From the NCBI GenBank assembly GCA_903929355.1, contig CAIYUN010000081.1:1-64000 (forward strand): a DNA stretch of 64,000 nucleotides. The letters run 5' to 3'. Positions 1 to 64,000 of this stretch are shown here, piece after piece (position 1 is the stretch's first letter; every line of letters starts with the position of its first letter). The DNA comes from an uncultured Opitutaceae bacterium (GTDB taxonomy: Bacteria > Verrucomicrobiota > Verrucomicrobiia > Opitutales > Opitutaceae). The position numbers and the translations under genes are program-made. Under the pieces are notes generated by a model that saw only the letters and a list, made by a program, of their open reading frames with translations, searched no databases and was not told where the DNA came from.

Positions 1-315
1 AATTCGAATCTGGAACTCAGGAAATCAGGCCGGACCTATTTCTTGGCCGTTGTCCGCTCTCTGTTCCATGCTTCCGCTCCGTGCCTCTGCGGCCTCCGTG
101 TTCCAATCTGTTTTCCGTTCCTGATTTCCTGATTTCCAAATTAATTCCCCATCTGGAACTCAGGAAATCAGGCCGGACCAATCTCTTGGCCGTTGTCCGC
201 TCTCTGTTCCATGCTTCCGCTCCGTGCCTCTGCGGCCTCCGGGCTCCAATCTGTTTTCCGTTCCTGATTTCCTGATTTCCAAATTAATTCCCCATCTGGA
301 ACTCAGGAGCTCAGG
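1..315. repeat. Dispersed hairpin repeat family A, about two tandem units of ~143 bp
   Basis: Two consecutive units of about 143 bp. Each contains a potential hairpin: left arm CCTGATTTCCTGATTTCC, a ~17-nt AT-rich spacer, right arm GGAACTCAGGAAATCAGG (positions 120-172 and 263-315; the window starts inside a third). The arms are near-perfect reverse complements and each arm is itself a doubled 9-mer. The ~90-bp body between hairpins is conserved in the copies near 3.8 and 6.1 kb. Apparent short ORFs across it are repeat translations, not genes. Confidence 0.9.
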
Positions 316-338
316 TTCTCTCGCCCGGCCTTTACCCC

Positions 339-1832
339 TCAAGCCCCTCCGGCCAGGGCCGAAGTCTCGTCGAGCAGCCGTTGCCACTGTTGCCTCCACG
401 CCACGAAAAGCAGCCCCACGATCACGGCATGACCCGCGATGACCCCGCCCAGAAATTCCAGGTTCGGAGCATTGCCGGCCAAGGCCACTACCCCCGGGGC
501 CAGGAAGGAGCATTGCGCGAAGTAGTCGTTTTCGAGCACCATCGCCACGATCAGGGGCAGCAGACAGAGCACAAAAAGTCCGAGTACAAAAAAACCTGGC
601 GCGCGCAGCCCAAACCGCAGGCGGCAAAATTGCAGCAGCAGCGCGAACATGAGCAGGCACTCCAACAGATTGACCGACGCCACCAGTGCCCGCGGCCAGT
701 TGTCGCCCACGGACCTCAACATCCCAGGCAAGATCGCCAGCGCCCCCAACAACCCCAACCCCAGGGCTGTGACGGTCGCGCTCTGGTGCGACCGTCTCGG
801 GCCACCACCCACCCGCAGCAGCGCGAGGCGCAGACGCTCCGGCTGGGGGCTCGCGACCGCCAGCAGGAGGCTGCCGACCAAAATGGCCCCACCCTGAGTG
901 AATGGGAGCATCGGCATATCCGGCATATCCGGCATATCGCGATTGCCGGCGCCACCCACCCAGCTGCCCCAGACGAGCGCGTGCTGGGTAATGACGAGGA
1001 GGCCGAAGATGACCAGCGCCTCACCCCGCTCAAGCAGGGGTTGTCCGGGGTCGGCCGTTTTGCGGGTGGCCGCCCGCCAGAAACACAGGCCCAGGCAGAA
1101 CTGTAGCACGAGACTGAGCGCCAGGGGAGAAATCGCCCATGCATAGAGACGGCCGGAAGCGTAATATCCCATCGGATTGGGGTCCGCCCCATCGCGAAAA
1201 AGGACGGCGAGCGGGTAGATCGGCAAGAGGTAGCTCAGGACGGTCATGCCTTGGAACGACAGGATGAACGGCACGCCCAACACCAGCCCCAGAGGCACCA
1301 TGCCCAGACTGTCGCTGCGGGATTTCTGCCCCGCCATCCCGAAGAGTGCGGCCAACAGCCCGAAAAACAACGCGGTGCTGAGCACCAAGACCTGCGTACC
1401 GAGCCAGAGCAGGGGCGAGAGCCATGTCATCAGGATCATGCCAGCGCCCACCCCCGCCAGCACCGCCGCCATGTATAGCTCCCGCTCGCGGCCGCCGAGC
1501 CAGTAGCCGAGGACAATCTCTCCGGGCCGCAGGGGGCTGAGGCAGTTGCTCTCCCACAGGCCAGCCTTGCGCTCCCCACCCAGAACCCGGGCGATGCGGA
1601 CGGCGCCAAGCACAAAAACCACGATCTCCAGTCCGACGATCCAGCCGTAGAAGAATTTACCCGCGGACTCGGGCCCGGCAAAGTGCATGGCCTTGGGGTC
1701 GACGAGGCCGACCGACAGTCCGGCGAGCAGAATCAGACCGGTGAGCGTCGCGATGAGCACCGGCGCGAGCACACCGGAGCGGCGGGTGAGGCGCCGCTGC
1801 GTCAGGAAGATGGGGTTCTCGGTCAGTTTCAT
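339..1832 (-). CDS. ABC transporter permease (ABC-2-like), multi-pass membrane protein
   Basis: A 497-residue protein with about ten hydrophobic segments, matching the membrane half of an ABC exporter. It starts at the ATG that overlaps the stop of the upstream ATPase gene (ATGA, 1829-1832), which implies translational coupling; the open frame runs further upstream but only inside the ATPase gene. There is no ATP-binding motif, so it depends on its neighbour. A 9-bp tandem repeat (912-938) encodes DMPDMPDMP in a loop, a site where copy number could vary. The substrate cannot be told from sequence. Confidence 0.82.
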   Translation of the reverse strand: MKLTENPIFLTQRRLTRRSGVLAPVLIATLTGLILLAGLSVGLVDPKAMHFAGPESAGKFFYGWIVGLEIVVFVLGAVRIARVLGGERKAGLWESNCLSPLRPGEIVLGYWLGGRERELYMAAVLAGVGAGMILMTWLSPLLWLGTQVLVLSTALFFGLLAALFGMAGQKSRSDSLGMVPLGLVLGVPFILSFQGMTVLSYLLPIYPLAVLFRDGADPNPMGYYASGRLYAWAISPLALSLVLQFCLGLCFWRAATRKTADPGQPLLERGEALVIFGLLVITQHALVWGSWVGGAGNRDMPDMPDMPMLPFTQGGAILVGSLLLAVASPQPERLRLALLRVGGGPRRSHQSATVTALGLGLLGALAILPGMLRSVGDNWPRALVASVNLLECLLMFALLLQFCRLRFGLRAPGFFVLGLFVLCLLPLIVAMVLENDYFAQCSFLAPGVVALAGNAPNLEFLGGVIAGHAVIVGLLFVAWRQQWQRLLDETSALAGGA

Positions 1833-2758
1833 GTCGGTTGCCTCGCGCCGGATTGGAGGAAGATCTGCTCCAGTTCGTCGCCGTCGCTCCGCCACTCGGC
1901 CACGGGCACGCCCTCCGTCACGAGGGTCCGGAGGAGGTCGGCGAGCGCCTCCGGCGGGCCGGCAAAGTCAAAGGTCGCGCCGGTGCCCTCGACCACCAGG
2001 TTGGCCACACCAGCCGCGCCGCCCAGAGTCTGGACGGGCTTGGCGGCCTCGCCATGCCATTGCACGGCCCGGCGGCGCCGGGTGAGCTGGCGGCCGAGGT
2101 CGGCGATGCTGCCCGCCGTCACCAGCCGGCCGCGCTCCATGATCGCGGCCTTGTTGCAGAACATCGCCAGCTCCGCGAGGATGTGCGAGGAGATGAGGAC
2201 GGCCTTGCCCGCCTCGCGCAGCTGCCGCAGGATTTTCCACAGCTCGATCCGCCCGAGCGGGTCGAGGCCGCTCGCGGGCTCGTCGAGCAGGAGCACCTCC
2301 GGATCGGGCAGGAGCGTTTTTGCGAGCACCAGGCGCTGGCGCATGCCCCGGGACAGCTCCTCGCAGAGCGCGTCGCGCTTCTCCGTGAGCCAGGTGAGTT
2401 CGAGGCACTCCCCAATCCGCCTTTCCCGGTCGGGGACGGCATGGGCGCGGGCAAAGTGCTCCAGAAACTCCGCCGCCGTGAGCTGGTCGTACACCGGGCA
2501 AAAGTCCGGCATGTAGCCCAGGTGGCGCCGGAGCGTGACGGGCTCGCGGGCCAGCTCATGCCCGCCCACCCAGACGGAACCGCGGGTGCATTCCTGCAGG
2601 CCTGAGATTGCGCGCATGGTCGTGGTTTTGCCCGCGCCGTTCGGGCCGATCAGCCCGCACAAGTCCCCGGCCTCGACCGTGAGCGATAGATCGTTGACTG
2701 CGACCACCCCCGGAAAATCCACCCGCAGGTGATCAATGACAAGCAGCGGCGCGGCCAT
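1829..2758 (-). CDS. ABC transporter ATP-binding protein
   Basis: A 309-residue cytoplasmic ATPase. Walker A GPNGAGKT lies near residues 38-45, the signature LSRGMRQ near 135-141 and Walker B VLLLDEP near 155-161, followed by the usual D-loop and H-loop (ISSHI). The arrangement fits the CcmA/drug-export type that pairs with ABC-2 permeases. The start MAAPLLVIDHL is chosen because it begins the conserved domain; an upstream start would add 16 residues of poor-quality sequence. It is the first gene of a two-gene operon with the permease. Confidence 0.92.
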   Translation of the reverse strand: MAAPLLVIDHLRVDFPGVVAVNDLSLTVEAGDLCGLIGPNGAGKTTTMRAISGLQECTRGSVWVGGHELAREPVTLRRHLGYMPDFCPVYDQLTAAEFLEHFARAHAVPDRERRIGECLELTWLTEKRDALCEELSRGMRQRLVLAKTLLPDPEVLLLDEPASGLDPLGRIELWKILRQLREAGKAVLISSHILAELAMFCNKAAIMERGRLVTAGSIADLGRQLTRRRRAVQWHGEAAKPVQTLGGAAGVANLVVEGTGATFDFAGPPEALADLLRTLVTEGVPVAEWRSDGDELEQIFLQSGARQPT

Positions 2759-3006
2759 GGTGGCAACGCTAGGGACAGGGTCATGGTGCATGCAACCGCG
2801 AATCACCCCCCCGGAAAGGCCGCAGGCGCGCCTGAATTTTTGGCCGGTTTCAACTCAGACCATGGTTGTCCGCCCTTGCTTAGGCGCGATATGACGGCGG
2901 CCCCTGCAAAGTAACCTCCCCGGTGGATGCCCTCCGGTGGTGGGTCAGTTTGCCTGTTGCGGGATGGCGCGCTGATCGCGGCCACCTTCTGGCTCCTGAC
3001 TCCTTC

Positions 3007-3615
3007 TCAGGGCAGTGAGCTCCGGATGTCGCCCAGCGCGCTGGCGACCTGCGCGGCGTTTTGCACGGTATCCGGCGTCCCGGGCCGCTGGCTGATCTGG
3101 GTGGCGTTCCTGATGGTGGTGTCCAAAGCCTGGATGAACACGGCCACCGCCCGCTGGTCCGCGGCTGGATTGTTCCCCGAGGCATTCAACACGTTGTTGG
3201 CCGCCGCCGTCAGCTTGTTAAAATTAGTGTCGAGGCCGGGATGTGAGACGACGAAACGCGGCCCGGTGTTGGTCCGGACCGCGTCGATGGTGTTCAAGAC
3301 CGCCGTCGCGCTGTCGCTGACCTGACGCATGGCATCCGAGTCATCGGCGGCGGGGGCCGCGCTGTCGCTGATCTGGCGCATCAGATCGGCCTCATCCGCG
3401 GCGGTGGCGCGGACCGCGGGATCTCTCACCACCTTGGGCTTGACCGGTCCGGCCACCAATTTTCCGGCGGCCGGCTTGACCGGGGCCGGGATCAGGGAGA
3501 AACGGATGATCGCGTAGTTCGTCGCCACCGTGGTGACGATCGTGAACAGGACGACGTAGATAAACCTGGCGACGGGGCCCGGACGTCTCTGATCGGGGGT
3601 GCGAAGGGGAGGCAT
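3007..3615 (-). CDS. Small membrane-anchored protein, paralogue B of a tandem pair
   Basis: No known family is recognised. The 202-residue protein opens with MPPLRTPDQR, has one hydrophobic segment (about residues 18-45, ending in NYAIIRFSLIP), then a Pro/Lys-rich linker and an Ala/Ser/Asp-rich extracytoplasmic part. The same architecture and sequence occur in the gene at 3995-4564. This copy carries an internal duplication of a D-x-MRQ-x-SDSA motif that explains its extra length. Both end with the same SALGDIRSSLP. The N-in single-helix topology suggests a cell-envelope role, but function is unknown. Confidence 0.75.
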   Translation of the reverse strand: MPPLRTPDQRRPGPVARFIYVVLFTIVTTVATNYAIIRFSLIPAPVKPAAGKLVAGPVKPKVVRDPAVRATAADEADLMRQISDSAAPAADDSDAMRQVSDSATAVLNTIDAVRTNTGPRFVVSHPGLDTNFNKLTAAANNVLNASGNNPAADQRAVAVFIQALDTTIRNATQISQRPGTPDTVQNAAQVASALGDIRSSLP

Positions 3616-3634
3616 GGGGGGGGGGGAATCGCGG

Positions 3635-3757
3635 GATCAGGCTTGGCAGAAGAGCAGCGGTGACTTGGGCCTACCCATAAGACACCCCAAGCCGGATATT
3701 CTTAGAAATAAGTGATTTTGCTCGCTCCATCGGCGATCCCTCCAAAGGCAAAGCTTT
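3635..3757 (-). promoter_or_regulatory. Conserved ~120-bp leader upstream of paralogue B
   Basis: This segment is nearly identical to 4578-4701 upstream of the sister gene, including the core reading CTTGGGGTGTCTTATGGGT on the minus strand and a shared AAAGCTTT box. Two non-coding stretches conserved to this degree either carry a promoter/leader or simply record a recent duplication. No sigma-70 consensus is obvious. Confidence 0.45.
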
Positions 3758-3780
3758 AAGATTTTCTGTTCCCCTCCGTT

Positions 3781-3969
3781 CCTGATTTCCAAATCAAATT
3801 CGAATGTGGAACTCAGGAAATCAGGCCGGACCAATCTCTTGGCCGTTGTCCGCTCTCTGTTCCATGCTTCTCCTCCGTGCCCTCTGCGGCCTCCGTGTTC
3901 CAATCCGTTTTCCGTTCCTGATTTCCTGATTTCCATATTAATACCCCATCTGGAACTAAGGGAATCAAG
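3781..3969. repeat. Dispersed hairpin repeat family A copy
   Basis: A copy of the repeat at 1-315. The right arm GGAACTCAGGAAATCAGG at 3808-3825 follows a half-length left arm; the body follows, then a second hairpin (3917-3969) whose right arm has drifted. It sits between the two tandem paralogues, in the 379-bp gap after 3615. Confidence 0.88.
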
Positions 3970-3994
3970 TTCGTTCATCGACCCGGATTCCGGC

Positions 3995-4564
3995 TCAGGG
4001 CAGTGAGCTCCGGATGTCACCCAGCGCGCTGGCGACCTGCGCGGAGATTTGCACGGATTCCGCCGACTCGGTCGCCCGCTGGCTGATCTGGACGGCGTTC
4101 CTGATGGTGGCGTCCAAGGCTCGGGTGAACACGGCCGCCGCTTGCTGCTCCGCCGCTGGACTGTTCCCTGGGGCGTTCACCACCTTGTTGGCCGCCGCCG
4201 TCAACAAGTTAAAATTGCGGTCGAGGCCGGTATGCGCGTTGGGGCCGACAAACCCCGGACCGGCGCTGGTCCGGATCGCGTCGATGGTATTCAGGACGGA
4301 GGTCGCGCTGTCGGTGACCTGCCGCATCGCGTCGGCATCGTCCGCGGCGGGAGCGGTGGCGGACGCCCCGGGATTTACCGTCACCTTGGGTTTGACCGGC
4401 GCGACCGGCTTGCCCGCGACCGGTTTGGCCGGGGCCGGAATCAACGCAAAGCGGACGATCGCATAGTTGGTCGCCACCGTGGTGACGATCGTGAGCAGGA
4501 CGACGTAGATCAACGTGGAGACGAGGCCCGTTTGTCTCTGATCGGGGGTGCGAAGGGGAGGCAT
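3995..4564 (-). CDS. Small membrane-anchored protein, paralogue A of a tandem pair
   Basis: A 189-residue protein of unknown family, closely related to the gene at 3007-3615 over its whole length: same MPPLRTPDQR start, same single transmembrane segment, same VLNTIDAIR region and the same C-terminal SALGDIRSSLP. It is transcribed on the minus strand ahead of its paralogue and separated from it by a family A repeat. The pair looks like a local duplication of about 0.7 kb including the leader. Function is unknown; the single anchor and flexible Ala/Pro-rich body suggest an envelope protein. Confidence 0.75.
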   Translation of the reverse strand: MPPLRTPDQRQTGLVSTLIYVVLLTIVTTVATNYAIVRFALIPAPAKPVAGKPVAPVKPKVTVNPGASATAPAADDADAMRQVTDSATSVLNTIDAIRTSAGPGFVGPNAHTGLDRNFNLLTAAANKVVNAPGNSPAAEQQAAAVFTRALDATIRNAVQISQRATESAESVQISAQVASALGDIRSSLP

Positions 4565-4577
4565 GGGGAGGAGGGGG

Positions 4578-4701
4578 GATCAGGCTTTGCAGAAGAACAA
4601 CAGTGACTTGGGCATACCCATAAGACACCCCAAGCCGGATTTTCTTAGAAAAAATTACTTTTGCCCAATCCATCGTCGATCCCTCCAAAGGTAAAGCTTT
4701 T
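4578..4701 (-). promoter_or_regulatory. Conserved ~120-bp leader upstream of paralogue A
   Basis: Counterpart of 3635-3757. The two copies differ by scattered substitutions but keep the core and the AAAGCTTT box. The likely promoter of the pair lies here or just beyond it. Confidence 0.45.
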
Positions 4702-4760
4702 TATCCCAACGTTTCATGGAATTTGGATTCTCGCGCTTTCCGAGGATGTCTCCCAACCTC

Positions 4761-4839
4761 TTTATCTTTTCTCTTTCTCTTTATCCTCCGGGGGGGAGTG
4801 AAGGTCTGCCGAAGGATAAAGATAAGAGGAAAGAGAAGG
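4761..4839. repeat. Long imperfect hairpin of purine/pyrimidine-rich arms
   Basis: The left arm (4761-4791, pyrimidine-rich, TTTATC/CTCTTT motifs) and the right arm (4809-4839, purine-rich, GGATAAAGATAAGAGG) are imperfect reverse complements of about 30 bases around a short G-rich loop. It lies upstream of the sigma factor gene. It could be a regulatory structure or another dispersed repeat type. Nothing else is seen between 4702 and 4968. Confidence 0.5.
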
Positions 4840-4968
4840 ATGGATTTCAGCGTGGTTGGAAACTGCAGGATGTCAGGATCGGGGTGCTTCGGGGCATAAT
4901 CTGCCGGCCAAATTTTGGGCTAAATGAACTTTTCAGGGCCGGGAGGGAACTTAGCTTGTGCCACCCCC

Positions 4969-5520
4969 ATGCCTGTCACGCCCGAACAGCTCTACGAGCA
5001 GACTCTGGTCATCCGCAGCCAGATTGGCGATGAGCGGGCTTTTGCCGAATTGCTGGCGTTGGTCGGGCCCGGGCTGCTGCGCTTCACCCAACGCATGATG
5101 CAATCCGCACCTGAGCAGGTGGCGGATCTCAGCCAGGAAACCTGGGTGGCCATCTACCGGTCGCTCCCCCGGCTGCAGGATCCCGGCAAGTTTCGCCCGT
5201 GGGCCTTTCGCATCGCCCGGGATCGCATCTATCGCGAACACCGCCGGCGCAAGCTGCCGGTGCAGCCGTTTGACGAGACCAGGGCGGAGGAGCTGCCGGC
5301 GGGGGATGAGCTGGCCGCGGCGGTGGACCCTGAACAGCTCGGCCAATGCCTGGCCGCGCTTTCCCCCGAGCACCGGGAGGCTTTGGTGCTGCGATTTTTT
5401 GAGAACCTGAGCTACGAGGACATCGCGCGCGCCACCGGCACCACCATTGGAACGGTCCGCTCCCGAATTTACTACGGCAAATCCGCCCTGCGCACCATCT
5501 GGAAAGGAAAAACACCATGA
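4969..5520 (+). CDS. ECF-type RNA polymerase sigma factor
   Basis: A 183-residue sigma-70 family protein. Region 2 (about residues 20-90) includes DLSQETWVAIYRSLPRLQD and RPWAFRIARDRIYREHRRR; region 4 (about 120-175) includes LSPEHREALVLRFFENLSYEDIA with a helix-turn-helix ending GTIGTVRSRIYYGKSALR. Start MPVTPEQ is preferred because the extra 15 upstream residues are not sigma-like. The stop overlaps the next start (ATGA, 5517-5520), so the downstream membrane protein is probably co-translated and may be its regulator. The signal it answers to is unknown. Confidence 0.9.
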   Translation: MPVTPEQLYEQTLVIRSQIGDERAFAELLALVGPGLLRFTQRMMQSAPEQVADLSQETWVAIYRSLPRLQDPGKFRPWAFRIARDRIYREHRRRKLPVQPFDETRAEELPAGDELAAAVDPEQLGQCLAALSPEHREALVLRFFENLSYEDIARATGTTIGTVRSRIYYGKSALRTIWKGKTP

Positions 5521-6020
5521 ACCCAACCCAACCACCCACCCCGCCCCCGGCCGCGGATTTCTCCAGCCTCCAGGCCGACATCAACTCCGCCGTGGGGTCG
5601 CACCGGCGAAAAATGAAGCTCCTGACTGGTGCGGCCCTGCTGTTTGCCCTCCTCTCCCTGGTGGCCAGCATCGGCATCGTCGCGGGCTATTTTGTCTTCA
5701 TTCACCCCAAGCAGGTCCAAATGCTAAACAATTACACCCACCACGGCAACCCACCCCCGGCCGCCCCCGCCGCGGCACCGGCCGGTACGCCGCCCGGCGA
5801 CAGCGCCGTCTTTGCCGCCGAGGAAGTGGTCATGACTTATGTCGGCTTTCTGGGCACCATGCTGGTTGCCATTGCGGTCGGTCTGTCGGCCGCGGGCACG
5901 CTGGTCATGCTGGTGCTGATGGTCCTGCAACGCCGTGCCACGCTTCAGCAAATCAACCTGAGCCTGACCCGGATATCCGCCCAGCTGGAGGAAATGAAGC
6001 CACCGAAAACGGAAGGCTAG
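5517..6020 (+). CDS. Two-helix membrane protein coupled to the ECF sigma factor
   Basis: A 167-residue protein with a short cytoplasmic N-terminus, one helix (about residues 35-61), a Pro/Ala-rich extracytoplasmic loop (about 75-98), a second helix (about 106-135) and a charged C-terminal tail with a likely amphipathic segment (LQQINLSLTRISAQLEEM). No zinc-binding anti-sigma motif (HxxxCxxC) is present. Overlap with the sigma gene and membrane location make a regulatory role plausible, but that is inference from position. GGAAAGGA lies just upstream as a ribosome-binding site. Confidence 0.7.
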   Translation: MNPTQPPTPPPAADFSSLQADINSAVGSHRRKMKLLTGAALLFALLSLVASIGIVAGYFVFIHPKQVQMLNNYTHHGNPPPAAPAAAPAGTPPGDSAVFAAEEVVMTYVGFLGTMLVAIAVGLSAAGTLVMLVLMVLQRRATLQQINLSLTRISAQLEEMKPPKTEG

Positions 6021-6060
6021 ACCGGCTCCTTGTATGTTCCGTTCCTGTCCGGCCGTGCTT

Positions 6061-6405
6061 TCCAATTCAAATTCGAATGTGGAACTCAGGAAATCAGGCC
6101 GGACCAATCTCTCGGCCGTTGTCCGCTCTCCGTCCCATGTTTTCGCTCCGTGCCCTCTGCGGCCTCCGTGTTCCAATCCGTTTTCCGTCCCCACTTCCGT
6201 TCCTGATTTCCTGATTTCCATATCAATTCCCCATCTGGAACTCAGGAAATCAGGCCGGACCAATCTCTCGGCCGTTGTCCGCTCTCCGTCCCATGTTTCC
6301 CCTCCGTGCCCTCTGCGGCCTCCGTGTTCCAATCCGTTTTCCGTCCCCACTTCCGTTCCTGATTTCCTGATTTCCATATTAAATTTGAATCTGGACCTCA
6401 GAAAT
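6061..6405. repeat. Dispersed hairpin repeat family A, two further units
   Basis: Two more ~146-bp units with right arms near 6091-6108 and 6237-6254 and a decayed third arm near 6391-6405. Here the body includes a short insertion (CCCCACTTCC) absent from the copy at 1-315, so the copies form a subtype. The stretch fills the gap between 6020 and 6465 together with a run of CTCCTGA repeats (6414-6435). Confidence 0.88.
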
Positions 6406-6464
6406 TTCCTTCCTCCTGACTCCTGACTCCTGACCCCGTCCCCCCATCCTTCCCCTTTCCCCGC

Positions 6465-7898
6465 TTACAGCAGCGGCAGCCGCAGCGTTGCCCGGGCGCC
6501 GCCGCCGGGCCGGTTGGCCACGCTCGCCCCGCCGCCGTGCAGGAGCGCGATCTCGCGCACAAAGCTCAGGCCCAGCCCCGTGCTCTTGCGGCCCGAGTCG
6601 GGCCGCGGCAGCGAGTAAAACCGCTCAAAGATCCGCTCCGTCGCAAAGTCCGGCACGCCGGGGCCGCTGTCGTCGATGATGATGTGCGCCACGCCGGCCG
6701 CAGTCTCCAGCCGCGCCTCGATCACGCCGCCCTCGGGCGTGAACTCCAGCGCGTTTTGCAGCAGGTTGGTCACCGCCTGCACGAGCAGGAAGCGCTCGCC
6801 GCGCGCGCACGGCCCGTCCGGCGCCGTCACGCGCACGTCGAGCCGGCGCGCCGCCCAGAGCGGCCGCAGCGCCCCGGCCGCGTCGCGCACCACGCCGCCC
6901 AGCCCCACCCGCTCCGCCGCGTCCAGCCCGCGGCGCGCCTCCAGCGCGGAGAGCTGGAGCATGCGGTCCACGATCTGCTGGATCCGGTCCGACTCCGCGC
7001 GCAGGTGGCCGAGGAACCGCGCCCGGTCCTCCGGCGGCATGTTTTCCTGCAGCAGCTCGGCCGCGCCCCGGATGACGGTGAGCGGCGCCTTCAGCTCGTG
7101 CGTGAGCGACTGGGTGTATTGCTCGACATATTTTTTCCCCTCCAGCGCCACCCGCATCTCCTCAAACGCCTGCCCGAGCGCCGCAATCTCGCGGGCCCGC
7201 GAGGACGGTGGCGCGGCCGGCAGGCCGTCGCGCACCGCCTGCGCGTAGGCGGTGAGCCGCTCCAGGGAGTGCGTGAGCTTGTACGCGATCCACCAGCCCG
7301 CCGCCACCATCACGGCCGCGATGCCCAGCGCGATGCCGACCAGCCGCAGCCGCGCGTGGCTCACGCCCTCGGCCACCGAATCCACCGGCCGGCCCACCCC
7401 GACCCAGCCGACGACCACGCCGCCCTGCCGCACCGGCGCGCGCACCCGCAGCTCGTCGCCCACCAGCGCGACGTTGTTCAGCGTGTAATCCTCCGAGGCG
7501 GCGCGGCCGCCCCCGGTCATCGGCCACAGGTAGGTCTGCCCGACCTCCCGCCCGCCGGCGGAATCGAACAGGACCCGGTCCGCCGGATCGCCGGCAAAGA
7601 CGCGCAGGAGCTTGCTGTCGGGCGGGAGCATGGCGAGGCGCCGCGTCCACGCGTCACCGCCCGCCGGGCCGTCGCCGGCAAACGTCGCAAGAAAGGCCCC
7701 GGTGTCGCCCATCGTCCGCCGCATGGCCTCCACATAGCGCCTTTGCACGTCCTGCAGCACAAACGCCATCAACACCGCAAAACCCAGGGCCGAGGCGGCG
7801 ACGTAGACCCCAAAGATGGCCGTGCGAATCCGGACCCCCTGGCGGAGCCGTCCGCCGCCGGGCGCGGGCGCGACCGGGGTGGCGGGGTCGGGCTTCAT
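6465..7898 (-). CDS. creC: CreC-like sensor histidine kinase
   Basis: A 477-residue membrane kinase. A helix near residues 25-48, an extracytoplasmic sensor domain (about 50-183), a second helix (185-206), a HAMP linker, then the H-box SLTHELKAPLTVIRG with phospho-accepting His near 267. The ATPase part has the N-box LLQNALEFTPEGG, G1 DDSGPGVP and G2 STGLGLSFV. Length, layout and the CreB-like partner upstream support the CreC name. Its start codon lies in the second copy of a 34-bp direct duplication, so it no longer overlaps the response-regulator stop. Confidence 0.88.
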   Translation of the reverse strand: MKPDPATPVAPAPGGGRLRQGVRIRTAIFGVYVAASALGFAVLMAFVLQDVQRRYVEAMRRTMGDTGAFLATFAGDGPAGGDAWTRRLAMLPPDSKLLRVFAGDPADRVLFDSAGGREVGQTYLWPMTGGGRAASEDYTLNNVALVGDELRVRAPVRQGGVVVGWVGVGRPVDSVAEGVSHARLRLVGIALGIAAVMVAAGWWIAYKLTHSLERLTAYAQAVRDGLPAAPPSSRAREIAALGQAFEEMRVALEGKKYVEQYTQSLTHELKAPLTVIRGAAELLQENMPPEDRARFLGHLRAESDRIQQIVDRMLQLSALEARRGLDAAERVGLGGVVRDAAGALRPLWAARRLDVRVTAPDGPCARGERFLLVQAVTNLLQNALEFTPEGGVIEARLETAAGVAHIIIDDSGPGVPDFATERIFERFYSLPRPDSGRKSTGLGLSFVREIALLHGGGASVANRPGGGARATLRLPLL

Positions 7899-7954
7899 GC
7901 GGGGCGGCCGCTGCGGCCGGGTCGGGCTTCATGCGGGGCGGCCGCTGCGGCCGG
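7887..7954. repeat. 34-bp direct duplication across the creB-creC junction
   Basis: Positions 7887-7920 and 7921-7954 are identical 34-bp copies. Each contains the minus-strand ATGAAGCCCGACCC. The first-read copy supplies the creB stop (ATGA at 7929-7932); the second supplies the creC start at 7898. As 34 is not a multiple of three, the ATG overlapping the creB stop is out of frame with creC. Confidence 0.93.
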
Positions 7955-8645
7955 GTTTGAGTGCGTAGCCGATGCCACGGTGGGTCTGGATCGGGTTGGC
8001 GTCGGGCGCGACGGCGCGGAGCTTGGCGCGCAGGGTCTTGATGTGGGCGTCCACCGTGCGGTCGAGGCTCGATCCCGGGTCGTCCCAGGCGGCGGTCATC
8101 AGCTCGTCGCGGGAGAACACCCGCCCCGGCCGCGCGAGGAGGGCGAGCAGGAGGCGGTACTCGTAGCGGGTCAGCTCCAGCGGTTGCCCGCAAAAGTGCG
8201 CCTCGTGCCGCTCCTCATCCATTGCGAAATCCGACCCCTCCGGTTTGTAACGTATTACGTTACAAGTTGCCGGTTGGGTGCCGCGGCGGAGGATGGCCTT
8301 GACGCGGGCGGTGACCTCGCGGGGGCTGAAGGGCTTGGTCACATAGTCGTCGCCGCCAAGCTCGAGTCCGAGCACGCGGTCGATCTCGCCACCGCGGGCG
8401 GTGAGAAACAACACCGGCACCGGGGACCGCGCGCGGATGGTCCGGCAGAGATCGAAGCCATTGGTGTCGGGCAGGCCGACATCCAGCAGCACGAGTGCGA
8501 CCGGCTCGCCGGGACCGCCGAGCGCCGCGAGCCCCGCCCGCCCGGTGGCATGCCACTCGGGCGCGAAGCCCTCCGTGCGCAGCGCGTAGCGCAACGTGTC
8601 GGCGATGGCCGGTTCGTCCTCGATGATCAAAATGCGCGGGGACAT
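7929..8645 (-). CDS. creB: CreB-like DNA-binding response regulator
   Basis: A 238-residue OmpR/PhoB-type regulator. The receiver has the acidic pair ED at 9-10, phospho-acceptor Asp near 55 (LLDVGLPDTNGFDLC), Thr near 82 and Lys near 104 (VTKPFSPREV). The C-terminal winged helix ends with RTVDAHIKTLRAKLRAV and HRGIGYALKPG, both very like CreB of enterobacteria. The start MSPRILIIEDE is used because upstream codons give a low-complexity leader. It precedes its kinase gene, with a 30-bp gap produced by a duplication. Confidence 0.92.
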   Translation of the reverse strand: MSPRILIIEDEPAIADTLRYALRTEGFAPEWHATGRAGLAALGGPGEPVALVLLDVGLPDTNGFDLCRTIRARSPVPVLFLTARGGEIDRVLGLELGGDDYVTKPFSPREVTARVKAILRRGTQPATCNVIRYKPEGSDFAMDEERHEAHFCGQPLELTRYEYRLLLALLARPGRVFSRDELMTAAWDDPGSSLDRTVDAHIKTLRAKLRAVAPDANPIQTHRGIGYALKPGRSGRPA

Positions 8646-8814
8646 GGGGAGAAAGGCTGATCCGCCGTCGCCGAACCTTCGCCAAGGCTTTGGACCGTAG
8701 GCAAGGCTATGGCGGGACGAGAAGGTTGAGGGGTTGAAGGGTTGAAAGGGGCAGGCAGGATGCACATCCGTCGGATAAGTCCTCTATCCCAGATCTGTCC
8801 GACGGCTGGCCGGC

Positions 8815-9393
8815 CTACGCGCCCGTCTCGCTCAGGCGGGCGATGACTGCGGGCAGGAGGACATGCTCGGCCGCGTGAATTTTCGCGGCGAGGCTGGCGA
8901 AGGTGTCGTCCGGCTCGACGCGGACGGCGAGCTGGTCGAGGATGGGGCCGCCGTCCACCTCGGCGGTGACGCGGTGGACGGTGCAGCCGGTGACCTTGAC
9001 GCCGCGCCGCCAGGCCTGGCCGATGCCATCAAGGCCGGGGAAGCTGGGCAGGAGGCTGGGGTGGAGGTTGATGATCTTGCCCGCAAACGCACCGAGGAAG
9101 CCCGGCTTGAGCACACGCATGAAACCCGCGAGCACGACGAGGTCGGGCTCGCACGCGCGGATGGCCGCGATCCAGCGGTCCTCGCCCTCGCCCTCGAGCT
9201 TGGTCTTGAACGGCGCGGGATCCACAAACCGCGCCGGCACGCCAAACCGCGAGCCGAGCTCGAGGATGCCGGCGGCGGGCTGGTCGGAGAGAATCTGGAC
9301 GACCTGACCGCGTCCGAGCCGCCCGGCGGCTTGGGCCTGGAGGATGGCCTCGGCATTGGAGCCGCGGCCGGAACCGAGAAGGACGATGCGCAT
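8815..9393 (-). CDS. purN: Phosphoribosylglycinamide formyltransferase
   Basis: A 192-residue GAR transformylase that transfers a formyl group from 10-formyl-tetrahydrofolate in step three of purine synthesis. The N-terminal GSGRGSNAEAI binds phosphate. The catalytic triad can be placed at Asn109, His111 (INLHPSLLPSFPG) and Asp147 (AEVDGGPI), matching N106/H108/D144 of the E. coli enzyme. Length is typical and it appears complete. No other purine gene is adjacent. Confidence 0.96.
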   Translation of the reverse strand: MRIVLLGSGRGSNAEAILQAQAAGRLGRGQVVQILSDQPAAGILELGSRFGVPARFVDPAPFKTKLEGEGEDRWIAAIRACEPDLVVLAGFMRVLKPGFLGAFAGKIINLHPSLLPSFPGLDGIGQAWRRGVKVTGCTVHRVTAEVDGGPILDQLAVRVEPDDTFASLAAKIHAAEHVLLPAVIARLSETGA

Positions 9394-9587
9394 GGGGGGG
9401 CGCGGCCATTATCGCGCGATGAAGCGGGTGGGAGGCAAGCCGCAACCGTGGGGAAAACCGAACCTCAGCAATGGGTCACGGAGACCACAGAGGTAAAGCC
9501 TGAGGTCACGGAGAAATACATCGGAAGGTGAGGGAATTTTGGTGTCACCCACACCGTGCGATGGTCACAGCCCACCTGCAGGAAAAC

Positions 9588-9662
9588 TGGAGCCGATGGT
9601 CGGGATTGAACCGACGACCCACGCTTTACGAAAGCGTTGCTCTACCACTGAGCTACATCGGC
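9588..9662 (-). tRNA. tRNA-Thr (anticodon CGU)
   Basis: On the minus strand the sequence folds as a standard cloverleaf: acceptor GCCGATG/CATCGGC, D-arm GCTC-AGTGGTA-GAGC, anticodon stem ACGCT/AGCGT with loop TTCGTAA (anticodon CGT, reading ACG), T-arm GTCGG-TTCAATC-CCGAC, discriminator T and an encoded CCA end at 9588-9590. Confidence 0.96.
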
Positions 9663-9803
9663 GAACGCGACAGGGCACGGATTTGGCCCGCGACCTGCCC
9701 CGAAGGCAGGGTGGTTTACATCAAACGCTTTTCCTCCGGCGGCAAGTCGAAAGTGTGGCCCCTAGAGCTGCGGGGATCCCGCCGCAGTGCCCGATACCTG
9801 TAG

Positions 9804-9824
9804 GGGCGCAGTCTTGCTGCGCCC
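9804..9824. repeat. GC palindrome preceded by GTAGG
   Basis: GGGCGCAG-TCTTG-CTGCGCCC, a perfect 8-bp stem. The same design (GTAGG followed by a GC-rich stem) occurs at 9931-9955 and on the opposite strand at 44743-44769. No gene is seen between the tRNA and this element. Confidence 0.7.
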
Positions 9825-9930
9825 TTCAGACTTCTCCCAGTCACACCGTCCTGTAGCCGGGGTCGTTGACCCAGGTCCGTGAACGCCGCACCTGCGCCGA
9901 GGTCATCTGCCTGCATGGGGCTGGATTGAG

Positions 9931-9955
9931 GTAGGGCGCGACCGCTGGGCGCGCC
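9931..9955. repeat. GTAGGGCGCG palindromic element at the edge of a gene remnant
   Basis: GTAGGGCGCG, a 9-base loop and CGCGCC. The homology of the RhuM remnant begins immediately after it, so the element marks the break point. Confidence 0.6.
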
Positions 9956-9956
9956 G

Positions 9957-10163
9957 TCGAGCCAGACGCGTATCGAGGTGCGGCTTGAGGGCGGCACAGT
10001 CTGGCTCACGCAGGCCCAGCTGGCGGAGCTTTTTCAGACCAGTGTCCCCAACATTAACCTCCACCTGAAAGGCATTTACGAAGAGGGCGAGTTGACGGAA
10101 GCGGCAACTATTAAGGATTACTTAATAGTTCGCCAGGAAGGAAATAGTGAGATTACCCGGACG
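9957..10163 (+). pseudogene. RhuM-family protein, N-terminal remnant
   Basis: About 69 codons read SSQTRIEVRLEGGTVWLTQ, then LAELFQTSVPNINLHLKGIY and DYLIVRQEG. These are the conserved start of RhuM-like proteins, which are usually several hundred residues long and often sit in genomic islands. There is no start codon at the proper place (an in-frame stop lies upstream), and similarity ends at about 10163, where the frame continues into unrelated sequence. It is therefore a fragment. A GTG at 9978 could start a short ORF, but no function is expected. Confidence 0.75.
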
Positions 10164-10207
10164 CGAATTCCAAGTTTCTTGGAGTTGCATTCATCCCGGC
10201 CTGGGCC

Positions 10208-10537
10208 ATGCTCACGGTCATGTTTGACGCCGACACCATCGCACTGATGACCGAGCGTATCCGCCACGCCTGCAATCCACGACGCATTGTGCTCTTTGGC
10301 TCGCATGCACGCGGGCAGGCCGGACCTGGCAGCGACGTGGACTTGCTCGTGGTGCTCGACCACATCACCGACCGGCGGCGCGAGGCAGTGGCGCTCCGCC
10401 GGTTGTTGGCCGACATTCCTGTCGCCAAAGATGTGGTGCTCACGACTCCGGACGAGATCACGCGCCGGGGAGGGTTGATCGGCACGCTGCTCCGGCCGGC
10501 GTTGCGCGACGGAATCGTCCTCCATGAGCGAGGCTGA
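10208..10537 (+). CDS. MNT-type nucleotidyltransferase (antitoxin of HEPN/MNT pair)
   Basis: A 109-residue minimal nucleotidyltransferase. The defining motif GSHARGQAGPGSDVDLLVV provides the GSxxxG and DxD of the polymerase-beta fold. In characterised HEPN/MNT modules the MNT protein neutralises the HEPN toxin, in some cases by adding AMP to it. The gene overlaps the following HEPN gene by 14 bp, as usual for these pairs. The start may be this ATG or the one 12 bases later (MFDADT); neither has a clear ribosome site. Confidence 0.88.
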   Translation: MLTVMFDADTIALMTERIRHACNPRRIVLFGSHARGQAGPGSDVDLLVVLDHITDRRREAVALRRLLADIPVAKDVVLTTPDEITRRGGLIGTLLRPALRDGIVLHERG

Positions 10538-10931
10538 CACCGAAGCCTCCCGCTGGCTGCGATTCGCCCACGAGGACTTGCAGACCGCCACAGCCCTGCT
10601 GCGGCATCCAGAGGAGCTGATCCCGCGCCACGCCTGCTGGCTCGCCCAGCAGGCGGCCGAGAAGGCGCTCAAGGCGTTGCTCATTCGCGCGCAGGTGGAA
10701 TTTCCTTGGACGCATGACCTCGACCGGCTGTGGCAGTTGTTGCCCGCTGCATTCCAAGGCGGCATTGGGGCGGAGGCCCTCTCCGAACTCAGCGAATGGG
10801 CCATGGAGTCGCGCTATCCCGGTAACTGGCCGGACGCACAGCCGGCCGACGCGCGGCGCGCGGTGGAGTCGGCGCGTGTGCTTTGCGAACAGGCGAAGGG
10901 GCTCATGGCTTCCGGCGAGACGACGAAGTAA
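10524..10931 (+). CDS. HEPN-domain protein (putative toxin of HEPN/MNT pair)
   Basis: A 135-residue all-helical protein. The N-terminal part (RFAHEDLQTATALL, then RHACWLAQQAAEKALKALL) is characteristic of the pfam05168-type HEPN domain, and THDLDRLWQLL continues it. HEPN toxins of this kind can be ribonucleases; the catalytic Arg-x4-6-His motif is not clear here (SRYPGNWPD occupies the expected region), so activity is uncertain. It overlaps the MNT gene and lies beside a RhuM remnant, consistent with an acquired toxin-antitoxin module. Confidence 0.85.
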   Translation: MSEADTEASRWLRFAHEDLQTATALLRHPEELIPRHACWLAQQAAEKALKALLIRAQVEFPWTHDLDRLWQLLPAAFQGGIGAEALSELSEWAMESRYPGNWPDAQPADARRAVESARVLCEQAKGLMASGETTK

Positions 10932-10961
10932 CCATGGTGCCGGCCGCCATAGATTGACTTC

Positions 10962-11072
10962 ATGCTGGCCGACCTCCCACCCCGCCATTTCGCCGACGCC
11001 AACGGGCCGCTCATCCGAGAGGCCGGTCCGTTGAATTGGGTGGGGATCGACGGGTCCGACTACAGCAAATAA
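10962..11072 (+). CDS. Small ORF or gene fragment of unknown function
   Basis: Thirty-six codons, opening MLADLPPRHFADANG and ending LNWVGIDGSDYSK. No family is recognised. It sits just downstream of the HEPN gene in an accessory patch, so it may be the tail of a lost gene rather than a functional peptide. Confidence 0.25.
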   Translation: MLADLPPRHFADANGPLIREAGPLNWVGIDGSDYSK

Positions 11073-11073
11073 C

Positions 11074-11274
11074 CTAACCCTGCTGCTTGAGGCCGGGGTA
11101 TAGCTGATGGACCTTGCGACGGACGGTTGCCTTCTCGGCTGGTGTTCCGTCCTGCGACACCCGGGCCAGGGCATTGCGGGCATGGGCGGCATCCTCGACC
11201 GGATAGCGGCGTCCAGGCAGAGCAAATTGGCCGGTAGGGATCTTCTTTCTGGTCGCGGTCGTGAGCTTGGCCAT
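11074..11274 (-). CDS. Small conserved hypothetical protein (HARNALARVSQ type)
   Basis: A 66-residue basic protein. The segment AHARNALARVSQDGTPAEK followed by TVRRKVHQLYPGLK resembles a short conserved domain (DUF6582-like) found in phage-associated and stand-alone bacterial proteins. The N-terminal half (MAKLTTATRKKIPTGQFALP) is also typical of that family. It is convergent with the preceding small ORF and isolated from its other neighbour by about 270 bp without a recognisable gene. Function is unknown. Confidence 0.65.
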   Translation of the reverse strand: MAKLTTATRKKIPTGQFALPGRRYPVEDAAHARNALARVSQDGTPAEKATVRRKVHQLYPGLKQQG

Positions 11275-11548
11275 GGCGGGACTGAATACGATGGCACGGC
11301 GGGGAAGTCAAATTGGCCTCGGTTGGCCAATGGGTTTCAGCCCAGGGCAAAGCAGCGTTGGTCTCCCGGGCGAAAAAGCCATTTTCAACTCTGGTTTCCC
11401 TATTCGTTAGGTGGTCCTCTCTCCCTCTCCTGCAAATAATTCGGGCGGCAGCGGGGTGGTGGTTTGGGCTTGCGGAGGGCGGGGACTGTTGACCGAGTGG
11501 GTCGCGTCCCGCCCGCCCTGCCTCTCCAACCGGTGCCCCCGCTCACCC

Positions 11549-12385
11549 ATGTTCAACGCCCAACAATTGATCATCGACAAGTTCGCCACCTCGCTGGAGA
11601 CCGCCTACCGGCAGACCTACGGAATGATGAAGCCCGAGCTGGGCGGTGTGATCGCCTGGGGCGGCCGGCTGGCGCTCGAAAACATCGGCAACTCGGACAT
11701 GCTGTATCACAATGTCGAGCACACCATGCTGGTGACGATGGTCGGGCAGGAAATTCTGCTGGGGAGGCATTTGTGCGACGGCGGAGTCAAGCCGGAGGAC
11801 TGGCTGAACTTCATGATGGCCCTGCTGTTTCACGATGTCGGGTACGTGAAGGGGGTGTGCCGCCATGACACCGCCGGCCGGTATGCCACCGGCGAGGGCG
11901 ACGGGACGGTCGAGCTGCCGGAGGGGGGGACCGATGCGGCGCTGACGCCATACCATGTGAGCCGCAGCCAGCTGTTTGTCCGCGAGCGGTTTGGCACCAC
12001 CCTGACGGGCGACCTGCAGCCGGAGGTCATCGCCGCCCACATCGAGATGACCCGGTTTCCGTCGCCGGACAAACCGGAATACAAGCCGACGGGGACGTAT
12101 GGCGGGCTGGTGCGGGCGGCCGATTTCATCGGCCAGCTGGGCGACCCCAATTACCTGCGCAAAATCCCCGCGCTCTACTTTGAGTTTGAACAGCTCGGCG
12201 CGAACCAAAAGATGGGTTACCGCAATCCGGGGGAGATGAGGAAAAACTACGCGAAATTTTACTGGAGCGTCGTCCGGCCCCATCTCTGCGATGCCTTGCG
12301 GTACCTCAGCGCCACGCTGGAGGGCAAACAGTGGATCGCCAACCTGCAGTCGCATGTGTTCGAGGTCGAGCATGCGGGGGATTGA
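11549..12385 (+). CDS. HD-domain metal-dependent phosphohydrolase
   Basis: A 278-residue soluble protein with HD-superfamily metal ligands: His in YHNVEHTMLV (about residues 53-57), the HD pair in LLFHDVGYVKG (about 93-94), and a distal Asp in VRAADFIGQLGDPNYL. Such proteins hydrolyse phosphate esters or cyclic nucleotides, but the substrate is not predictable here. The start MFNAQQLIIDKF begins the domain; upstream codons give an unlikely Gly/Pro leader. It is monocistronic, followed by a repeat tract. Confidence 0.8.
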   Translation: MFNAQQLIIDKFATSLETAYRQTYGMMKPELGGVIAWGGRLALENIGNSDMLYHNVEHTMLVTMVGQEILLGRHLCDGGVKPEDWLNFMMALLFHDVGYVKGVCRHDTAGRYATGEGDGTVELPEGGTDAALTPYHVSRSQLFVRERFGTTLTGDLQPEVIAAHIEMTRFPSPDKPEYKPTGTYGGLVRAADFIGQLGDPNYLRKIPALYFEFEQLGANQKMGYRNPGEMRKNYAKFYWSVVRPHLCDALRYLSATLEGKQWIANLQSHVFEVEHAGD

Positions 12386-12405
12386 GGGGGTGGGGGGTGG
12401 GGAGC

Positions 12406-12461
12406 AGAGGTCAGAGGTCAGAAGTCAGAGGTCAGAAGTCAGAAGTCGGAGGTCGGAGGTC
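12406..12461. repeat. Tandem heptamer array RGARGTC x8
   Basis: Eight head-to-tail 7-mers of the form AGAGGTC, AGAAGTC or GGAGGTC. The same heptamer array recurs inside lpxK at 52272-52313. Nothing else is seen between 12386 and 12575. Confidence 0.9.
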
Positions 12462-12575
12462 GGGCGTTGATAAATCGGCCCCGTGGTCAGTCGCCTGACC
12501 CAGAATCGCCTACCGGCAGACCCCTGCATTTTGGACCGTGTCGGCGGTCCCGGATTCTTGCCTCTCCCCGGCGCC

Positions 12576-13388
12576 CTAGGGCGAAGCCGGGGCCACCGGC
12601 TTCGCGCTCGGATCGCCGGTGGGCGGCGGGGCGTGGTCGGTCTTGGCGGGCGGACCGAGCAACTCGGTGAGGATCGGTTTCAATCCGTCCGCCCAGACTT
12701 GGTACGCCTTGACGGTGGGATGCAGCTTGTCCGGGTTCATCATCCCGTCGATCAGCCGCCCTTCCGGGTCGGCCAGGCGGGCGTTGACATTGAGGTAACG
12801 GATTTTTTTCCCGTCGGCGAAGGCGGCGAGGCTGGCATTGATCCGGTTGAGCACGGGCACGAGCGCCAGGTTGTCGTTGCGCGGGAAAATGGCGGTCACA
12901 ATGATCGTCGCGCCGGGCGCCTTCCGCCGGCACAGGTTCACCACGGCTTTCAACCCCTGCACAATGGCGGTGTCGTTGCCGGGCTGTGTGCCCAGGTTGT
13001 TGGTGCCGGCGAGCAGGACGATGACCTTCGGGTTGACCCCGTCGAGTTCACCCTGCTCCAGCCGCCAGAGGATGTTTTCCACGCGGTCGCCGCCCCAGCC
13101 AAAGTCGCCGGCGTTCCAGCCGAAAAAATTTGCGGTCCAGTTGGCCAGATCGGCCTGGTAGGCGGCATCGCTGGTCCCCCAGCGGCGGGTGATGGAGTCG
13201 CCCTCAAAGTAGAGGTCGATGCCCCCCTGGGCGGCCTTGGCGAGGAGTTGCTGGTGGGCGAGCCGGGAGTTGGCGTCGGGGCGGGGCGAAGCCTGGTCGG
13301 CCGCAGGCACCTGGGCCGGCGGCGGGGTCTGACCAAGGGCGGTTGCGGCCAGGAGCACAGCGGCCAGGAGCTTTTTTAAGGGGTGCAC
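12576..13388 (-). CDS. Secreted SGNH/GDSL-family hydrolase
   Basis: A 270-residue protein with a cleavable signal peptide (residues 1-20, KKLLAAVLLAATALGQ) and the SGNH blocks: FEGDSITRRWG with nucleophile Ser, GWGGDRVEN, LLAGTNNLG, and DKLHP with catalytic His. The family removes acyl groups such as acetyl from sugars or lipids; the closest match in style is the platelet-activating-factor acetylhydrolase-like group. The Pro/Ala-rich tail after residue 250 looks disordered. It would act in the periplasm or outside the cell. Confidence 0.88.
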   Translation of the reverse strand: MHPLKKLLAAVLLAATALGQTPPPAQVPAADQASPRPDANSRLAHQQLLAKAAQGGIDLYFEGDSITRRWGTSDAAYQADLANWTANFFGWNAGDFGWGGDRVENILWRLEQGELDGVNPKVIVLLAGTNNLGTQPGNDTAIVQGLKAVVNLCRRKAPGATIIVTAIFPRNDNLALVPVLNRINASLAAFADGKKIRYLNVNARLADPEGRLIDGMMNPDKLHPTVKAYQVWADGLKPILTELLGPPAKTDHAPPPTGDPSAKPVAPASP

Positions 13389-13529
13389 AAGAGGTGGGGG
13401 GCCGGGTCAGCCTCGGCCCGGCAGCGGGCCAAATCGGCCGGCAATGTTCCTGAGGCCATGGAGGCCTCGTGGCGATCAGAATTTGGCCGGTGCGCCTCCC
13501 GCGTCTGGACGTCCCCTCCGCCGGACGCA

Positions 13530-14096
13530 TCAACGCCCCGCGGCCTCCCGGGTCGCCTTGGCGAGAGCCTTGATGGCGTCGTCCAGGCCGGCCCGGATTT
13601 TTTTCCCCATCCGGTCGGTGAAGAGCACCCCGTTGAGGTGGTCCGCCTCGTGCTGGAGGCAGCGACCCAGCAGCCCGGAGCAGAGGAGCACATGCGGCAC
13701 CCCGTGCAAATCCTGGTAGGCCACCCGCACCAGGTCGGGCCGGGCCACATCGCCGCGGATGCCGGGAAACGACAGGCAGCCCTCCTCATAGATCGTCTCC
13801 TCCGACGGGAGCGGCGTGACCACCGGGTTGGCGAGCGCCAGCGGCATGAGCAGTTCCAGCGGGGGGCGCGCCCCGTCGAGCTCCCAGGCAAACTCCGCTT
13901 TCACGGGGCGCAGGTCCACCACACAGAGCTGGAGGGCGCGACCGACCTGCTGGGCGGCGAGGCCGATGCCCTCGGCGGCGTGCATGGTGGCGATCATCTC
14001 GTCGGCGAACCGCGCGAGCGCGGCGTCAAACGCCGTCACGCGCGCGCCCTTTTTGCGCAGCACCGGGTTGTTATAGTGGACGATGGGCAGGGCCAT
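13530..14096 (-). CDS. def: Peptide deformylase
   Basis: A 188-residue metalloenzyme that removes the N-formyl group from new proteins. All three family motifs are present: GIGLAAQQ (43-50), EGCLSF with the metal-binding Cys107, and QHEADHL with His149, Glu150 and His153. A stretch of about 15 extra residues after DLRPVKAEF is a common insertion position. The start MALPIVHYNN matches the family; the longer open frame upstream is proline-rich and unlikely. The usual partner fmt is not adjacent. Confidence 0.95.
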   Translation of the reverse strand: MALPIVHYNNPVLRKKGARVTAFDAALARFADEMIATMHAAEGIGLAAQQVGRALQLCVVDLRPVKAEFAWELDGARPPLELLMPLALANPVVTPLPSEETIYEEGCLSFPGIRGDVARPDLVRVAYQDLHGVPHVLLCSGLLGRCLQHEADHLNGVLFTDRMGKKIRAGLDDAIKALAKATREAAGR

Positions 14097-14167
14097 GGGT
14101 CGGGAGAGAAGCACAGGCTGGGCCGAACCGCCGCCCGCCGCAACCGTATAACCCGGCGGCGGGATCC

Positions 14168-15109
14168 TCACTTCTTCTTGAAGCGGCGCTGGAACCAGCG
14201 GCGCAGGTGCCGGTACCAGCGGTATTTTTCCATGTCCGGCGGAGTAAAGAGCTTCTCGCCCCACAGCTGCATGCGTTGGAACTGCCGGGCCAGGCGCGAG
14301 GCCAGCACAAGATTGGGGTCGGTGGACGGGGCAAAAATCCGCACGGTGCGCAGCCGGGGGGTCTGGTCCCAGATGATGAAAAACAGGACAAACCCCAGCA
14401 GGGCGATCGCGGCGTATTTGGACGCGGCAAGGACCATCCCCCGGACCAGCTGGGACCGGGCCAGATCGGCGGCCGTGTTGATCTCCTTGACCCGGCTGCC
14501 CGCGAGCTCGGCCACGGCGGCCCGCATCACGTCAAGCGGAGGAGTTTTGCCCGCCAGTTTGGCCCCCTGGACCAAGTCAATGTAGATGAGGTGCAGTTGG
14601 GCCTCCCCCAGAGTGGGCGCCTCCTTTTGCGCCCGTTGCATGACCACGACCTGATTGTGATTCTGGAGATTGAGATTGTTCAGGTCGCGGCGATAGAGCT
14701 GTTCCGTGGCGTAGACACACAGCACCCCCAAGGCGAGGTGGAGCAGACAGGCAGCCAGGGTCGAGTGGGAGGCGAGCTTGAGCGCCACCCGGCTCGTTTT
14801 TCTCCGGGGATCCTCCAAGCCGGGCCAGAAGAGGAGCGCGTAGCCCAGCAGGAGAAAGGCCGTCCGCTCCAACAGCTGGCTGGCCAAGGTGTAGTTGGCC
14901 GTCGGATCCGCCCATTTGTAGTCAAGCAACTGCGGCACCAAGCCGATGAGATAAAGCCCGAGCAAACCCGCCCCGATGGCGCGGGGGAGCTGGTTGCCCA
15001 AGGATCCGAGCAGACTGGTCCGCTTGGGAGGCATCCCCAAAGTGCCCTTGGAGTCCCCGGCGGCCAGGGAAGAGCCATCGGCGGGGTCCGGGAAGGGTTT
15101 CGTGATCAT
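14168..15109 (-). CDS. HpsJ-like membrane protein of the exosortase module
   Basis: A 313-residue protein with several hydrophobic segments: about 40-60 (AIGAGLLGLYLIGLVPQLLD), 78-98, 112-135 and 225-245. The first block, followed by LASQLLERTAFLLLGYALLF, resembles HpsJ-family proteins that accompany cyanobacterial exosortases. A region between the third and fourth segments is probably extracytoplasmic. The C-terminus is strongly basic (RRWFQRRFKKK). Its start overlaps the exosortase stop by ATGA (15106-15109), so the two proteins are very likely made together. Confidence 0.68.
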   Translation of the reverse strand: MITKPFPDPADGSSLAAGDSKGTLGMPPKRTSLLGSLGNQLPRAIGAGLLGLYLIGLVPQLLDYKWADPTANYTLASQLLERTAFLLLGYALLFWPGLEDPRRKTSRVALKLASHSTLAACLLHLALGVLCVYATEQLYRRDLNNLNLQNHNQVVVMQRAQKEAPTLGEAQLHLIYIDLVQGAKLAGKTPPLDVMRAAVAELAGSRVKEINTAADLARSQLVRGMVLAASKYAAIALLGFVLFFIIWDQTPRLRTVRIFAPSTDPNLVLASRLARQFQRMQLWGEKLFTPPDMEKYRWYRHLRRWFQRRFKKK

Positions 15110-16683
15110 GGTGCCGGCGGGATGGGACTCCCGCCAGCGGACAACAAGGTTGCGGCCATGTCCAGCCCGGATGTCATCAGCCGGCCCGTCGCCGCGGGCA
15201 CGGCCGGCCCACCCGCGGCCGCTGCAGGCCAGGCCACGGCAATCCACAGCGCGCGCTTGTCCAGCAGCGGCCCCTGTCCGGCAAGCAAACGGGCCCAGCG
15301 CGCCGGCTGCCAGCGCTGGCCGTGCAGCCATTGCATCCAACGGTCCGGGGTCGCGCGCGCCACCCCGTCGGGGTCGGCAAAGGTCACCCACCACCGGTCG
15401 TTGGCCCCGGTCCAGGTCGCCACTGGCAGGGCCAGGCCGGGCCGCACCGCGTCTGGCGCGGCGGACACAGCCAGGGGATCAAAGCCCTGGAGGTAAATCA
15501 ACTGGGCCGGATCGCCGCCCAGTACTTCAGGGGCGTATCCGATCAGAAAGCGCGCCCGACCCGCCGGCGTATCCACCACCCACTCGTCCGCCTGGGTCAA
15601 CGGCTTGTCGGTGCCGATGGCTTCTGCCGTCCAGGCCATCTGGCGGTGCGAGACCAGTTGCCAGCCGGCGGGGGGAACCCAAGCGACCGAAACCGACCGA
15701 GACACTACTGGGGGCCGCCCCCACCAAGAGAAAACCGCGGCGGCCACCACCAACGCGAGCACCAGGCGGCCGGCGCGCGAGGTCGTGGCCCGGGGCACCG
15801 GCCGCGCCAGCCACTCGGGCGCGCGGGCGCCAGCCACCATGCCCCAGCCGATGATGGCCAGCGCCGCGGCCGTGAAGAGGCTCGCCCCCTCGTCGCCATG
15901 CCAATAGTGAAACCGCTCCGGCTGCGGCGCCACGATCGCCAGCCAGGCGCAACGTACGACGGAGACCGCAAAAGCCACCGGCACGACCAGCAGGGTCAGG
16001 ACCAGGGTGCGGCGCCAGGTGAGGCGGAGCAGCAGCGCGCCCGGCACCAGCGTTTTGGCCAGCGCCTGCACCAGGGGAAGGCACGTGCAGCGCACCAAAA
16101 CCTCCACGCGGATGTTCCCCAGCAGGATGTTCGGACCCTCCACTTCGTTGGCATGGCCGGTCAGCGACAGGAGCCGTCCCGCCATCCGGGCCGTCGCGGC
16201 ACTCACGGCGCCGCTCGCATCAAGCTGGGTGAGCCAGAGCATCGCGGGCCACCACAGCCAGAAGAGCATCGCGAACCAGCCCGGCAGACCCGGCCGGACG
16301 GAACCCACCCCGCCGACCAGCACGGCCACGGCCGGCAACAGCAGCAACGGGGCCGCCCGCAGAATCCAAAAATCAGCGGGCGATGCGACCTGCAGCAGGC
16401 GCAGCGCCAGCAACACCCCGCCGGTGGCCAGAATGGCCGACCCCAGCCCGGGGGGACGCGCGTGCCGGCAGCCGGCATTGATCAGCCACCACGCGGCCCC
16501 GGCGAGAAAAACCGTGGCCACCAGGGCCTCGTCCATCAGCGGGGCGACCCGCCACCACGCGACCGCGGCCGACCCGGCGGCCAGCCAGAGGACGGCCCAC
16601 GCCGGCGCCGCCCGCAGCGCGCGTGGTTCCGCCGGATCCGGGGCGGGCGCGGCGATCGGGCCGCCGGTTGCTGGCATGGACAT
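15106..16683 (-). CDS. Exosortase (cyanoexosortase-like) with C-terminal associated domain
   Basis: A 525-residue membrane protease/transpeptidase candidate. The first ~290 residues have about eight hydrophobic segments and the exosortase catalytic positions: Cys in VLVRCTCLPLVQ (199 or 201), Arg in SVVRCAWLAI (244) and His in HYWHGDEGASLF (262). Exosortases process proteins with C-terminal sorting signals. Residues ~300-320 form another helix, followed by a ~190-residue extracytoplasmic domain that resembles exosortase-associated (EpsI/CrtB-like) proteins, here fused. ATG at 16683 is chosen; TTG lies one codon upstream. Confidence 0.8.
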   Translation of the reverse strand: MSMPATGGPIAAPAPDPAEPRALRAAPAWAVLWLAAGSAAVAWWRVAPLMDEALVATVFLAGAAWWLINAGCRHARPPGLGSAILATGGVLLALRLLQVASPADFWILRAAPLLLLPAVAVLVGGVGSVRPGLPGWFAMLFWLWWPAMLWLTQLDASGAVSAATARMAGRLLSLTGHANEVEGPNILLGNIRVEVLVRCTCLPLVQALAKTLVPGALLLRLTWRRTLVLTLLVVPVAFAVSVVRCAWLAIVAPQPERFHYWHGDEGASLFTAAALAIIGWGMVAGARAPEWLARPVPRATTSRAGRLVLALVVAAAVFSWWGRPPVVSRSVSVAWVPPAGWQLVSHRQMAWTAEAIGTDKPLTQADEWVVDTPAGRARFLIGYAPEVLGGDPAQLIYLQGFDPLAVSAAPDAVRPGLALPVATWTGANDRWWVTFADPDGVARATPDRWMQWLHGQRWQPARWARLLAGQGPLLDKRALWIAVAWPAAAAGGPAVPAATGRLMTSGLDMAATLLSAGGSPIPPAP

Positions 16684-16690
16684 CAAGCAA

Positions 16691-16716
16691 TAAAAAAGCC
16701 GGCCCGAGGCCGGCTT
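16691..16716 (-). terminator. Intrinsic terminator after the sorting-signal protein gene
   Basis: On the minus strand AAGCCGGCC-TCG-GGCCGGCTT is followed by TTTTTA. The 9-bp perfect stem and U-tract lie between the secreted protein gene (ending 16753) and the exosortase start, so the abundant substrate mRNA could end here with limited read-through into the exosortase. Confidence 0.88.
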
Positions 16717-16752
16717 GGCAAACAGAGAAGCAGGTTTGGCGCAAACCCGGGA

Positions 16753-17571
16753 TCAGACCCCGGCCATGACGCGCAGCTGTTTCAGGCCACCCGTTTGATA
16801 GAGGCGGAGGCCGGCCATCAGCATGATCAAACCCATGCCCAACCATTGCATGGGCGTAAAGGGAACGGCGAAACCCAACGTCATGTTGCCGCCGACGAAG
16901 GAGAAGGGATTGTCCACATACCCGGTGTTGCCCAGATCCAACAAACCGGCGGAGATCAGGCCACCGGTGTCGTTAAGCAGCGCCAGAATCTGGTCGCCCT
17001 GCGCGCTCCCCACCACAAAACTAAAGCTGCCGTTGGTCAGAGTGTTGCCAAAGCCGTTGAGCAACACACCGGTGTTGAGCAACTCGGTCGAATTCAATGC
17101 CCCGCCCAACTGGGAACTCGGGCTGGTGACCGTGCCTTGCAGCACCAGCGCGATGTCGTTGAAATCAAAACTGCTGCTGGTCGTGTCCAGGCCAAACAAG
17201 GAAAGGGAGACGCTGACCACGCCGATGGTGGTCGGCAGGCCGCCGGGGGTGTTCACCGCATTGGAGAAATCAAAAATACCCGGCGCGATGAGGGCGTCAG
17301 GATTGAGCGGATCATTGTCCCCGGTGTAGGTCCCAAACACCACCGGCGTCCCGAAATTCGGACTGTTCTCCGTGTCCAACACCGGATCATCCGCATTCAC
17401 GCGGATATTGCCGTTCACCACATGCGTGCCGCTCCCAGAAAGGGAGATCGATTGCGAGATCGCCAAAGTCTGGGCTTGGGCGGGAGCAACCACCATCGCC
17501 AACGCGAACACCAGCGCGCTACCAAGGACGGCACGGCTTGCAACGGAACGGGGGAGGGGATTCGGGTTCAT
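16753..17571 (-). CDS. Secreted protein with putative C-terminal exosortase sorting signal
   Basis: A 272-residue protein with a signal peptide (about 1-33, ending VAPAQAQ), a Ser/Thr/Asn-rich body with many short beta-type segments, and a tripartite C-terminus at 236-272: VPFTPMQW, a hydrophobic stretch GLIMLMAGLRLY, then basic KQLRV. The layout is that of PEP-CTERM-like substrates, but the motif is not the standard PEP, VPDSG or IPTL. It lies directly upstream of the exosortase, so it is the probable dedicated substrate. No body domain is recognised. Confidence 0.72.
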   Translation of the reverse strand: MNPNPLPRSVASRAVLGSALVFALAMVVAPAQAQTLAISQSISLSGSGTHVVNGNIRVNADDPVLDTENSPNFGTPVVFGTYTGDNDPLNPDALIAPGIFDFSNAVNTPGGLPTTIGVVSVSLSLFGLDTTSSSFDFNDIALVLQGTVTSPSSQLGGALNSTELLNTGVLLNGFGNTLTNGSFSFVVGSAQGDQILALLNDTGGLISAGLLDLGNTGYVDNPFSFVGGNMTLGFAVPFTPMQWLGMGLIMLMAGLRLYQTGGLKQLRVMAGV

Positions 17572-17812
17572 GGGAAGGCGGAGGTTTGATGACGCAGTTG
17601 TTCGAACGAGGCGAGAATGGAGCTCAGGGGACTAGGGTGTCAACCCTATATAACAGATTTTTTCAGTTCTCTGGATGTGTATTTTTAAATACCTAACAAT
17701 AAGATAATAAACGTGTATTTTCTTGATTTTCTCTGGTGAGAACTCCCGGTTGGTCGATGAAAACGGCCATTTTTTTATGGATTTCCCCTGATGGAAGCAT
17801 CTCACTCAACGA
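17572..17812. other. AT-rich divergent promoter region
   Basis: This 241-bp gap between divergent genes is far richer in A+T than its surroundings, most clearly at 17640-17720. Promoters for both flanking secreted-protein genes should lie here, but no -35/-10 pair can be called with confidence. Confidence 0.4.
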
Positions 17813-18190
17813 ATGAAGCAAATCACCCCGCTGCTGCTTGTGGTACTTTTGGGATCGGGTCTCGTCGGCGCCGCCCATGCCGGTGACCGAACCCGAACGA
17901 CCTCCGCCGATAAAAATTCGCCGGTCTCCACCCCGGCCACCGCCGCGCCCGACCCCGTCTGGCTCGCCAAGGCGATTGCCGCCTACCCGCTCGACACCTG
18001 TGTGGTGGGCGGCGACAAGCTGGGCGGCGACATGGGCCCTCCGGTCAACCACATCTTCAAACAGGCGGGCCAGCCCGACCGGCTCGTCCGTTTTTGCTGC
18101 CAGGGCTGCGTCGAGGATTTCACCGCCAACCCGGCGAAATTCCTGAAGATGATCGACGACGCCACGGCCGCGAAAGCGAAGAAAAACTAA
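17813..18190 (+). CDS. Periplasmic YPLDTC-type putative metal-binding protein
   Basis: A 125-residue exported protein: signal peptide at 1-23 (LLLVVLLGSGLVGAAHA), a Thr/Pro-rich linker, then a compact domain with AAYPLDTCVVGGDKLG and RFCCQGCVEDFTANPAKFL. The Cys and paired Cys residues resemble a heavy-metal-associated TRASH-like arrangement seen in small periplasmic proteins of Planctomycetes and Verrucomicrobia. Metal binding is inferred from the cysteines. It ends seven bases from the convergent GH127 gene. Confidence 0.75.
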   Translation: MKQITPLLLVVLLGSGLVGAAHAGDRTRTTSADKNSPVSTPATAAPDPVWLAKAIAAYPLDTCVVGGDKLGGDMGPPVNHIFKQAGQPDRLVRFCCQGCVEDFTANPAKFLKMIDDATAAKAKKN

Positions 18191-18196
18191 CCGGCC

Positions 18197-20935
18197 TCAC
18201 TGGTCGCGCATCCACACAATGGAGCGGCCCCCGCGGTTGAGCCGGGCGTAGTTGGGGATCGCGGTCAACGGGCTGCCGTCGGCAAAGGCGCCGGTGATCA
18301 CGCGCACCCCGCCGAGGAGATCGGGGCGCCACTCGGTGGTCAGCGCGGCGCCGGGTGCCAGCACCCGGTCCAGATTCTGGTCCACGCTCTCCAGGTTGTA
18401 GATGAGCGGCCCGTAGCGCAGGGCCACGCGGCCGGCGTCGGCCGCGACCCGGTTGTCGGCCTTGACGCGCGTCACCTCCATCGGAAGGACCAACTCAACC
18501 TTGTCCCCCGCCTGCCAGGTGCGGGTGACGACCGCGTAGCCTTGGTCCATGACAGGGACGACCGGCTGCCCGTTCACTGCCAGTGACACCAGGCGGGCGG
18601 GCCTCGTGAGATGAAGGGCGGTGTACAGCGCGCTGACGTTGCGGTTCGGCACGCGGATGCGGACGGAAAAGCTCCGGGGGGCGGCGGGATTGACGGTGAG
18701 CGCGACGCTGCCACTCCAGGGGTAATCGGTGGTCTGGACGAGCTGGACGTCGGTGCCGGCAACCTCACCCACGCTGACCGTGCTGCCGGCGAAGAGGTTC
18801 ACGCAGATGCTGTCGGGGCTCTTGGCATACATCCAGGTGGGCAGCATGAGGAGGGTGCGGGGGAAGTTGCTCACGCAGCACGGGCAGGTGTGCCAGGCAT
18901 AACGGGCGTTGCCGCGGCCCGGCAGGGCGCCGTCGCCGCCGGACGCGTCCAAGGGGTTGGTATAGTTGAAATACCCGCCGGTCAGGTCGTAGTCGCCGAG
19001 AATGGCGTTGTAAAAGGTGTCCTCATAGAGGTCGGCGAACTTCGCGTCCTGGTAGGTCAGGTTGAGTTTGTGCTGGAAAAAGAGGACCCCGCAGTTGGAG
19101 CAGGACTCGCAGTAGGAGTTGTTGGGGAGGGAATAGTTCCGGCCGAAGCCCTCGGAGGTCTCGCCGCTGCCGATGCCGCCGGTGAGGTAGTATTTTTTGT
19201 TCACCAGGTTGTCCCAGAGCGAGAGCACCGCGCTCTGATAGTCGGGGTCGCGGGTCTCCATCGCGACGGCCGCCATGCCGGCGTAGAGGTAGGTGGCGCG
19301 GACCGCATGGCCCACGGCCTCGTATTGCTGTACGACCGGGACCAGGGACTGGTCGTAGGTCGACGCGCCGCCCTGGCGGCAGTCGAGGAGGAACTTGGCG
19401 AGCGCGATGTAGCGGGTGCCCTGGCCCGGCCCCTCGGTGTCGTTGACGAACCGGCCGAAGCGGACCAGCGCCTGCTCCATCTCCTCATGGCCGTCATACC
19501 AGGCTTTTTTCGGGGCGGGGCCGAGATGGGCGTCCCAGCAGTCGGCCAGCTTCTTCGCGGCGTCGTAGAGGCGGGAGTCCTTTTTTCCCGTCATCTGGTA
19601 GTGCGCGATGGCCGCTTCGAGGAAATAGCCCGCCACATAACCCTCATGCTGGTCCCGCGTGCGGGGGTCCCAGTGCTGGCCGCCGTTCAGGGTGAAGCGG
19701 GTCTGGAAATAGCCGTCGGGCTCCTGGGCGGCGAGAATGAGGGGGATCCATTCGTCGATTTTCGCGCGCATCGACTGCTGCGCGGCGATCATGGCGGGGT
19801 CGCCCTGCGGATCGACCTCGAGGGCGTCGGACATCGACTCGACCGTGTTGAAAATCCAGGCGTTGGAAAATGGGTAGCCGACATGGCGGGCGGCGGGCTG
19901 GCCGGCGAGTTTGCGGCCGGCCTGGATGAGATTGTCGATGCCGCCCTCCCTCAGGTTCAGATCCGAAATCTGCGCCATGCAATGGGGAATCCAGCTGGTG
20001 ATGAGGGTCTTGATCCGGTCATGCAGCAGCGGGCTGCTGACCTGGTAGGGCAGGGTGGCGATTTGTTCCAAAGGCGCCGCGGGTGGCGGCGCGGCCACGT
20101 GGACCTTCGCGGTGTCGGCGGCGACCAGCGCGCCCGACCCCGCCTGCAGGCGGAGGACATAGTCGCCGACTGCGGAAAACGTCGCGGTGGTGACTGCGGC
20201 GTGGGCGTCGGCAAACGTGACCGCGCCCGGACCGGAAGCCTGGCTCCAGACGAGGGTGGCTCCGGTGGCGCCGCCCCCCGGCGCTTTTACGCTGCCGTGG
20301 AGATAGGTTTTTCCACCAAGCACGACATCGCGATCCACCCCGGCCGCCACCGTCGGCGGGAACGCGGGCGAACGGCCCGAGTCCAGCACCCGCCACTCGA
20401 TGATGCCGGTGGAGATCCCGGTCCCGGCGGTCGCGCCGCCGGCGTCGATCTCGAGCCGCAGGCGCGTGGTCGTGACCTCGTCAAAGGAAGTGACGTTAAA
20501 CTGGTTGCCCGCGACGCCCAGCCCCACCGGATGGGCGACCGGGACAAACCGCGCCCCGTCCCAATAAAGCAGGCGGCAGGCGCGGGGGAAGCCGATCCCC
20601 TGGCCGTCGTTCCACCAATACACCTCGGTCCGGTTGGTGCTGATGGGCTGGCTCCACTCATACTGCACCCACTGGGTGCCGGTGCGGTTCCAGTTGCCAT
20701 AGGTGCCATGAGTCGCGTCGCGCGAATTGCGCGGGGTGAAATCGTCGTTGAGCGCCGCGAGCGACGTGTCGCCCGATACATAGGAGCCCGACGCGGTCGC
20801 GACCAAGGCGAGGTTGAGGGGATCGGCCGCCGGCTGGGCCCAGCCGGTGCGGGCAAACCCCACCAGCAAACTGACGACCGTGAGCACGCGGGCAGGGAGA
20901 ACCAGGGCAAAGCGAGCCATCAGGGTGGGAGACAT
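18197..20935 (-). CDS. Secreted GH127-type beta-L-arabinofuranosidase
   Basis: A 912-residue secreted glycosidase. Signal peptide (about 1-33, ending GWAQP), an F5/8 type C-like carbohydrate-binding domain (about 40-180), an Ig/PKD-like domain (about 195-285), then the GH127 (former DUF1680) catalytic domain. Zinc-site residues of GH127 can be matched: YCESCSNCG (Glu and Cys) and WHTCPCCVSNFPR (paired Cys). The family releases L-arabinofuranose from plant or algal glycans. The start MSPTLMARFALVL is favoured over the longer frame because it gives a clean signal peptide. Confidence 0.9.
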   Translation of the reverse strand: MSPTLMARFALVLPARVLTVVSLLVGFARTGWAQPAADPLNLALVATASGSYVSGDTSLAALNDDFTPRNSRDATHGTYGNWNRTGTQWVQYEWSQPISTNRTEVYWWNDGQGIGFPRACRLLYWDGARFVPVAHPVGLGVAGNQFNVTSFDEVTTTRLRLEIDAGGATAGTGISTGIIEWRVLDSGRSPAFPPTVAAGVDRDVVLGGKTYLHGSVKAPGGGATGATLVWSQASGPGAVTFADAHAAVTTATFSAVGDYVLRLQAGSGALVAADTAKVHVAAPPPAAPLEQIATLPYQVSSPLLHDRIKTLITSWIPHCMAQISDLNLREGGIDNLIQAGRKLAGQPAARHVGYPFSNAWIFNTVESMSDALEVDPQGDPAMIAAQQSMRAKIDEWIPLILAAQEPDGYFQTRFTLNGGQHWDPRTRDQHEGYVAGYFLEAAIAHYQMTGKKDSRLYDAAKKLADCWDAHLGPAPKKAWYDGHEEMEQALVRFGRFVNDTEGPGQGTRYIALAKFLLDCRQGGASTYDQSLVPVVQQYEAVGHAVRATYLYAGMAAVAMETRDPDYQSAVLSLWDNLVNKKYYLTGGIGSGETSEGFGRNYSLPNNSYCESCSNCGVLFFQHKLNLTYQDAKFADLYEDTFYNAILGDYDLTGGYFNYTNPLDASGGDGALPGRGNARYAWHTCPCCVSNFPRTLLMLPTWMYAKSPDSICVNLFAGSTVSVGEVAGTDVQLVQTTDYPWSGSVALTVNPAAPRSFSVRIRVPNRNVSALYTALHLTRPARLVSLAVNGQPVVPVMDQGYAVVTRTWQAGDKVELVLPMEVTRVKADNRVAADAGRVALRYGPLIYNLESVDQNLDRVLAPGAALTTEWRPDLLGGVRVITGAFADGSPLTAIPNYARLNRGGRSIVWMRDQ

Positions 20936-21145
20936 AAAGGCAACGGGGTTAGACCAACGGGCCGGCCGGAGGGGGGTGACGGTCGGCCAGGGGGAGGGGG
21001 TGGTGCCAGCCTCCGACCGGGCGCGCCGCCGGGCAAGGGGGAAATTCACCGTGAACGAGGCCGCCCACGGCTGATTCACGAAGGAAGCGATGGGGAGACC
21101 ACAAGGACAGGGCCTTCGCCCATGACCTACCCAAACAAAAACCTG

Positions 21146-21239
21146 TAACCACTTATGCACACTAATTTTCACTGATCCGATCCTCAGAATCAGGGTTCAT
21201 CAGGGTCAATCAGTGGTTGAAATCCGACCGTTGGAAAAG
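21146..21239 (+). repeat. 94-bp dispersed repeat, copy 1
   Basis: Starts TAACCACTTATGCACACTAA and contains tandem CACTGAT/TCATCAGGGTCAATCAG motifs. Its reverse complement occurs at 49880-49973 with most positions unchanged. It sits in the 454-bp gap between the GH127 start and a lipoprotein gene; the remainder (20936-21145 and 21240-21389) shows no clear feature. Confidence 0.9.
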
Positions 21240-21389
21240 TTCTCATCCAAGTGTTCCAGGAGTTGTTGGGTCATTCATAATCATTGGGTTGGAGTCATCC
21301 ATGAATCGGCACGGCGAGGTCGCCCGGCCGCCGATCCGTCTCCACAGTTGCCAGCGCAGCAGTACCGGGCATGTTGAGGGGAAACCACC

Positions 21390-21833
21390 ATGAAAACCGC
21401 CCGTCTGCCACTGACGCTTTTGCTCGCCCTCATGGCGCTCGCCGCCGGGTGCAGCACCTTTCAAGGCCGTGCGACGGAGAAGGCCGTGGTCTTCAGCGCG
21501 CTCGACCCCGCCACCCAGGCGCGCCTGAAGGAAGGGCTGCTGCAAATCGGCGACACCATGGACATGGCGTATATTGCGCTCGGGGAACCGGACGAGAAAC
21601 GTGACCAGATCAGCGCCGCGGGCGGCGCGGTCGTGTGGATCTACCACAGGTTTTGGCAGGACTACCAAGGCGAGGCGCTCGTGGGCTACCGGACGATCCG
21701 CGCGGGCGGGCCCGGGGTCGCCCCACTCTACGCGCCGGTGACAGAAGGGGTTTATCAGGGCCGCGAGGAAGAGTATCTGCGCGTGACGTTCAAGGACGGC
21801 AAAGTCACGGTGATCGAACGGCCGAAGGCGTAG
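21390..21833 (+). CDS. Small lipoprotein of unknown function
   Basis: A 147-residue protein with a lipoprotein signal (lipobox LAAGC, Cys21) and a mature domain with ALGEPDEKRDQIS and RVTFKDGKVTVIERPK. The block ending in a two-strand VTFKDGKV unit is reminiscent of SmpA/BamE-like or DUF-type outer-membrane lipoproteins, in which a GxP loop precedes a beta hairpin, but no family can be named securely. It would be anchored on the periplasmic face of a membrane. It is convergent with gpsA and separated from it by a palindromic repeat. Confidence 0.75.
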   Translation: MKTARLPLTLLLALMALAAGCSTFQGRATEKAVVFSALDPATQARLKEGLLQIGDTMDMAYIALGEPDEKRDQISAAGGAVVWIYHRFWQDYQGEALVGYRTIRAGGPGVAPLYAPVTEGVYQGREEEYLRVTFKDGKVTVIERPKA

Positions 21834-21850
21834 TCACCCCGGAGCAATGG

Positions 21851-21926
21851 CAGGTGGCGCGCGTTGACCCAACGCGCTGAAGCTTGGAGCCCGCGGGCAC
21901 GCGCGTTAGGGTCAACGCGCTCCACC
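21851..21926. repeat. Nested GCGCGTTG palindromes between convergent genes
   Basis: Two hairpins, GCGCGTTG-ACC-CAACGCGC (21859-21877) and GCGCGTT-AGGGTC-AACGCGC (21901-21920), which are also complementary to each other through flanking GGTGG/CCACC. A third hairpin of this sequence lies inside the gene at 26089-28326. It may act as a bidirectional terminator, though no U-tract follows. Confidence 0.85.
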
Positions 21927-21944
21927 TTTCGATCCCCCGATCCC

Positions 21945-22943
21945 TCACTCGCGCTTCAAGCCGCGGCCCATGAGCGCGGCGAGTGCGGCGGCGGGAGGCC
22001 GGTTTTCGAAAAGGACCCGGCGCATCTCAGCCAGGATGGGCGCGTCGAGTCCGCGTCCGGCGCAGAGCTCCGCAAACGAGCCCGTCGTGCGATAGCCCTC
22101 CACAACCGTGCGACGGCCGGCCAGCAGCTCCGCCACCGACCTGCCCTCACCGAGCAAAAACCCGAACTCCCGGTTGCGGCTCCACGCGCCGTGGCAGGTC
22201 GCCACGAGGTCGCCGAAGCCGCTTAACCCGTAAAACGTCTCTGCCCTCGCACCCAGCGCGACACCCACGCGCACCATTTCCGCCAGCGCCCGGGTGAGGA
22301 GCGCGGCCCGGGCGTTGTCACCGAGTCGCAGGCCGTCGCAGCAGCCGGCGGCGATGGCATACACGTTCTTGAGACAGCCGCCGATCTCGGCGCCCGTCAC
22401 ATCGTCCGTGGTGTAGAGGCGCAGGGTCGGTCCGCTCAGGGCCGCCTGGGCCGTGGCGAGCAATTCGTCCGCGCCGGCCACGGCGAGCACCATCGCGGCG
22501 GGCTGGCCGCGCGCGACCTCCTCGGCGTGGCTCGGGCCGGTGAGCGTGCCGGCGGCAACCCCGGGCAGCACGGCGGTGATGACCTCGCTCGGCCGCAGAT
22601 GCGTGCCGGCCTCGAGCCCCTTGGCGAGGCTGACGACCAGCTTGAGCCGGTGGTCCGCGGGCAGGTGGTCGCGCAAACGGGTGGAAGTCTCGCGCAGGGC
22701 CTGTGACGGGCAGGCGAGCAGCACGAGCTCGGCCTCCATGAGCACGGGGGTGAGCTCATGGCCGAGCTGGAGGCTGGGGGGGAGCGGGAGGCCGGGCAGG
22801 TAGTCGGTGTTCTCGCGCGCGGAGGCCAGGGCGAGCGCCTGCTCAAACCGGCGCGGCACCAGGGTGACGGTATGCCCGAGCCGGGAAAGGTGGATCGCAA
22901 ACGCGGTGCCCCAGGCCCCCGCGCCAAGGATGGCGAAATTCAT
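21945..22943 (-). CDS. gpsA: Glycerol-3-phosphate dehydrogenase [NAD(P)+]
   Basis: A 332-residue enzyme that reduces dihydroxyacetone phosphate to sn-glycerol 3-phosphate for phospholipid synthesis. The N-terminal Rossmann motif is ILGAGAWGTAFA (residues 4-15), followed by LACPSQALRE, SLAKGLEAGT and GPSHAEEVARGQPAA. The catalytic Lys lies in GGCLKNVYAIAAG, and SGFGDLVATC with SRNREFG completes the pattern. Start MNFAILGAG is set by the Rossmann motif. It appears intact. Confidence 0.95.
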   Translation of the reverse strand: MNFAILGAGAWGTAFAIHLSRLGHTVTLVPRRFEQALALASARENTDYLPGLPLPPSLQLGHELTPVLMEAELVLLACPSQALRETSTRLRDHLPADHRLKLVVSLAKGLEAGTHLRPSEVITAVLPGVAAGTLTGPSHAEEVARGQPAAMVLAVAGADELLATAQAALSGPTLRLYTTDDVTGAEIGGCLKNVYAIAAGCCDGLRLGDNARAALLTRALAEMVRVGVALGARAETFYGLSGFGDLVATCHGAWSRNREFGFLLGEGRSVAELLAGRRTVVEGYRTTGSFAELCAGRGLDAPILAEMRRVLFENRPPAAALAALMGRGLKRE

Positions 22944-23111
22944 GTCGGGCAGTTTGACCACGGATTCCACCAATTGGCACGGATTTTCCATCCCACTTGT
23001 CGCGCCACAGCGCAGCGACGGCGGATCCGTGTTGATCCATGTCCCTCACTGATCGCCTCTGGCGCCGCTTACGGCGGGTAAACCGTGGTTAAAACTCCGT
23101 CCCTCCGTGTT

Positions 23112-23185
23112 CCTGGGTTCCTGATTTCCAAATTAAATTCGAATCTGGAACTCAGGAACTCAGGCCGAATCAAGCTCTTGGCTAC
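23112..23185. repeat. Dispersed hairpin repeat family A, single copy
   Basis: The hairpin TTCCTGGGTTCCTGATTTCC / GGAACTCAGGAACTCAGG with the start of the body (CCGAATCAAGCTCTTGGC). It is about 17 kb from the nearest other copy and has compensating changes in both arms (doubled GGAACTCAG). Confidence 0.85.
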
Positions 23186-23197
23186 CCCTCTATTTCC

Positions 23198-24502
23198 TCA
23201 CTGCAAAAACGCCGGGATCTTCTCGTTCGCGATCATCTGCTCGAAGGATTCGCGGGCGTGGATCAGCTCGAACGCGCCGCCGTGGACCAGGACCTCGGCG
23301 GGGAGCGCGCGGGTGTTGTAGCGCCCCGCCATCGCGGAACCGTAGGCGCCCGCGCTCATCAGGGCGAGATACTCGCCCTCCCCGACCTCCTGCAGCAGGC
23401 GGTCGTGGGCGAAACAATCGCCGCTCTCACAGATGGGGCCGACCACGTCGGCGGTGAGCGCGCGACGCGTGGTGTCACGGTGCAGCGGCACAATCTCATG
23501 ATGGCTGTCATACATCGCGGGCCGGATGAGGTCGTTCATCGCGGCGTCCACGATCAGGAAGTTCTTGCCCGCGCCGCGCTTGAGGTGCTCGACCCGGGTC
23601 AGCAGCACACCGGCGTTGCCGACGAGGAACCGGCCGGGCTCGAGGAGGATCTTGAGCCCGAGGGGTTGGAGCAGGGGCACCAGCGCCGCGCCGTAGGCCT
23701 CGGGCGTGAGGGGCCGGCGGTCGGCGGGCTGGGCGTCCCACCACGCCGGCTGGCCGCTCGCGAGTGCGTCCTGGTACACGATGCCGATGCCGCCGCCGAT
23801 GGAGAAATAGCTGATGCCGTAGTCGGCCTTCAGCTGCGCGACAAAGGGCACGACCTTGGTGACCGCCTCCACAAACGGCGCGGCGCTGGTGAGCTGCGAG
23901 CCAATGTGGATCTGCACGCCCTTGACCGCGAGGTGCGGGTGCTTGGCGGCGGCGGCATAGGCGGCGGCGGCCTGCGCGAGGGGGACGCCGAACTTGTTGT
24001 CGCTCTTGCCGGTGGTGATCTTGGCGTGCGTGTGGGCGTCCACATCGGGATTCACCCGGATGGCGACGGGGGCCTTGACGCCCAACTGGCCGGCGACGTG
24101 GTTGAGGCGGGCGAGCTCCGGCTCGCTCTCGACATGGAACGCAAAGATGCCCTGTTCGAGCGCGAGGCGCATTTCGGCCTCCGTCTTGCCGACGCCGGCG
24201 AAGACACTGCGGCGCACATCGGCCCCGGCGGCCAGCACACGGCGGATCTCCCCGCCGCTCACCAGGTCGAACGCCGCCCCGAGGCGGGCGAAATGGCGGA
24301 GGACGGCGAGGCTGGAGTTGGCCTTCATCGCGAAGCAGATCTGGGCGTCGAGCCCGCCGACCGCCCGCGCGAGGCGGGTGTAGTTGTCGGCCATGGTGGC
24401 GGCGCTATAGACGTAGGTGGGCGTGCCGTAGAGGCGCGCGACCTCGGCGAGGTCCACGGACTCACAGCGCAGATTCTGGCCGACGTAGCGGAAATGGTGC
24501 AT
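23198..24502 (-). CDS. lysA: Diaminopimelate decarboxylase
   Basis: A 434-residue PLP enzyme making L-lysine from meso-diaminopimelate. The PLP-binding Lys is in CFAMKANSSLAVL (about residue 59); HIGSQLTS, SIGGGIGI and LEPGRFLVGNAG are the phosphate-binding and substrate motifs, and CESGDCFAHDR carries the active-site Cys. The start MHHFRYVGQNL is normal for the family. The 3' end is adjacent to a family A repeat. Confidence 0.96.
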   Translation of the reverse strand: MHHFRYVGQNLRCESVDLAEVARLYGTPTYVYSAATMADNYTRLARAVGGLDAQICFAMKANSSLAVLRHFARLGAAFDLVSGGEIRRVLAAGADVRRSVFAGVGKTEAEMRLALEQGIFAFHVESEPELARLNHVAGQLGVKAPVAIRVNPDVDAHTHAKITTGKSDNKFGVPLAQAAAAYAAAAKHPHLAVKGVQIHIGSQLTSAAPFVEAVTKVVPFVAQLKADYGISYFSIGGGIGIVYQDALASGQPAWWDAQPADRRPLTPEAYGAALVPLLQPLGLKILLEPGRFLVGNAGVLLTRVEHLKRGAGKNFLIVDAAMNDLIRPAMYDSHHEIVPLHRDTTRRALTADVVGPICESGDCFAHDRLLQEVGEGEYLALMSAGAYGSAMAGRYNTRALPAEVLVHGGAFELIHARESFEQMIANEKIPAFLQ

Positions 24503-24724
24503 AAGGGGAAGAGGGAGCGGGTCTTGAGGAGTGAGCAGCGGGAGGAAGGCAGGAAAACGGGTGGGTGAGGCTGCGGGTTTCTCCTTGAAAAAACCACCTC
24601 AATTTTCGGGCCCGCCACCGGCGCGGGCGGCGCGGGGCGGAACCGCGCCCGGCCGAATTTAATCATCCGGCCCACGATTTTCCTTGAAAATGCGGGCGTG
24701 GGTTTCAGGCATGGAGGCACCGAA

Positions 24725-24994
24725 ATGCTGCGCTCGATTCTACTTCGTTGTTTTCACCGCCCGGCGATCCGCCGGGGCTGGGTGGAGCATGATCGCACCC
24801 GCACGTCGCAGGTGCGGAATGCGCAGTTTCTGAGTTTTCTCTCCGCCAACGGCTGCCTGCCGCCGCGCCAACTCGCCCCCTATGACGCCGCCCTGCGCCG
24901 CCGCCGCTGGCTGCGCCGGTTCGCCCTCGCCGGCCTGGTCATGCTGGGAGCCTGGGTGGTGATTGAGAGCGCGAACGCCTTGGCGATGTTCTGA
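24725..24994 (+). CDS. Small tail-anchored membrane protein of unknown function
   Basis: An 89-residue basic protein with a single C-terminal hydrophobic helix (about residues 65-84, FALAGLVMLGAWVVIESANAL). A GGAGG ribosome site sits eight bases before MLRSILLR. The soluble part (RTRTSQVRNAQFLSFLSANG) is Arg-rich. No family is recognised. It is divergent from lysA and alone on its strand. Confidence 0.6.
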   Translation: MLRSILLRCFHRPAIRRGWVEHDRTRTSQVRNAQFLSFLSANGCLPPRQLAPYDAALRRRRWLRRFALAGLVMLGAWVVIESANALAMF

Positions 24995-25234
24995 GATTTG
25001 GCCGCCAAGCGGCACCGGACGGCCCGGATGGCGCTAATTTCGGCCGTTGGGCACAGAGCAGCGCACAGAGATAATTTCCGAGTTCACAGAGGAAGGCATC
25101 TGCCGGATGGAAAATCTTGGGTCAACCACCGGGTGGGGCATCACGCTCGAACCCCGATTGCGTAAGTGTTTTTCTCTGTGATCCCCCGGTCCGACCTCGG
25201 TGTACTCTGGGTCACCTTGCCGAGGTTTTCAGGT

Positions 25235-25435
25235 TCAATAATGCGGCGGGCGCGGGTCGGAATCCGGCGCCGCCTCCTGGTCGTCGCGGCTGGCGGCGGC
25301 GCGCAGGATGGCGAGCTCCCGCCGCAGGCGGGCGTTGGCTTCGTGCAGCTCGAGCATCGCCCGATCCTGCTCCGTCACATGGCGTTCCAGCCACGCGAGC
25401 CGCTCCTCGAGCCGGTCAAGCCTTGCGTTCGGCAT
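25235..25435 (-). CDS. slyX: SlyX-like coiled-coil protein
   Basis: A 66-residue acidic/basic heptad protein: LDRLEERLAWLERHVTEQDR followed by MLELHEANARLRRELAIL and a disordered tail ending RPPHY. This is the SlyX pattern, including length and the terminal PPHY. The function of SlyX is not established. It overlaps the preceding response-regulator gene by 20 bp, so the two are probably co-transcribed. Confidence 0.82.
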   Translation of the reverse strand: MPNARLDRLEERLAWLERHVTEQDRAMLELHEANARLRRELAILRAAASRDDQEAAPDSDPRPPHY

Positions 25436-26055
25436 GGGGGACCGGTCGCGGCAGCGGGGAGGAGCTGCCACGCAGCTTTTTGATCTCAGGCAGCACCACG
25501 CTCTGGTAGCAGTCGGGGCAGACGGAATGGCTGAAGTCGGTCCCGGTCCGCTGGTTGATGTAGCCCTCGATCTGCTGCCAGTAATTCTTGTCGTCACGGA
25601 TTTTCTTGCAGTAGCCACAGATCGGGAGGAACGCCTCGAGCTGGCTGACCTGGGTGGCGAAACGCAGGATGCGCTCGGCGACGCGCAGGCGCATCCAGAT
25701 TTCCTGCACGTCCAGCGGCTTGGTGAGAAAGTCGTCCACGCCCGCCTCGATGGCCTCGCGCTGGTTGTCCTCGGTGGCGTCGCGGCCGGTGAGCAGGATG
25801 AAATAAACGTAGTCCGCGCCGACGCGGGAGCGGATGGCGTGGCAGAGGGCCAGGCCGTCCAGCTCGGGCATCACCCAGTCGCTCACCACCACCCGCACGG
25901 GATCGGCCTCGATGAGCCGCAACGCTTCGGCGCCCTCACCGGCCTCGACCACGTCATGCCCCAGACGGCGTAGCGCTTGGCGCAGCACGGCACGGGCGAC
26001 GGGATCGTCTTCGGGCGATGAGGATTTTCAAGGGCGGGGGGGGTGACGGCAACAT
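25416..26055 (-). pseudogene. Response regulator with zinc-ribbon-like tail, single-base frameshift near its start
   Basis: The main frame (25416-25988) encodes a receiver domain with phospho-acceptor Asp in SDWVMPELDGL and Lys in FLTKPLD, then a tail ICGYCKKIRDDKNYW ... CPDCYQSVV seen in a known group of regulators without a DNA-binding domain. The usual first strand and acidic pair lie just upstream in another frame (KILIA ... EDDPVARAV, from an ATG at 26055). Removing one base in the GGG at 26013-26015 joins them. It is either a real frameshift or a sequencing error; an internal start would lack the acidic pocket. Confidence 0.8.
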
Positions 26056-26088
26056 GGCCCGCCTGCCGACAAGTCGCAAGCGTGTTCC

Positions 26089-28326
<2,238 letters not shown>

Positions 28327-28457
28327 AAAAACAGAAAAAGAAGAGATTAGCGCAAAGACGCGAGGAAGCAAAGCCGCCACCGGGGGAAATTGCGCCCCCC
28401 TCCCCTGATTCCAAAGATTGACCACCGGCCCGGCGGATGCTCTACTGACCGGTTCCC
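28327..28457. other. Divergent gap with a short GCAAAGACGCGAGG tract
   Basis: Gap between the divergent YyaL-type and ABC-F genes. The segment 28350-28372 reads GCGCAAAGACGCGAGGAAGC, a half-copy of the hairpin family seen at 42 and 49-53 kb. Promoters must lie here but none is clear. Confidence 0.45.
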
Positions 28458-30323
<1,866 letters not shown>

Positions 30324-30453
30324 GGACGGGAGTTCATCCCACCCGGCACCGGCCGGTTGGAGCCGTTCGCTGATCCGGTCCGGGCCGGACGCGAACCCCG
30401 GGACAGCGACCCCGGCCACCCGCCAGGCCAGGCTTTCGCAGGAGTGGCCGGCC

Positions 30454-33222
30454 TTACGGGAGGGTGGCGGTGAAAACGTAGTCGCCGGAGGCGACGGCGA
30501 AAACCGCCGTGTGGCTTTCGGCGCGGAGAAACCGCACCCCTTCGCCGGACGCGGCGGGCCGGCCGCCTTCCCGGACGTTGGCCGGGTCGGCCGTGGGGAC
30601 AAAGACGGTCGCGGTCGTGTTGGAGGGGAGGATGAGGTGGAGGGTGAATTTTTGGCCATCGCGCTGCCAGTCGCTCACAATTTTCCCGCGCACGGAGTCG
30701 TAGCCGGCCTTCACCCAGGTGAGGTCGCCGACCACCGTGGGTTGGATGAGGATTTTTTTGAAACCGGGGCCGGCGGGGTCCGGGCCGATGCCGGCGAGGT
30801 CCCGGTAAAACCACTCCATGATGTGCCCGAGCATGAAGTGGTTCTGCGAGGAGCCGGGGGCGGCATCCCAGGCCTCGGTGAGGGCCGTCGCACCGTGCGC
30901 GAGCTGGTAGCCGTAGCCGGGTTTGTCCGACTGGTTGTTCATGGCGTAGATCACGTCGGAACGGCCGCCGGCGGCGAGCGCGCGGAGGAGGTAGGTGTAG
31001 CCGATGTCACCGGCGGTGAGCGCATTGCCGTGGCCCTGCACGTCGGCGGCGAGGGCGGCCACCACCCGGGGGGCGGCGGCCGGGTCGACGAGGCCGAAGA
31101 CGAGCGGCATGGCGTTGGCGGTCTGGCTACCGGTGGCGTAGGTGCCGGTGTCCGCATGGAAAAACGCGCGGTTGAAGCGGTCCCGGGTCGCGTCCGCGAG
31201 CTGCGCAAACCCCGCCGCGTCGTCCGGGTGGCCGAGCAGCCGGGCCGCCTTTTCCATGACGGTGAGGTCGGCGAAATAAGTCGCGGTGGCGGTGAGCGCG
31301 ACGGGGGTCAGCTGGGCCTTGCCGGGTCGGGCGGGGCCGAGATCATACCAGTCACCGAGGCCGTAATTGATGAGGCCGGCGTCGGTGCGGCGGGTGCCGA
31401 GGTAGGCGACATACCGCTGCATCGGCGCATAAGACCGGGCGAGCACCGCGGGGTCGCCCGTCCAGAGGTACTGCTGCCAGGCGCACTGCACGAGGGCGCT
31501 ACCCCATTCCGGGGTGTCGCCGAAGACCCCGCGGCCGCCGGGCGGCGTGCCCCGGTCGGTGAAGACGGTGTATTCTGGCGCCGTCGTCGGCACCAGACCA
31601 CTGGGCAGCTGGCTGTCGGTGATGTCGTGGAGGATTTTCTCCGTGAGCGGTCCGAGGTCGAAGCCATAACGGAGCGAGGGGCCGTTGAGGTAGTCCTGCT
31701 CGAGCCAGCCGAGCTTTTCGCGGTGGGGGCAGTCGGTGAGGATGCTCACCAGATTGCTGCGCTGGGCCCAGAGGATGAGGGTGTGGATGCGGTTGAAGAG
31801 CGCGTTGGAGCACGCGAACTCGCCGACCGGCCTCGAGTTGGTGTAGACCGCGACACCCTCCAGGCCGTCCACCACGGGTGGCGGGCCCTCCGGCGCGGCC
31901 GGGCGCAGTTCGACCTGGAGGTACCGGCAGCCGTTGTAGAAAAACCGGGGGAACCAGGTCTCGGGCGCCGCCGTCGTGCCCTGGCCGTCCAGGGTGTATT
32001 GCCAGTAGGTGGTGCCGTTGCGGGAGGAGGACGGGTCGATCGTGCCGTTGGCGTGGAGCAGTTCGGACGGGGTGAGGCGCACGGACGAGCCCGCCGGCCC
32101 ATGCACCCGCAGGCGCGGCATCTGCGCGGCATTCTGGCCGAAATCATAGACCAGCACGCCGGGGCGCAGGGGGGTGATCTTCACCGGCGCAAAGACCTCA
32201 TGCGCGCCCACCGGCGGCGCGGCGGCGGACAGGCCGCGCAACACCCCGCCAGGCCCGGGGACGACTGCGGCCGCAAGCCAGGCGGAGTCATCAAAGCCCG
32301 GTGCGTCCCAGCCGGCGGGCGTGAGCCGGGCGTCGTAGTCCTCGCCGCCATAGGCGCCGGAAAACGTGAGCGGGCCGGCGGTGACGCGCCACGACGGGTC
32401 GGTGCCGACGAACTCGACGCGGCCGTCGGCGTATTCCAGCCGGATCTGGGCGATGGCCTTAAGCGCGCCAAAGGAGCCGGTGAACTTCTTGTAGCGGCCG
32501 TCGGTGGCTGCGGCACTTTCATTATACATGCCATTGCCGAGCAGGAGACCCGCCGCGTTCGCACCCGGCCGGAGCAGCGCGGTGACCTCGTAGGTGTCGT
32601 AGAGGCACGTGCGGTCGTATTTGGTCCAACCCGGGGTGAGCAGGGCGTCGCCGACCTTGCGACCGTTGCACGACAGCTCATACTGACCGAGGCCGCAGAC
32701 GTTCACCGTCGCGCGTTTCAGGCCGGCCCGCACGTCGAATGCACGCCGCAGCATCGGCAGCGGCAGGTTGGCGTCGGCCGGGGCGCCGATCCATTGTGCG
32801 TGCCAGTCGGCTTCCGCCATGACGCCCATGGTCCACGAGGCGGGCTCGCTCCACGCCGAAGGCCGGCCGGCCGCGTCCCACCCGCGCACCTGCCAGAAAA
32901 CCTGCTGGCCCGAGGTCAGGGGGCGACCGGCATAGGGCACGCCAAAGCTCTGGTCTCCGGCCACCCGGCCGCTATCCCACAGATCCCCCGTGCCGCCGGC
33001 CAGCGCGGCGGGCGACGAGGCCACCAGCACCTGCCAGGCGGACTGGAGGGCGCCGCGTGCAGTGGACGGCAACTGCCAGCCCAACGGCGGGGCGACCTCA
33101 TCCACCCCGAGCGGTCCGGTCCGGTCCTCGCAGGTGAGGTGGAGGGGCGGCAGTTCCGCCCCGCTCAGCCGACCGGCGGCCAAGACCCAGAACCATCCGA
33201 GGGGGGCCCAGATTTTCATCAT
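30454..33222 (-). CDS. Secreted GH78 alpha-L-rhamnosidase
   Basis: A 922-residue secreted enzyme with a signal peptide (APLGWFWVLAAGRLSGAE). Domain order follows bacterial GH78: N-terminal fibronectin-like domain, Bac_rhamnosid_N (WIGAPADANLPLPMLRR), a concanavalin-like domain (VYDFGQNAAQMPRLRV), then the (alpha/alpha)6 catalytic barrel with DCPHREKLGWLEQDY holding the acidic catalytic residues, and EWGSALVQCAWQQYLWTGD. It would release terminal L-rhamnose from glycans. Two ATG codons in tandem (33222 and 33219) are possible starts. Confidence 0.93.
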   Translation of the reverse strand: MMKIWAPLGWFWVLAAGRLSGAELPPLHLTCEDRTGPLGVDEVAPPLGWQLPSTARGALQSAWQVLVASSPAALAGGTGDLWDSGRVAGDQSFGVPYAGRPLTSGQQVFWQVRGWDAAGRPSAWSEPASWTMGVMAEADWHAQWIGAPADANLPLPMLRRAFDVRAGLKRATVNVCGLGQYELSCNGRKVGDALLTPGWTKYDRTCLYDTYEVTALLRPGANAAGLLLGNGMYNESAAATDGRYKKFTGSFGALKAIAQIRLEYADGRVEFVGTDPSWRVTAGPLTFSGAYGGEDYDARLTPAGWDAPGFDDSAWLAAAVVPGPGGVLRGLSAAAPPVGAHEVFAPVKITPLRPGVLVYDFGQNAAQMPRLRVHGPAGSSVRLTPSELLHANGTIDPSSSRNGTTYWQYTLDGQGTTAAPETWFPRFFYNGCRYLQVELRPAAPEGPPPVVDGLEGVAVYTNSRPVGEFACSNALFNRIHTLILWAQRSNLVSILTDCPHREKLGWLEQDYLNGPSLRYGFDLGPLTEKILHDITDSQLPSGLVPTTAPEYTVFTDRGTPPGGRGVFGDTPEWGSALVQCAWQQYLWTGDPAVLARSYAPMQRYVAYLGTRRTDAGLINYGLGDWYDLGPARPGKAQLTPVALTATATYFADLTVMEKAARLLGHPDDAAGFAQLADATRDRFNRAFFHADTGTYATGSQTANAMPLVFGLVDPAAAPRVVAALAADVQGHGNALTAGDIGYTYLLRALAAGGRSDVIYAMNNQSDKPGYGYQLAHGATALTEAWDAAPGSSQNHFMLGHIMEWFYRDLAGIGPDPAGPGFKKILIQPTVVGDLTWVKAGYDSVRGKIVSDWQRDGQKFTLHLILPSNTTATVFVPTADPANVREGGRPAASGEGVRFLRAESHTAVFAVASGDYVFTATLP

Positions 33223-33274
33223 GATGGGGGAGGCGGGGAGGTGGACGGGGCCACTCGCAACGGGCCCGGCCCGA

Positions 33275-34414
33275 CTACGGCACGGCCGCGCCGGTGGCCT
33301 GCTGAAACAGCAGGGGCGCAAATTCGACCAGGTACTGGCGCCAGAGGGCGAAGTTGTGGACGCCATCGGTCGGGTGCCAGATGTGGTCGATTTGATGGGC
33401 GGTCAGGAAATTGGCGAGCCGCTCCGTCCCGGGGAAATGCTGCGGATCCTGCCGGCCGCAGCCGAGCCAGAGCAGGGCGATCTGGGCGTTCGTGCCCTTG
33501 GGATCGGCCAGCAACGCGGGGAAGCCGGTCTCAATCGCAGGGAAGCCGGACGGGCAAAACGCGCCCATGGCGCTGAAGGTGTCGAGATGGTGGAAAAACA
33601 GGTAGAGCGACTGCTCGGCCCCCATGGAGAGACCCGCGATGGCACGCTGCCCGCGGCCGGGGGCGAGACGATATTTGGCCTCGATGAGCGGGATCACGTC
33701 CTTGAACAGATAGCTTTCGAACAGCGTGGTGTTGTTGCCGCCCCCGCCCCCGCGGACACCGTAGGGGGCGGCGTGGCCGAACGGCATGACGATGATCATG
33801 GGCACGGCTTTTTTTTCCGCAATCAGGTTGTCGAGAATGAAGTTGGCGTTGCCGACGGTGGTCCAGCCCGCCGCCGTGTCATTGGTGCCGTGCAGCAGGT
33901 AGAGGACGGGGTAACGACGGGTGCTGTCCTGCCCATAGCCGGGCGGCGTGTAGACCAGGATCTGGCGGGGTTCGCCGTTGAGCACGGTGGACTTCTGCCA
34001 GTTGATTTCGACTGCGCCATGCGGCACGTCGCGGATCTCCCACGGCGTGGCGGAGGAGGCGGGCACGTCCACGAGGCTGGCGGAGGTGCGGGCGCGGAGC
34101 TTCATGCGGGGGTTGACCGGGTCGGCCATCACCACGCCGTCGACCGTGAAGGAGTAGATGTAGGTGGTGGGTTCCAGCGGGCCGACGGTGACGCTCCAGA
34201 CCCCATCGGCCGCCTTTTCCATCTTGAGCGGAGCGGTGAGCCAGTCGGTGGTCAGGGTGACCGCCGTGGCCTGGGGGGCCGCTAGGCGGAAGGTGACGGT
34301 GCGGTCAGGATGGACATCGGGAAACCCCGCCGGTGAAGTCTGGCCGGAGAGGGCGGTGGCGGTGGCCAGTGCAAGCCACGCGGCCGCGAGCCGGTGGAGC
34401 GGGGGGGTGCTCAT
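33275..34414 (-). CDS. Secreted CE1-like esterase with N-terminal E-set domain
   Basis: A 379-residue protein: signal peptide (about 1-24, ending TALSGQ), an immunoglobulin-like/CBM48-type E-set domain (about 30-110, VTFRLAAPQATAVTL), then an esterase D/feruloyl esterase fold. The nucleophile is in IAGLSMGAEQSL and the catalytic His in GVHNFALWRQYL; YLLHGTNDTAAGW is the oxyanion region. Enzymes of this kind remove acetyl or feruloyl groups from plant polysaccharides. Its position beside GH78 supports joint glycan breakdown. Confidence 0.88.
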   Translation of the reverse strand: MSTPPLHRLAAAWLALATATALSGQTSPAGFPDVHPDRTVTFRLAAPQATAVTLTTDWLTAPLKMEKAADGVWSVTVGPLEPTTYIYSFTVDGVVMADPVNPRMKLRARTSASLVDVPASSATPWEIRDVPHGAVEINWQKSTVLNGEPRQILVYTPPGYGQDSTRRYPVLYLLHGTNDTAAGWTTVGNANFILDNLIAEKKAVPMIIVMPFGHAAPYGVRGGGGGNNTTLFESYLFKDVIPLIEAKYRLAPGRGQRAIAGLSMGAEQSLYLFFHHLDTFSAMGAFCPSGFPAIETGFPALLADPKGTNAQIALLWLGCGRQDPQHFPGTERLANFLTAHQIDHIWHPTDGVHNFALWRQYLVEFAPLLFQQATGAAVP

Positions 34415-34537
34415 GGGCGGAATATCAACCGAAGATGAAACCGGGGCGCAAGACGGAATCCGGGCCCGGTGGACGCCCACGACTTCGCGAACACGGCGAC
34501 CGGCAGATGAGCGAGGAATACTGAACTCCGCGCCACG

Positions 34538-35938
34538 TCACACCCCGGCCAGCCGGCCGGTGGAGTCGCCGAGCCGTTCGAGATCGGTCGCGCCCATGCG
34601 GTCGGCCATGCTGAGGAAGAGGTTGGTGGCCGGCTTGCCTCCCGCCTTCAGGTAGCGGCCCGGGGTGAGCGCGCCGCCGCCGGCGCCCGCGAGCAGGATG
34701 GGCAGATTTTCGTGGGTGTGCCGGTTGCCGTCGGCGTTGCCACATCCATACATGATCATCGAGTTGTGCAGGATGGAATGGCCATCCCCGTCCTGCAGCT
34801 GGTCCAGTTTGCCGAGGAAGCGCGCGAAGTGCTGCATGTAATACTGGTCGATGACGGCGACCTTGTCCATGAGCTCCTTCTGGCCCCGGTGGTGCGAGCA
34901 GTAGTGGTGGCCTTCGGGAATGCCGATCTGGGGGAAAGCGCGGTTGGTGCCGTCGGCCGCCAGGATCAGGGTGGCGATGCGGGTCGAGTCGGTTTGGAAC
35001 GCGAGGGTGAGAAGGTCGAACATGAGGTTCATGTGGTCGCCGTAGTCCGCCGGCACGCCCGCCGGCGTCTCCACCTTGGGATCAGGCAGCGCGCCGAAGC
35101 TCTCCATGTGCTGGAGGCGTTTTTCGACATCGCGCACGCTGGTGAGATACTCGTCGAGCTTCTGCTGGTCGCGGCGACCCAACTGGTTTTCCAAGGTGCG
35201 GGTGTCCTGCATAACCACATCGAGGACCGACTTTTGCGCCCCTTGCAGCTTGGCGAAGTTCTGCTGCCGTTCGGCCGGCGCTCCGGTGCCAAACAGGCGC
35301 TCGAACACCAGGCGGGGGTTGGACTCATAGGCCATCGGGGTCGTGGCGGATTGCCATGAGACATTGTACTGGTAGGCGCAGGCATACCCGGTGTCACACG
35401 CGCCGGAACGCCGCTCGGTTTCGCAGGACAGCTCAAGGGAGGAAAACCGCGTCAAATGGCCGACCCGCTGCGCGACAGCCTGGTCGATGGAGATGCCGAC
35501 ATGGATGTCGAGGCTGTCGGTTTTGCGGGCGCGCGCGCCGGTGAGAATGGTGGCATTGGCGCGGGCATGGTCGCCGCCGCCGTCGTTGCCGGCGGTGGCG
35601 TTTTCATGGTTGAGCTCGCCGACCACCTGGACGCTGTTTTTCAGTGGCACCAGCGATTCCATGGTTTTGCCGAGAGTAAAGCCGGGCGCGTCGGCCACCG
35701 GGAACCAGTTGGCCTGGTGCATCCCGTTGGGCAGGGTGATGAACGCCATGCGCACGGGGGCGCCGGTGGCGGTCGCGCCCAAGGGGGCGCCGGCCGCGTT
35801 GGCCGCCCGCGCCAGCGAGGGGACCGCGCCCTCGAAGAACGGCAGGGCCACGCAGGCCCCGACCCCGCGCAGAAAATGGCGCCGGCTGAGCGACTGGTGG
35901 CGTTGGGTGGCGGCGGCAGGGTTGAGAGGCATTTTCAT
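34538..35938 (-). CDS. DUF1552 protein with Tat signal
   Basis: A 466-residue exported protein with a twin-arginine signal (SRRHFLRGVGACVALPFFEG). The DUF1552 body includes NHENATAGNDGGGDHARA, DIHVGISIDQ, FSSLELSCE and YGCGNADGNRHTHENLPILLAG. These proteins occur in Planctomycetes and Verrucomicrobia in operons with DUF1592-type cytochromes, as here with the gene just upstream in transcription. Function is unknown; Tat export implies folding, perhaps with a cofactor, before transport. Confidence 0.9.
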   Translation of the reverse strand: MKMPLNPAAATQRHQSLSRRHFLRGVGACVALPFFEGAVPSLARAANAAGAPLGATATGAPVRMAFITLPNGMHQANWFPVADAPGFTLGKTMESLVPLKNSVQVVGELNHENATAGNDGGGDHARANATILTGARARKTDSLDIHVGISIDQAVAQRVGHLTRFSSLELSCETERRSGACDTGYACAYQYNVSWQSATTPMAYESNPRLVFERLFGTGAPAERQQNFAKLQGAQKSVLDVVMQDTRTLENQLGRRDQQKLDEYLTSVRDVEKRLQHMESFGALPDPKVETPAGVPADYGDHMNLMFDLLTLAFQTDSTRIATLILAADGTNRAFPQIGIPEGHHYCSHHRGQKELMDKVAVIDQYYMQHFARFLGKLDQLQDGDGHSILHNSMIMYGCGNADGNRHTHENLPILLAGAGGGALTPGRYLKAGGKPATNLFLSMADRMGATDLERLGDSTGRLAGV

Positions 35939-36047
35939 GGGTTTAACGATGAATTGTTCGGCAAAAATTACAAGGGAGAGGCTGCGACTCGATAGGTTGT
36001 TTACTGATCGCTGAATTCTGAAATCGTAAATCTGACGTCTGGTTGCC

Positions 36048-38672
36048 TCACGGCACCGAGGCGGTCTTGAGCGCGGGATCGGGGCCGTCGTTTCCCAGGC
36101 GCTGTTTTTGGAAGGGGGCGGAGTTGATCACCCCGCTCAGCAGCACGGAAAACCGCCCGTTCTGCTGGACGAGCTGGTTCACAATCTGGTCCACGGTCTC
36201 CGTGTCGTAGGCCTCCAGCCCGCGGCCGAGCGCATAGGTGAGGAACTTCTCGGTGAGACAGCGGTAGAAGTCGAGCTGGCGGTCATGGGCGAGGATATGC
36301 TTGAGCTCCTGCACATTCTTGAATTTCTCGCCGGTGATCAGCTGGCCGGCCGAGTTGATCGGCTGTTTGGCGTCCTGCTCCCGCCAGTTGCCCATGGCGT
36401 TGAAATTCTCCAGCGCCAGCCCGAGCGGATCCATCCGTGAGTGGCAGGAGGCGCAAAGCGCGTCGGCCCGGTGGGCCTCCAGCATCTCGCGCAGGGTCGG
36501 GTCATGGTCGGCAAACTTCGCCTTCGCGTCCTCCAGCGCCGGGATGCTGGGCGGCGGCGGGGGCGGCGGGGCGCCGAGGAAATTGTCGAGGATGAACAGG
36601 CCCCGCTTGACCGGCGAGGTGCGCGTGGGATTGGACGTCACCGCCAGGACGGTGCCCTGGGTGAGGAGGCCGCCGCGGGGGCTGTCGGGCGGCAGTTTGA
36701 CCAGGCGCAGCTCGTCGCCCGTCACCTCCGGGAGGTTGTAATGTTTGGCCAGCAGCGCATTCAGGTAGGTGTAGTCGCTGTCCAGAAATTCCAGCACGCT
36801 GCGGTCCTCGCGCATCACGTGGTCGAAATACAGCTCGGTCTCGCGGTGCATGGCCTTGCGGATGGGGCCGTTGAAATCCGTCGCGGCCGCCACATTGACC
36901 TGACCGCCCAGAATGCCGAGGACCTCCCGGGCGTTGATCGGCACGGTCTCGATGTCGCGCGCCTGCAGCCATTGGCCGACGAAATTCTTCACCAGACCCT
37001 GGGAACGGGCGTCCTTCAGCAGGCGGTCAATCTGGGCCGGCAGCTGTTGCCGCAGCCCGCCGCGCGCCGCGAGGTCAAACAACTCCGGGTCGGGCATGGA
37101 CGACCACAGGAAATACGAGAGGCGCGAGGCCAGGGAATACTCATCCACCAGGGCATAGGGATCGCCCGCCCGGGCCGGGGCGGGCTGCTCCACCCGAAAG
37201 AGGAAGCGCGGTGATGCGAGGACAAAGAGCATCGCGTGGGCGATGCCTTCCTCGAAGGATTTGCCCGGCTGCTCATAGCTGGCGCGCGCGATGTCCGCCA
37301 GCTGCGTCACCTTCGCGTCCTCCACCGGACGGCGGAAAGCGCGAGTCGCAAACGCCCGCAGCACCTCCTGCGCGTAGGCCGCGCGAGCGGCCGGGGCGGT
37401 GGGGGCGGCGGGTTTCGGGAAAAAACGGGTGTAGTTGGCCGGCGCGACCCAGAATTGCGGGTCGAGCGGACCCTCGATGCGCACGGTGTCGATGCGGATG
37501 TTGAGGCTCACGGTCCGGGGCGGCCCGGCCCCGCGCCGCGGCCCCGGCTTCACCGGGTCGCCCGCGGCGGCCGGCGTGGTGGCCGGCGTGGCGGCAGGAG
37601 TCACGGCGGCCACGACGGGGGCGGCGTCGGGTGCGGGGGCCGGTGCCTTGGCCGCGAGGGCCGGATCGTTCGGATCCGCCGCCAGCGGTTTGGGGGTCTC
37701 GATCAGGGCCAGCGGCTTCACTTCAAAGGTCAACTCATGTTGGCCGGCAGTCCAGGCCTGCGTAAACTCATAATGGATTGGCTGCCGTTCATGCCAGACC
37801 ACCTCCTCCTGAAAAAGCTCCTTGCCATCGAGGCGTCCGATCACCCGGCAATGGCCCGGGGAAAAATCAAAGGTGCCGACGCCCGCCAGATCGATCACGA
37901 GCCGGTAGGTTTCGGCGCGGTCGATCGTAAAGGTGTGCGCCGTGGTCGCGGCGGTAAGCGCGCTGAGCAGGTGGCCGTCGCCCTTGCCCGTGGTGAGCTT
38001 GAAATCCTTGCCGGCGGCTGTGTTTACCTGGATCACTTTGGCCACGGTGGGAACCGCCTGCTTCACGATCGTGTCCGCAGCTTGCAGGTATTTCTCGAGG
38101 AGGAGGGGCGAGATGCTGAGCACATCCCCGTTATTGTCGAAGCCGCGGCCCGAGTCGTCGGGCGGAAACGCCGCCTCCGCGCTGAAATCAATCCCCATCA
38201 GGTCCTTGATGGTGTTGGTGTATTCGACCCGGTTGAGGCGGTGCACGGTCACGCGGCCGGGGTCGGGGTTGGCCGGGTCGAGGCCCAGGGCATCGTATTT
38301 GACCCAGCCGGCCAGACGGTCGATCTCGGCGGCCGTGGGTTTGGGCCCGGCGGCGGGCATGAGGCCGACGCGGACATTCTTGAGCGCCGCGGTCCAAAGC
38401 TTGGTGTTGGCCAGGATTTCCTGGTCGGAGCCGAGGTGGTCGAACGCGACCTGCCCCTTGTGCTCGCCGTCAAAGTGGCAGTCGGAGCAATACTGTTTCA
38501 ACATCGGCTCGATGTTTTTGTGAAAATCGGCCGCCGCCTGGGCCGGGGTGGGCTGGGCCGCCACGATCGGGCTGGCTCCGACCACGAGGCCGGCGGCTGC
38601 GATCACGGTCCGCCAGAGTGCGGCGGGGGCAGGGGCGGCGTGGCGGGCGGGAAAAGGGGCGAAACGGGTCAT
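36048..38672 (-). CDS. DUF1592/DUF1588/DUF1585-type exported cytochrome-like protein
   Basis: An 874-residue exported protein. After a signal peptide (about 1-38) comes a c-type heme site CSDCH (about residue 60), DUF1587 (HRLNRVEYTNTIKDLMG), a carbohydrate-binding-like domain (about 200-330), a Pro/Ala linker, DUF1595, DUF1592 (SRLSYFLWSSMPDPELF), DUF1588 with a second CASCH (SRMDPLGLALENF) and DUF1585 (FLTYALGRGLEAYD). This order is the standard set of planctomycete-type proteins. It is the upstream partner of the DUF1552 gene. A role in extracellular redox or glycan oxidation has been proposed for such sets, without proof here. Confidence 0.92.
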   Translation of the reverse strand: MTRFAPFPARHAAPAPAALWRTVIAAAGLVVGASPIVAAQPTPAQAAADFHKNIEPMLKQYCSDCHFDGEHKGQVAFDHLGSDQEILANTKLWTAALKNVRVGLMPAAGPKPTAAEIDRLAGWVKYDALGLDPANPDPGRVTVHRLNRVEYTNTIKDLMGIDFSAEAAFPPDDSGRGFDNNGDVLSISPLLLEKYLQAADTIVKQAVPTVAKVIQVNTAAGKDFKLTTGKGDGHLLSALTAATTAHTFTIDRAETYRLVIDLAGVGTFDFSPGHCRVIGRLDGKELFQEEVVWHERQPIHYEFTQAWTAGQHELTFEVKPLALIETPKPLAADPNDPALAAKAPAPAPDAAPVVAAVTPAATPATTPAAAGDPVKPGPRRGAGPPRTVSLNIRIDTVRIEGPLDPQFWVAPANYTRFFPKPAAPTAPAARAAYAQEVLRAFATRAFRRPVEDAKVTQLADIARASYEQPGKSFEEGIAHAMLFVLASPRFLFRVEQPAPARAGDPYALVDEYSLASRLSYFLWSSMPDPELFDLAARGGLRQQLPAQIDRLLKDARSQGLVKNFVGQWLQARDIETVPINAREVLGILGGQVNVAAATDFNGPIRKAMHRETELYFDHVMREDRSVLEFLDSDYTYLNALLAKHYNLPEVTGDELRLVKLPPDSPRGGLLTQGTVLAVTSNPTRTSPVKRGLFILDNFLGAPPPPPPPSIPALEDAKAKFADHDPTLREMLEAHRADALCASCHSRMDPLGLALENFNAMGNWREQDAKQPINSAGQLITGEKFKNVQELKHILAHDRQLDFYRCLTEKFLTYALGRGLEAYDTETVDQIVNQLVQQNGRFSVLLSGVINSAPFQKQRLGNDGPDPALKTASVP

Positions 38673-38852
38673 GTCAGAGGGATGCCGGGAAGGCCAGTGT
38701 CGGGTGGGTGGGGGTGGGCAACCGCAGCACCGTGAGATTATGCGGCGGGGACCGGGTGAGTCAACCGGGGATTTGCCGCCCGGCCGGACCCGCCGAATTA
38801 TGCATTTGCCGCCGGCCGCGGATCGGTGCTCTGCTGGGGGTTTTCCCTTTCC

Positions 38853-40640
38853 ATGCACCGTACCCATCACTGCGCCCAGCTCTCCCCCGCCGATCTCGGC
38901 GCGACCGTGTCGCTCGCCGGCTGGGTGGACACCATCCGCGACCAAGGGGGCATCATCTTCGTGGACCTGCGCGACCGCGAGGGGGTCACGCAGATCAAGC
39001 TGGAGCCGCATGACCACGCGACCCTCGCGGGCCAGTTGCAGCAGCTCAAGCCCGAGTCGGTCATCGGCATTTCCGGCACGGTGGTGCGGCGGCCCGCCGG
39101 CACGGAAAACCCCGCGCTGCCCACCGGGGGGGTCGAGATCGAGGCGACCGCGCTCGAAATCCACAACCTGGCCGAAACGCCGCCGTTCCCGCTCGACGAC
39201 GCCGGGGGCGACAAGGTCAACGAGGATCTGCGTCTGACCTACCGCTACCTCGACCTCCGTCGCCCCAAGATGAGGAAAAACCTCGTGGTGCGCCACCGCG
39301 CCTCAAAGTCGATCCGCGACTACTTCGATGCGGCGGGCTTCATCGAGGTCGAGACCCCCGCCCTGTTCAAGAGCACGCCGGAGGGGGCCCGCGAGTATCT
39401 GGTGCCGTCGCGCATCCATCCCGGCCAGTTTTACGCCCTCTCCCAGTCGCCCCAGCAGTTCAAGCAGATCCTGATGGTTGCAGGGGTGGAGAAATATTTC
39501 CAGATCGCGCGCTGTTTCCGCGACGAGGACCTGCGCTCCGACCGCCAGATGGAATTCACCCAGGTGGACGTCGAGGCATCGTTCGTCACCCGCGAGGACA
39601 TTTACGCGCTGTTTGAGGGCATGCTGAAGAAGCTCTGGAAGGATGTCCTGGGCACGGACATCATCACCCCGTTTCTGCGGCTGCCCTTTGCCGAGGCCAT
39701 GAACCGGTTTGGGGTGGACAAGCCCGACCTGCGCTTCGGGCTGGAGCTGGAGGATTTCACGGAGACGTTCCGCCCCTCCGCCTTCAAGGTGTTCGCGGCG
39801 ACCGTGGCCGCCGGCGGGGTCATCAAGGCGCTCAACGCGAAGGGTCTGGCCGATCTCACCCAGGGGGAGCTGAAGAACCTGGAGGATATCGCCAAGTCGC
39901 TTGGGGCAAAGGGTCTGGCCTTCATCAAGGTCGAGGGAGGCGAGTGGAAATCGCCGATCGTCAAGTTTTTCTCCGAGGCCGAGAAGGCCGCGCTCACCGC
40001 CCGGCTGGGCCTGGTCGAGGGCGACATGGTGTTCTTCGCCGCCGCGCCATGGGAGAAGGCCTGCGCGATTCTCGGCCGCATCCGGCTGGAGGCGGCGGCC
40101 CTGCTCCAAAAACGCGGCAAGCTCACCATCCGGCACGAGGACTGGCGCTTCCTGTGGGTCGTGGATTTCCCGCTGATGAGCCACGACGAGGCGGAGAACC
40201 GCTATGTTGCGACGCACCATCCGTTCACCGCGCCGGTGGCCGAGGACGCGGCCCTGCTCGACACGGACCCGAAGCGGGTGCGCGGCCAGCATTATGACGT
40301 GGTGCTCAACGGCATGGAACTCGGCGGCGGCTCCATCCGCATCCACCAGCCGGCGTTGCAGAAAAAAGTGTTCGAAGACGTGCTGAAAATCCCGGCTGAC
40401 ATGGTGGAGAGCCGGTTCGGCTACATGCTGAAGGCGTTCACCTACGGTGCGCCGCCCCACGGCGGCATCGCGTTCGGACTCGACCGGATGGTGGCGCTGC
40501 TGTGCGGTACGACGAGCATCCGCGATGTGATTGCGTTTCCCAAGACGCAAAAGGGGCAGGATCTCATGGCGCAAAGCCCCACGCCCGTCACCGCGCGGCA
40601 GCTCAAGGAGCTGCACATTCAGACGGTGATGCCGGAGTAG
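38853..40640 (+). CDS. aspS: Aspartyl-tRNA synthetase
   Basis: A 595-residue class IIb synthetase. The N-terminal OB fold (LAGWVDTIRDQGGIIFVDLRD), class II motif 2 (CFRDEDLRSDRQMEFTQVD), the bacterial GAD insertion (about 300-420) and motif 3 (GIAFGLDRMVALLCG) are all present. FPKTQKGQDLM is the typical C-terminal block. Start MHRTHHCAQLSPADLG matches bacterial AspRS. Whether it also charges tRNA-Asn cannot be decided here. Confidence 0.96.
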   Translation: MHRTHHCAQLSPADLGATVSLAGWVDTIRDQGGIIFVDLRDREGVTQIKLEPHDHATLAGQLQQLKPESVIGISGTVVRRPAGTENPALPTGGVEIEATALEIHNLAETPPFPLDDAGGDKVNEDLRLTYRYLDLRRPKMRKNLVVRHRASKSIRDYFDAAGFIEVETPALFKSTPEGAREYLVPSRIHPGQFYALSQSPQQFKQILMVAGVEKYFQIARCFRDEDLRSDRQMEFTQVDVEASFVTREDIYALFEGMLKKLWKDVLGTDIITPFLRLPFAEAMNRFGVDKPDLRFGLELEDFTETFRPSAFKVFAATVAAGGVIKALNAKGLADLTQGELKNLEDIAKSLGAKGLAFIKVEGGEWKSPIVKFFSEAEKAALTARLGLVEGDMVFFAAAPWEKACAILGRIRLEAAALLQKRGKLTIRHEDWRFLWVVDFPLMSHDEAENRYVATHHPFTAPVAEDAALLDTDPKRVRGQHYDVVLNGMELGGGSIRIHQPALQKKVFEDVLKIPADMVESRFGYMLKAFTYGAPPHGGIAFGLDRMVALLCGTTSIRDVIAFPKTQKGQDLMAQSPTPVTARQLKELHIQTVMPE

Positions 40641-40683
40641 GTTGGGCGGCCCGGTCCGAAACCACCGTTCACGTTCCGTTCCT

Positions 40684-40699
40684 TGGCACAGCCCTTGCT
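40684..40699 (+). promoter_or_regulatory. Sigma-54 (-24/-12) promoter of the PII genes
   Basis: TGGCAC-AGCCC-TTGCT is an exact match to the RpoN consensus TGGCAC-N5-TTGCW. It lies in the gap after aspS, about 130 bases upstream of the first PII start, pointing toward it. Transcription would begin near 40711. PII genes are classically under RpoN/NtrC control, which makes the match meaningful. Confidence 0.85.
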
Positions 40700-40701
40700 A
40701 G

Positions 40702-41166
<465 letters not shown>

Positions 41167-41204
41167 ACCCGGTCTGATTCCTCCCCAACCGGCCCGCGAC
41201 GTTT

Positions 41205-41222
41205 CTGTGGTTGTTTCCACAG
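41205..41222. promoter_or_regulatory. Inverted repeat between the PII genes
   Basis: CTGTGG-TTGTTT-CCACAG, a perfect 6-bp inverted repeat in the 141-bp gap. It could be an operator or an RNA hairpin; there is no U-tract for a terminator and no second sigma-54 promoter is visible. Confidence 0.35.
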
Positions 41223-41235
41223 GGGAAGCGGGTAG

Positions 41236-41646
<411 letters not shown>

Positions 41647-41665
41647 CCGACCGGCGCGCCTTCCC

Positions 41666-42001
41666 ATGGTTGCCTTCAACACGCGCTATCGCGATGAGCT
41701 GGCCGGCCCGGGTCGGCTGGGGTTCATCGCCACCAACGGCCTCAATGATTGCGCGGTGATTGATGGTGAACAGGAGGACGAATACCGCCGCCGGGTGCGC
41801 GAGGGCTGGCGCGTGGTCGCGGTGCGGCCCATCTGCCGCAGTCATGTGCCCAAGCTCGTCCACACCCATCCCGACTTGGTGAACGCGCGGGCCTTTTCCT
41901 ATACGCTGGTCATCCTCGAAAACCCCCTGCACCAGAAAATCGCCGCGCAGTCCGCCGCGATGCGCGCGGGCAATATCATGACGGTGCCGCCGCGGCGATA
42001 G
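41666..42001 (+). CDS. Hypothetical protein downstream of PII
   Basis: A 111-residue soluble protein with no recognised family. It opens MVAFNTRYRDELAGPGRLGF and contains CAVIDGEQEDEYRRRVREGW and HVPKLVHTHPDLVNARAFSY. There is no signal peptide or membrane segment. It begins 20 bases after the second PII stop, so it may be in the same nitrogen-regulated transcript. Confidence 0.65.
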   Translation: MVAFNTRYRDELAGPGRLGFIATNGLNDCAVIDGEQEDEYRRRVREGWRVVAVRPICRSHVPKLVHTHPDLVNARAFSYTLVILENPLHQKIAAQSAAMRAGNIMTVPPRR

Positions 42002-42003
42002 GC

Positions 42004-42078
42004 GTTTTTTAACGCGAAGGCGCCAAGACGCGAAGCGTCCGTGCAGGCCTTGCGGTCCTTGCCCCTTGGCGCTTAATC
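42004..42078. repeat. GCCAAGRCGC hairpin family B copy
   Basis: Arms GCGAAGGCGCCAAGACGCG and CCTTGGCGCTTAA around a short middle. Each arm is built from near-identical 8-9-bp units. It occupies the gap between convergent genes. Other copies: 49757-49797, 50070-50124, 51295-51397 and a variant at 52766-52851. Confidence 0.85.
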
Positions 42079-42090
42079 CGTGCCCCCGGC

Positions 42091-43041
42091 TCACTTCCCC
42101 AGGCTGGCGCGCAGATCCGACAGCTGGCCGGCGCTGCCGAGCAGCACGTTGCGGCTGGCGATGAATTTCGCGTATTCCTCGATGAAGATCTTGCCCGGGG
42201 GGCGGAAATCGAACTCGCCGGGATGGTCGCGGAAATACTCGCGGTGCACGCGGGTCCAGACGAGGCGGCCGTCGGTGTCGATGTTGACCTTGGTCACGCC
42301 GCGGGTGGCGGCGGGCAGGTATTCGTTCACGTCCACGCCCATCGAGCCGGCGATCTTGCCGCCGGCGGCGTTTATGCGGGCGACCTCGTCCTGCGGCACC
42401 GAGGAGCTGCCGTGCATCACGAGCGGGAAGCCGGGCAGGATGGCCTTGATCTTGTCGAGCACGTCGAAGTGGAGCGACTGCTTCCCCTTGAACTTGAACG
42501 CGCCGTGGCTCGTGCCGATGGCGCAGGCCAGCGAATCGCACCCGGTTTTTTTGACGAAATCCGCCGCCTCCACCGGGTCGGTCAGACACGCGTTGCCTTC
42601 CTCGACCTTGATATCCTCCTCCACGCCGCCGAGCATGCCGAGCTCGGCCTCGACCGAGATGCCCTTGGCGTGGGCGGCGGTGACGACGCGCTTGGTGATG
42701 GCGACGTTCTCGTCAAACGGGTCGTGCGAGGCGTCGATCATCACGGAACTGAAAAAGCCGGAGTTGATGCACTCATAGCAGGTCTCCTCGTCCCCATGGT
42801 CGAGGTGGACGGCGAAGATCGCCTCGGGGAAGATCACGCTGGCGGCGCGGATGATGGCCTCGAGCATGCGCTTGTCGGTGTATTTGCGCGCCCCCTTGGA
42901 AATCTGGATGATGAACGGCGCCTGAGACGCGATGGCGCCCTTGAAGAGGCCCATGGTCTGCTCGGCGTTGTTGATGTTGTAGGCGCCGATGGCATATTTG
43001 CCATAGGCGTGTTTGAAGAGCTGCGCGGTGGTGACGATCAT
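42091..43041 (-). CDS. fba: Class II fructose-bisphosphate aldolase
   Basis: A 316-residue zinc aldolase of glycolysis/gluconeogenesis. VHLDHGDEETCYECINSGFFSSVMIDAS contains the catalytic Asp and first zinc His; further metal ligands lie in EAELGMLGG and in GTSHGAFKFKG and VMHGSSSVP; the phosphate site is VTKVNIDTDGRLV. Start MIVTTAQLFKHAYGKYAIGA is the family N-terminus. It is divergent from the cytochrome gene at 43220. Confidence 0.95.
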   Translation of the reverse strand: MIVTTAQLFKHAYGKYAIGAYNINNAEQTMGLFKGAIASQAPFIIQISKGARKYTDKRMLEAIIRAASVIFPEAIFAVHLDHGDEETCYECINSGFFSSVMIDASHDPFDENVAITKRVVTAAHAKGISVEAELGMLGGVEEDIKVEEGNACLTDPVEAADFVKKTGCDSLACAIGTSHGAFKFKGKQSLHFDVLDKIKAILPGFPLVMHGSSSVPQDEVARINAAGGKIAGSMGVDVNEYLPAATRGVTKVNIDTDGRLVWTRVHREYFRDHPGEFDFRPPGKIFIEEYAKFIASRNVLLGSAGQLSDLRASLGK

Positions 43042-43219
43042 GGTGGGTCGGAGGCGGGCGAGGTTAGGAGGCGGGCGGGGCGGGGCAAGCGATTTCGCCG
43101 GCCCCGGGCAGGGGGGGATAGAAGCAGATCCTGCGCCCGGCGCCCGAACGGGCGTAACCAAAGTTTTTTGTTGCCGTCTTAAGGTCGTGCGATTCCATTC
43201 CACACTTCACGTCCACCCT

Positions 43220-43675
43220 ATGAAACCCACCAACTCCTCCCTTCATCTCATCGCGGTTGCCTGTGCCGCGCTCTCCCTGACCGCTGGCCTGCGGGCGGCC
43301 GACACCCCCGCTGCTCCCGCTCCCGCTGCGGCCGATGCCAAAAAGCTGACCTTCACCGCCGACATCAAACCGATCCTGGAAAAGAACTGCTACGTTTGCC
43401 ATGGCGGCGATGATTACGCCAAGGCCCAGGGCAAGGCCGCCGGCAGCATGAGCAAGTCGAAGCTGACCCTCGACACCTACGAAAATGCCCTCAAGGGCGG
43501 CCGAAGCAACAAGCCCGGCTTCGTCCCCGGCAAGGCCGCCGACAGCGAGATCATCCATCGCATTGCCCTGGCTCCCGATGACAAGCAGATCATGCCCCCG
43601 AAGGGCAAACCCGCCCCCTCGGCCGCCGACATCAAGCTGATCACCGACTGGGTCAACTCTGGCGCCGCGAAGTGA
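43220..43675 (+). CDS. Exported planctomycete-type c-type cytochrome
   Basis: A 151-residue exported protein: signal peptide (about 1-27, ending GLRAAD), then TADIKPILEKNCYVCHGGDD with a CxxCH heme site, a middle with LDTYENALKGG and a C-terminal IMPPKGKPAPSAADIKLITDWVNSGA, in which Met may be the second heme ligand. This is the PSCyt1-like domain common in Planctomycetes and Verrucomicrobia. A strong terminator follows, so it is probably monocistronic. Confidence 0.9.
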   Translation: MKPTNSSLHLIAVACAALSLTAGLRAADTPAAPAPAAADAKKLTFTADIKPILEKNCYVCHGGDDYAKAQGKAAGSMSKSKLTLDTYENALKGGRSNKPGFVPGKAADSEIIHRIALAPDDKQIMPPKGKPAPSAADIKLITDWVNSGAAK

Positions 43676-43713
43676 TTCGCGGGGCCGGGTCGATCACGGC
43701 CTGATTCCCTTTC

Positions 43714-43743
43714 AACCCGCGCCCAACCCGGCGCGGGTTTTTT
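43714..43743 (+). terminator. Intrinsic terminator after the cytochrome gene
   Basis: AACCCGCGCC-CAACCC-GGCGCGGGTT followed by TTTT: a perfect 10-bp stem with U-tract 39 bases after the stop. Confidence 0.95.
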
Positions 43744-43780
43744 GTGACCTCGGGTCAGACTTAAACTCTGGGGCAGGGCC

Positions 43781-44449
43781 TCAGTTTCCCGCCCCGGCCG
43801 CGCCGCCGAAGCCACCACCCAAACCGCCGGCCCCGCCGAAAGCGCCCCGCAGGTTTTGCTGCACCCCGGCATTGTAGGTTTGGTAGGTCTGGAAATTCGT
43901 GTCACCCAGCAGCGAGTGGATGCTGTTGTCCACCTGACCCTGGGAATCCGTCATCATCTGGCGGAACTGGTCGCGGTCGGTGGCCGGATCCAATCCCTGG
44001 GTGGCGGCAGCGCTCATGACGTCGCGCCAGGCGGTGGCCCGTTGGACCAGCAGGCTCCGCAGGCTGTCGGCGTCGGCCGGGCTGAGGTTCAGCTGTTGAA
44101 ACAGATCGGCGTAACTGTTGTCCACCATTTGGCCGATGCGGGCGTCAACAAACTGCTGCACCTGGGGGTTATTCATCAACGAGACGAGCGCCGCCGGGCC
44201 GGCCGGCTGGTCTTCCGGGACCGACGGGGCCGGGGGCCCGGCCGGGCGTGCCACCCGCGTCGTGGCGACCGCCGTTTTCTTGGCGAGCTGGGTCTTGAGG
44301 TCCGTGATCGTCAGCGACTCAGTCCAAGCGAAGTAACCCGCGGAGATCGTGGTGGCGAAAAAAAAGAGAGCCACCAGGCGCACCTTGAGGTGGGAGGCCG
44401 GCCGGGTCGGGCTCCTGGAGCCCGCCAGCGGGGAGGGGGAGGATTTCAT
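43781..44449 (-). CDS. Membrane-anchored helical protein of unknown function
   Basis: A 222-residue protein with one N-terminal helix (about residues 22-42, VRLVALFFFATTISAGYFAW), a coiled segment, a Pro-rich linker, a helical domain (LVSLMNNPQVQQFVDARIGQ, LFQQLNLSPADADSLRSLL) and a Gly/Ala-rich tail of GGAGGLGGGFGG type. The LxxxQ-type pairs resemble Spy/CnrX-like helical hairpins, but similarity is weak. It lies downstream of a sigma-factor operon and separated from it by a 556-bp repeat-rich gap. Confidence 0.6.
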   Translation of the reverse strand: MKSSPSPLAGSRSPTRPASHLKVRLVALFFFATTISAGYFAWTESLTITDLKTQLAKKTAVATTRVARPAGPPAPSVPEDQPAGPAALVSLMNNPQVQQFVDARIGQMVDNSYADLFQQLNLSPADADSLRSLLVQRATAWRDVMSAAATQGLDPATDRDQFRQMMTDSQGQVDNSIHSLLGDTNFQTYQTYNAGVQQNLRGAFGGAGGLGGGFGGAAGAGN

Positions 44450-44500
44450 GGTTGGTCGCACCGGGACAAAGGAAAACAACCTGAGCGAAAGTCAATTCCC

Positions 44501-44620
44501 GCCGGCGGGCGGTAGTGGCTCAGTTTGGCTATGCCCCCTCAACGGTAGGGGCGGCTCTCCGAGCCGTCCGCGGACGCCACGGAGTGACGTCCCTACCCAA
44601 ACAAGGCAAAGTGATCCATT
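44501..44620 (+). mobile_element. MITE-like repeat copy 1
   Basis: About 120 bp with terminal GGCGGTAGTGGCTCAGTTTGG and a degraded partner end (GGCAAAGTGATCC), and internal hairpins CGGCTCTCCGAGCCG and GGACGCCACGGAGTGACGTCC-type. The inverted copy is at 47740-47858, and a lone end is at about 2935-2955. No coding capacity. Confidence 0.75.
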
Positions 44621-44742
44621 ATACCAATGTCTCGTAAGTTTTAGACTTTCGGGCAACGGTCCCAACAGCTTGACTTACGGACGGCGCGCCCATCCGCCTT
44701 CGCCCCGCCGTCGCATGGCTTTGGCGCGGCAAGCAAGGCTGC

Positions 44743-44769
44743 GGCGCGACAAGGCGGTCGCGCCCTACC
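44743..44769. repeat. GTAGGGCGCG palindrome
   Basis: GGCGCGAC-AAGGCG-GTCGCGCC then CTACC: a perfect 8-bp stem in reverse orientation relative to the copy at 9931-9955. It is in the 44450-45005 gap. Confidence 0.7.
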
Positions 44770-44903
44770 TTCGAACGACGCCAAAAGTCCAAATCACAAC
44801 AGGCGTTGGTATTACCCGGCGGGCGGTGCAAGTGCCGGCATAGTTCTAAAACCCCCGGCAGCTTGACCCAGAGCGCACAGAGCGCGGACCTGGAATATTA
44901 AGG

Positions 44904-44970
44904 GGAAACCAGGAAACCAGGAACCGATCAAGCATCCGGGGTATCCCCCTTTTCCTGGCTTCATGGTTTC
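44904..44970. repeat. GGAAACCAGG hairpin
   Basis: Left arm GGAAACCAGGAAACCAGG (44904-44921) and right arm TTCCTGGCTTCATGGTTTC (44952-44970) are reverse complements with two mismatches. The doubled 9-mer arm is the same design as family A (GGAACTCAGGAAATCAGG) but with a different body. The rest of the 44450-45005 gap holds no gene. Confidence 0.8.
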
Positions 44971-45005
44971 ACCCTTCAAACCTTGTGATTCTGGGATGAT
45001 CCCGG

Positions 45006-45605
45006 CTACGCCACGGGCGGCTGGTCGGCGGGCGCAGGCATCGGGGACGGGGACGGTTTATCGTCACTCGGGCCGCCGCGCCGGAACGTCCGGGTCGGCT
45101 CCGAGTTGGTGCCGGTGCTGCCGCCTGGATGATTGTCGCCACCCGGGCCGCCGCCGCGGCGGCTGCCGAAGTTGGAGGGCGGACCGTTTTTGCGTTTATT
45201 GAAATTTTCCTGCCGTTGCTTTTCAAAGTCGGCGAGTTTCTTGCGCTGGCCGGGATCAAGCAACGCCTCGACCTGCTTGTCCATGTCCTCCAGCAGCGCA
45301 TTGGTGGTGGTCGCGCTCTCCGCGCTCAATTTCTGAAGCTTCTGGCCCGTCAGCGTGATGATGGGCTTGATCTTGTCGCGTTGGTCGGCGGACAGGATTA
45401 GTTGGCGGGTGAAGCGTTCCAACATCTGCGGGGAAAAGGCGTCCACGGTCACAGCCGCTTTATTGGTGACCGGGGCGGGTGCGGCGGTCTGCGTTTGCTC
45501 GGCGACCCGGTCCACGCCGAGGCGCAGGGCCACGATCCCGCCGGCCACCGCGCCGGCGACAAAGATGCCCGTGAAGGCCAGCAGCACTTTTCCCGTTTGC
45601 GACAT
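45006..45605 (-). CDS. Membrane-anchored periplasmic helical protein (CnrX/Spy-like layout)
   Basis: A 199-residue protein with an N-terminal helix (about 6-28, VLLAFTGIFVAGAVAGGIVAL) and a periplasmic helical hairpin: FSPQMLERFTRQLILSADQR, DKIKPIITLTGQKLQKL, ALLDPGQRKKLADFEKQRQE. The LSADQR and LDPGQR pair resembles the LTxxQ repeats of Spy/CpxP and the helical sensor CnrX. The tail is Gly/Pro/Ser-rich. Gene order (sigma factor, small membrane protein, this) matches CnrH-CnrY-CnrX style units. Metal sensing is inference only. Confidence 0.62.
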   Translation of the reverse strand: MSQTGKVLLAFTGIFVAGAVAGGIVALRLGVDRVAEQTQTAAPAPVTNKAAVTVDAFSPQMLERFTRQLILSADQRDKIKPIITLTGQKLQKLSAESATTTNALLEDMDKQVEALLDPGQRKKLADFEKQRQENFNKRKNGPPSNFGSRRGGGPGGDNHPGGSTGTNSEPTRTFRRGGPSDDKPSPSPMPAPADQPPVA

Positions 45606-45622
45606 GAGGAACCTGGGCCGGC

Positions 45623-45931
45623 TCAGGTTTGCGACAGCACCTCAGCGACCGGGTCGGTGACGGTGAGCGGGCCATCTTCGCGGGCTTTGAGCACGGAGTT
45701 GAGATTGACGGCGACACAGACGGCGGCGATGAGCGTGGCCATGCCGAGCGCCCGCCAGGAGAAGAGGGCGTAAAGGGAGGTCGGGCCGCGCTCAAACGCC
45801 CGGGCGGCGACACGCGTGGCGAAGCCGAAGGGCGCGGGGGATCCCGCCGCGGCAGGTGCAAGGCGGGCAGAGGTGGCGAGCCGGTTCCAGGCGGTGTGGG
45901 TCGGATTCATCGTGGTTAATTGGTTAGTCAT
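45623..45931 (-). CDS. Small single-helix protein, possible anti-sigma factor
   Basis: A 102-residue protein with a basic N-terminal half (TAWNRLATSARLAPAA), one hydrophobic helix (about residues 62-80, ALGMATLIAAVCVAVNL) and a short extracytoplasmic tail ending VAEVLSQT. Size and topology are those of CnrY-like anti-sigma factors, and it lies between an ECF sigma gene and a periplasmic protein gene. No sequence motif proves this. ATG at 45931 is used; ATG at 45910 is a good alternative. Confidence 0.6.
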   Translation of the reverse strand: MTNQLTTMNPTHTAWNRLATSARLAPAAAGSPAPFGFATRVAARAFERGPTSLYALFSWRALGMATLIAAVCVAVNLNSVLKAREDGPLTVTDPVAEVLSQT

Positions 45932-46031
45932 TCCAGCGGGTTTGGCAAATATCGTCACGCGCAGGCCGGGTGCGGGGGGAAAAGAGCAGCTTTCCGGCCA
46001 GTTTGGGCCAATTCGGCCCGGGACGGGGAGT

Positions 46032-46625
46032 TCATTGGCGTTCCTTGCGCTTTAGTTCCTCGAACAGCTTGCGCAGCTTACGGCGGGCGCGGAAGGCACG
46101 GACCTTGATGAGGGTCGTGTTCCATCCGGTGAGCTGGCTGATTTCCGCGAGCGATTTCTGCTCGAGATCGAGCATTTGGAGCACCATCCGGTCGTCGGGC
46201 TTGATCTGGGAGAGCAGCTTCTCGACCAGCTCGCGCGAGGCCAGCGCTTCGCCGGCGTCGACATCGTTTTCGTTGGTCAGGACATTGTCCAGGACGTCGG
46301 CCTCGTTCTCCGACAGGTCGGCCCAGCGGAACTCGGGCCGGCGCTGCTGCGCGCGCAGATGGTCGATGCACGTGGTCACCGCGATCCGCGACACCCAGTG
46401 GGTGAAGGGCACATTGCCCTGGTATTGTTCGAGGCGGGTGAACATTTTCAGAAAGATATCCTGGGCAATGTCTTCCTCGGCGACCCGACGCGGCAGGCGG
46501 GTGCGGACGATCCGGCTGACGAGTGGGTGGAGATGCTCCACCAACTCGCGGGCGGCGATTTGGTCGCGCGCGCGCACCCGTTCGAGGCACGCGGCCAAGT
46601 CGAACGATTCGTCGTCAGAAGACAT
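46032..46625 (-). CDS. ECF-type RNA polymerase sigma factor
   Basis: A 197-residue sigma factor. Region 2 contains RRVAEEDIAQDIFLKMFTRL and THWVSRIAVTTCIDHLRAQQRR; region 4 contains DDRMVLQMLDLEQKSLAEIS followed by a helix-turn-helix GWNTTLIKVRAFRARRKLRKL. Acidic spacer residues separate the regions. It is the first gene of an operon with two membrane proteins that could hold and release it in response to an envelope signal. Confidence 0.92.
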   Translation of the reverse strand: MSSDDESFDLAACLERVRARDQIAARELVEHLHPLVSRIVRTRLPRRVAEEDIAQDIFLKMFTRLEQYQGNVPFTHWVSRIAVTTCIDHLRAQQRRPEFRWADLSENEADVLDNVLTNENDVDAGEALASRELVEKLLSQIKPDDRMVLQMLDLEQKSLAEISQLTGWNTTLIKVRAFRARRKLRKLFEELKRKERQ

Positions 46626-46744
46626 TGAGCGATGGAAATCGCGTCATACACGACAAGCAAGACGCACTTCACCCCCGCAGGGTTACGGCCGGGGTCTTTT
46701 CCGATCACCGGGGAAGTGACTGGAAGGATGGGCTGACTTTTGTT

Positions 46745-47641
46745 CTAGGGCGAAGGCGCGAGGGCGAGGCGGAAGCCGACATTGGAGAAACGAACGCCCG
46801 GCGCATCAAAACCCCGGTGCGTAGAGCTGCAATGGACCGGACCGCTGAACCAACTGCCCCCGCGATCAACGCGACCGGTGCCCGTGGCCGGCCCGGTGGG
46901 ATTGCTCTCCTCTCCGCCTGGATATTTCCCATACCAGTCAAAACACCATTCCCACACGTTGCCGTGCATATCGTAAAGCCCCCAGGCATTGGCCTGCTTC
47001 AGGCCCACCGGATGGGTGGTGCCTTCACTGTTCTGGCTATTCCACGAGAGCGCGTTCATCTCGTCGTGTCCATCACCGGTAGTCCCTGCCCGGCACGCAT
47101 ATTCCCACTGCGCCTCTGTCGGTAGCGTGAAGCCATAGGTCGGCGGCAAATGAACGGCCAAGGGATCAACTTTTGCCAACTTCTGACAGAACGCCATCGC
47201 GTCGTCCCACGAGACTTGTTCTGCCGGCAGGGTTTCGCCCTTGAATCGGCTCGGATTGCCCCCCGTGACGGCCTGATATTGGGCCTGGGTGACCAGCGTC
47301 CGTCCTATCCAAAACCCCTTGGTGATAGTTACTTGAGTCTGCGGACCCCTGTCCCCAGCCAAAAGGTCGCCCGATCCCATGGTAAAATGGCCGGAAGGAA
47401 TCCAGATCAGATCCAAGGTGACACGGTTCGGCAGGCTGATGGTCTCGTTTTTTCCCGCAGTGTAACCGACCGGAATTTTATCTTTGTCGGTTGGTGCATC
47501 CAGCGTTTGGGACCCCGTCGGTCGCGGGGTTGGCGGTGCTCCGGTCGTCGGGGAACTTGGGGCGGTGGTCTGGGCCGTGAGCGGACTTGCCAATATCGGT
47601 CCGAGCAACAGGCCGCAGACCAGCCATGAAGTTACTCGCAT
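46745..47641 (-). CDS. Secreted SUMF1/FGE-like protein lacking one active-site Cys
   Basis: A 298-residue exported protein: signal peptide (about 1-24, ending SPLTAQ), linker, then an FGE-sulfatase domain with IWIPSGHFTMGSGD, VSWDDAMAFCQKL, LPTEAQWEYACRAGT and DMHGNVWEWCFDWYG. In true formylglycine-generating enzymes RGGSW is followed by two Cys five apart; here RGGSWFSGPVHCS has Ser in place of the first. It is thus unlikely to make formylglycine and more likely a binding or other member of the fold. The start 47641 gives a clean signal peptide. Confidence 0.88.
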   Translation of the reverse strand: MRVTSWLVCGLLLGPILASPLTAQTTAPSSPTTGAPPTPRPTGSQTLDAPTDKDKIPVGYTAGKNETISLPNRVTLDLIWIPSGHFTMGSGDLLAGDRGPQTQVTITKGFWIGRTLVTQAQYQAVTGGNPSRFKGETLPAEQVSWDDAMAFCQKLAKVDPLAVHLPPTYGFTLPTEAQWEYACRAGTTGDGHDEMNALSWNSQNSEGTTHPVGLKQANAWGLYDMHGNVWEWCFDWYGKYPGGEESNPTGPATGTGRVDRGGSWFSGPVHCSSTHRGFDAPGVRFSNVGFRLALAPSP

Positions 47642-47739
47642 CGCATAAGGGTTGTTCCGACTCGAAACGGCGGGGGTCGTGCAGCTCGAATTCATTACAA
47701 ATTGGGCCTCCCGCAACCGCGCCTGTCAATCACCGACTG

Positions 47740-47858
47740 CCGGCGGTAGTGGGTCAGTTTGCCTTGTTTGGGTGGGGACGTCACTCTGTGGCGTCCGCGG
47801 ACGGCTCGGAGAGCCGCCCCGCCGTTGAGGTGTCATAGCCAAACTGACCCACCACCCC
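47740..47858 (-). mobile_element. MITE-like repeat copy 2 (inverted relative to copy 1)
   Basis: Ends GGCGGTAGTGGGTCAGTTTG and CAAACTGACCCACCACC form terminal inverted repeats of about 17 bp. Inside are GACGTCACTCTGTGGCGTCC and GACGGCTCGGAGAGCCGCC hairpins. The two copies bracket the 44.6-47.7 kb sigma/SUMF1 region in opposite orientation. Confidence 0.8.
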
Positions 47859-47898
47859 ACCATCACCCGGCTTGACTCCGGCCGGTGGGAGAGGTTCG

Positions 47899-48063
47899 CT
47901 AAGCGGCGTTTTCATGCGAAACATTTTCCAGGCGACCCGACTTACCTAGACGCACGATCCCCCGGGCCGTGCCGCGGCCGGGCGTGCGTCCGTTGTTGCC
48001 CTTGAACCGCCGCGACCCGCGGGTCGTGCGATCACCCTTCCCCGTCCGCCCTTGTTTCGCCAT
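47899..48063 (-). CDS. Ribosomal protein bTHX-like small basic protein
   Basis: A 54-residue, strongly basic protein: MAKQGRTGKGDRTTRGSRRF then KGNNGRTPGRGTARG. The GKGDRxTRG core with following Lys/Arg/Gly run is the signature of bTHX, the small 30S head protein first seen in Thermus, and the C-terminal extension is typical of non-thermophilic forms. A G-rich ribosome site lies eight bases upstream. It is divergent from leuA with the two ATG codons sharing the palindrome CATG (48061-48064), so the genes must use promoters inside each other's 5' ends. Confidence 0.78.
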   Translation of the reverse strand: MAKQGRTGKGDRTTRGSRRFKGNNGRTPGRGTARGIVRLGKSGRLENVSHENAA

Positions 48064-49729
48064 GCAATCCCCCCCGGTCACCAAATACCGCCCCTTTCCC
48101 CCCGTCCCGCTGCCCCACCGCCAGTGGCCCGACCGCACGCTGACCCGCGCCCCCGTCTGGTGCAGCGTGGACCTGCGCGATGGCAACCAGGCTCTCGCCC
48201 AGCCCATGAGCGTGGAGGAGAAGCTTGAGTTCTTCGACCTGCTGGTAAAAATCGGCTTCAAGGAGATCGAGGTCGGCTTTCCCTCCGCCTCGCAGATTGA
48301 GTTCGATTTCTGCCGCCGGCTGATCGACGAGAACCGGATCCCTGACGATGTCGCCATCCAAGTGCTCTGCCAGTGCCGGGAGGACCTGATCACGCGTTCG
48401 CTTGAAGCCCTCCGGGGTGCGAAATCGGCCATATTCCACCTCTACAACTCCACCTCGCCCGCCCAACGCCGGCATGTCTTCAACCTGGACCGTGCGGGGG
48501 TCGTGCGCATCGCCACGCACGCGGTGGGCTACCTGAAGGAGCAGATGCGCCCGCTGGTGGCCGCGGGCACGCGCGTGCGCCTGGAGTATTCGCCCGAGAG
48601 CTTCACCAGCACCGAGCTGGATTTTGCCCTGGAGATCTGCGAGGCGGTCACGGACGTCTGGCAGCCGACCACGACGGACCCCATCATCCTGAACCTCCCC
48701 GCCACGGTGGAATACGCGACGCCCAACATCCATGCCGACCAGATCGAGTGGATGTGCACCCACCTGACGCGGCGGGCGGCGACCATCGTCTCGCTCCACA
48801 CCCACAACGACCGGGGCACGGGCGTGGCGGCGACGGAGCTGGCGCTGCTGGCCGGCGCCGACCGGGTCGAGGGCACGCTGTTCGGCAACGGCGAGCGCAC
48901 GGGCAACCTCGATCTGGTCACCCTGGCCCTCAACCTTTACACCCACGGGGTCCACCCCGGGCTGGATCTCGGCGACATCAACCACATCCGCGAGGTCTAT
49001 GAACGCTGCACGCGCCTCGAAGTGCCGCCGCGCCAGCCCTATGCCGGCGAGCTGGTCTTCACGGCGTTCAGCGGCTCGCACCAGGACGCGATCAAAAAAT
49101 CGTGGTCGGTGCAGCCGCCCGGCGCCCCGTGGGATGTCCTCTACATCCCGATCGATCCCGCCGACATCGGCCGCAGCTACAAGGCCATCATCCGGATCAA
49201 CTCCCAGTCGGGGAAGGGCGGAGTGGCCTACATTCTGGAAAACGAGTTTGGCTTCGCGCTGCCCAAGGCCATGCAGAAGGAGATCGGCCGCCTGATCAAC
49301 GACCTCGCCGACACGAAGGGCACCGAGCTCACGGCGGCGGAGCTCCACGACTTTTTCCGCCGGGAATATCTGGACCGCACCGCGCCGGTCGCACTCACCC
49401 GTTTCCGCACGACGGAGCGGGACAGTGCGGTGCAATGCGAGCTGGAGCTGACGATTGACGGCCAGCCGCAGACGCTCGCAGGGGCGGGCAACGGTCCGAT
49501 TGCGGCCTTCGTCGCCGCGCTGGGGACAACGGCGCTGCCCAAGTTCGACGTGCTCAGCTATGCCGAGCATTCACTCGGTGGCGGGGCCGAGGCCCGGGCG
49601 GTGAGCTACATCCAGATCAAGACTGCGCTCGGCCGCCCCCTTTACGGAGCGGGCATCGACACCAACATCGAGCTGGCCTCGATCAAGGCGGTGGTGAGCG
49701 CCCTCAACCGGGCCCTCGCGCCGGGCTGA
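48062..49729 (+). CDS. leuA: 2-isopropylmalate synthase
   Basis: A 555-residue enzyme that condenses acetyl-CoA with 2-ketoisovalerate, first step of leucine synthesis. It is of the longer (LeuA type 2) form. The catalytic/metal residues are in CSVDLRDGNQAL, SLHTHNDRGTGVAATELALL and EGTLFGNGERTGN; the C-terminal LeuA dimerisation/allosteric domain (about 430-555) is present with TNIELASIKAVVSALNRA, so leucine feedback is expected. Start MQSPPVTKYRPFPPV matches the family and shares CATG with the divergent bTHX gene. Confidence 0.95.
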   Translation: MQSPPVTKYRPFPPVPLPHRQWPDRTLTRAPVWCSVDLRDGNQALAQPMSVEEKLEFFDLLVKIGFKEIEVGFPSASQIEFDFCRRLIDENRIPDDVAIQVLCQCREDLITRSLEALRGAKSAIFHLYNSTSPAQRRHVFNLDRAGVVRIATHAVGYLKEQMRPLVAAGTRVRLEYSPESFTSTELDFALEICEAVTDVWQPTTTDPIILNLPATVEYATPNIHADQIEWMCTHLTRRAATIVSLHTHNDRGTGVAATELALLAGADRVEGTLFGNGERTGNLDLVTLALNLYTHGVHPGLDLGDINHIREVYERCTRLEVPPRQPYAGELVFTAFSGSHQDAIKKSWSVQPPGAPWDVLYIPIDPADIGRSYKAIIRINSQSGKGGVAYILENEFGFALPKAMQKEIGRLINDLADTKGTELTAAELHDFFRREYLDRTAPVALTRFRTTERDSAVQCELELTIDGQPQTLAGAGNGPIAAFVAALGTTALPKFDVLSYAEHSLGGGAEARAVSYIQIKTALGRPLYGAGIDTNIELASIKAVVSALNRALAPG

Positions 49730-49756
49730 GGGCCGCCCAAGCACACCGGAGAATCT

Positions 49757-49797
49757 GAATAAACGCCAAGACGCCAGGACGCCAAGGGGCCAAAGAC
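49757..49797. repeat. GCCAAGACGCC repeat family B, left arm
   Basis: AACGCCAAGACGCCAGGACG and following GCCAAGG, a four-unit array. Its complement lies at 50070-50124, so the two arms bracket about 270 bp including the 94-bp repeat copy. This occupies the gap 49730-50125. Confidence 0.8.
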
Positions 49798-49879
49798 CAA
49801 ACTCAGTGCCAATTCATCGAGGGATACAAAACAATGATTATGAGTGACCAAGCCCCATTTTCGAAACCCAGGATAAAAC

Positions 49880-49973
49880 CCTTCCGAACGGTCGGATTTG
49901 AACCACTGATGGACCCAGATAAACACTGATTCCGAGGATCGGATTAGTGTAAATCACTGTGCATAAGTGGTTA
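49880..49973 (-). repeat. 94-bp dispersed repeat, copy 2 (inverted)
   Basis: Reverse complement of 21146-21239 with about a dozen differences, ending GCATAAGTGGTTA. Located between the two arms of family B. Confidence 0.9.
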
Positions 49974-50069
49974 AACGTATTAGTTTGGCGAGTTCAATGG
50001 CGAACGCCAAGCCCCGTCTGGGCTCGATAATCTTCCTTTGGTGAATCGGCGGTGAGCCCAAACTGAGGT

Positions 50070-50124
50070 TGCTTCCTCTGCTCTTGGCGCCTCCGCGTCT
50101 TCGCGGCTTGGCGTTTGATCCGCC
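50070..50124. repeat. GCCAAGACGCC repeat family B, right arm
   Basis: CTTGGCGCCTCCGCGTCTTC and CGCGGCTTGGCGTTTGATCC: the complement of the left arm at 49757-49797. Confidence 0.8.
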
Positions 50125-50125
50125 C

Positions 50126-51214
50126 TCACCCTGCCAGCTTCGGCGTCTCGGCCAGCGCGCTGTCGAGCGAGGCGAGGAGCGCGGCGATGGTGGCGTCGGT
50201 TTCGTCGCCCATATTCGAGATGCGGAAGGTTTTTCCCTTCAGCTTCCCGTAGCCGCCGTCGATCACCAAGTGGTGTTTGGTTTTCAGGATTTTGTTCAGG
50301 GCGGCCAGATCAAGGTTCAGGGTGTTTGCAAAACAGTTCAAGGTCACGGAGCCGTGCCCTTCCTTGGGGAACAGCTTGAAGCCCTTGGCGAAAATGAAGT
50401 CGCGCACGGTCTGGTTCAACCGGGCATGGCGGGCATGGCGGTTCGCGATGCCCTCGGCCGCGATGTCCTCCAGTTTGGACTGGAGCGCGTAGATCAGGGA
50501 GATCGTCGGCGTGCTGGGGGTCATGCCGTTCTCGTGATTCTTCTGGAACTCGACGAAGTCGAAGTAATAGCCGCGGCCCGCGCCGCCGGCCGCGCGTTCC
50601 AAGGCGCGGGGGGACACCGAGAGCAGGGCGAGGCCGGGGGGCAGGGCGAGCGCCTTTTGCGAGCCGGTGATGAGCACGTCGATGCCCAGCTCATCCTTGG
50701 GGATGGGCATGGCGCTGAACGAGCTGACGGTGTCCACGATGCTGATGACGTCGGGAAACTCGCGGAGGACCGCCATGAGCGCGGGCAGGTCGCTCATGCA
50801 CCCGCAGGAGGTCTCGTTGTGGATGAGGGTGATGGCGTCGTAGGCGCCGGTGGCGAGCTCGCGGCGGACGGCGGCGGGGTCCACGGGCTGGCCCCACTCG
50901 GCCTTGAGGGCGGTGGCGGCGAGGCCGCAGCGGAGGGAGACGTCGAACCATTTATCCGAGAAGGCGCCGTTCATGCAGTTGAGCACCTTCCGCCTGACGA
51001 CATTGCGGAGGGAACCCTCCATGACGCCCCAGGCGCTGCTGGTGGAGAGGTAGACGGGGTCCGCGGTGCCGGCGAGGGCCTGGAGGCCCGGCTGGAGGGA
51101 CTGGTAGAGCGCGACGAAGTCGGTGCTGCGGTGGCCGATCATGGGCCGGGCCATGGCGCGCAGGGTTTTTTCGGAGACGGCCACGGGGCCGGGGATGAAC
51201 AGTTTGTAGCTCAT
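50126..51214 (-). CDS. Class V aminotransferase (alanine/serine-glyoxylate type)
   Basis: A 362-residue PLP enzyme of fold type I. The N-terminal [16 protein letters not shown], the [11 protein letters not shown] phosphate loop, HNETSCG, and [20 protein letters not shown] with the PLP Lys are the group's landmarks; the C-terminal part ends with [14 protein letters not shown]. It could be alanine-glyoxylate, serine-glyoxylate or serine-pyruvate aminotransferase; specificity cannot be told. No pathway genes flank it. Confidence 0.88.
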
Positions 51215-51294
51215 GGAAAGGGAGGGGTGGCCAGCAAAGCGGCGCGCGGGCGGGACCGTCAACCAACTAAACGCCCGGGCGCGGGCCGGGACCT

Positions 51295-51397
51295 TCTTAA
51301 CGCCAAGGCGCCAAGGCGCGAAGGGCGAACCTGTGCGGGGAGGTATTGCTTCAGCTTGGCGTCCTTGCGGCTTCGCGGCTTCGCGTTTGCTCCGCCC
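51295..51397. repeat. Family B hairpin, full-length copy
   Basis: Left arm AACGCCAAGGCGCCAAGGCG with GCGAAGG, right arm CTTGGCGTCCTTGCGGCTTC with GCGTTTG: about 25 complementary bases per arm around a ~45-bp middle. It lies between the divergent aminotransferase and lpxK genes, where both promoters must be. Confidence 0.9.
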
Positions 51398-51433
51398 TTG
51401 TCAGCGGATGGGCGCACCGTCCATGCTGCGCGC

Positions 51434-52708
51434 ATGTGGTCCCGGCTGAAATCCAAGCTCAACGCCTTCGAGCTCTACACCATTGATGTCATCTACGGGC
51501 GGAGTGAGGGGGCGTGGTCCGCCGTGTACGCGGCGTTTTTGCACGCGCTGTCGTGGCTGTTCAGCGGGGTGGCGCAGGCGCGGCTGTGGCTCTACCAGCG
51601 CCGGATCCTGCACGACCAGCCCCTGGGGTGCCTCGTGGTGGTGGTGGGGAACCTCACAGTCGGGGGCACGGGCAAGACCCCGGTGGTGGAAAAGTTCGCC
51701 CGCGCGCTGCGCGACCGCGGCCGCAAGGTCGCGATCCTCTCGCGGGGCTACAAGAGCAAGCCGGTGCCGCTGTGGAAAAAAGGATGGTTCCGCCTCACCC
51801 ACACCGCCGAGTCCCCGCCGCGGGTGGTCAGCGACGGGCAGCGGGTGCTCCTCGACTCCGAGCTGGCCGGCGACGAGCCGTTCATGCTGGCCCGCAACCT
51901 GCCGGGGGTCGTTGTGCTCGTGGACAAGAACCGGGTGAAAGCCGGGGCCTACGCCATTCGGAAATTTGGCTGCGACACGCTGGTGCTCGACGACGGCTTC
52001 CAGTATCTGCCGCTCAAGGGGCGCCTGAACCTGCTGCTGGTGGACAAGACCAACCCGTTCGGGAACGGCGCGCTGCTGCCCCGCGGCATCCTGCGGGAGC
52101 CGGTCAAGCACCTGCGGCGTGCCAGCCACATCATTCTCACCAAGTCCGACGGCACGCCGGATGCGGAGCTCGACGAGCTCATCCGCCGGCACAACCCGGG
52201 CGCCGATGTGATCGAGTGCGCGCATCGGCCGGGGTATTTGCAGCGCTTCGGCGAGCCGGATGGGGGAGATCAGAAATCAGAGGTCAGAGGTCAGACGTCA
52301 GCGGTCGGAGGTCCGGATGGGGCCGGGCGGGTGCCGCTCTCCCACCTCAAGGGCCGGCGGGTGCTGGCGTTCAGCGGGATCGCGACGCCGGAGAGCTTTG
52401 AAAAGTTTCTGCGCGACCTGGGCGCGGACTTGGTGGCGCGCGAGCGGTTTCTCGACCATTACCGCTACACGGCGGAGGATCTCGCGGGGCTGTTCGCCCT
52501 GGCGCTGCGCGGGGGGGCGGAGTGTCTGGTCACAACGGAGAAGGACGCGGTGCGCGTGGGCGGGACGGCGGGGTGTCCGCTGCCGTTGTTTTATCTGCGG
52601 CTCGAAATCGAGCTGCTCCACGGGGCGGCGGATTTTGACGCGGCGGTGGAGCGGATTTGTTTCTCGCGGAGCGACGGACGGACGATGCCGGGCCGGAAGG
52701 CGGGGTGA
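51434..52708 (+). CDS. lpxK: Tetraacyldisaccharide 4'-kinase
   Basis: A 424-residue inner-membrane-associated kinase that phosphorylates the lipid A disaccharide at position 4'. The N-terminal hydrophobic helix ([20 protein letters not shown]), Walker [13 protein letters not shown] (about 77-88), ILSRGYKSK, and DDGFQYLPL with the catalytic Asp pair are all present, as are [13 protein letters not shown] and TTEKDAVR. It is longer than usual: near residues 277-297 a heptamer DNA repeat (52272-52313) is translated in frame as [13 protein letters not shown], between [10 protein letters not shown] and [16 protein letters not shown]. Confidence 0.94.
52272..52313. repeat. Tandem heptamer array inside lpxK
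   Basis: Six consecutive 7-mers (AGAAATC, AGAGGTC twice, AGACGTC, AGCGGTC, GGAGGTC). The total of 42 bp preserves the frame. It is the same array type as 12406-12461. Confidence 0.9.
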
Positions 52709-52765
52709 CGCCCCGAGGACGGACCACGCCGATCTGCCTCCTGTTTCAAATCGCCGGGCAATCCA

Positions 52766-52851
52766 TCAACGCAAAGCCGCAGAGGTGCAAAGGCGCAGAG
52801 GGGAAGATTGGGCTTCGCGCCTCTGCATCTTAGCGACTTCGCGTTGATTCC
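52766..52851. repeat. GCAGAGGTGCAAAGG hairpin (family B variant)
   Basis: Left arm ATCAACGCAAAGCCGCAGAG with GTGCAAAGGCGCAGAGG, right arm CGCGCCTCTGCATCTTAGCG with CTTCGCGTTGAT. The arms are complementary over about 30 bases. It lies in the 52709-53032 gap between lpxK and the phage module; no gene is seen there. Confidence 0.88.
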
Positions 52852-53032
52852 TCATCCGTGTTCATCCTTGTCCACGTGTCCTTCGACTGTTTCCTCCGTA
52901 GCCTTGGTGTAAATTCCAGCCAGCTTTAAGAAGAATTCCAGAACCTTTAAGAATCAGGGGCAGCCCGGCGAGGCCAAAGAACGGGCGGCGCGGGCGGGTT
53001 GCAAGGGCCGTGCAGGGCGCGTGCAGGGCCGC

Positions 53033-53731
53033 TCAATCGGCGTCCTGGTCATAGAACGTGCCGGCGTGGCGGCCCCCGTTGATGTCCGATAGGCTGCCGG
53101 ACTGGCCGATCAGGAAGCGGCCGGGCGCAAAGACCCGGTGGGCGGCCTGGAGCGCGGGGTCCTTGGCCATAATCCAGTCGCAGTGGGAGCGGCCGTTAAA
53201 CGGGCCGCCGCCAGCCCAGCGGGCGCACAGCAGTCGCATGTAGGCACCCCGGACGGCGTAGCCGTGCTGGCGGATGCAGCAGCTCGCCGGGCGCACGGCG
53301 TCGGGCTCGTAGTCAATCGGCTCCTGCGGCTCGGCCATGTGCTGGCCGCCAAGCATCAGCCCGTCCCAGTCTGGAGGCACGGCCGCCAGAAACCGCGCCG
53401 CCCGGCCGGAAAAGCCAGGGCAGAAGCAGGCGTCGTCCTCCAGCACGAGCAGGCGGTCGATCCCGTCGTTTATGGCTGCCCGGAGCACCGCTTGGTGGCT
53501 CAGGTTGCAACCCCACGCTCCGGGGCCGCAGGTCCAGTCAACCGGGGCGGCGTTCGCCGGATCGTGGCCGTCCACGGCCGCGAACACCTCCGGCGGCAGG
53601 AAAGGCCAGCCGGTCGCCGCCAGGGCCGCCTGGAAGGCTGCGAGGCGGTCTGGCCGGCGTGCCAGGCTGATGACCACGACCCGGTCAAACACGTGGACCA
53701 AACCGGCGTCGGTGAGCTGGCGCGCGCTCAC
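53033..53731 (-). CDS. GT25-like glycosyltransferase at the end of the phage tail module
   Basis: A 232-residue soluble protein of the LPS glycosyltransferase family 25 type. [20 protein letters not shown] is the family's opening strand, [16 protein letters not shown] and [10 protein letters not shown] (the EDD metal/nucleotide site) follow. Start is GTG at 53731, whose GTGA overlaps the stop of the tail protein gene, so it is co-translated with phage genes. Phage or prophage glycosyltransferases can modify host surface sugars; the acceptor is unknown. Confidence 0.82.
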
Positions 53732-55836
53732 GAGGAGGGCGGCGTGAACGGCCCGACCTTCACGCAGTGCATATACCAATTGTTGCCGTTCGCCGCGAAT
53801 TGGAAGTTCCACACCGTGTCCACGCCGCCCGGCCGGATGTCCTGCGAGCTGACCGTCCCCTCTTTGAAACAGTCCTGGTCGGCGAGGTAGAACCTCACCT
53901 TGTCGCCGGTCTTGGGCACGCGGTCGGCGGCCGTCGCCGAGGCGATGGGCCAGATCACGCCCCAATCAGGATTGCTGCTGTCCCGGAGCGCGCTTTGCAG
54001 GTCGGTGGAGGCCAGCACCGGAGGCGCGGCCAGCGTGACCTGGGCGGTGAACACGGTCGGCGGCACATGCCCGGCCGGGCCGCCTCCGGCGGGCGCACGG
54101 CGCGCGAGGCTCTGCGCCGTGTTCCCGCTGCTGTCGCCGCTGACCCCGGTCGCCCTCGCGCCGTCGCTGGTCACGTCGCGCCGGAAACGGTTTGCCCGGT
54201 AGATTTGCATCAGGTCGGCCGGCATGAGCTGGTGCGGCCAGCCGATTTTCACCTTGGTGCGGCCGTGGTCCACGTCGAGACTGACCCGTTGCACCAGAGC
54301 AACCATCGTCGCCCATTCCGCCCGGCTGTTGAGCAGGTTGAGCACGTCGCCCATCATCACCGTCAGCGGCGGCGACAACCGCGCGCCGACCAGGTCAATC
54401 GTCCCATCGTAGTGGAGTTGAGAGACCCCGGCGTAGATCGCCTCCGCCAGTCCGGCCGGCGCAGACTCGGGCGGGGTGTAGCTCGTGTCCTCCAGCTCGG
54501 AATAGACCTGCGTCGAGGCCGTCGTGGCGCGAATCTGGCACGACAGCTTCTCCGTCTTGATCTCGGTCGCCCCGGTATTGGGATCGGTCACGACCGAGTA
54601 GGCGATTTCGCAATGGACGTTCTGGTCTTCATACTCGATCCCGAGGTCGTCCACCATCCAGTCCGTGATGGCCCCGGCCGTCAGCTCGCGGGTGCAATCA
54701 CCATTGCAGGCCGTGGAGGAACCGGCATTGCCGGTGTCGCCCGTGATCGGCGCGCGGTAGGTGTTGCGGAAGCCGAGGATCGTCACGCCGGCATCGAGCA
54801 GGTGCGGATGGTGCGCGATCCAGAATGAGGACATTGACCCAAACGTCGGCGCGTCAATCGCGGCCGTCACCAGCGTGTTCACCCCCAGCGCGGCCACCGG
54901 GATCGGGTTGGTCTCGACGGGCTGGGTCAGGTAGGTGTTGTTCGTGACCGCGCCCGTCAGCTTGATCGTGCGCGTGAGGCAGTCGAGCTGCGCCGGCACC
55001 GTGCCGGGCGGATAAACATCACTGGCCGTGAGCAGCCACGGTTTGCCATCCGTGCGGTCCGTCCTGACGTAGATCACGCACACGCCGCTCGCCCTCAGGT
55101 GGTAGAGCGGCTTGATCTGGACACTCTCCAGCGGCGCGTAGATCGTGCCCAGGCCGCCGCCGCCGGGCGGTGCAACCTCCACGTCCACCGTGCCGAGGTA
55201 AGCCCGGCGGCTGATATACAGCGTGGGCTCCGTGGTCGTGTAGTCCCACCAGCAAACCGCGTCGGGCGTGAGGTGCAGCAGGCGCAGGAGCGCGTCGGCG
55301 CACGACACGTCGGCATCCTCATCCCAGGGGACAAAAAACCCAAATCCCGTGATGGTCCCCAGCGCGATGGTGGCACCGGCAGTGATTGCGGAATTGACCA
55401 CATAGGCCAACGCGGCCGAGAGGGCGCACACCGTGCCATCGTCGGCCTGGTTGAAAACCACGATCCCGGACGGGAAGGACGAGAGCGCCGAGGACGGGTT
55501 GGTCGGGTCCACCGGGATCGCAAACTTCTGGAGGAAGGCGCGGCGCTTGAGGTCCTGCCATGCGCCGAGCGCCGTGTAGCTGATGCTTTCCGCTTTGGCC
55601 CCGAGAAAGTGCGGCGTCTCGGCGATCCGACCCCGGAAGACCACCGTGTCGCCGGACCCCGAATTCCAGCTCACGATGATGTAGGTGTCGAAGGCAAAGA
55701 GCGGATCGGCGTCGAACGCGGCCTCCGGGTCGTCGAAGGTGCAGGTGTCCGGTGCCATGTTCTCGAACGCGAGCCGCAGGTTCTGGACGCCGAAGGCCGA
55801 GATTGGCGTCCCGTTTATTTTCCAGATCGTGGCCAT
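53728..55836 (-). CDS. Phage tail hub/baseplate-like protein
   Basis: A 702-residue protein beginning [20 protein letters not shown]. The N-terminal half reads like a tail-hub or late-control-D-type domain ([33 protein letters not shown]), and [17 protein letters not shown] forms a linker to a C-terminal domain. Exact family is uncertain. Placement directly after the tape-measure gene and before the glycosyltransferase supports a distal tail role. Confidence 0.65.
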
Positions 55837-55837
55837 G

Positions 55838-57328
55838 TCAGCTCCGGTTCCGCGACTGTTGCTCCAGGATGCGCAGGCGTTCGGCCGCCTGGTCGGCGTC
55901 ATAGGCCAGCTTGGCGATCTCCTGCGCGGCCTTGTCCTTCGCCTCCACGGCCGCGTTGGCCAGTTTCATCAGCGCCGCGCCGAGTTCCTTGAGGCCGGCG
56001 GCCGTCGCACCCTCCGCCACCTTTTCGGCCTGTTCGCGGACGTGCGCGACCGCCTCTGCCTCCTCGGGCTTGCGGGCGAGCTTGCCGATCTTGGCGTCAA
56101 TCGCAGCGCCGCCGGCCTCGTCGGCCTTTTCTTCGCTGGTTTTCTTGTCCTCGCGCGAGTAGCCGAGGAGCTGCGCGGTGCTCTCGTTGTGCGCGGTCTC
56201 CCGTTTGATGGCCAAGGTGTCGAGCTGGAGCTGCGCGGCGTCGGCGCGTTTTTCCGCCTCGGCGATTTTCTTCTGGGCGTCAGCCTTGACCTTCTCGGCG
56301 TCGTTCTCCGCGCGCTTGGCGGCATCATCAGCGTCCACGGCCGCGCGGACGCCGGCCTCGTCCGGCATCTGCCCGTGCGCGCGGGCACCCTCCATCTCGT
56401 CACGCTTCTCCTGGGCCGTGGAGCGGGCGTCGGCCGCCGCGCGGGCGGCCTCGTCAATGTTCGCCTGTTGCTGCTCGATCTCCCGCTGCGCGGCGTCCTT
56501 CTCCAGCCGGGCCGCACCCTCCTCATTGCTCATCTCGACGCCCCCGAAGATGGAGCGGATGCCGGCGCGTTGCCGGTCGGCCTGGCGCTTCACCTCGGCC
56601 GTGTCGGCTCCGGGCGCGGCGAGCGCCTTCTGCTCGGCCAGGTCCACGCGAGACAGCTCCAGCGCGAGCTGCGCCTTGTTGAGGGTGTCGGTGCGCTGGC
56701 GGGCGAGTTCAATGGCGTCGGCCAGCCCCTTGTAGGAGGCTGCCCCGGCGTCCACGTCCAGCTCGATTGCGTGGAAGGCGGTGTCGGTCGCCGCGTGCAT
56801 CTCCTCCATCTGTTTCTTGTGCTCCTCGCCGGTTTTTTTGATGTCCTCAAACATCCGCTTGTTCGCTTCCTCCGAGGCCCCGGCGATTTTCTCAAAGACG
56901 GACTTGACGGCGGGGACGATGGCGACCGCGACCGCGAGGATCGCGGTGAACGGGTTCTCGGCCATCGCCATCGTCAGCGAGCGCCACGCGCCGGCCATGC
57001 CGAAGATGCTCTCCGTGCCCCCACGCATCACCATGTCCAGCTCCATCGCCGCGCGGCGGCCCTCGCCGCCCCGGCGGCCGAAGGACTCCAGCGCCTGGGA
57101 GCTGTCGTCGACCTGCCGCCCCATCACCTCGCTCGTGTCGCCCGTGGTGGCGATCTGCGCGCGCACGCTGGCGAGGCTGGCCTCCAGCTTGGCCAGCTCC
57201 TCAGTGCCAGCCTTGCCGAGCGCGCGGGCGACGACGATCTGGCGTTGCAGGCCGAGTTCCAGGCCCTGGAGCGCCTCGGCCTTTACGCCGACATCAATCT
57301 CGATGTCCAGTTGGTTGGGTGAGCCCAT
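55838..57328 (-). CDS. Phage tail tape-measure-like protein
   Basis: A 496-residue, mostly helical protein. Residues 1-110 are coiled coil (LELGLQRQIVVARALGKAGT), a hydrophobic segment follows (about 126-142, FTAILAVAVAIVPAVKS), and residues 150-490 are a long Ala/Glu/Lys/Arg-rich coiled coil. The combination of a central hydrophobic patch and long helices is typical of tape-measure proteins. The length is short for the class, which would mean a short tail if length sets it as usual. Confidence 0.75.
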   Translation of the reverse strand: MGSPNQLDIEIDVGVKAEALQGLELGLQRQIVVARALGKAGTEELAKLEASLASVRAQIATTGDTSEVMGRQVDDSSQALESFGRRGGEGRRAAMELDMVMRGGTESIFGMAGAWRSLTMAMAENPFTAILAVAVAIVPAVKSVFEKIAGASEEANKRMFEDIKKTGEEHKKQMEEMHAATDTAFHAIELDVDAGAASYKGLADAIELARQRTDTLNKAQLALELSRVDLAEQKALAAPGADTAEVKRQADRQRAGIRSIFGGVEMSNEEGAARLEKDAAQREIEQQQANIDEAARAAADARSTAQEKRDEMEGARAHGQMPDEAGVRAAVDADDAAKRAENDAEKVKADAQKKIAEAEKRADAAQLQLDTLAIKRETAHNESTAQLLGYSREDKKTSEEKADEAGGAAIDAKIGKLARKPEEAEAVAHVREQAEKVAEGATAAGLKELGAALMKLANAAVEAKDKAAQEIAKLAYDADQAAERLRILEQQSRNRS

Positions 57329-57340
57329 GAGCGTGGTGGG

Positions 57341-57646
57341 TCAGGCGCTGGCCGGCGCACGCCGTTTGCCTTGCGGCAGACGGCGAGGGCCGGACGCAGG
57401 GCCTTGGGCGCGCGCGGAGCGCACGCCGAAGATCAAGGGAGTCAGCCAGCAGAGCGCGGCCACGGCCGCGTGGATGCGGCCCAATCCGACGAGCCAGCAG
57501 GCGAGGTGCAGGAGCTGCGCGGCGGCGCAACCGAGCGCGAGCAAAACCCAGAGCACGCCAGCCGCGCTGATCCCGCGCGTGCAGCGGTCCGCCGCGAGCC
57601 CGAGGCCCGGCAGGATCAGCGCGAGAAGGATGCCGGCGAGGCGCAT
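57341..57646 (-). CDS. Small membrane protein in the phage module
   Basis: A 101-residue protein with two or three hydrophobic segments (LAGILLALILPGLGLAAD, VLWVLLALGCAAAQLLHLA, HAAVAALCWLTPLIFG) and a basic tail. Size and topology would suit a holin, but it lies between tail genes and no lysin is nearby, so the role is open. Confidence 0.55.
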   Translation of the reverse strand: MRLAGILLALILPGLGLAADRCTRGISAAGVLWVLLALGCAAAQLLHLACWLVGLGRIHAAVAALCWLTPLIFGVRSARAQGPASGPRRLPQGKRRAPASA

Positions 57647-57650
57647 GGCG

Positions 57651-60023
57651 TCAGAACTGGATGCCGTTGTAGTAGCCCAGCGGCGCGCAGGCGCTGTCGA
57701 GGTATTGGTTGGCCCCGAGGTAGGAGTTGGCCTGCGGCCCGTAGCTTTCGGTCGCGCCAACCGAGGGTTTGGCCAGCGAGAAGTTGGCCGCCTCGTTGAG
57801 GAACTCCTCAGCCTCCGTCACGTCATTCTTGGCGAGGCAGTAGGCATACCACGGGGCGAAGAACATCCAATAGCCGCCGTCCTGATATTGGTCCGGGGTG
57901 CCGCTGCTCCTGAAGGTCGTGAAATAGGTCCCCCTCGGCATGTGCCGCACCTGGCCGCCATAGACGAACCCGTTCCCGGCGAGGTCGCCCGCGTTGCCGG
58001 TGTAGCCGTTGTGGCAGGCGGCCACGATGGCGGCGCTGCTCGTCGTGCTCGCGGCTCCGAGATAGACGGCATAGCACGAGCCGGGGATGTTGGGCACATT
58101 GTTGCTTTGCGTCGTGGTGTCGCAGGTCAAAAACAACCCGGACCCGGAGTTGAAAAGGTAGGTGTCGAGATTGCTCGTGATGAGGGGCAGCTCGTTGTTC
58201 CAACTCGACGGGTCGCCGCTGTTGGCCGCTACCATCGCCGCAATCTGCTTGTAGGCGCGGAATCGCTCGACCGAGGTGTAAAGGTCGTGCCCCCGGATGT
58301 CCTCACTGTCCTGGAACCCCCAGCCCGGCGGCCCTTCCGCGCTCGGGTTGATATAGACCAGGTGGTGGTCGATGGTGTTGCTCGCCAGCGCGGCCGACAC
58401 GGAGGTGGCATAGGTGGCATACTGCGTGGCGCTCCCGGTCTTGAGAAAATGCGAATACATCATGTCGACCCAATCATAAACCCCGTCCAGGTCGGGGATG
58501 TGGGTGGAGTCGGGCGCATGATCGCCCACCACGCCAAAGGTGGAGTTTGGGTTGATGCACTCGGGGATGCCGGCCCCGGCGCTGCCGGCAATGCTGACCA
58601 CCTGGCCCTGCCCATACATCGCAATGATGTTGGCAATCTCGGTGGCCGTGAAATTGGCTGGCGCGTAGCGGATGGCCGCCGCCGTGTCGCGGATGTCCAT
58701 GATCGGGTAACTCACACCCCCGGTGTCAGGATAGAAGCCCGTCTGCCCGCTGAACGTGCCGGTGAAGGTGAAGGCGCACGACGAGGTGTAGGCGGCGGCC
58801 AACGTGGTGAAAACTTTCTTCGCCGTGAACCGCGCGGAAAGGGGCGAGGCCTGCTGAGCGTAGAACACCGACCCGGTGTAGACGCTGAAGCTTCCCGTCC
58901 CGCTCAAGGTCTCCATCTGATACCGCTTGCCGGCGGTGGCATTCCAGATCGTGCAGCTCGCCATGTGGGTGTCCACGCCACCGGTCCCCAACTGCCAGTC
59001 CCACGTCACCGCCACCAGAGAACCTTCCTCAAACAGCGCCTCGATGATGCGCGAGCCGGTGGATGCACCGCCCGAGTTGTTGATTTGGGAACCAAACAGC
59101 ACCGGGCCGCTGACCGGACAAACATAGGCGGTGGAATAGGAGCCGGTTGCTCCGAGGTTGGCGTTGCCAAAATAGCCATACGGGTCGGTCAACGCCGCAT
59201 ACGGCGCGGTGGCGAAACTTGACGTGACCGAAATGGCCCCGCTGGTGGTGGCCGAAAACAGGAAGTGCGACCCGGAGGGATATTGGATGTTCAGGTTGCT
59301 GCGGGCCGCGCCGAGGCTCCCGAGGTCATTGAGGTTGTTTGCCGCCTGGAGGAAGGTGGCGCTACTGGCGGTCGCAGCCGATCCCAGGCCGAGGTTGGTG
59401 CGCGCCGTCGCGGCGCTGCCCAGGTCGCTGAGGTTGTTGGCCGCCTGCAACAGGCTGCTCAGCGCGGTGATTCCGAGCGTGCCGTTGCCCGAGCTGGTCG
59501 TCACCAGCCCGTTGCCCGTGAGGTTGCCGAGCTTGGGGAAATTTCCAATCGGCGCACCCATGCTCACGGTGGCCACGTCCGAGTTCGGGGTGATGTTGCC
59601 GAGGCCGAGCGTCAGCGTCGAGGAGGTCGAGGCCCCGCTCACGTTCCCCGTCAGCCCATTGTTCAACGTCAGCGAGATGGAGTCCCCGCCACCACCGCCA
59701 CCACCGCCGCCTCCGGTGATGTTCAGGTAGAGGATGCCGCCGCTCTGCGAAATGCTCCCGCCGCCGCCGGTCACGGCCATCGCGTTGAAGAGCGAAGCCC
59801 CGGAGAGCGTCACGGTGCCCTGCGAAAGGTTGACGGAGCTGCTCGCGGTCGTGGCAATTTTCGTCGTGATGAGCGACCCAAGGGTGTCGGTGGTCTCAAT
59901 CGTGACGGCCGCCGTCTGGGCGGCCGGGAATTCGATTTGCGCGTGAAGCAGCGGCAGGCCGATGGCGAGGGCAAAGGCGAGCGCGGCGAGCAGGAAGGCG
60001 AGGTGGATGAGTCGGTTTTTCAT
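57651..60023 (-). CDS. Tail-fibre-like protein with signal peptide and putative glycan-active domain
   Basis: A 790-residue protein. Residues 1-29 form a signal peptide-like start (LAFLLAALAFALAIGLPLLHAQ), unusual for a phage structural protein. Residues 30-230 have fibre features: a poly-Gly linker and repeated ARTNLGLGSAATAS, LQAANNLNDLGS and LQAANNLSDLGS motifs. The C-terminal ~400 residues (DLDGVYDWVDMMYSHFLKTG, YQDGGYWMFFAPWYAYCLAK) look like an (alpha/alpha)6 glycoside-hydrolase-type barrel. Host-receptor binding with glycan breakdown is a plausible role but is inferred. Confidence 0.65.
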   Translation of the reverse strand: MKNRLIHLAFLLAALAFALAIGLPLLHAQIEFPAAQTAAVTIETTDTLGSLITTKIATTASSSVNLSQGTVTLSGASLFNAMAVTGGGGSISQSGGILYLNITGGGGGGGGGGDSISLTLNNGLTGNVSGASTSSTLTLGLGNITPNSDVATVSMGAPIGNFPKLGNLTGNGLVTTSSGNGTLGITALSSLLQAANNLSDLGSAATARTNLGLGSAATASSATFLQAANNLNDLGSLGAARSNLNIQYPSGSHFLFSATTSGAISVTSSFATAPYAALTDPYGYFGNANLGATGSYSTAYVCPVSGPVLFGSQINNSGGASTGSRIIEALFEEGSLVAVTWDWQLGTGGVDTHMASCTIWNATAGKRYQMETLSGTGSFSVYTGSVFYAQQASPLSARFTAKKVFTTLAAAYTSSCAFTFTGTFSGQTGFYPDTGGVSYPIMDIRDTAAAIRYAPANFTATEIANIIAMYGQGQVVSIAGSAGAGIPECINPNSTFGVVGDHAPDSTHIPDLDGVYDWVDMMYSHFLKTGSATQYATYATSVSAALASNTIDHHLVYINPSAEGPPGWGFQDSEDIRGHDLYTSVERFRAYKQIAAMVAANSGDPSSWNNELPLITSNLDTYLFNSGSGLFLTCDTTTQSNNVPNIPGSCYAVYLGAASTTSSAAIVAACHNGYTGNAGDLAGNGFVYGGQVRHMPRGTYFTTFRSSGTPDQYQDGGYWMFFAPWYAYCLAKNDVTEAEEFLNEAANFSLAKPSVGATESYGPQANSYLGANQYLDSACAPLGYYNGIQF

Positions 60024-60035
60024 GGAAGGAAAATT

Positions 60036-60875
60036 TCAGTTCACGGGTGCGCCGGCGGTGAGGACGCCGGCAGTGAGAATCAGGCTGCGGAATTGCCCGG
60101 CGGTCGCCGTGTCCAGGAGCTGCAACGAGCATCCCGTCCCGTCAGTGTAGAGGCGCGCGGCGGTCGCCGGGTTGCCATCGGTGGCGCTGCCGTCCACCGC
60201 GCCGACCGTCAGGGCCGCGCCGTTCCACGACAGCGGCCGAAAGCCAGCGCTCGTGTTGTCCCAGAGCTGGAGATAGCCGCCATTGATGCGGACGGCCGTC
60301 GCCACGCCGGGCGCGGTGCAAGTGAGGACCGAGGCAACGAGGCAGACGCTGCGCCAGGCCGTTGCGCCGAGGTCGTAGAGCTGGAGCCAGGTGTCGCCGC
60401 CGGTAAGGTAGAGCTGCGCGCTCGCACCGGGCGGTGTGACGGCCGGCCAGCCGGCGAGAAGCGTGTAGTCCGCGAGCGTGAGCTGGCCGCCGCTCAGGTG
60501 GTAGTCATGCAGGGCCATCCGGCCCGAGTGCGCGACCTGGTGCGTGAGCGCGCCGTCGAGGAAGCCCAGGACGATGCCGCCCGGCATCCCGTAGTTGACC
60601 GCGACGATCCCGCCGCTCGCCAGCTCGACCGCCAGCTCCTCCGCAATGCCGTTGCGGAGGGCCTGCACGGCCGATGCAGCGGCGGCGCGGCGCACTTTCC
60701 AAGCGAGCGTCCGGGCGCGGTTGCCCCGGTCAATGACCGTCACGCGGGTGGCCCGCGCGAGCTGCACCACGTCGGCCAGAGGCACGCCGTCGAGCGTCGG
60801 CCCTTCAACCGTCTCGGCCGGTCCGCCCATGCTGGCGAGGACCAGCGGGCCTTGGGTGATGGTCAGCGTGGACAT
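60036..60875 (-). CDS. Phage module protein sharing a C-terminal repeat with its neighbour
   Basis: A 279-residue protein with no named family. The first ~130 residues (MSTLTITQGPLVLASMGGPA onward) are unique; residues 135-279 contain repeated units of the form LYLTGGDTWLQLYDLGATAW, YLQLWDNTSAGFRPLSWNG and LQLLDTATAGQFRSLILTAG. The protein encoded at 60882-61682 ends in the same units. The repeats suggest beta-rich modules of the kind found in fibres. Confidence 0.6.
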   Translation of the reverse strand: MSTLTITQGPLVLASMGGPAETVEGPTLDGVPLADVVQLARATRVTVIDRGNRARTLAWKVRRAAAASAVQALRNGIAEELAVELASGGIVAVNYGMPGGIVLGFLDGALTHQVAHSGRMALHDYHLSGGQLTLADYTLLAGWPAVTPPGASAQLYLTGGDTWLQLYDLGATAWRSVCLVASVLTCTAPGVATAVRINGGYLQLWDNTSAGFRPLSWNGAALTVGAVDGSATDGNPATAARLYTDGTGCSLQLLDTATAGQFRSLILTAGVLTAGAPVN

Positions 60876-60881
60876 GGGTCG

Positions 60882-61682
60882 TCAAGAAACGAGCGGGCCG
60901 GCGACGGGTGCGCCGTTGGTGAGAAGCAGAGCGCGGAACATTCCGGGGTGCGCCTGGTCGGCGAGCTGGAGGAAGATCGAGCCAGCCACCGTCTGGAGCC
61001 GGGCCGCCGTGAGCGGGTTGCCGTCCGGGTTCGCCGCATTGTCCAGCGGCCCGGCTTCGAGCACGCCGTTGTTCCACCAGATGGCACGGTATGCCGCGCC
61101 AAGGCTGCCGGCGTCGCGAAGCTCCAGAAAACCCCCGTTGATCCGGCAGCCGATGCCAGCGCCAGGGGTGCCGCCCGTGGCGAAGACCCCGTTGTTCCAC
61201 CAGATGGTCTCCCAACCGGTCACAGTGTCCTGAATCTGGAACCAATAACTGCCCCCGGTGGTGATGATCCGCACCGCGCCATACACCGGCGTGACTCCCT
61301 CGATGGCCTCAAACGGATCGACCTGCGCTGGCAGGGTGTCGGTCACGGCCGCGTTCACAAACAGGTTCCCGCGTTGGTAGGTGAACGCGCGGCCGGCCGG
61401 GTCAATCAGCCTGGCGTCATAGACCAGCCGCGCGCCCGGAGTGAGCGTCTCGGTGTTGAGCACCTGCGCCACCTGGTTGCCCGTGATGTCCTCCGTGCCC
61501 TCGCCCGCATGCAGCAGCGCCGCGCTGTCAGGATCGGTCAACAATGCCTTGACCGTGACCAGGAGGTGCCAGCCGGTCGCATCCGTGACCGGGACGCCAA
61601 AAGCGTCCTCGGCCACGGTGGCGAGAATGACCAGGGTGTCGCCCTGTTCGATCTCAAGGTCCCGGCGGATGGCTGGCAGCAT
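60882..61682 (-). CDS. Phage module protein with shared C-terminal repeat
   Basis: A 266-residue protein. The N-terminal half (IRRDLEIEQGDTLVILATVA) resembles a baseplate upper-protein-like or tail-chaperone-type domain, but not decisively. The C-terminal half repeats YWFQIQDTVTGWETIWWNNG, LELRDAGSLGAAYRAIWWNN and LQLADQAHPGMFRALLLTNG, the same motif as the protein downstream. It is separated from it by six bases, so they are co-expressed. Confidence 0.6.
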   Translation of the reverse strand: MLPAIRRDLEIEQGDTLVILATVAEDAFGVPVTDATGWHLLVTVKALLTDPDSAALLHAGEGTEDITGNQVAQVLNTETLTPGARLVYDARLIDPAGRAFTYQRGNLFVNAAVTDTLPAQVDPFEAIEGVTPVYGAVRIITTGGSYWFQIQDTVTGWETIWWNNGVFATGGTPGAGIGCRINGGFLELRDAGSLGAAYRAIWWNNGVLEAGPLDNAANPDGNPLTAARLQTVAGSIFLQLADQAHPGMFRALLLTNGAPVAGPLVS

Positions 61683-61694
61683 GGCGGGGAAAGG

Positions 61695-62612
61695 TCAGCT
61701 GTTGCCGATGGTCCAGAGGCTGGCCAGGACGTTGCTGGTGATGGTGCGGATCGTGGTGAACTTGAGCCGGCCGGTGCGGCTTTTGTCCGGGGCATAGAGG
61801 TAGCTCGCACCGTCCTCGATGAAGGCGTTGTTGAGCGTCACCGCCGGTGCGCCGCTGGCCGCCACGCCCGCGACGGCTAGGGCGTAGCCGGGCGGCTGGC
61901 CGCCGACGTCCACCGCGTTGTTGAGCAGCCCGTTGTAGGCGCTCTCCGTGATCGCGGTCGGATCGCAGCTCGCGCTGGCCTCCAGTTGCTTGAACCGCTT
62001 ATTGACCGTGACCTCGCCGTCCGGGTGGTCGTCCTCCACGGCGAGGTTGAAATCAATGTCCCAGCCCTTGTCCGTGCGGATCGAGGTCCCGTTCCACGTC
62101 CCGATGTAGCGCGAGCGCAGGATGTCGGCCGCGACCATGCCGGTGAGGGCGACATTGGTCCCCACGCTTCCCTGGGTGAAATAGCTCGCCAGGAGCGACG
62201 GGTCGTCGCTGTTGCCCACCAGGCCCGTGAACTTCACCGGCCCCTTGAAGGTCGGCTTGTCGGCCGCGAGCATCAGCCCCGGCAGGCCCGTCACCTGCGC
62301 GTTGACGATGGTGATCGGCCGGCCGTTGCGCGGCGTGATGACCAGCGGCGCGTCGGTCGAGCCGTAGAGCACGTCGCCGGGCTGGTAGGTCGCATAAGGG
62401 AAGAGGATGGCTGTGCCCAGCCACATGCTGGGCACAAACGAAACCTCGATGTAGCGGTCCATCAGCGTGCGACCGATGCGGCCGAAGCCGCTCGTGATGA
62501 TGTCGCTCCATTTTTCCACCAGCGTCGCGGTGATGTCGCCATCGGAGAAAAAGGCGGCGCTCGCATAGGCGACCTGGCCGGGGCCTTTGATGAGGAGAGT
62601 GCGGTTGATCAT
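61695..62612 (-). CDS. Major tail protein-like
   Basis: A 305-residue protein (MINRTLLIKGPGQVAYASAA) with two similar-length beta-rich halves, consistent with a tail-tube subunit. FPYATYQPGDVLYGS and RPITIVNAQVTGL are notable. It precedes the other tail genes in transcription, as major tail genes do. No family is named securely. Confidence 0.55.
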   Translation of the reverse strand: MINRTLLIKGPGQVAYASAAFFSDGDITATLVEKWSDIITSGFGRIGRTLMDRYIEVSFVPSMWLGTAILFPYATYQPGDVLYGSTDAPLVITPRNGRPITIVNAQVTGLPGLMLAADKPTFKGPVKFTGLVGNSDDPSLLASYFTQGSVGTNVALTGMVAADILRSRYIGTWNGTSIRTDKGWDIDFNLAVEDDHPDGEVTVNKRFKQLEASASCDPTAITESAYNGLLNNAVDVGGQPPGYALAVAGVAASGAPAVTLNNAFIEDGASYLYAPDKSRTGRLKFTTIRTITSNVLASLWTIGNS

Positions 62613-62627
62613 GATGTTTTAGAAATG

Positions 62628-62657
62628 CCGTGCTTGGTTCGTGGTGCTTGGTTCGTG
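62628..62657. repeat. GTGCTTGGTTCGTG doublet between phage genes
   Basis: CGTGCTTGGTTCGTG twice in tandem. A shorter form (GTGCGTGGTTCGTGGTGG) lies at 63019-63036 in the next gap, so the same motif sits before two consecutive genes. Confidence 0.7.
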
Positions 62658-62664
62658 GGTGGGT

Positions 62665-63012
62665 TCAGCCGGCGGTCTTGGCGGCCGGCGCGGCCTTGGC
62701 GGCCTGGCGCTTCGCGCCCTCGGCCTGGTCGTAGGTGTCGCGTTCGGCCGGCGTCATGGCCTGGTAAAGGCGCTGCCGGGCGGCGGCATCCTTCGCGGGG
62801 TCGGGCGAAACGAAGAGCGCGGCGGCCTGGTCGGCCGAGACCGTCGCAATATGGGCGCGATTGATGCCGAAGAGGTCGGTCGTGCCGGACTCCTCGCCGG
62901 GTTGCTGGTAGCCGACCGTGCGGCCGTTGCGGGGATGCTTGTCGTCCTCGAAGGCGTAGGGCGTGCAGTGGACGGCGGTCTTCTCGTTAAAGGTTGGTGC
63001 GGGAATGTTCAT
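62665..63012 (-). CDS. Hypothetical phage-module protein
   Basis: A 115-residue soluble protein opening MNIPAPTFNEKTAVHCTPYA with a charged, Ala/Lys-rich C-terminus (EGAKRQAAKAAPAAKTAG). No family is recognised. It lies between a tail-completion-like and the major tail-like gene. Confidence 0.6.
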   Translation of the reverse strand: MNIPAPTFNEKTAVHCTPYAFEDDKHPRNGRTVGYQQPGEESGTTDLFGINRAHIATVSADQAAALFVSPDPAKDAAARQRLYQAMTPAERDTYDQAEGAKRQAAKAAPAAKTAG

Positions 63013-63041
63013 GGTGGTGGTGCGTGGTTCGTGGTGGAAAA

Positions 63042-63527
63042 TCAGGTGCCCTTGAGGCTCAGGCCGCAGGACGTGTGGAAGACATGGTGGTAGATGCGGC
63101 GCTCGGGATGACGCACGGGCTGCACCGGGTTGGCGTCGGCGTAGAACGGGTTGACGGTCGCTCCGGCCACCTGCACCTGCGTGCTCAGGAGGACCAGCGG
63201 GATGCGCTCGTTGAGGGCATACACGTTCAGTTCGCCCTCGTTGAGACGCGGGTGCTCGCTCGCCTCGATGCGGATTTCGAGGTCCTCGATGAACAGCTCC
63301 GCGCCGCCGATGTTGTTGTTGTATTTTTTGACGACCGGCGGAAAGACGACGACGCACCGCTTCAGGCCCTCGCTGGCGCGCAGGATTTCCGTCAGCACCG
63401 TGCCCGGCCGCTCCTCCATGATCTCCGTGCCCGCGAGCCAGGGCGACGCGGCGAGCAGGCGCGTGACGGCCTGTTGCAATGGAAGGAACAGCGAGGAGTC
63501 GCCGCAGTCCTGGAGGTCGGCGTTCAA
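63042..63527 (-). CDS. Phage tail terminator/completion-like protein
   Basis: A 161-residue protein (LQDCGDSSLFLPLQQAVTRL) whose size and position suit a tail-terminator or completion factor. It starts at TTG (63527) overlapping the stop of the upstream gene (TTGA, 63524-63527). No ATG is available nearby. The family is not certain. Confidence 0.55.
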   Translation of the reverse strand: MNADLQDCGDSSLFLPLQQAVTRLLAASPWLAGTEIMEERPGTVLTEILRASEGLKRCVVVFPPVVKKYNNNIGGAELFIEDLEIRIEASEHPRLNEGELNVYALNERIPLVLLSTQVQVAGATVNPFYADANPVQPVRHPERRIYHHVFHTSCGLSLKGT

Positions 63528-64000
63528 TTGGCACCTCCCCGGCCGGCGTCGCGCATGAGCACGTCGCCGATGGCCGCGACCGCCGCGCCCGTGATCTCCT
63601 CGGCCTTCGGCAACACCGTGGGATCGGGCTCCTGGTTGACCTCGCGCACGAGCCAGAAGAACACCCCGCCGCCGAGCGTCTCGCCCTTATGTGAACCGCG
63701 CCGGCCGCCGAGGCTCGACTGCTCGTTTTGGACCAACGCGGCGAGACCCTCGCGGAAAAACACAAAATGCAGGTCGCTGAACTCGCCCGCCCGGTGGCCA
63801 TAGGCTTCCTCGCGTGCCGGGATGGTGAGCCATTGTTTCCCCGAGCCGTTCGCCCCGGCGACGATGGGACCGCCGAAATAGCGCTGCGCGATCCCGATCT
63901 GGTTGACCGACACGATGGCCTTGGTGCCGACGACATCGGAATGCACGCTCCGCGAGCCCTGGAAGTAGAAGTGACGGCCGCCGTCCACATGCCGCTCCTC
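63524..64000 (-). CDS. Phage virion-morphogenesis-like protein, 5' end outside the window
   Basis: At least 154 residues; the open frame continues past the right edge (residues EERHV precede a GTG). GRHFYFQGSRSVHSDVVGTK, AQRYFGGPIVAGANGS and SDLHFVFFREG are reminiscent of virion-morphogenesis/tail-completion proteins (gpG/gpS type). It is partial, so the start and total length are unknown. Confidence 0.55.
   Translation of the reverse strand, partial: EERHVDGGRHFYFQGSRSVHSDVVGTKAIVSVNQIGIAQRYFGGPIVAGANGSGKQWLTIPAREEAYGHRAGEFSDLHFVFFREGLAALVQNEQSSLGGRRGSHKGETLGGGVFFWLVREVNQEPDPTVLPKAEEITGAAVAAIGDVLMRDAGRGGAN

Follow-up and report, generated by a model that had tools for sequence, protein, structure and literature searches.

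A probable cyanoexosortase A-like sorting module of three genes in an uncultured Opitutaceae bacterium

We describe three adjacent genes of an uncultured Opitutaceae bacterium (assembly GCA_903929355.1) that very probably form a divergent cyanoexosortase A-like sorting module with one substrate in this genome. They lie in a stretch of 64,000 nucleotides from contig CAIYUN010000081.1, referred to here as the window, and encode a secreted protein with a VPFTPMQW tail, a fused exosortase and an HpsJ-like membrane protein. What was obtained here are gene identities, conserved residues, gene order and the co-occurrence of tail and module; cleavage, transfer, topology and the role of HpsJ we infer by analogy with PEP-CTERM/exosortase systems (PMC1569441, PMC12188702). 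The conserved one-substrate operon, the pairs of tail gene and HpsJ gene in relatives, and a module of about 31% identity between flanks of about 80% all look new. A single-substrate operon of three genes represents a small system for the direct test of cleavage and attachment.

The three genes and their products

The three genes are present where the sequence-only reading had placed them, all on the minus strand, and the features of the locus are as follows.

16753-17571, minus strand: substrate gene (272 aa; signal peptide, Ser/Thr/Asn-rich body, VPFTPMQW tail)
16756-16866, minus strand: putative sorting tail (VPFTP motif with PFTP codons at 16863-16852, hydrophobic helix, basic end)
16696-16716, minus strand: terminator-like hairpin of 9 pairs followed by TTTTATT, between the substrate and enzyme genes
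15106-16683, minus strand: exosortase gene, cyanoexosortase A-like with a fused C-terminal domain (ATG at 16683 or 16677)
15898-16089, minus strand: span of the presumed catalytic Cys (16089-16087), Arg (15954-15952) and His (15900-15898) codons
15106-15783, minus strand: C-terminal region of the enzyme holding the accessory domain, with likeness to TIGR04153
14168-15109, minus strand: HpsJ-like A membrane protein gene (313 aa; ATGA overlap with the enzyme gene)

The ATGA behind the claimed translational coupling can be read directly in the sequence, where the HpsJ-like gene overlaps the exosortase stop codon, and the claimed terminator corresponds to the hairpin at 16716-16696. The hairpin scan is weak evidence by itself, because the scanned region holds 10 such sites against 4.8 expected; hairpins alike occur near the substrate/enzyme junction of two relatives (L015 and L016), and a terminator-like hairpin was looked for at that junction in a third (L014) and none was found. 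We recognised no polysaccharide gene cluster next to the module. A small gene at 17813-18190, divergent from the substrate gene, gave a weak YHS-domain match under the cut-off.

Far from lacking exosortase homology, which would tell against the identity proposed earlier, the enzyme scores over the cut-offs of Pfam PF09721 (49.3 bits against 25.7) and TIGR04178 (27.1 bits against 23), and its Cys, Arg and His are shared without exception by the eight relatives aligned with it (A5). Cyanoexosortase A (TIGR03763) is the best-scoring exosortase class at 62.4 bits, under its curated cut-off of 150. With regard to the motifs described in 2006 (PMC1569441), the enzyme departs in having CTC for C-x-G and SVVR for N-x-x-R. 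The suggestion of a fused EpsI/CrtB-type accessory held in that a fused domain is present, but this domain resembles the cyanoexosortase A-associated family TIGR04153, and such fusions are ordinary; the enzyme of the cyanobacterium Halotia is also fused to its associated domain, and EpsI fusions were already reported in 2006 (PMC1569441). This region of the window enzyme scores 15.3 bits against TIGR04153, under the curated cut-off of 100, as compared to 54 bits for an enzyme from another family of the order (L047) and 167 bits for Halotia, and the two sets match each other in a profile-profile comparison (E 2.8e-5, probability 74). Another exosortase of the same genome (L019:7259-9421) carries a fused DUF3485 domain.

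In the enzyme tree, the window enzyme falls with those of its family, of two further Opitutales families (f5 and f86) and of Halotia in a clade, starred in the tree, with support of 100/99 and apart from 16 other exosortases; the fused enzymes group at 95/93. Membership in a broad cyanoexosortase A-like clade is thus found, in a tree that has long branches and holds a single cyanobacterial sequence, that of Halotia.

The third protein was rightly read as an HpsJ-like partner, its best NCBIfam model being the HpsJ-like protein associated with cyanoexosortase A (HpsJ_like_A, NF050013; 78.2 bits over model positions 5-217 of 217, under the cut-off of 140), and a profile-profile comparison with relatives gave an E of 3e-14. 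The accompanying remark that HpsJ partners are known mainly with cyanobacterial exosortases needs the correction that HpsJ-like A also occurs outside cyanobacteria, as other families of the order carry two to four HpsJ-like A copies, several of them over the curated cut-off and the best at 142-164 bits. In the window's family the protein has a basic C-terminal extension beyond the model (window 14168-14350, L014:7750-7955, L015:8590-8785).

We call the module a divergent relative because the scores of the enzyme, its C-terminal domain and the HpsJ-like protein against TIGR03763, TIGR04153 and NF050013 are all under curated cut-offs. It would appear to be a self-contained sorting kit related to a system catalogued mainly in cyanobacteria, rather than a filed member of that system.

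The tail and its occurrence across the order

The substrate has an N-terminal signal peptide, a body in which Ser, Thr and Asn make up 30% and Cys and Lys are absent, which fits the composition pattern of PEP-CTERM proteins (PMC1569441), and a C-terminus of VPFTPMQW, a hydrophobic helix and a basic tail. A search with Pfam and NCBIfam profiles matched it to no family. The body is predicted to be beta-rich by a structure model of low confidence (the models have mean pLDDT values of 55 and 47); a fold search gave no usable match, and no solved structure matched either the enzyme or the substrate alignment.

Among the 200 family genomes searched, strong enzyme matches were found in G024, G001 and G079 in addition to the window's own genome. 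L014 and L015 show the order tail gene, enzyme, HpsJ, as does L016 for tail gene and enzyme, after which its contig ends. The substrates of the relatives align with the window's along their whole length with PFTP as the invariant block, and the three other genomes with this gene order have a [VI]PFTP tail. Because the order recurs at these three loci and the substrates align with PFTP invariant, the arrangement and its tail are beyond chance. Enzyme matches in G165 and G137 were short and weak, and the one in G110 (L017) is a different exosortase, next to which lie genes with VPDSG-type tails. A search of the phylum with alignment A1 (E<=1e-12, three candidates scored per genome) returned only the window's own genome, a result that we do not count as a sign of absence elsewhere, and a scan of genome contigs returned only loci from Opitutales/Opitutae metagenome-assembled genomes, all previously found in the genome search.

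The tail had been described as a non-standard signal, and it is indeed distinct from the genome's PEP-CTERM class. That class (PF07589) has about 16 matches over cut-off in the genome, the legible ones ending in VPEPST/IPEPT-type motifs; the window tail is absent among them and does not belong to PEP-CTERM as defined by a PEP motif together with a PF07589 match. The genome has two further exosortases, likely the partners of these PEP-CTERM tails; the window tail is of another class than theirs. It does not, however, stand outside classification: it is a shortened, PFE-CTERM-like form. The NCBIfam PFE-CTERM model (NF050011, cut-off 24 bits) did not report the window tail, gave 11.4 bits for the L016 tail and in the window's own genome made only matches with E above 1, whereas relatives in the order pass the cut-off (L045 32.2, L049 34.7, L149 31.7 and L053 34.7 bits). 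In other families of the order the passing tails sit on unrelated proteins. We found no paper on PFE-CTERM. A GPS-CTERM assignment for the L015, L016 and L147 tails was rejected, the match being under that model's cut-off. One tail-bearing protein (L045:4895-6382) consists mostly of Asp-rich repeats and is followed by an HpsJ gene.

A model built from nine PF tails made one strong match in the window's own genome, and within the window's family, where a genome has one strong tail, the earlier claim of a single substrate stands. Once the last 45 residues are removed, the tail-bearing proteins found fall into eight unrelated groups; eight unrelated bodies with the same tail are as expected of a sorting signal. 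The tail occurs in 5 of the 200 family genomes, namely the four with a strong enzyme match and G102, which has an enzyme remnant. Across the order, HpsJ_like_A (E<=1e-6) and the tail (E<=1e-5) mark the same 8 of 373 genomes; five of these supplied tails to the model, so the independent cases are G347, G408 and G652, all of one genus, and the more telling part of the result is that neither marker was found in the other 365 genomes. Co-occurrence had been proposed as a check; in the order, the PF tail goes with HpsJ and the CrtA-like enzyme, and genomes lacking these two gave no PF tail.

It could be argued that one or other of the genome's two further exosortases, both well conserved, processes the substrate and that the CrtA-like enzyme serves another target. 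We consider this very improbable, given that those two likely partner the PEP-CTERM tails and that the PF tail tracks the CrtA-like enzyme and HpsJ.

We favor instead a dedicated module. By analogy, Sec would export the substrate, which would stay anchored in the inner membrane by its PFTP tail, the motif exposed on the outside. The fused exosortase would then recognise the tail and cut near PFTP by way of its Cys/Arg/His site. The cut substrate might be released or handed on, possibly to a surface polysaccharide as acceptor, and the HpsJ-like protein may be a partner in the membrane, connecting the substrate and the enzyme with the acceptor or the export route. To our knowledge, what exosortases attach their substrates to has not been settled. 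The link of a Nostoc exosortase to polysaccharide is likewise still hypothetical (PMC12188702).

Other families of the order offer a view of what the HpsJ-like protein might do. At ten loci a tail gene is directly followed by an HpsJ gene with no enzyme (L045, L048, L049, L052, L053, L055, L056, L058, L151, L152), at six an enzyme gene has an adjoining HpsJ gene (L047, L050, L051, L054, L057, L154), and two HpsJ genes are solitary; the loci were drawn by way of HpsJ, tail or exosortase matches, and the count is descriptive and biased. The HpsJ tree joins the partners from L049, L053, L058 and L152, all of one substrate family, at 100/100; the partners of a second family (L048, L056, L151 and, less surely, L052) come together at 100/99. 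This grouping by substrate family fits co-inherited pairs. The pairing suggests a role for HpsJ, on whose association with exosortases we found no paper (other uses of the letters HPSJ are unrelated). We speculate, with somewhat less than even confidence, that HpsJ-like A is a substrate-cognate partner, each PF-tail family having its own HpsJ gene, such that HpsJ and not the enzyme alone would decide the sorted protein or its destination, and that the window's module represents the minimal one-substrate case.

Divergence and origin of the module

The window and L014 share 78% identity in the flanking gene gpsA and 80% in the flanking gene GH127, as compared to 31% in the enzymes. Over the whole of gpsA, the small gene and GH127 (window 18197-22991, L014:39-4554) identity is 61-80%, and that of the module proteins about 30-36%. 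The other exosortases of the genome are 69% (L129) and 60% (L138) identical to their counterparts in G024. The module either changes rapidly or has been swapped for another at the same site.

Alternatively, the module might be decaying, its enzyme activity lost and the window copy drifting, which would account for a long branch and low identity. The window enzyme does have a terminal branch of 1.87, longer than any other in its clade, and the contrast of about 31% identity with the 78-80% of the flanks, the departure from the C-x-G motif and a tail that is weakly basic all point the same way. In G102 (L147), moreover, an intact substrate gene is followed by a stretch in which enzyme residues 1-133 lead straight into HpsJ at about its residue 75 (L147:8822-9867). 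Either the core of the enzyme and the beginning of HpsJ seem to have been deleted there, or the assembly is wrong at this point. The window copy, however, has three open frames with Cys, Arg and His in place, an unbroken ATGA overlap and terminator, and a substrate that retains PFTP, and we regard decay as quite unlikely.

The sequence-only reading had also proposed a cyanobacterium-like source. A recent gain from a cyanobacterium would bear on origin and leave function unaffected; for it speak the closest named models, which are cyanobacterial, the same HpsJ and fused-enzyme pair in Halotia, the patchy presence in the family (5 of 200) and neighbour genes that vary among genomes of one genus. 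Third-position GC is nevertheless 0.77-0.85 in the module against 0.81-0.87 in its neighbours, related systems exist in other families of the order, and Halotia and L047 are unordered in a tree that includes one cyanobacterial enzyme. Recent gain is thus not established, and we rate it unlikely, if a little less so than decay.

Comparison with known systems

Compared to PEP-CTERM/EpsH systems (TIGR02602, PF07589), the module is alike in its signal peptide, its motif-helix-basic tail and its multi-pass Cys/Arg/His enzyme, to which an EpsI-type accessory can be fused there as well; those systems differ in their PEP motif, in usually having several substrates per genome, and in that HpsJ lies outside the system as described. 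The cyanoexosortase B of Nostoc punctiforme, an exosortase tied to surface polysaccharide function by a deletion mutant, belongs to another exosortase family than the window's and has PEP-CTERM substrates (PMC12188702). PFE-CTERM (NF050011) shares with the window tail the PF motif, hydrophobic helix and basic end, the window having the shortened PFTP form.

The closest comparison is the cyanoexosortase A system (TIGR03763, TIGR04153, NF050013) on a plasmid of Halotia branconii (NZ_CP124544.1), where the pair sits in a polysaccharide region. Unlike its filed members, the window's proteins score far below the curated cut-offs, and the order of tail, enzyme and HpsJ in the window differs from HpsJ then enzyme in Halotia. 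The PF-tail model matched nothing on the Halotia plasmid. Two secreted proteins near the pair there (L164:4060-6283) have IPGGAT-type tails with no PFE-CTERM match. The two systems nonetheless share the same profile families and one starred clade of the enzyme tree, and in Halotia, as in the window, an HpsJ-like gene lies beside a fused exosortase, there of 522 aa.
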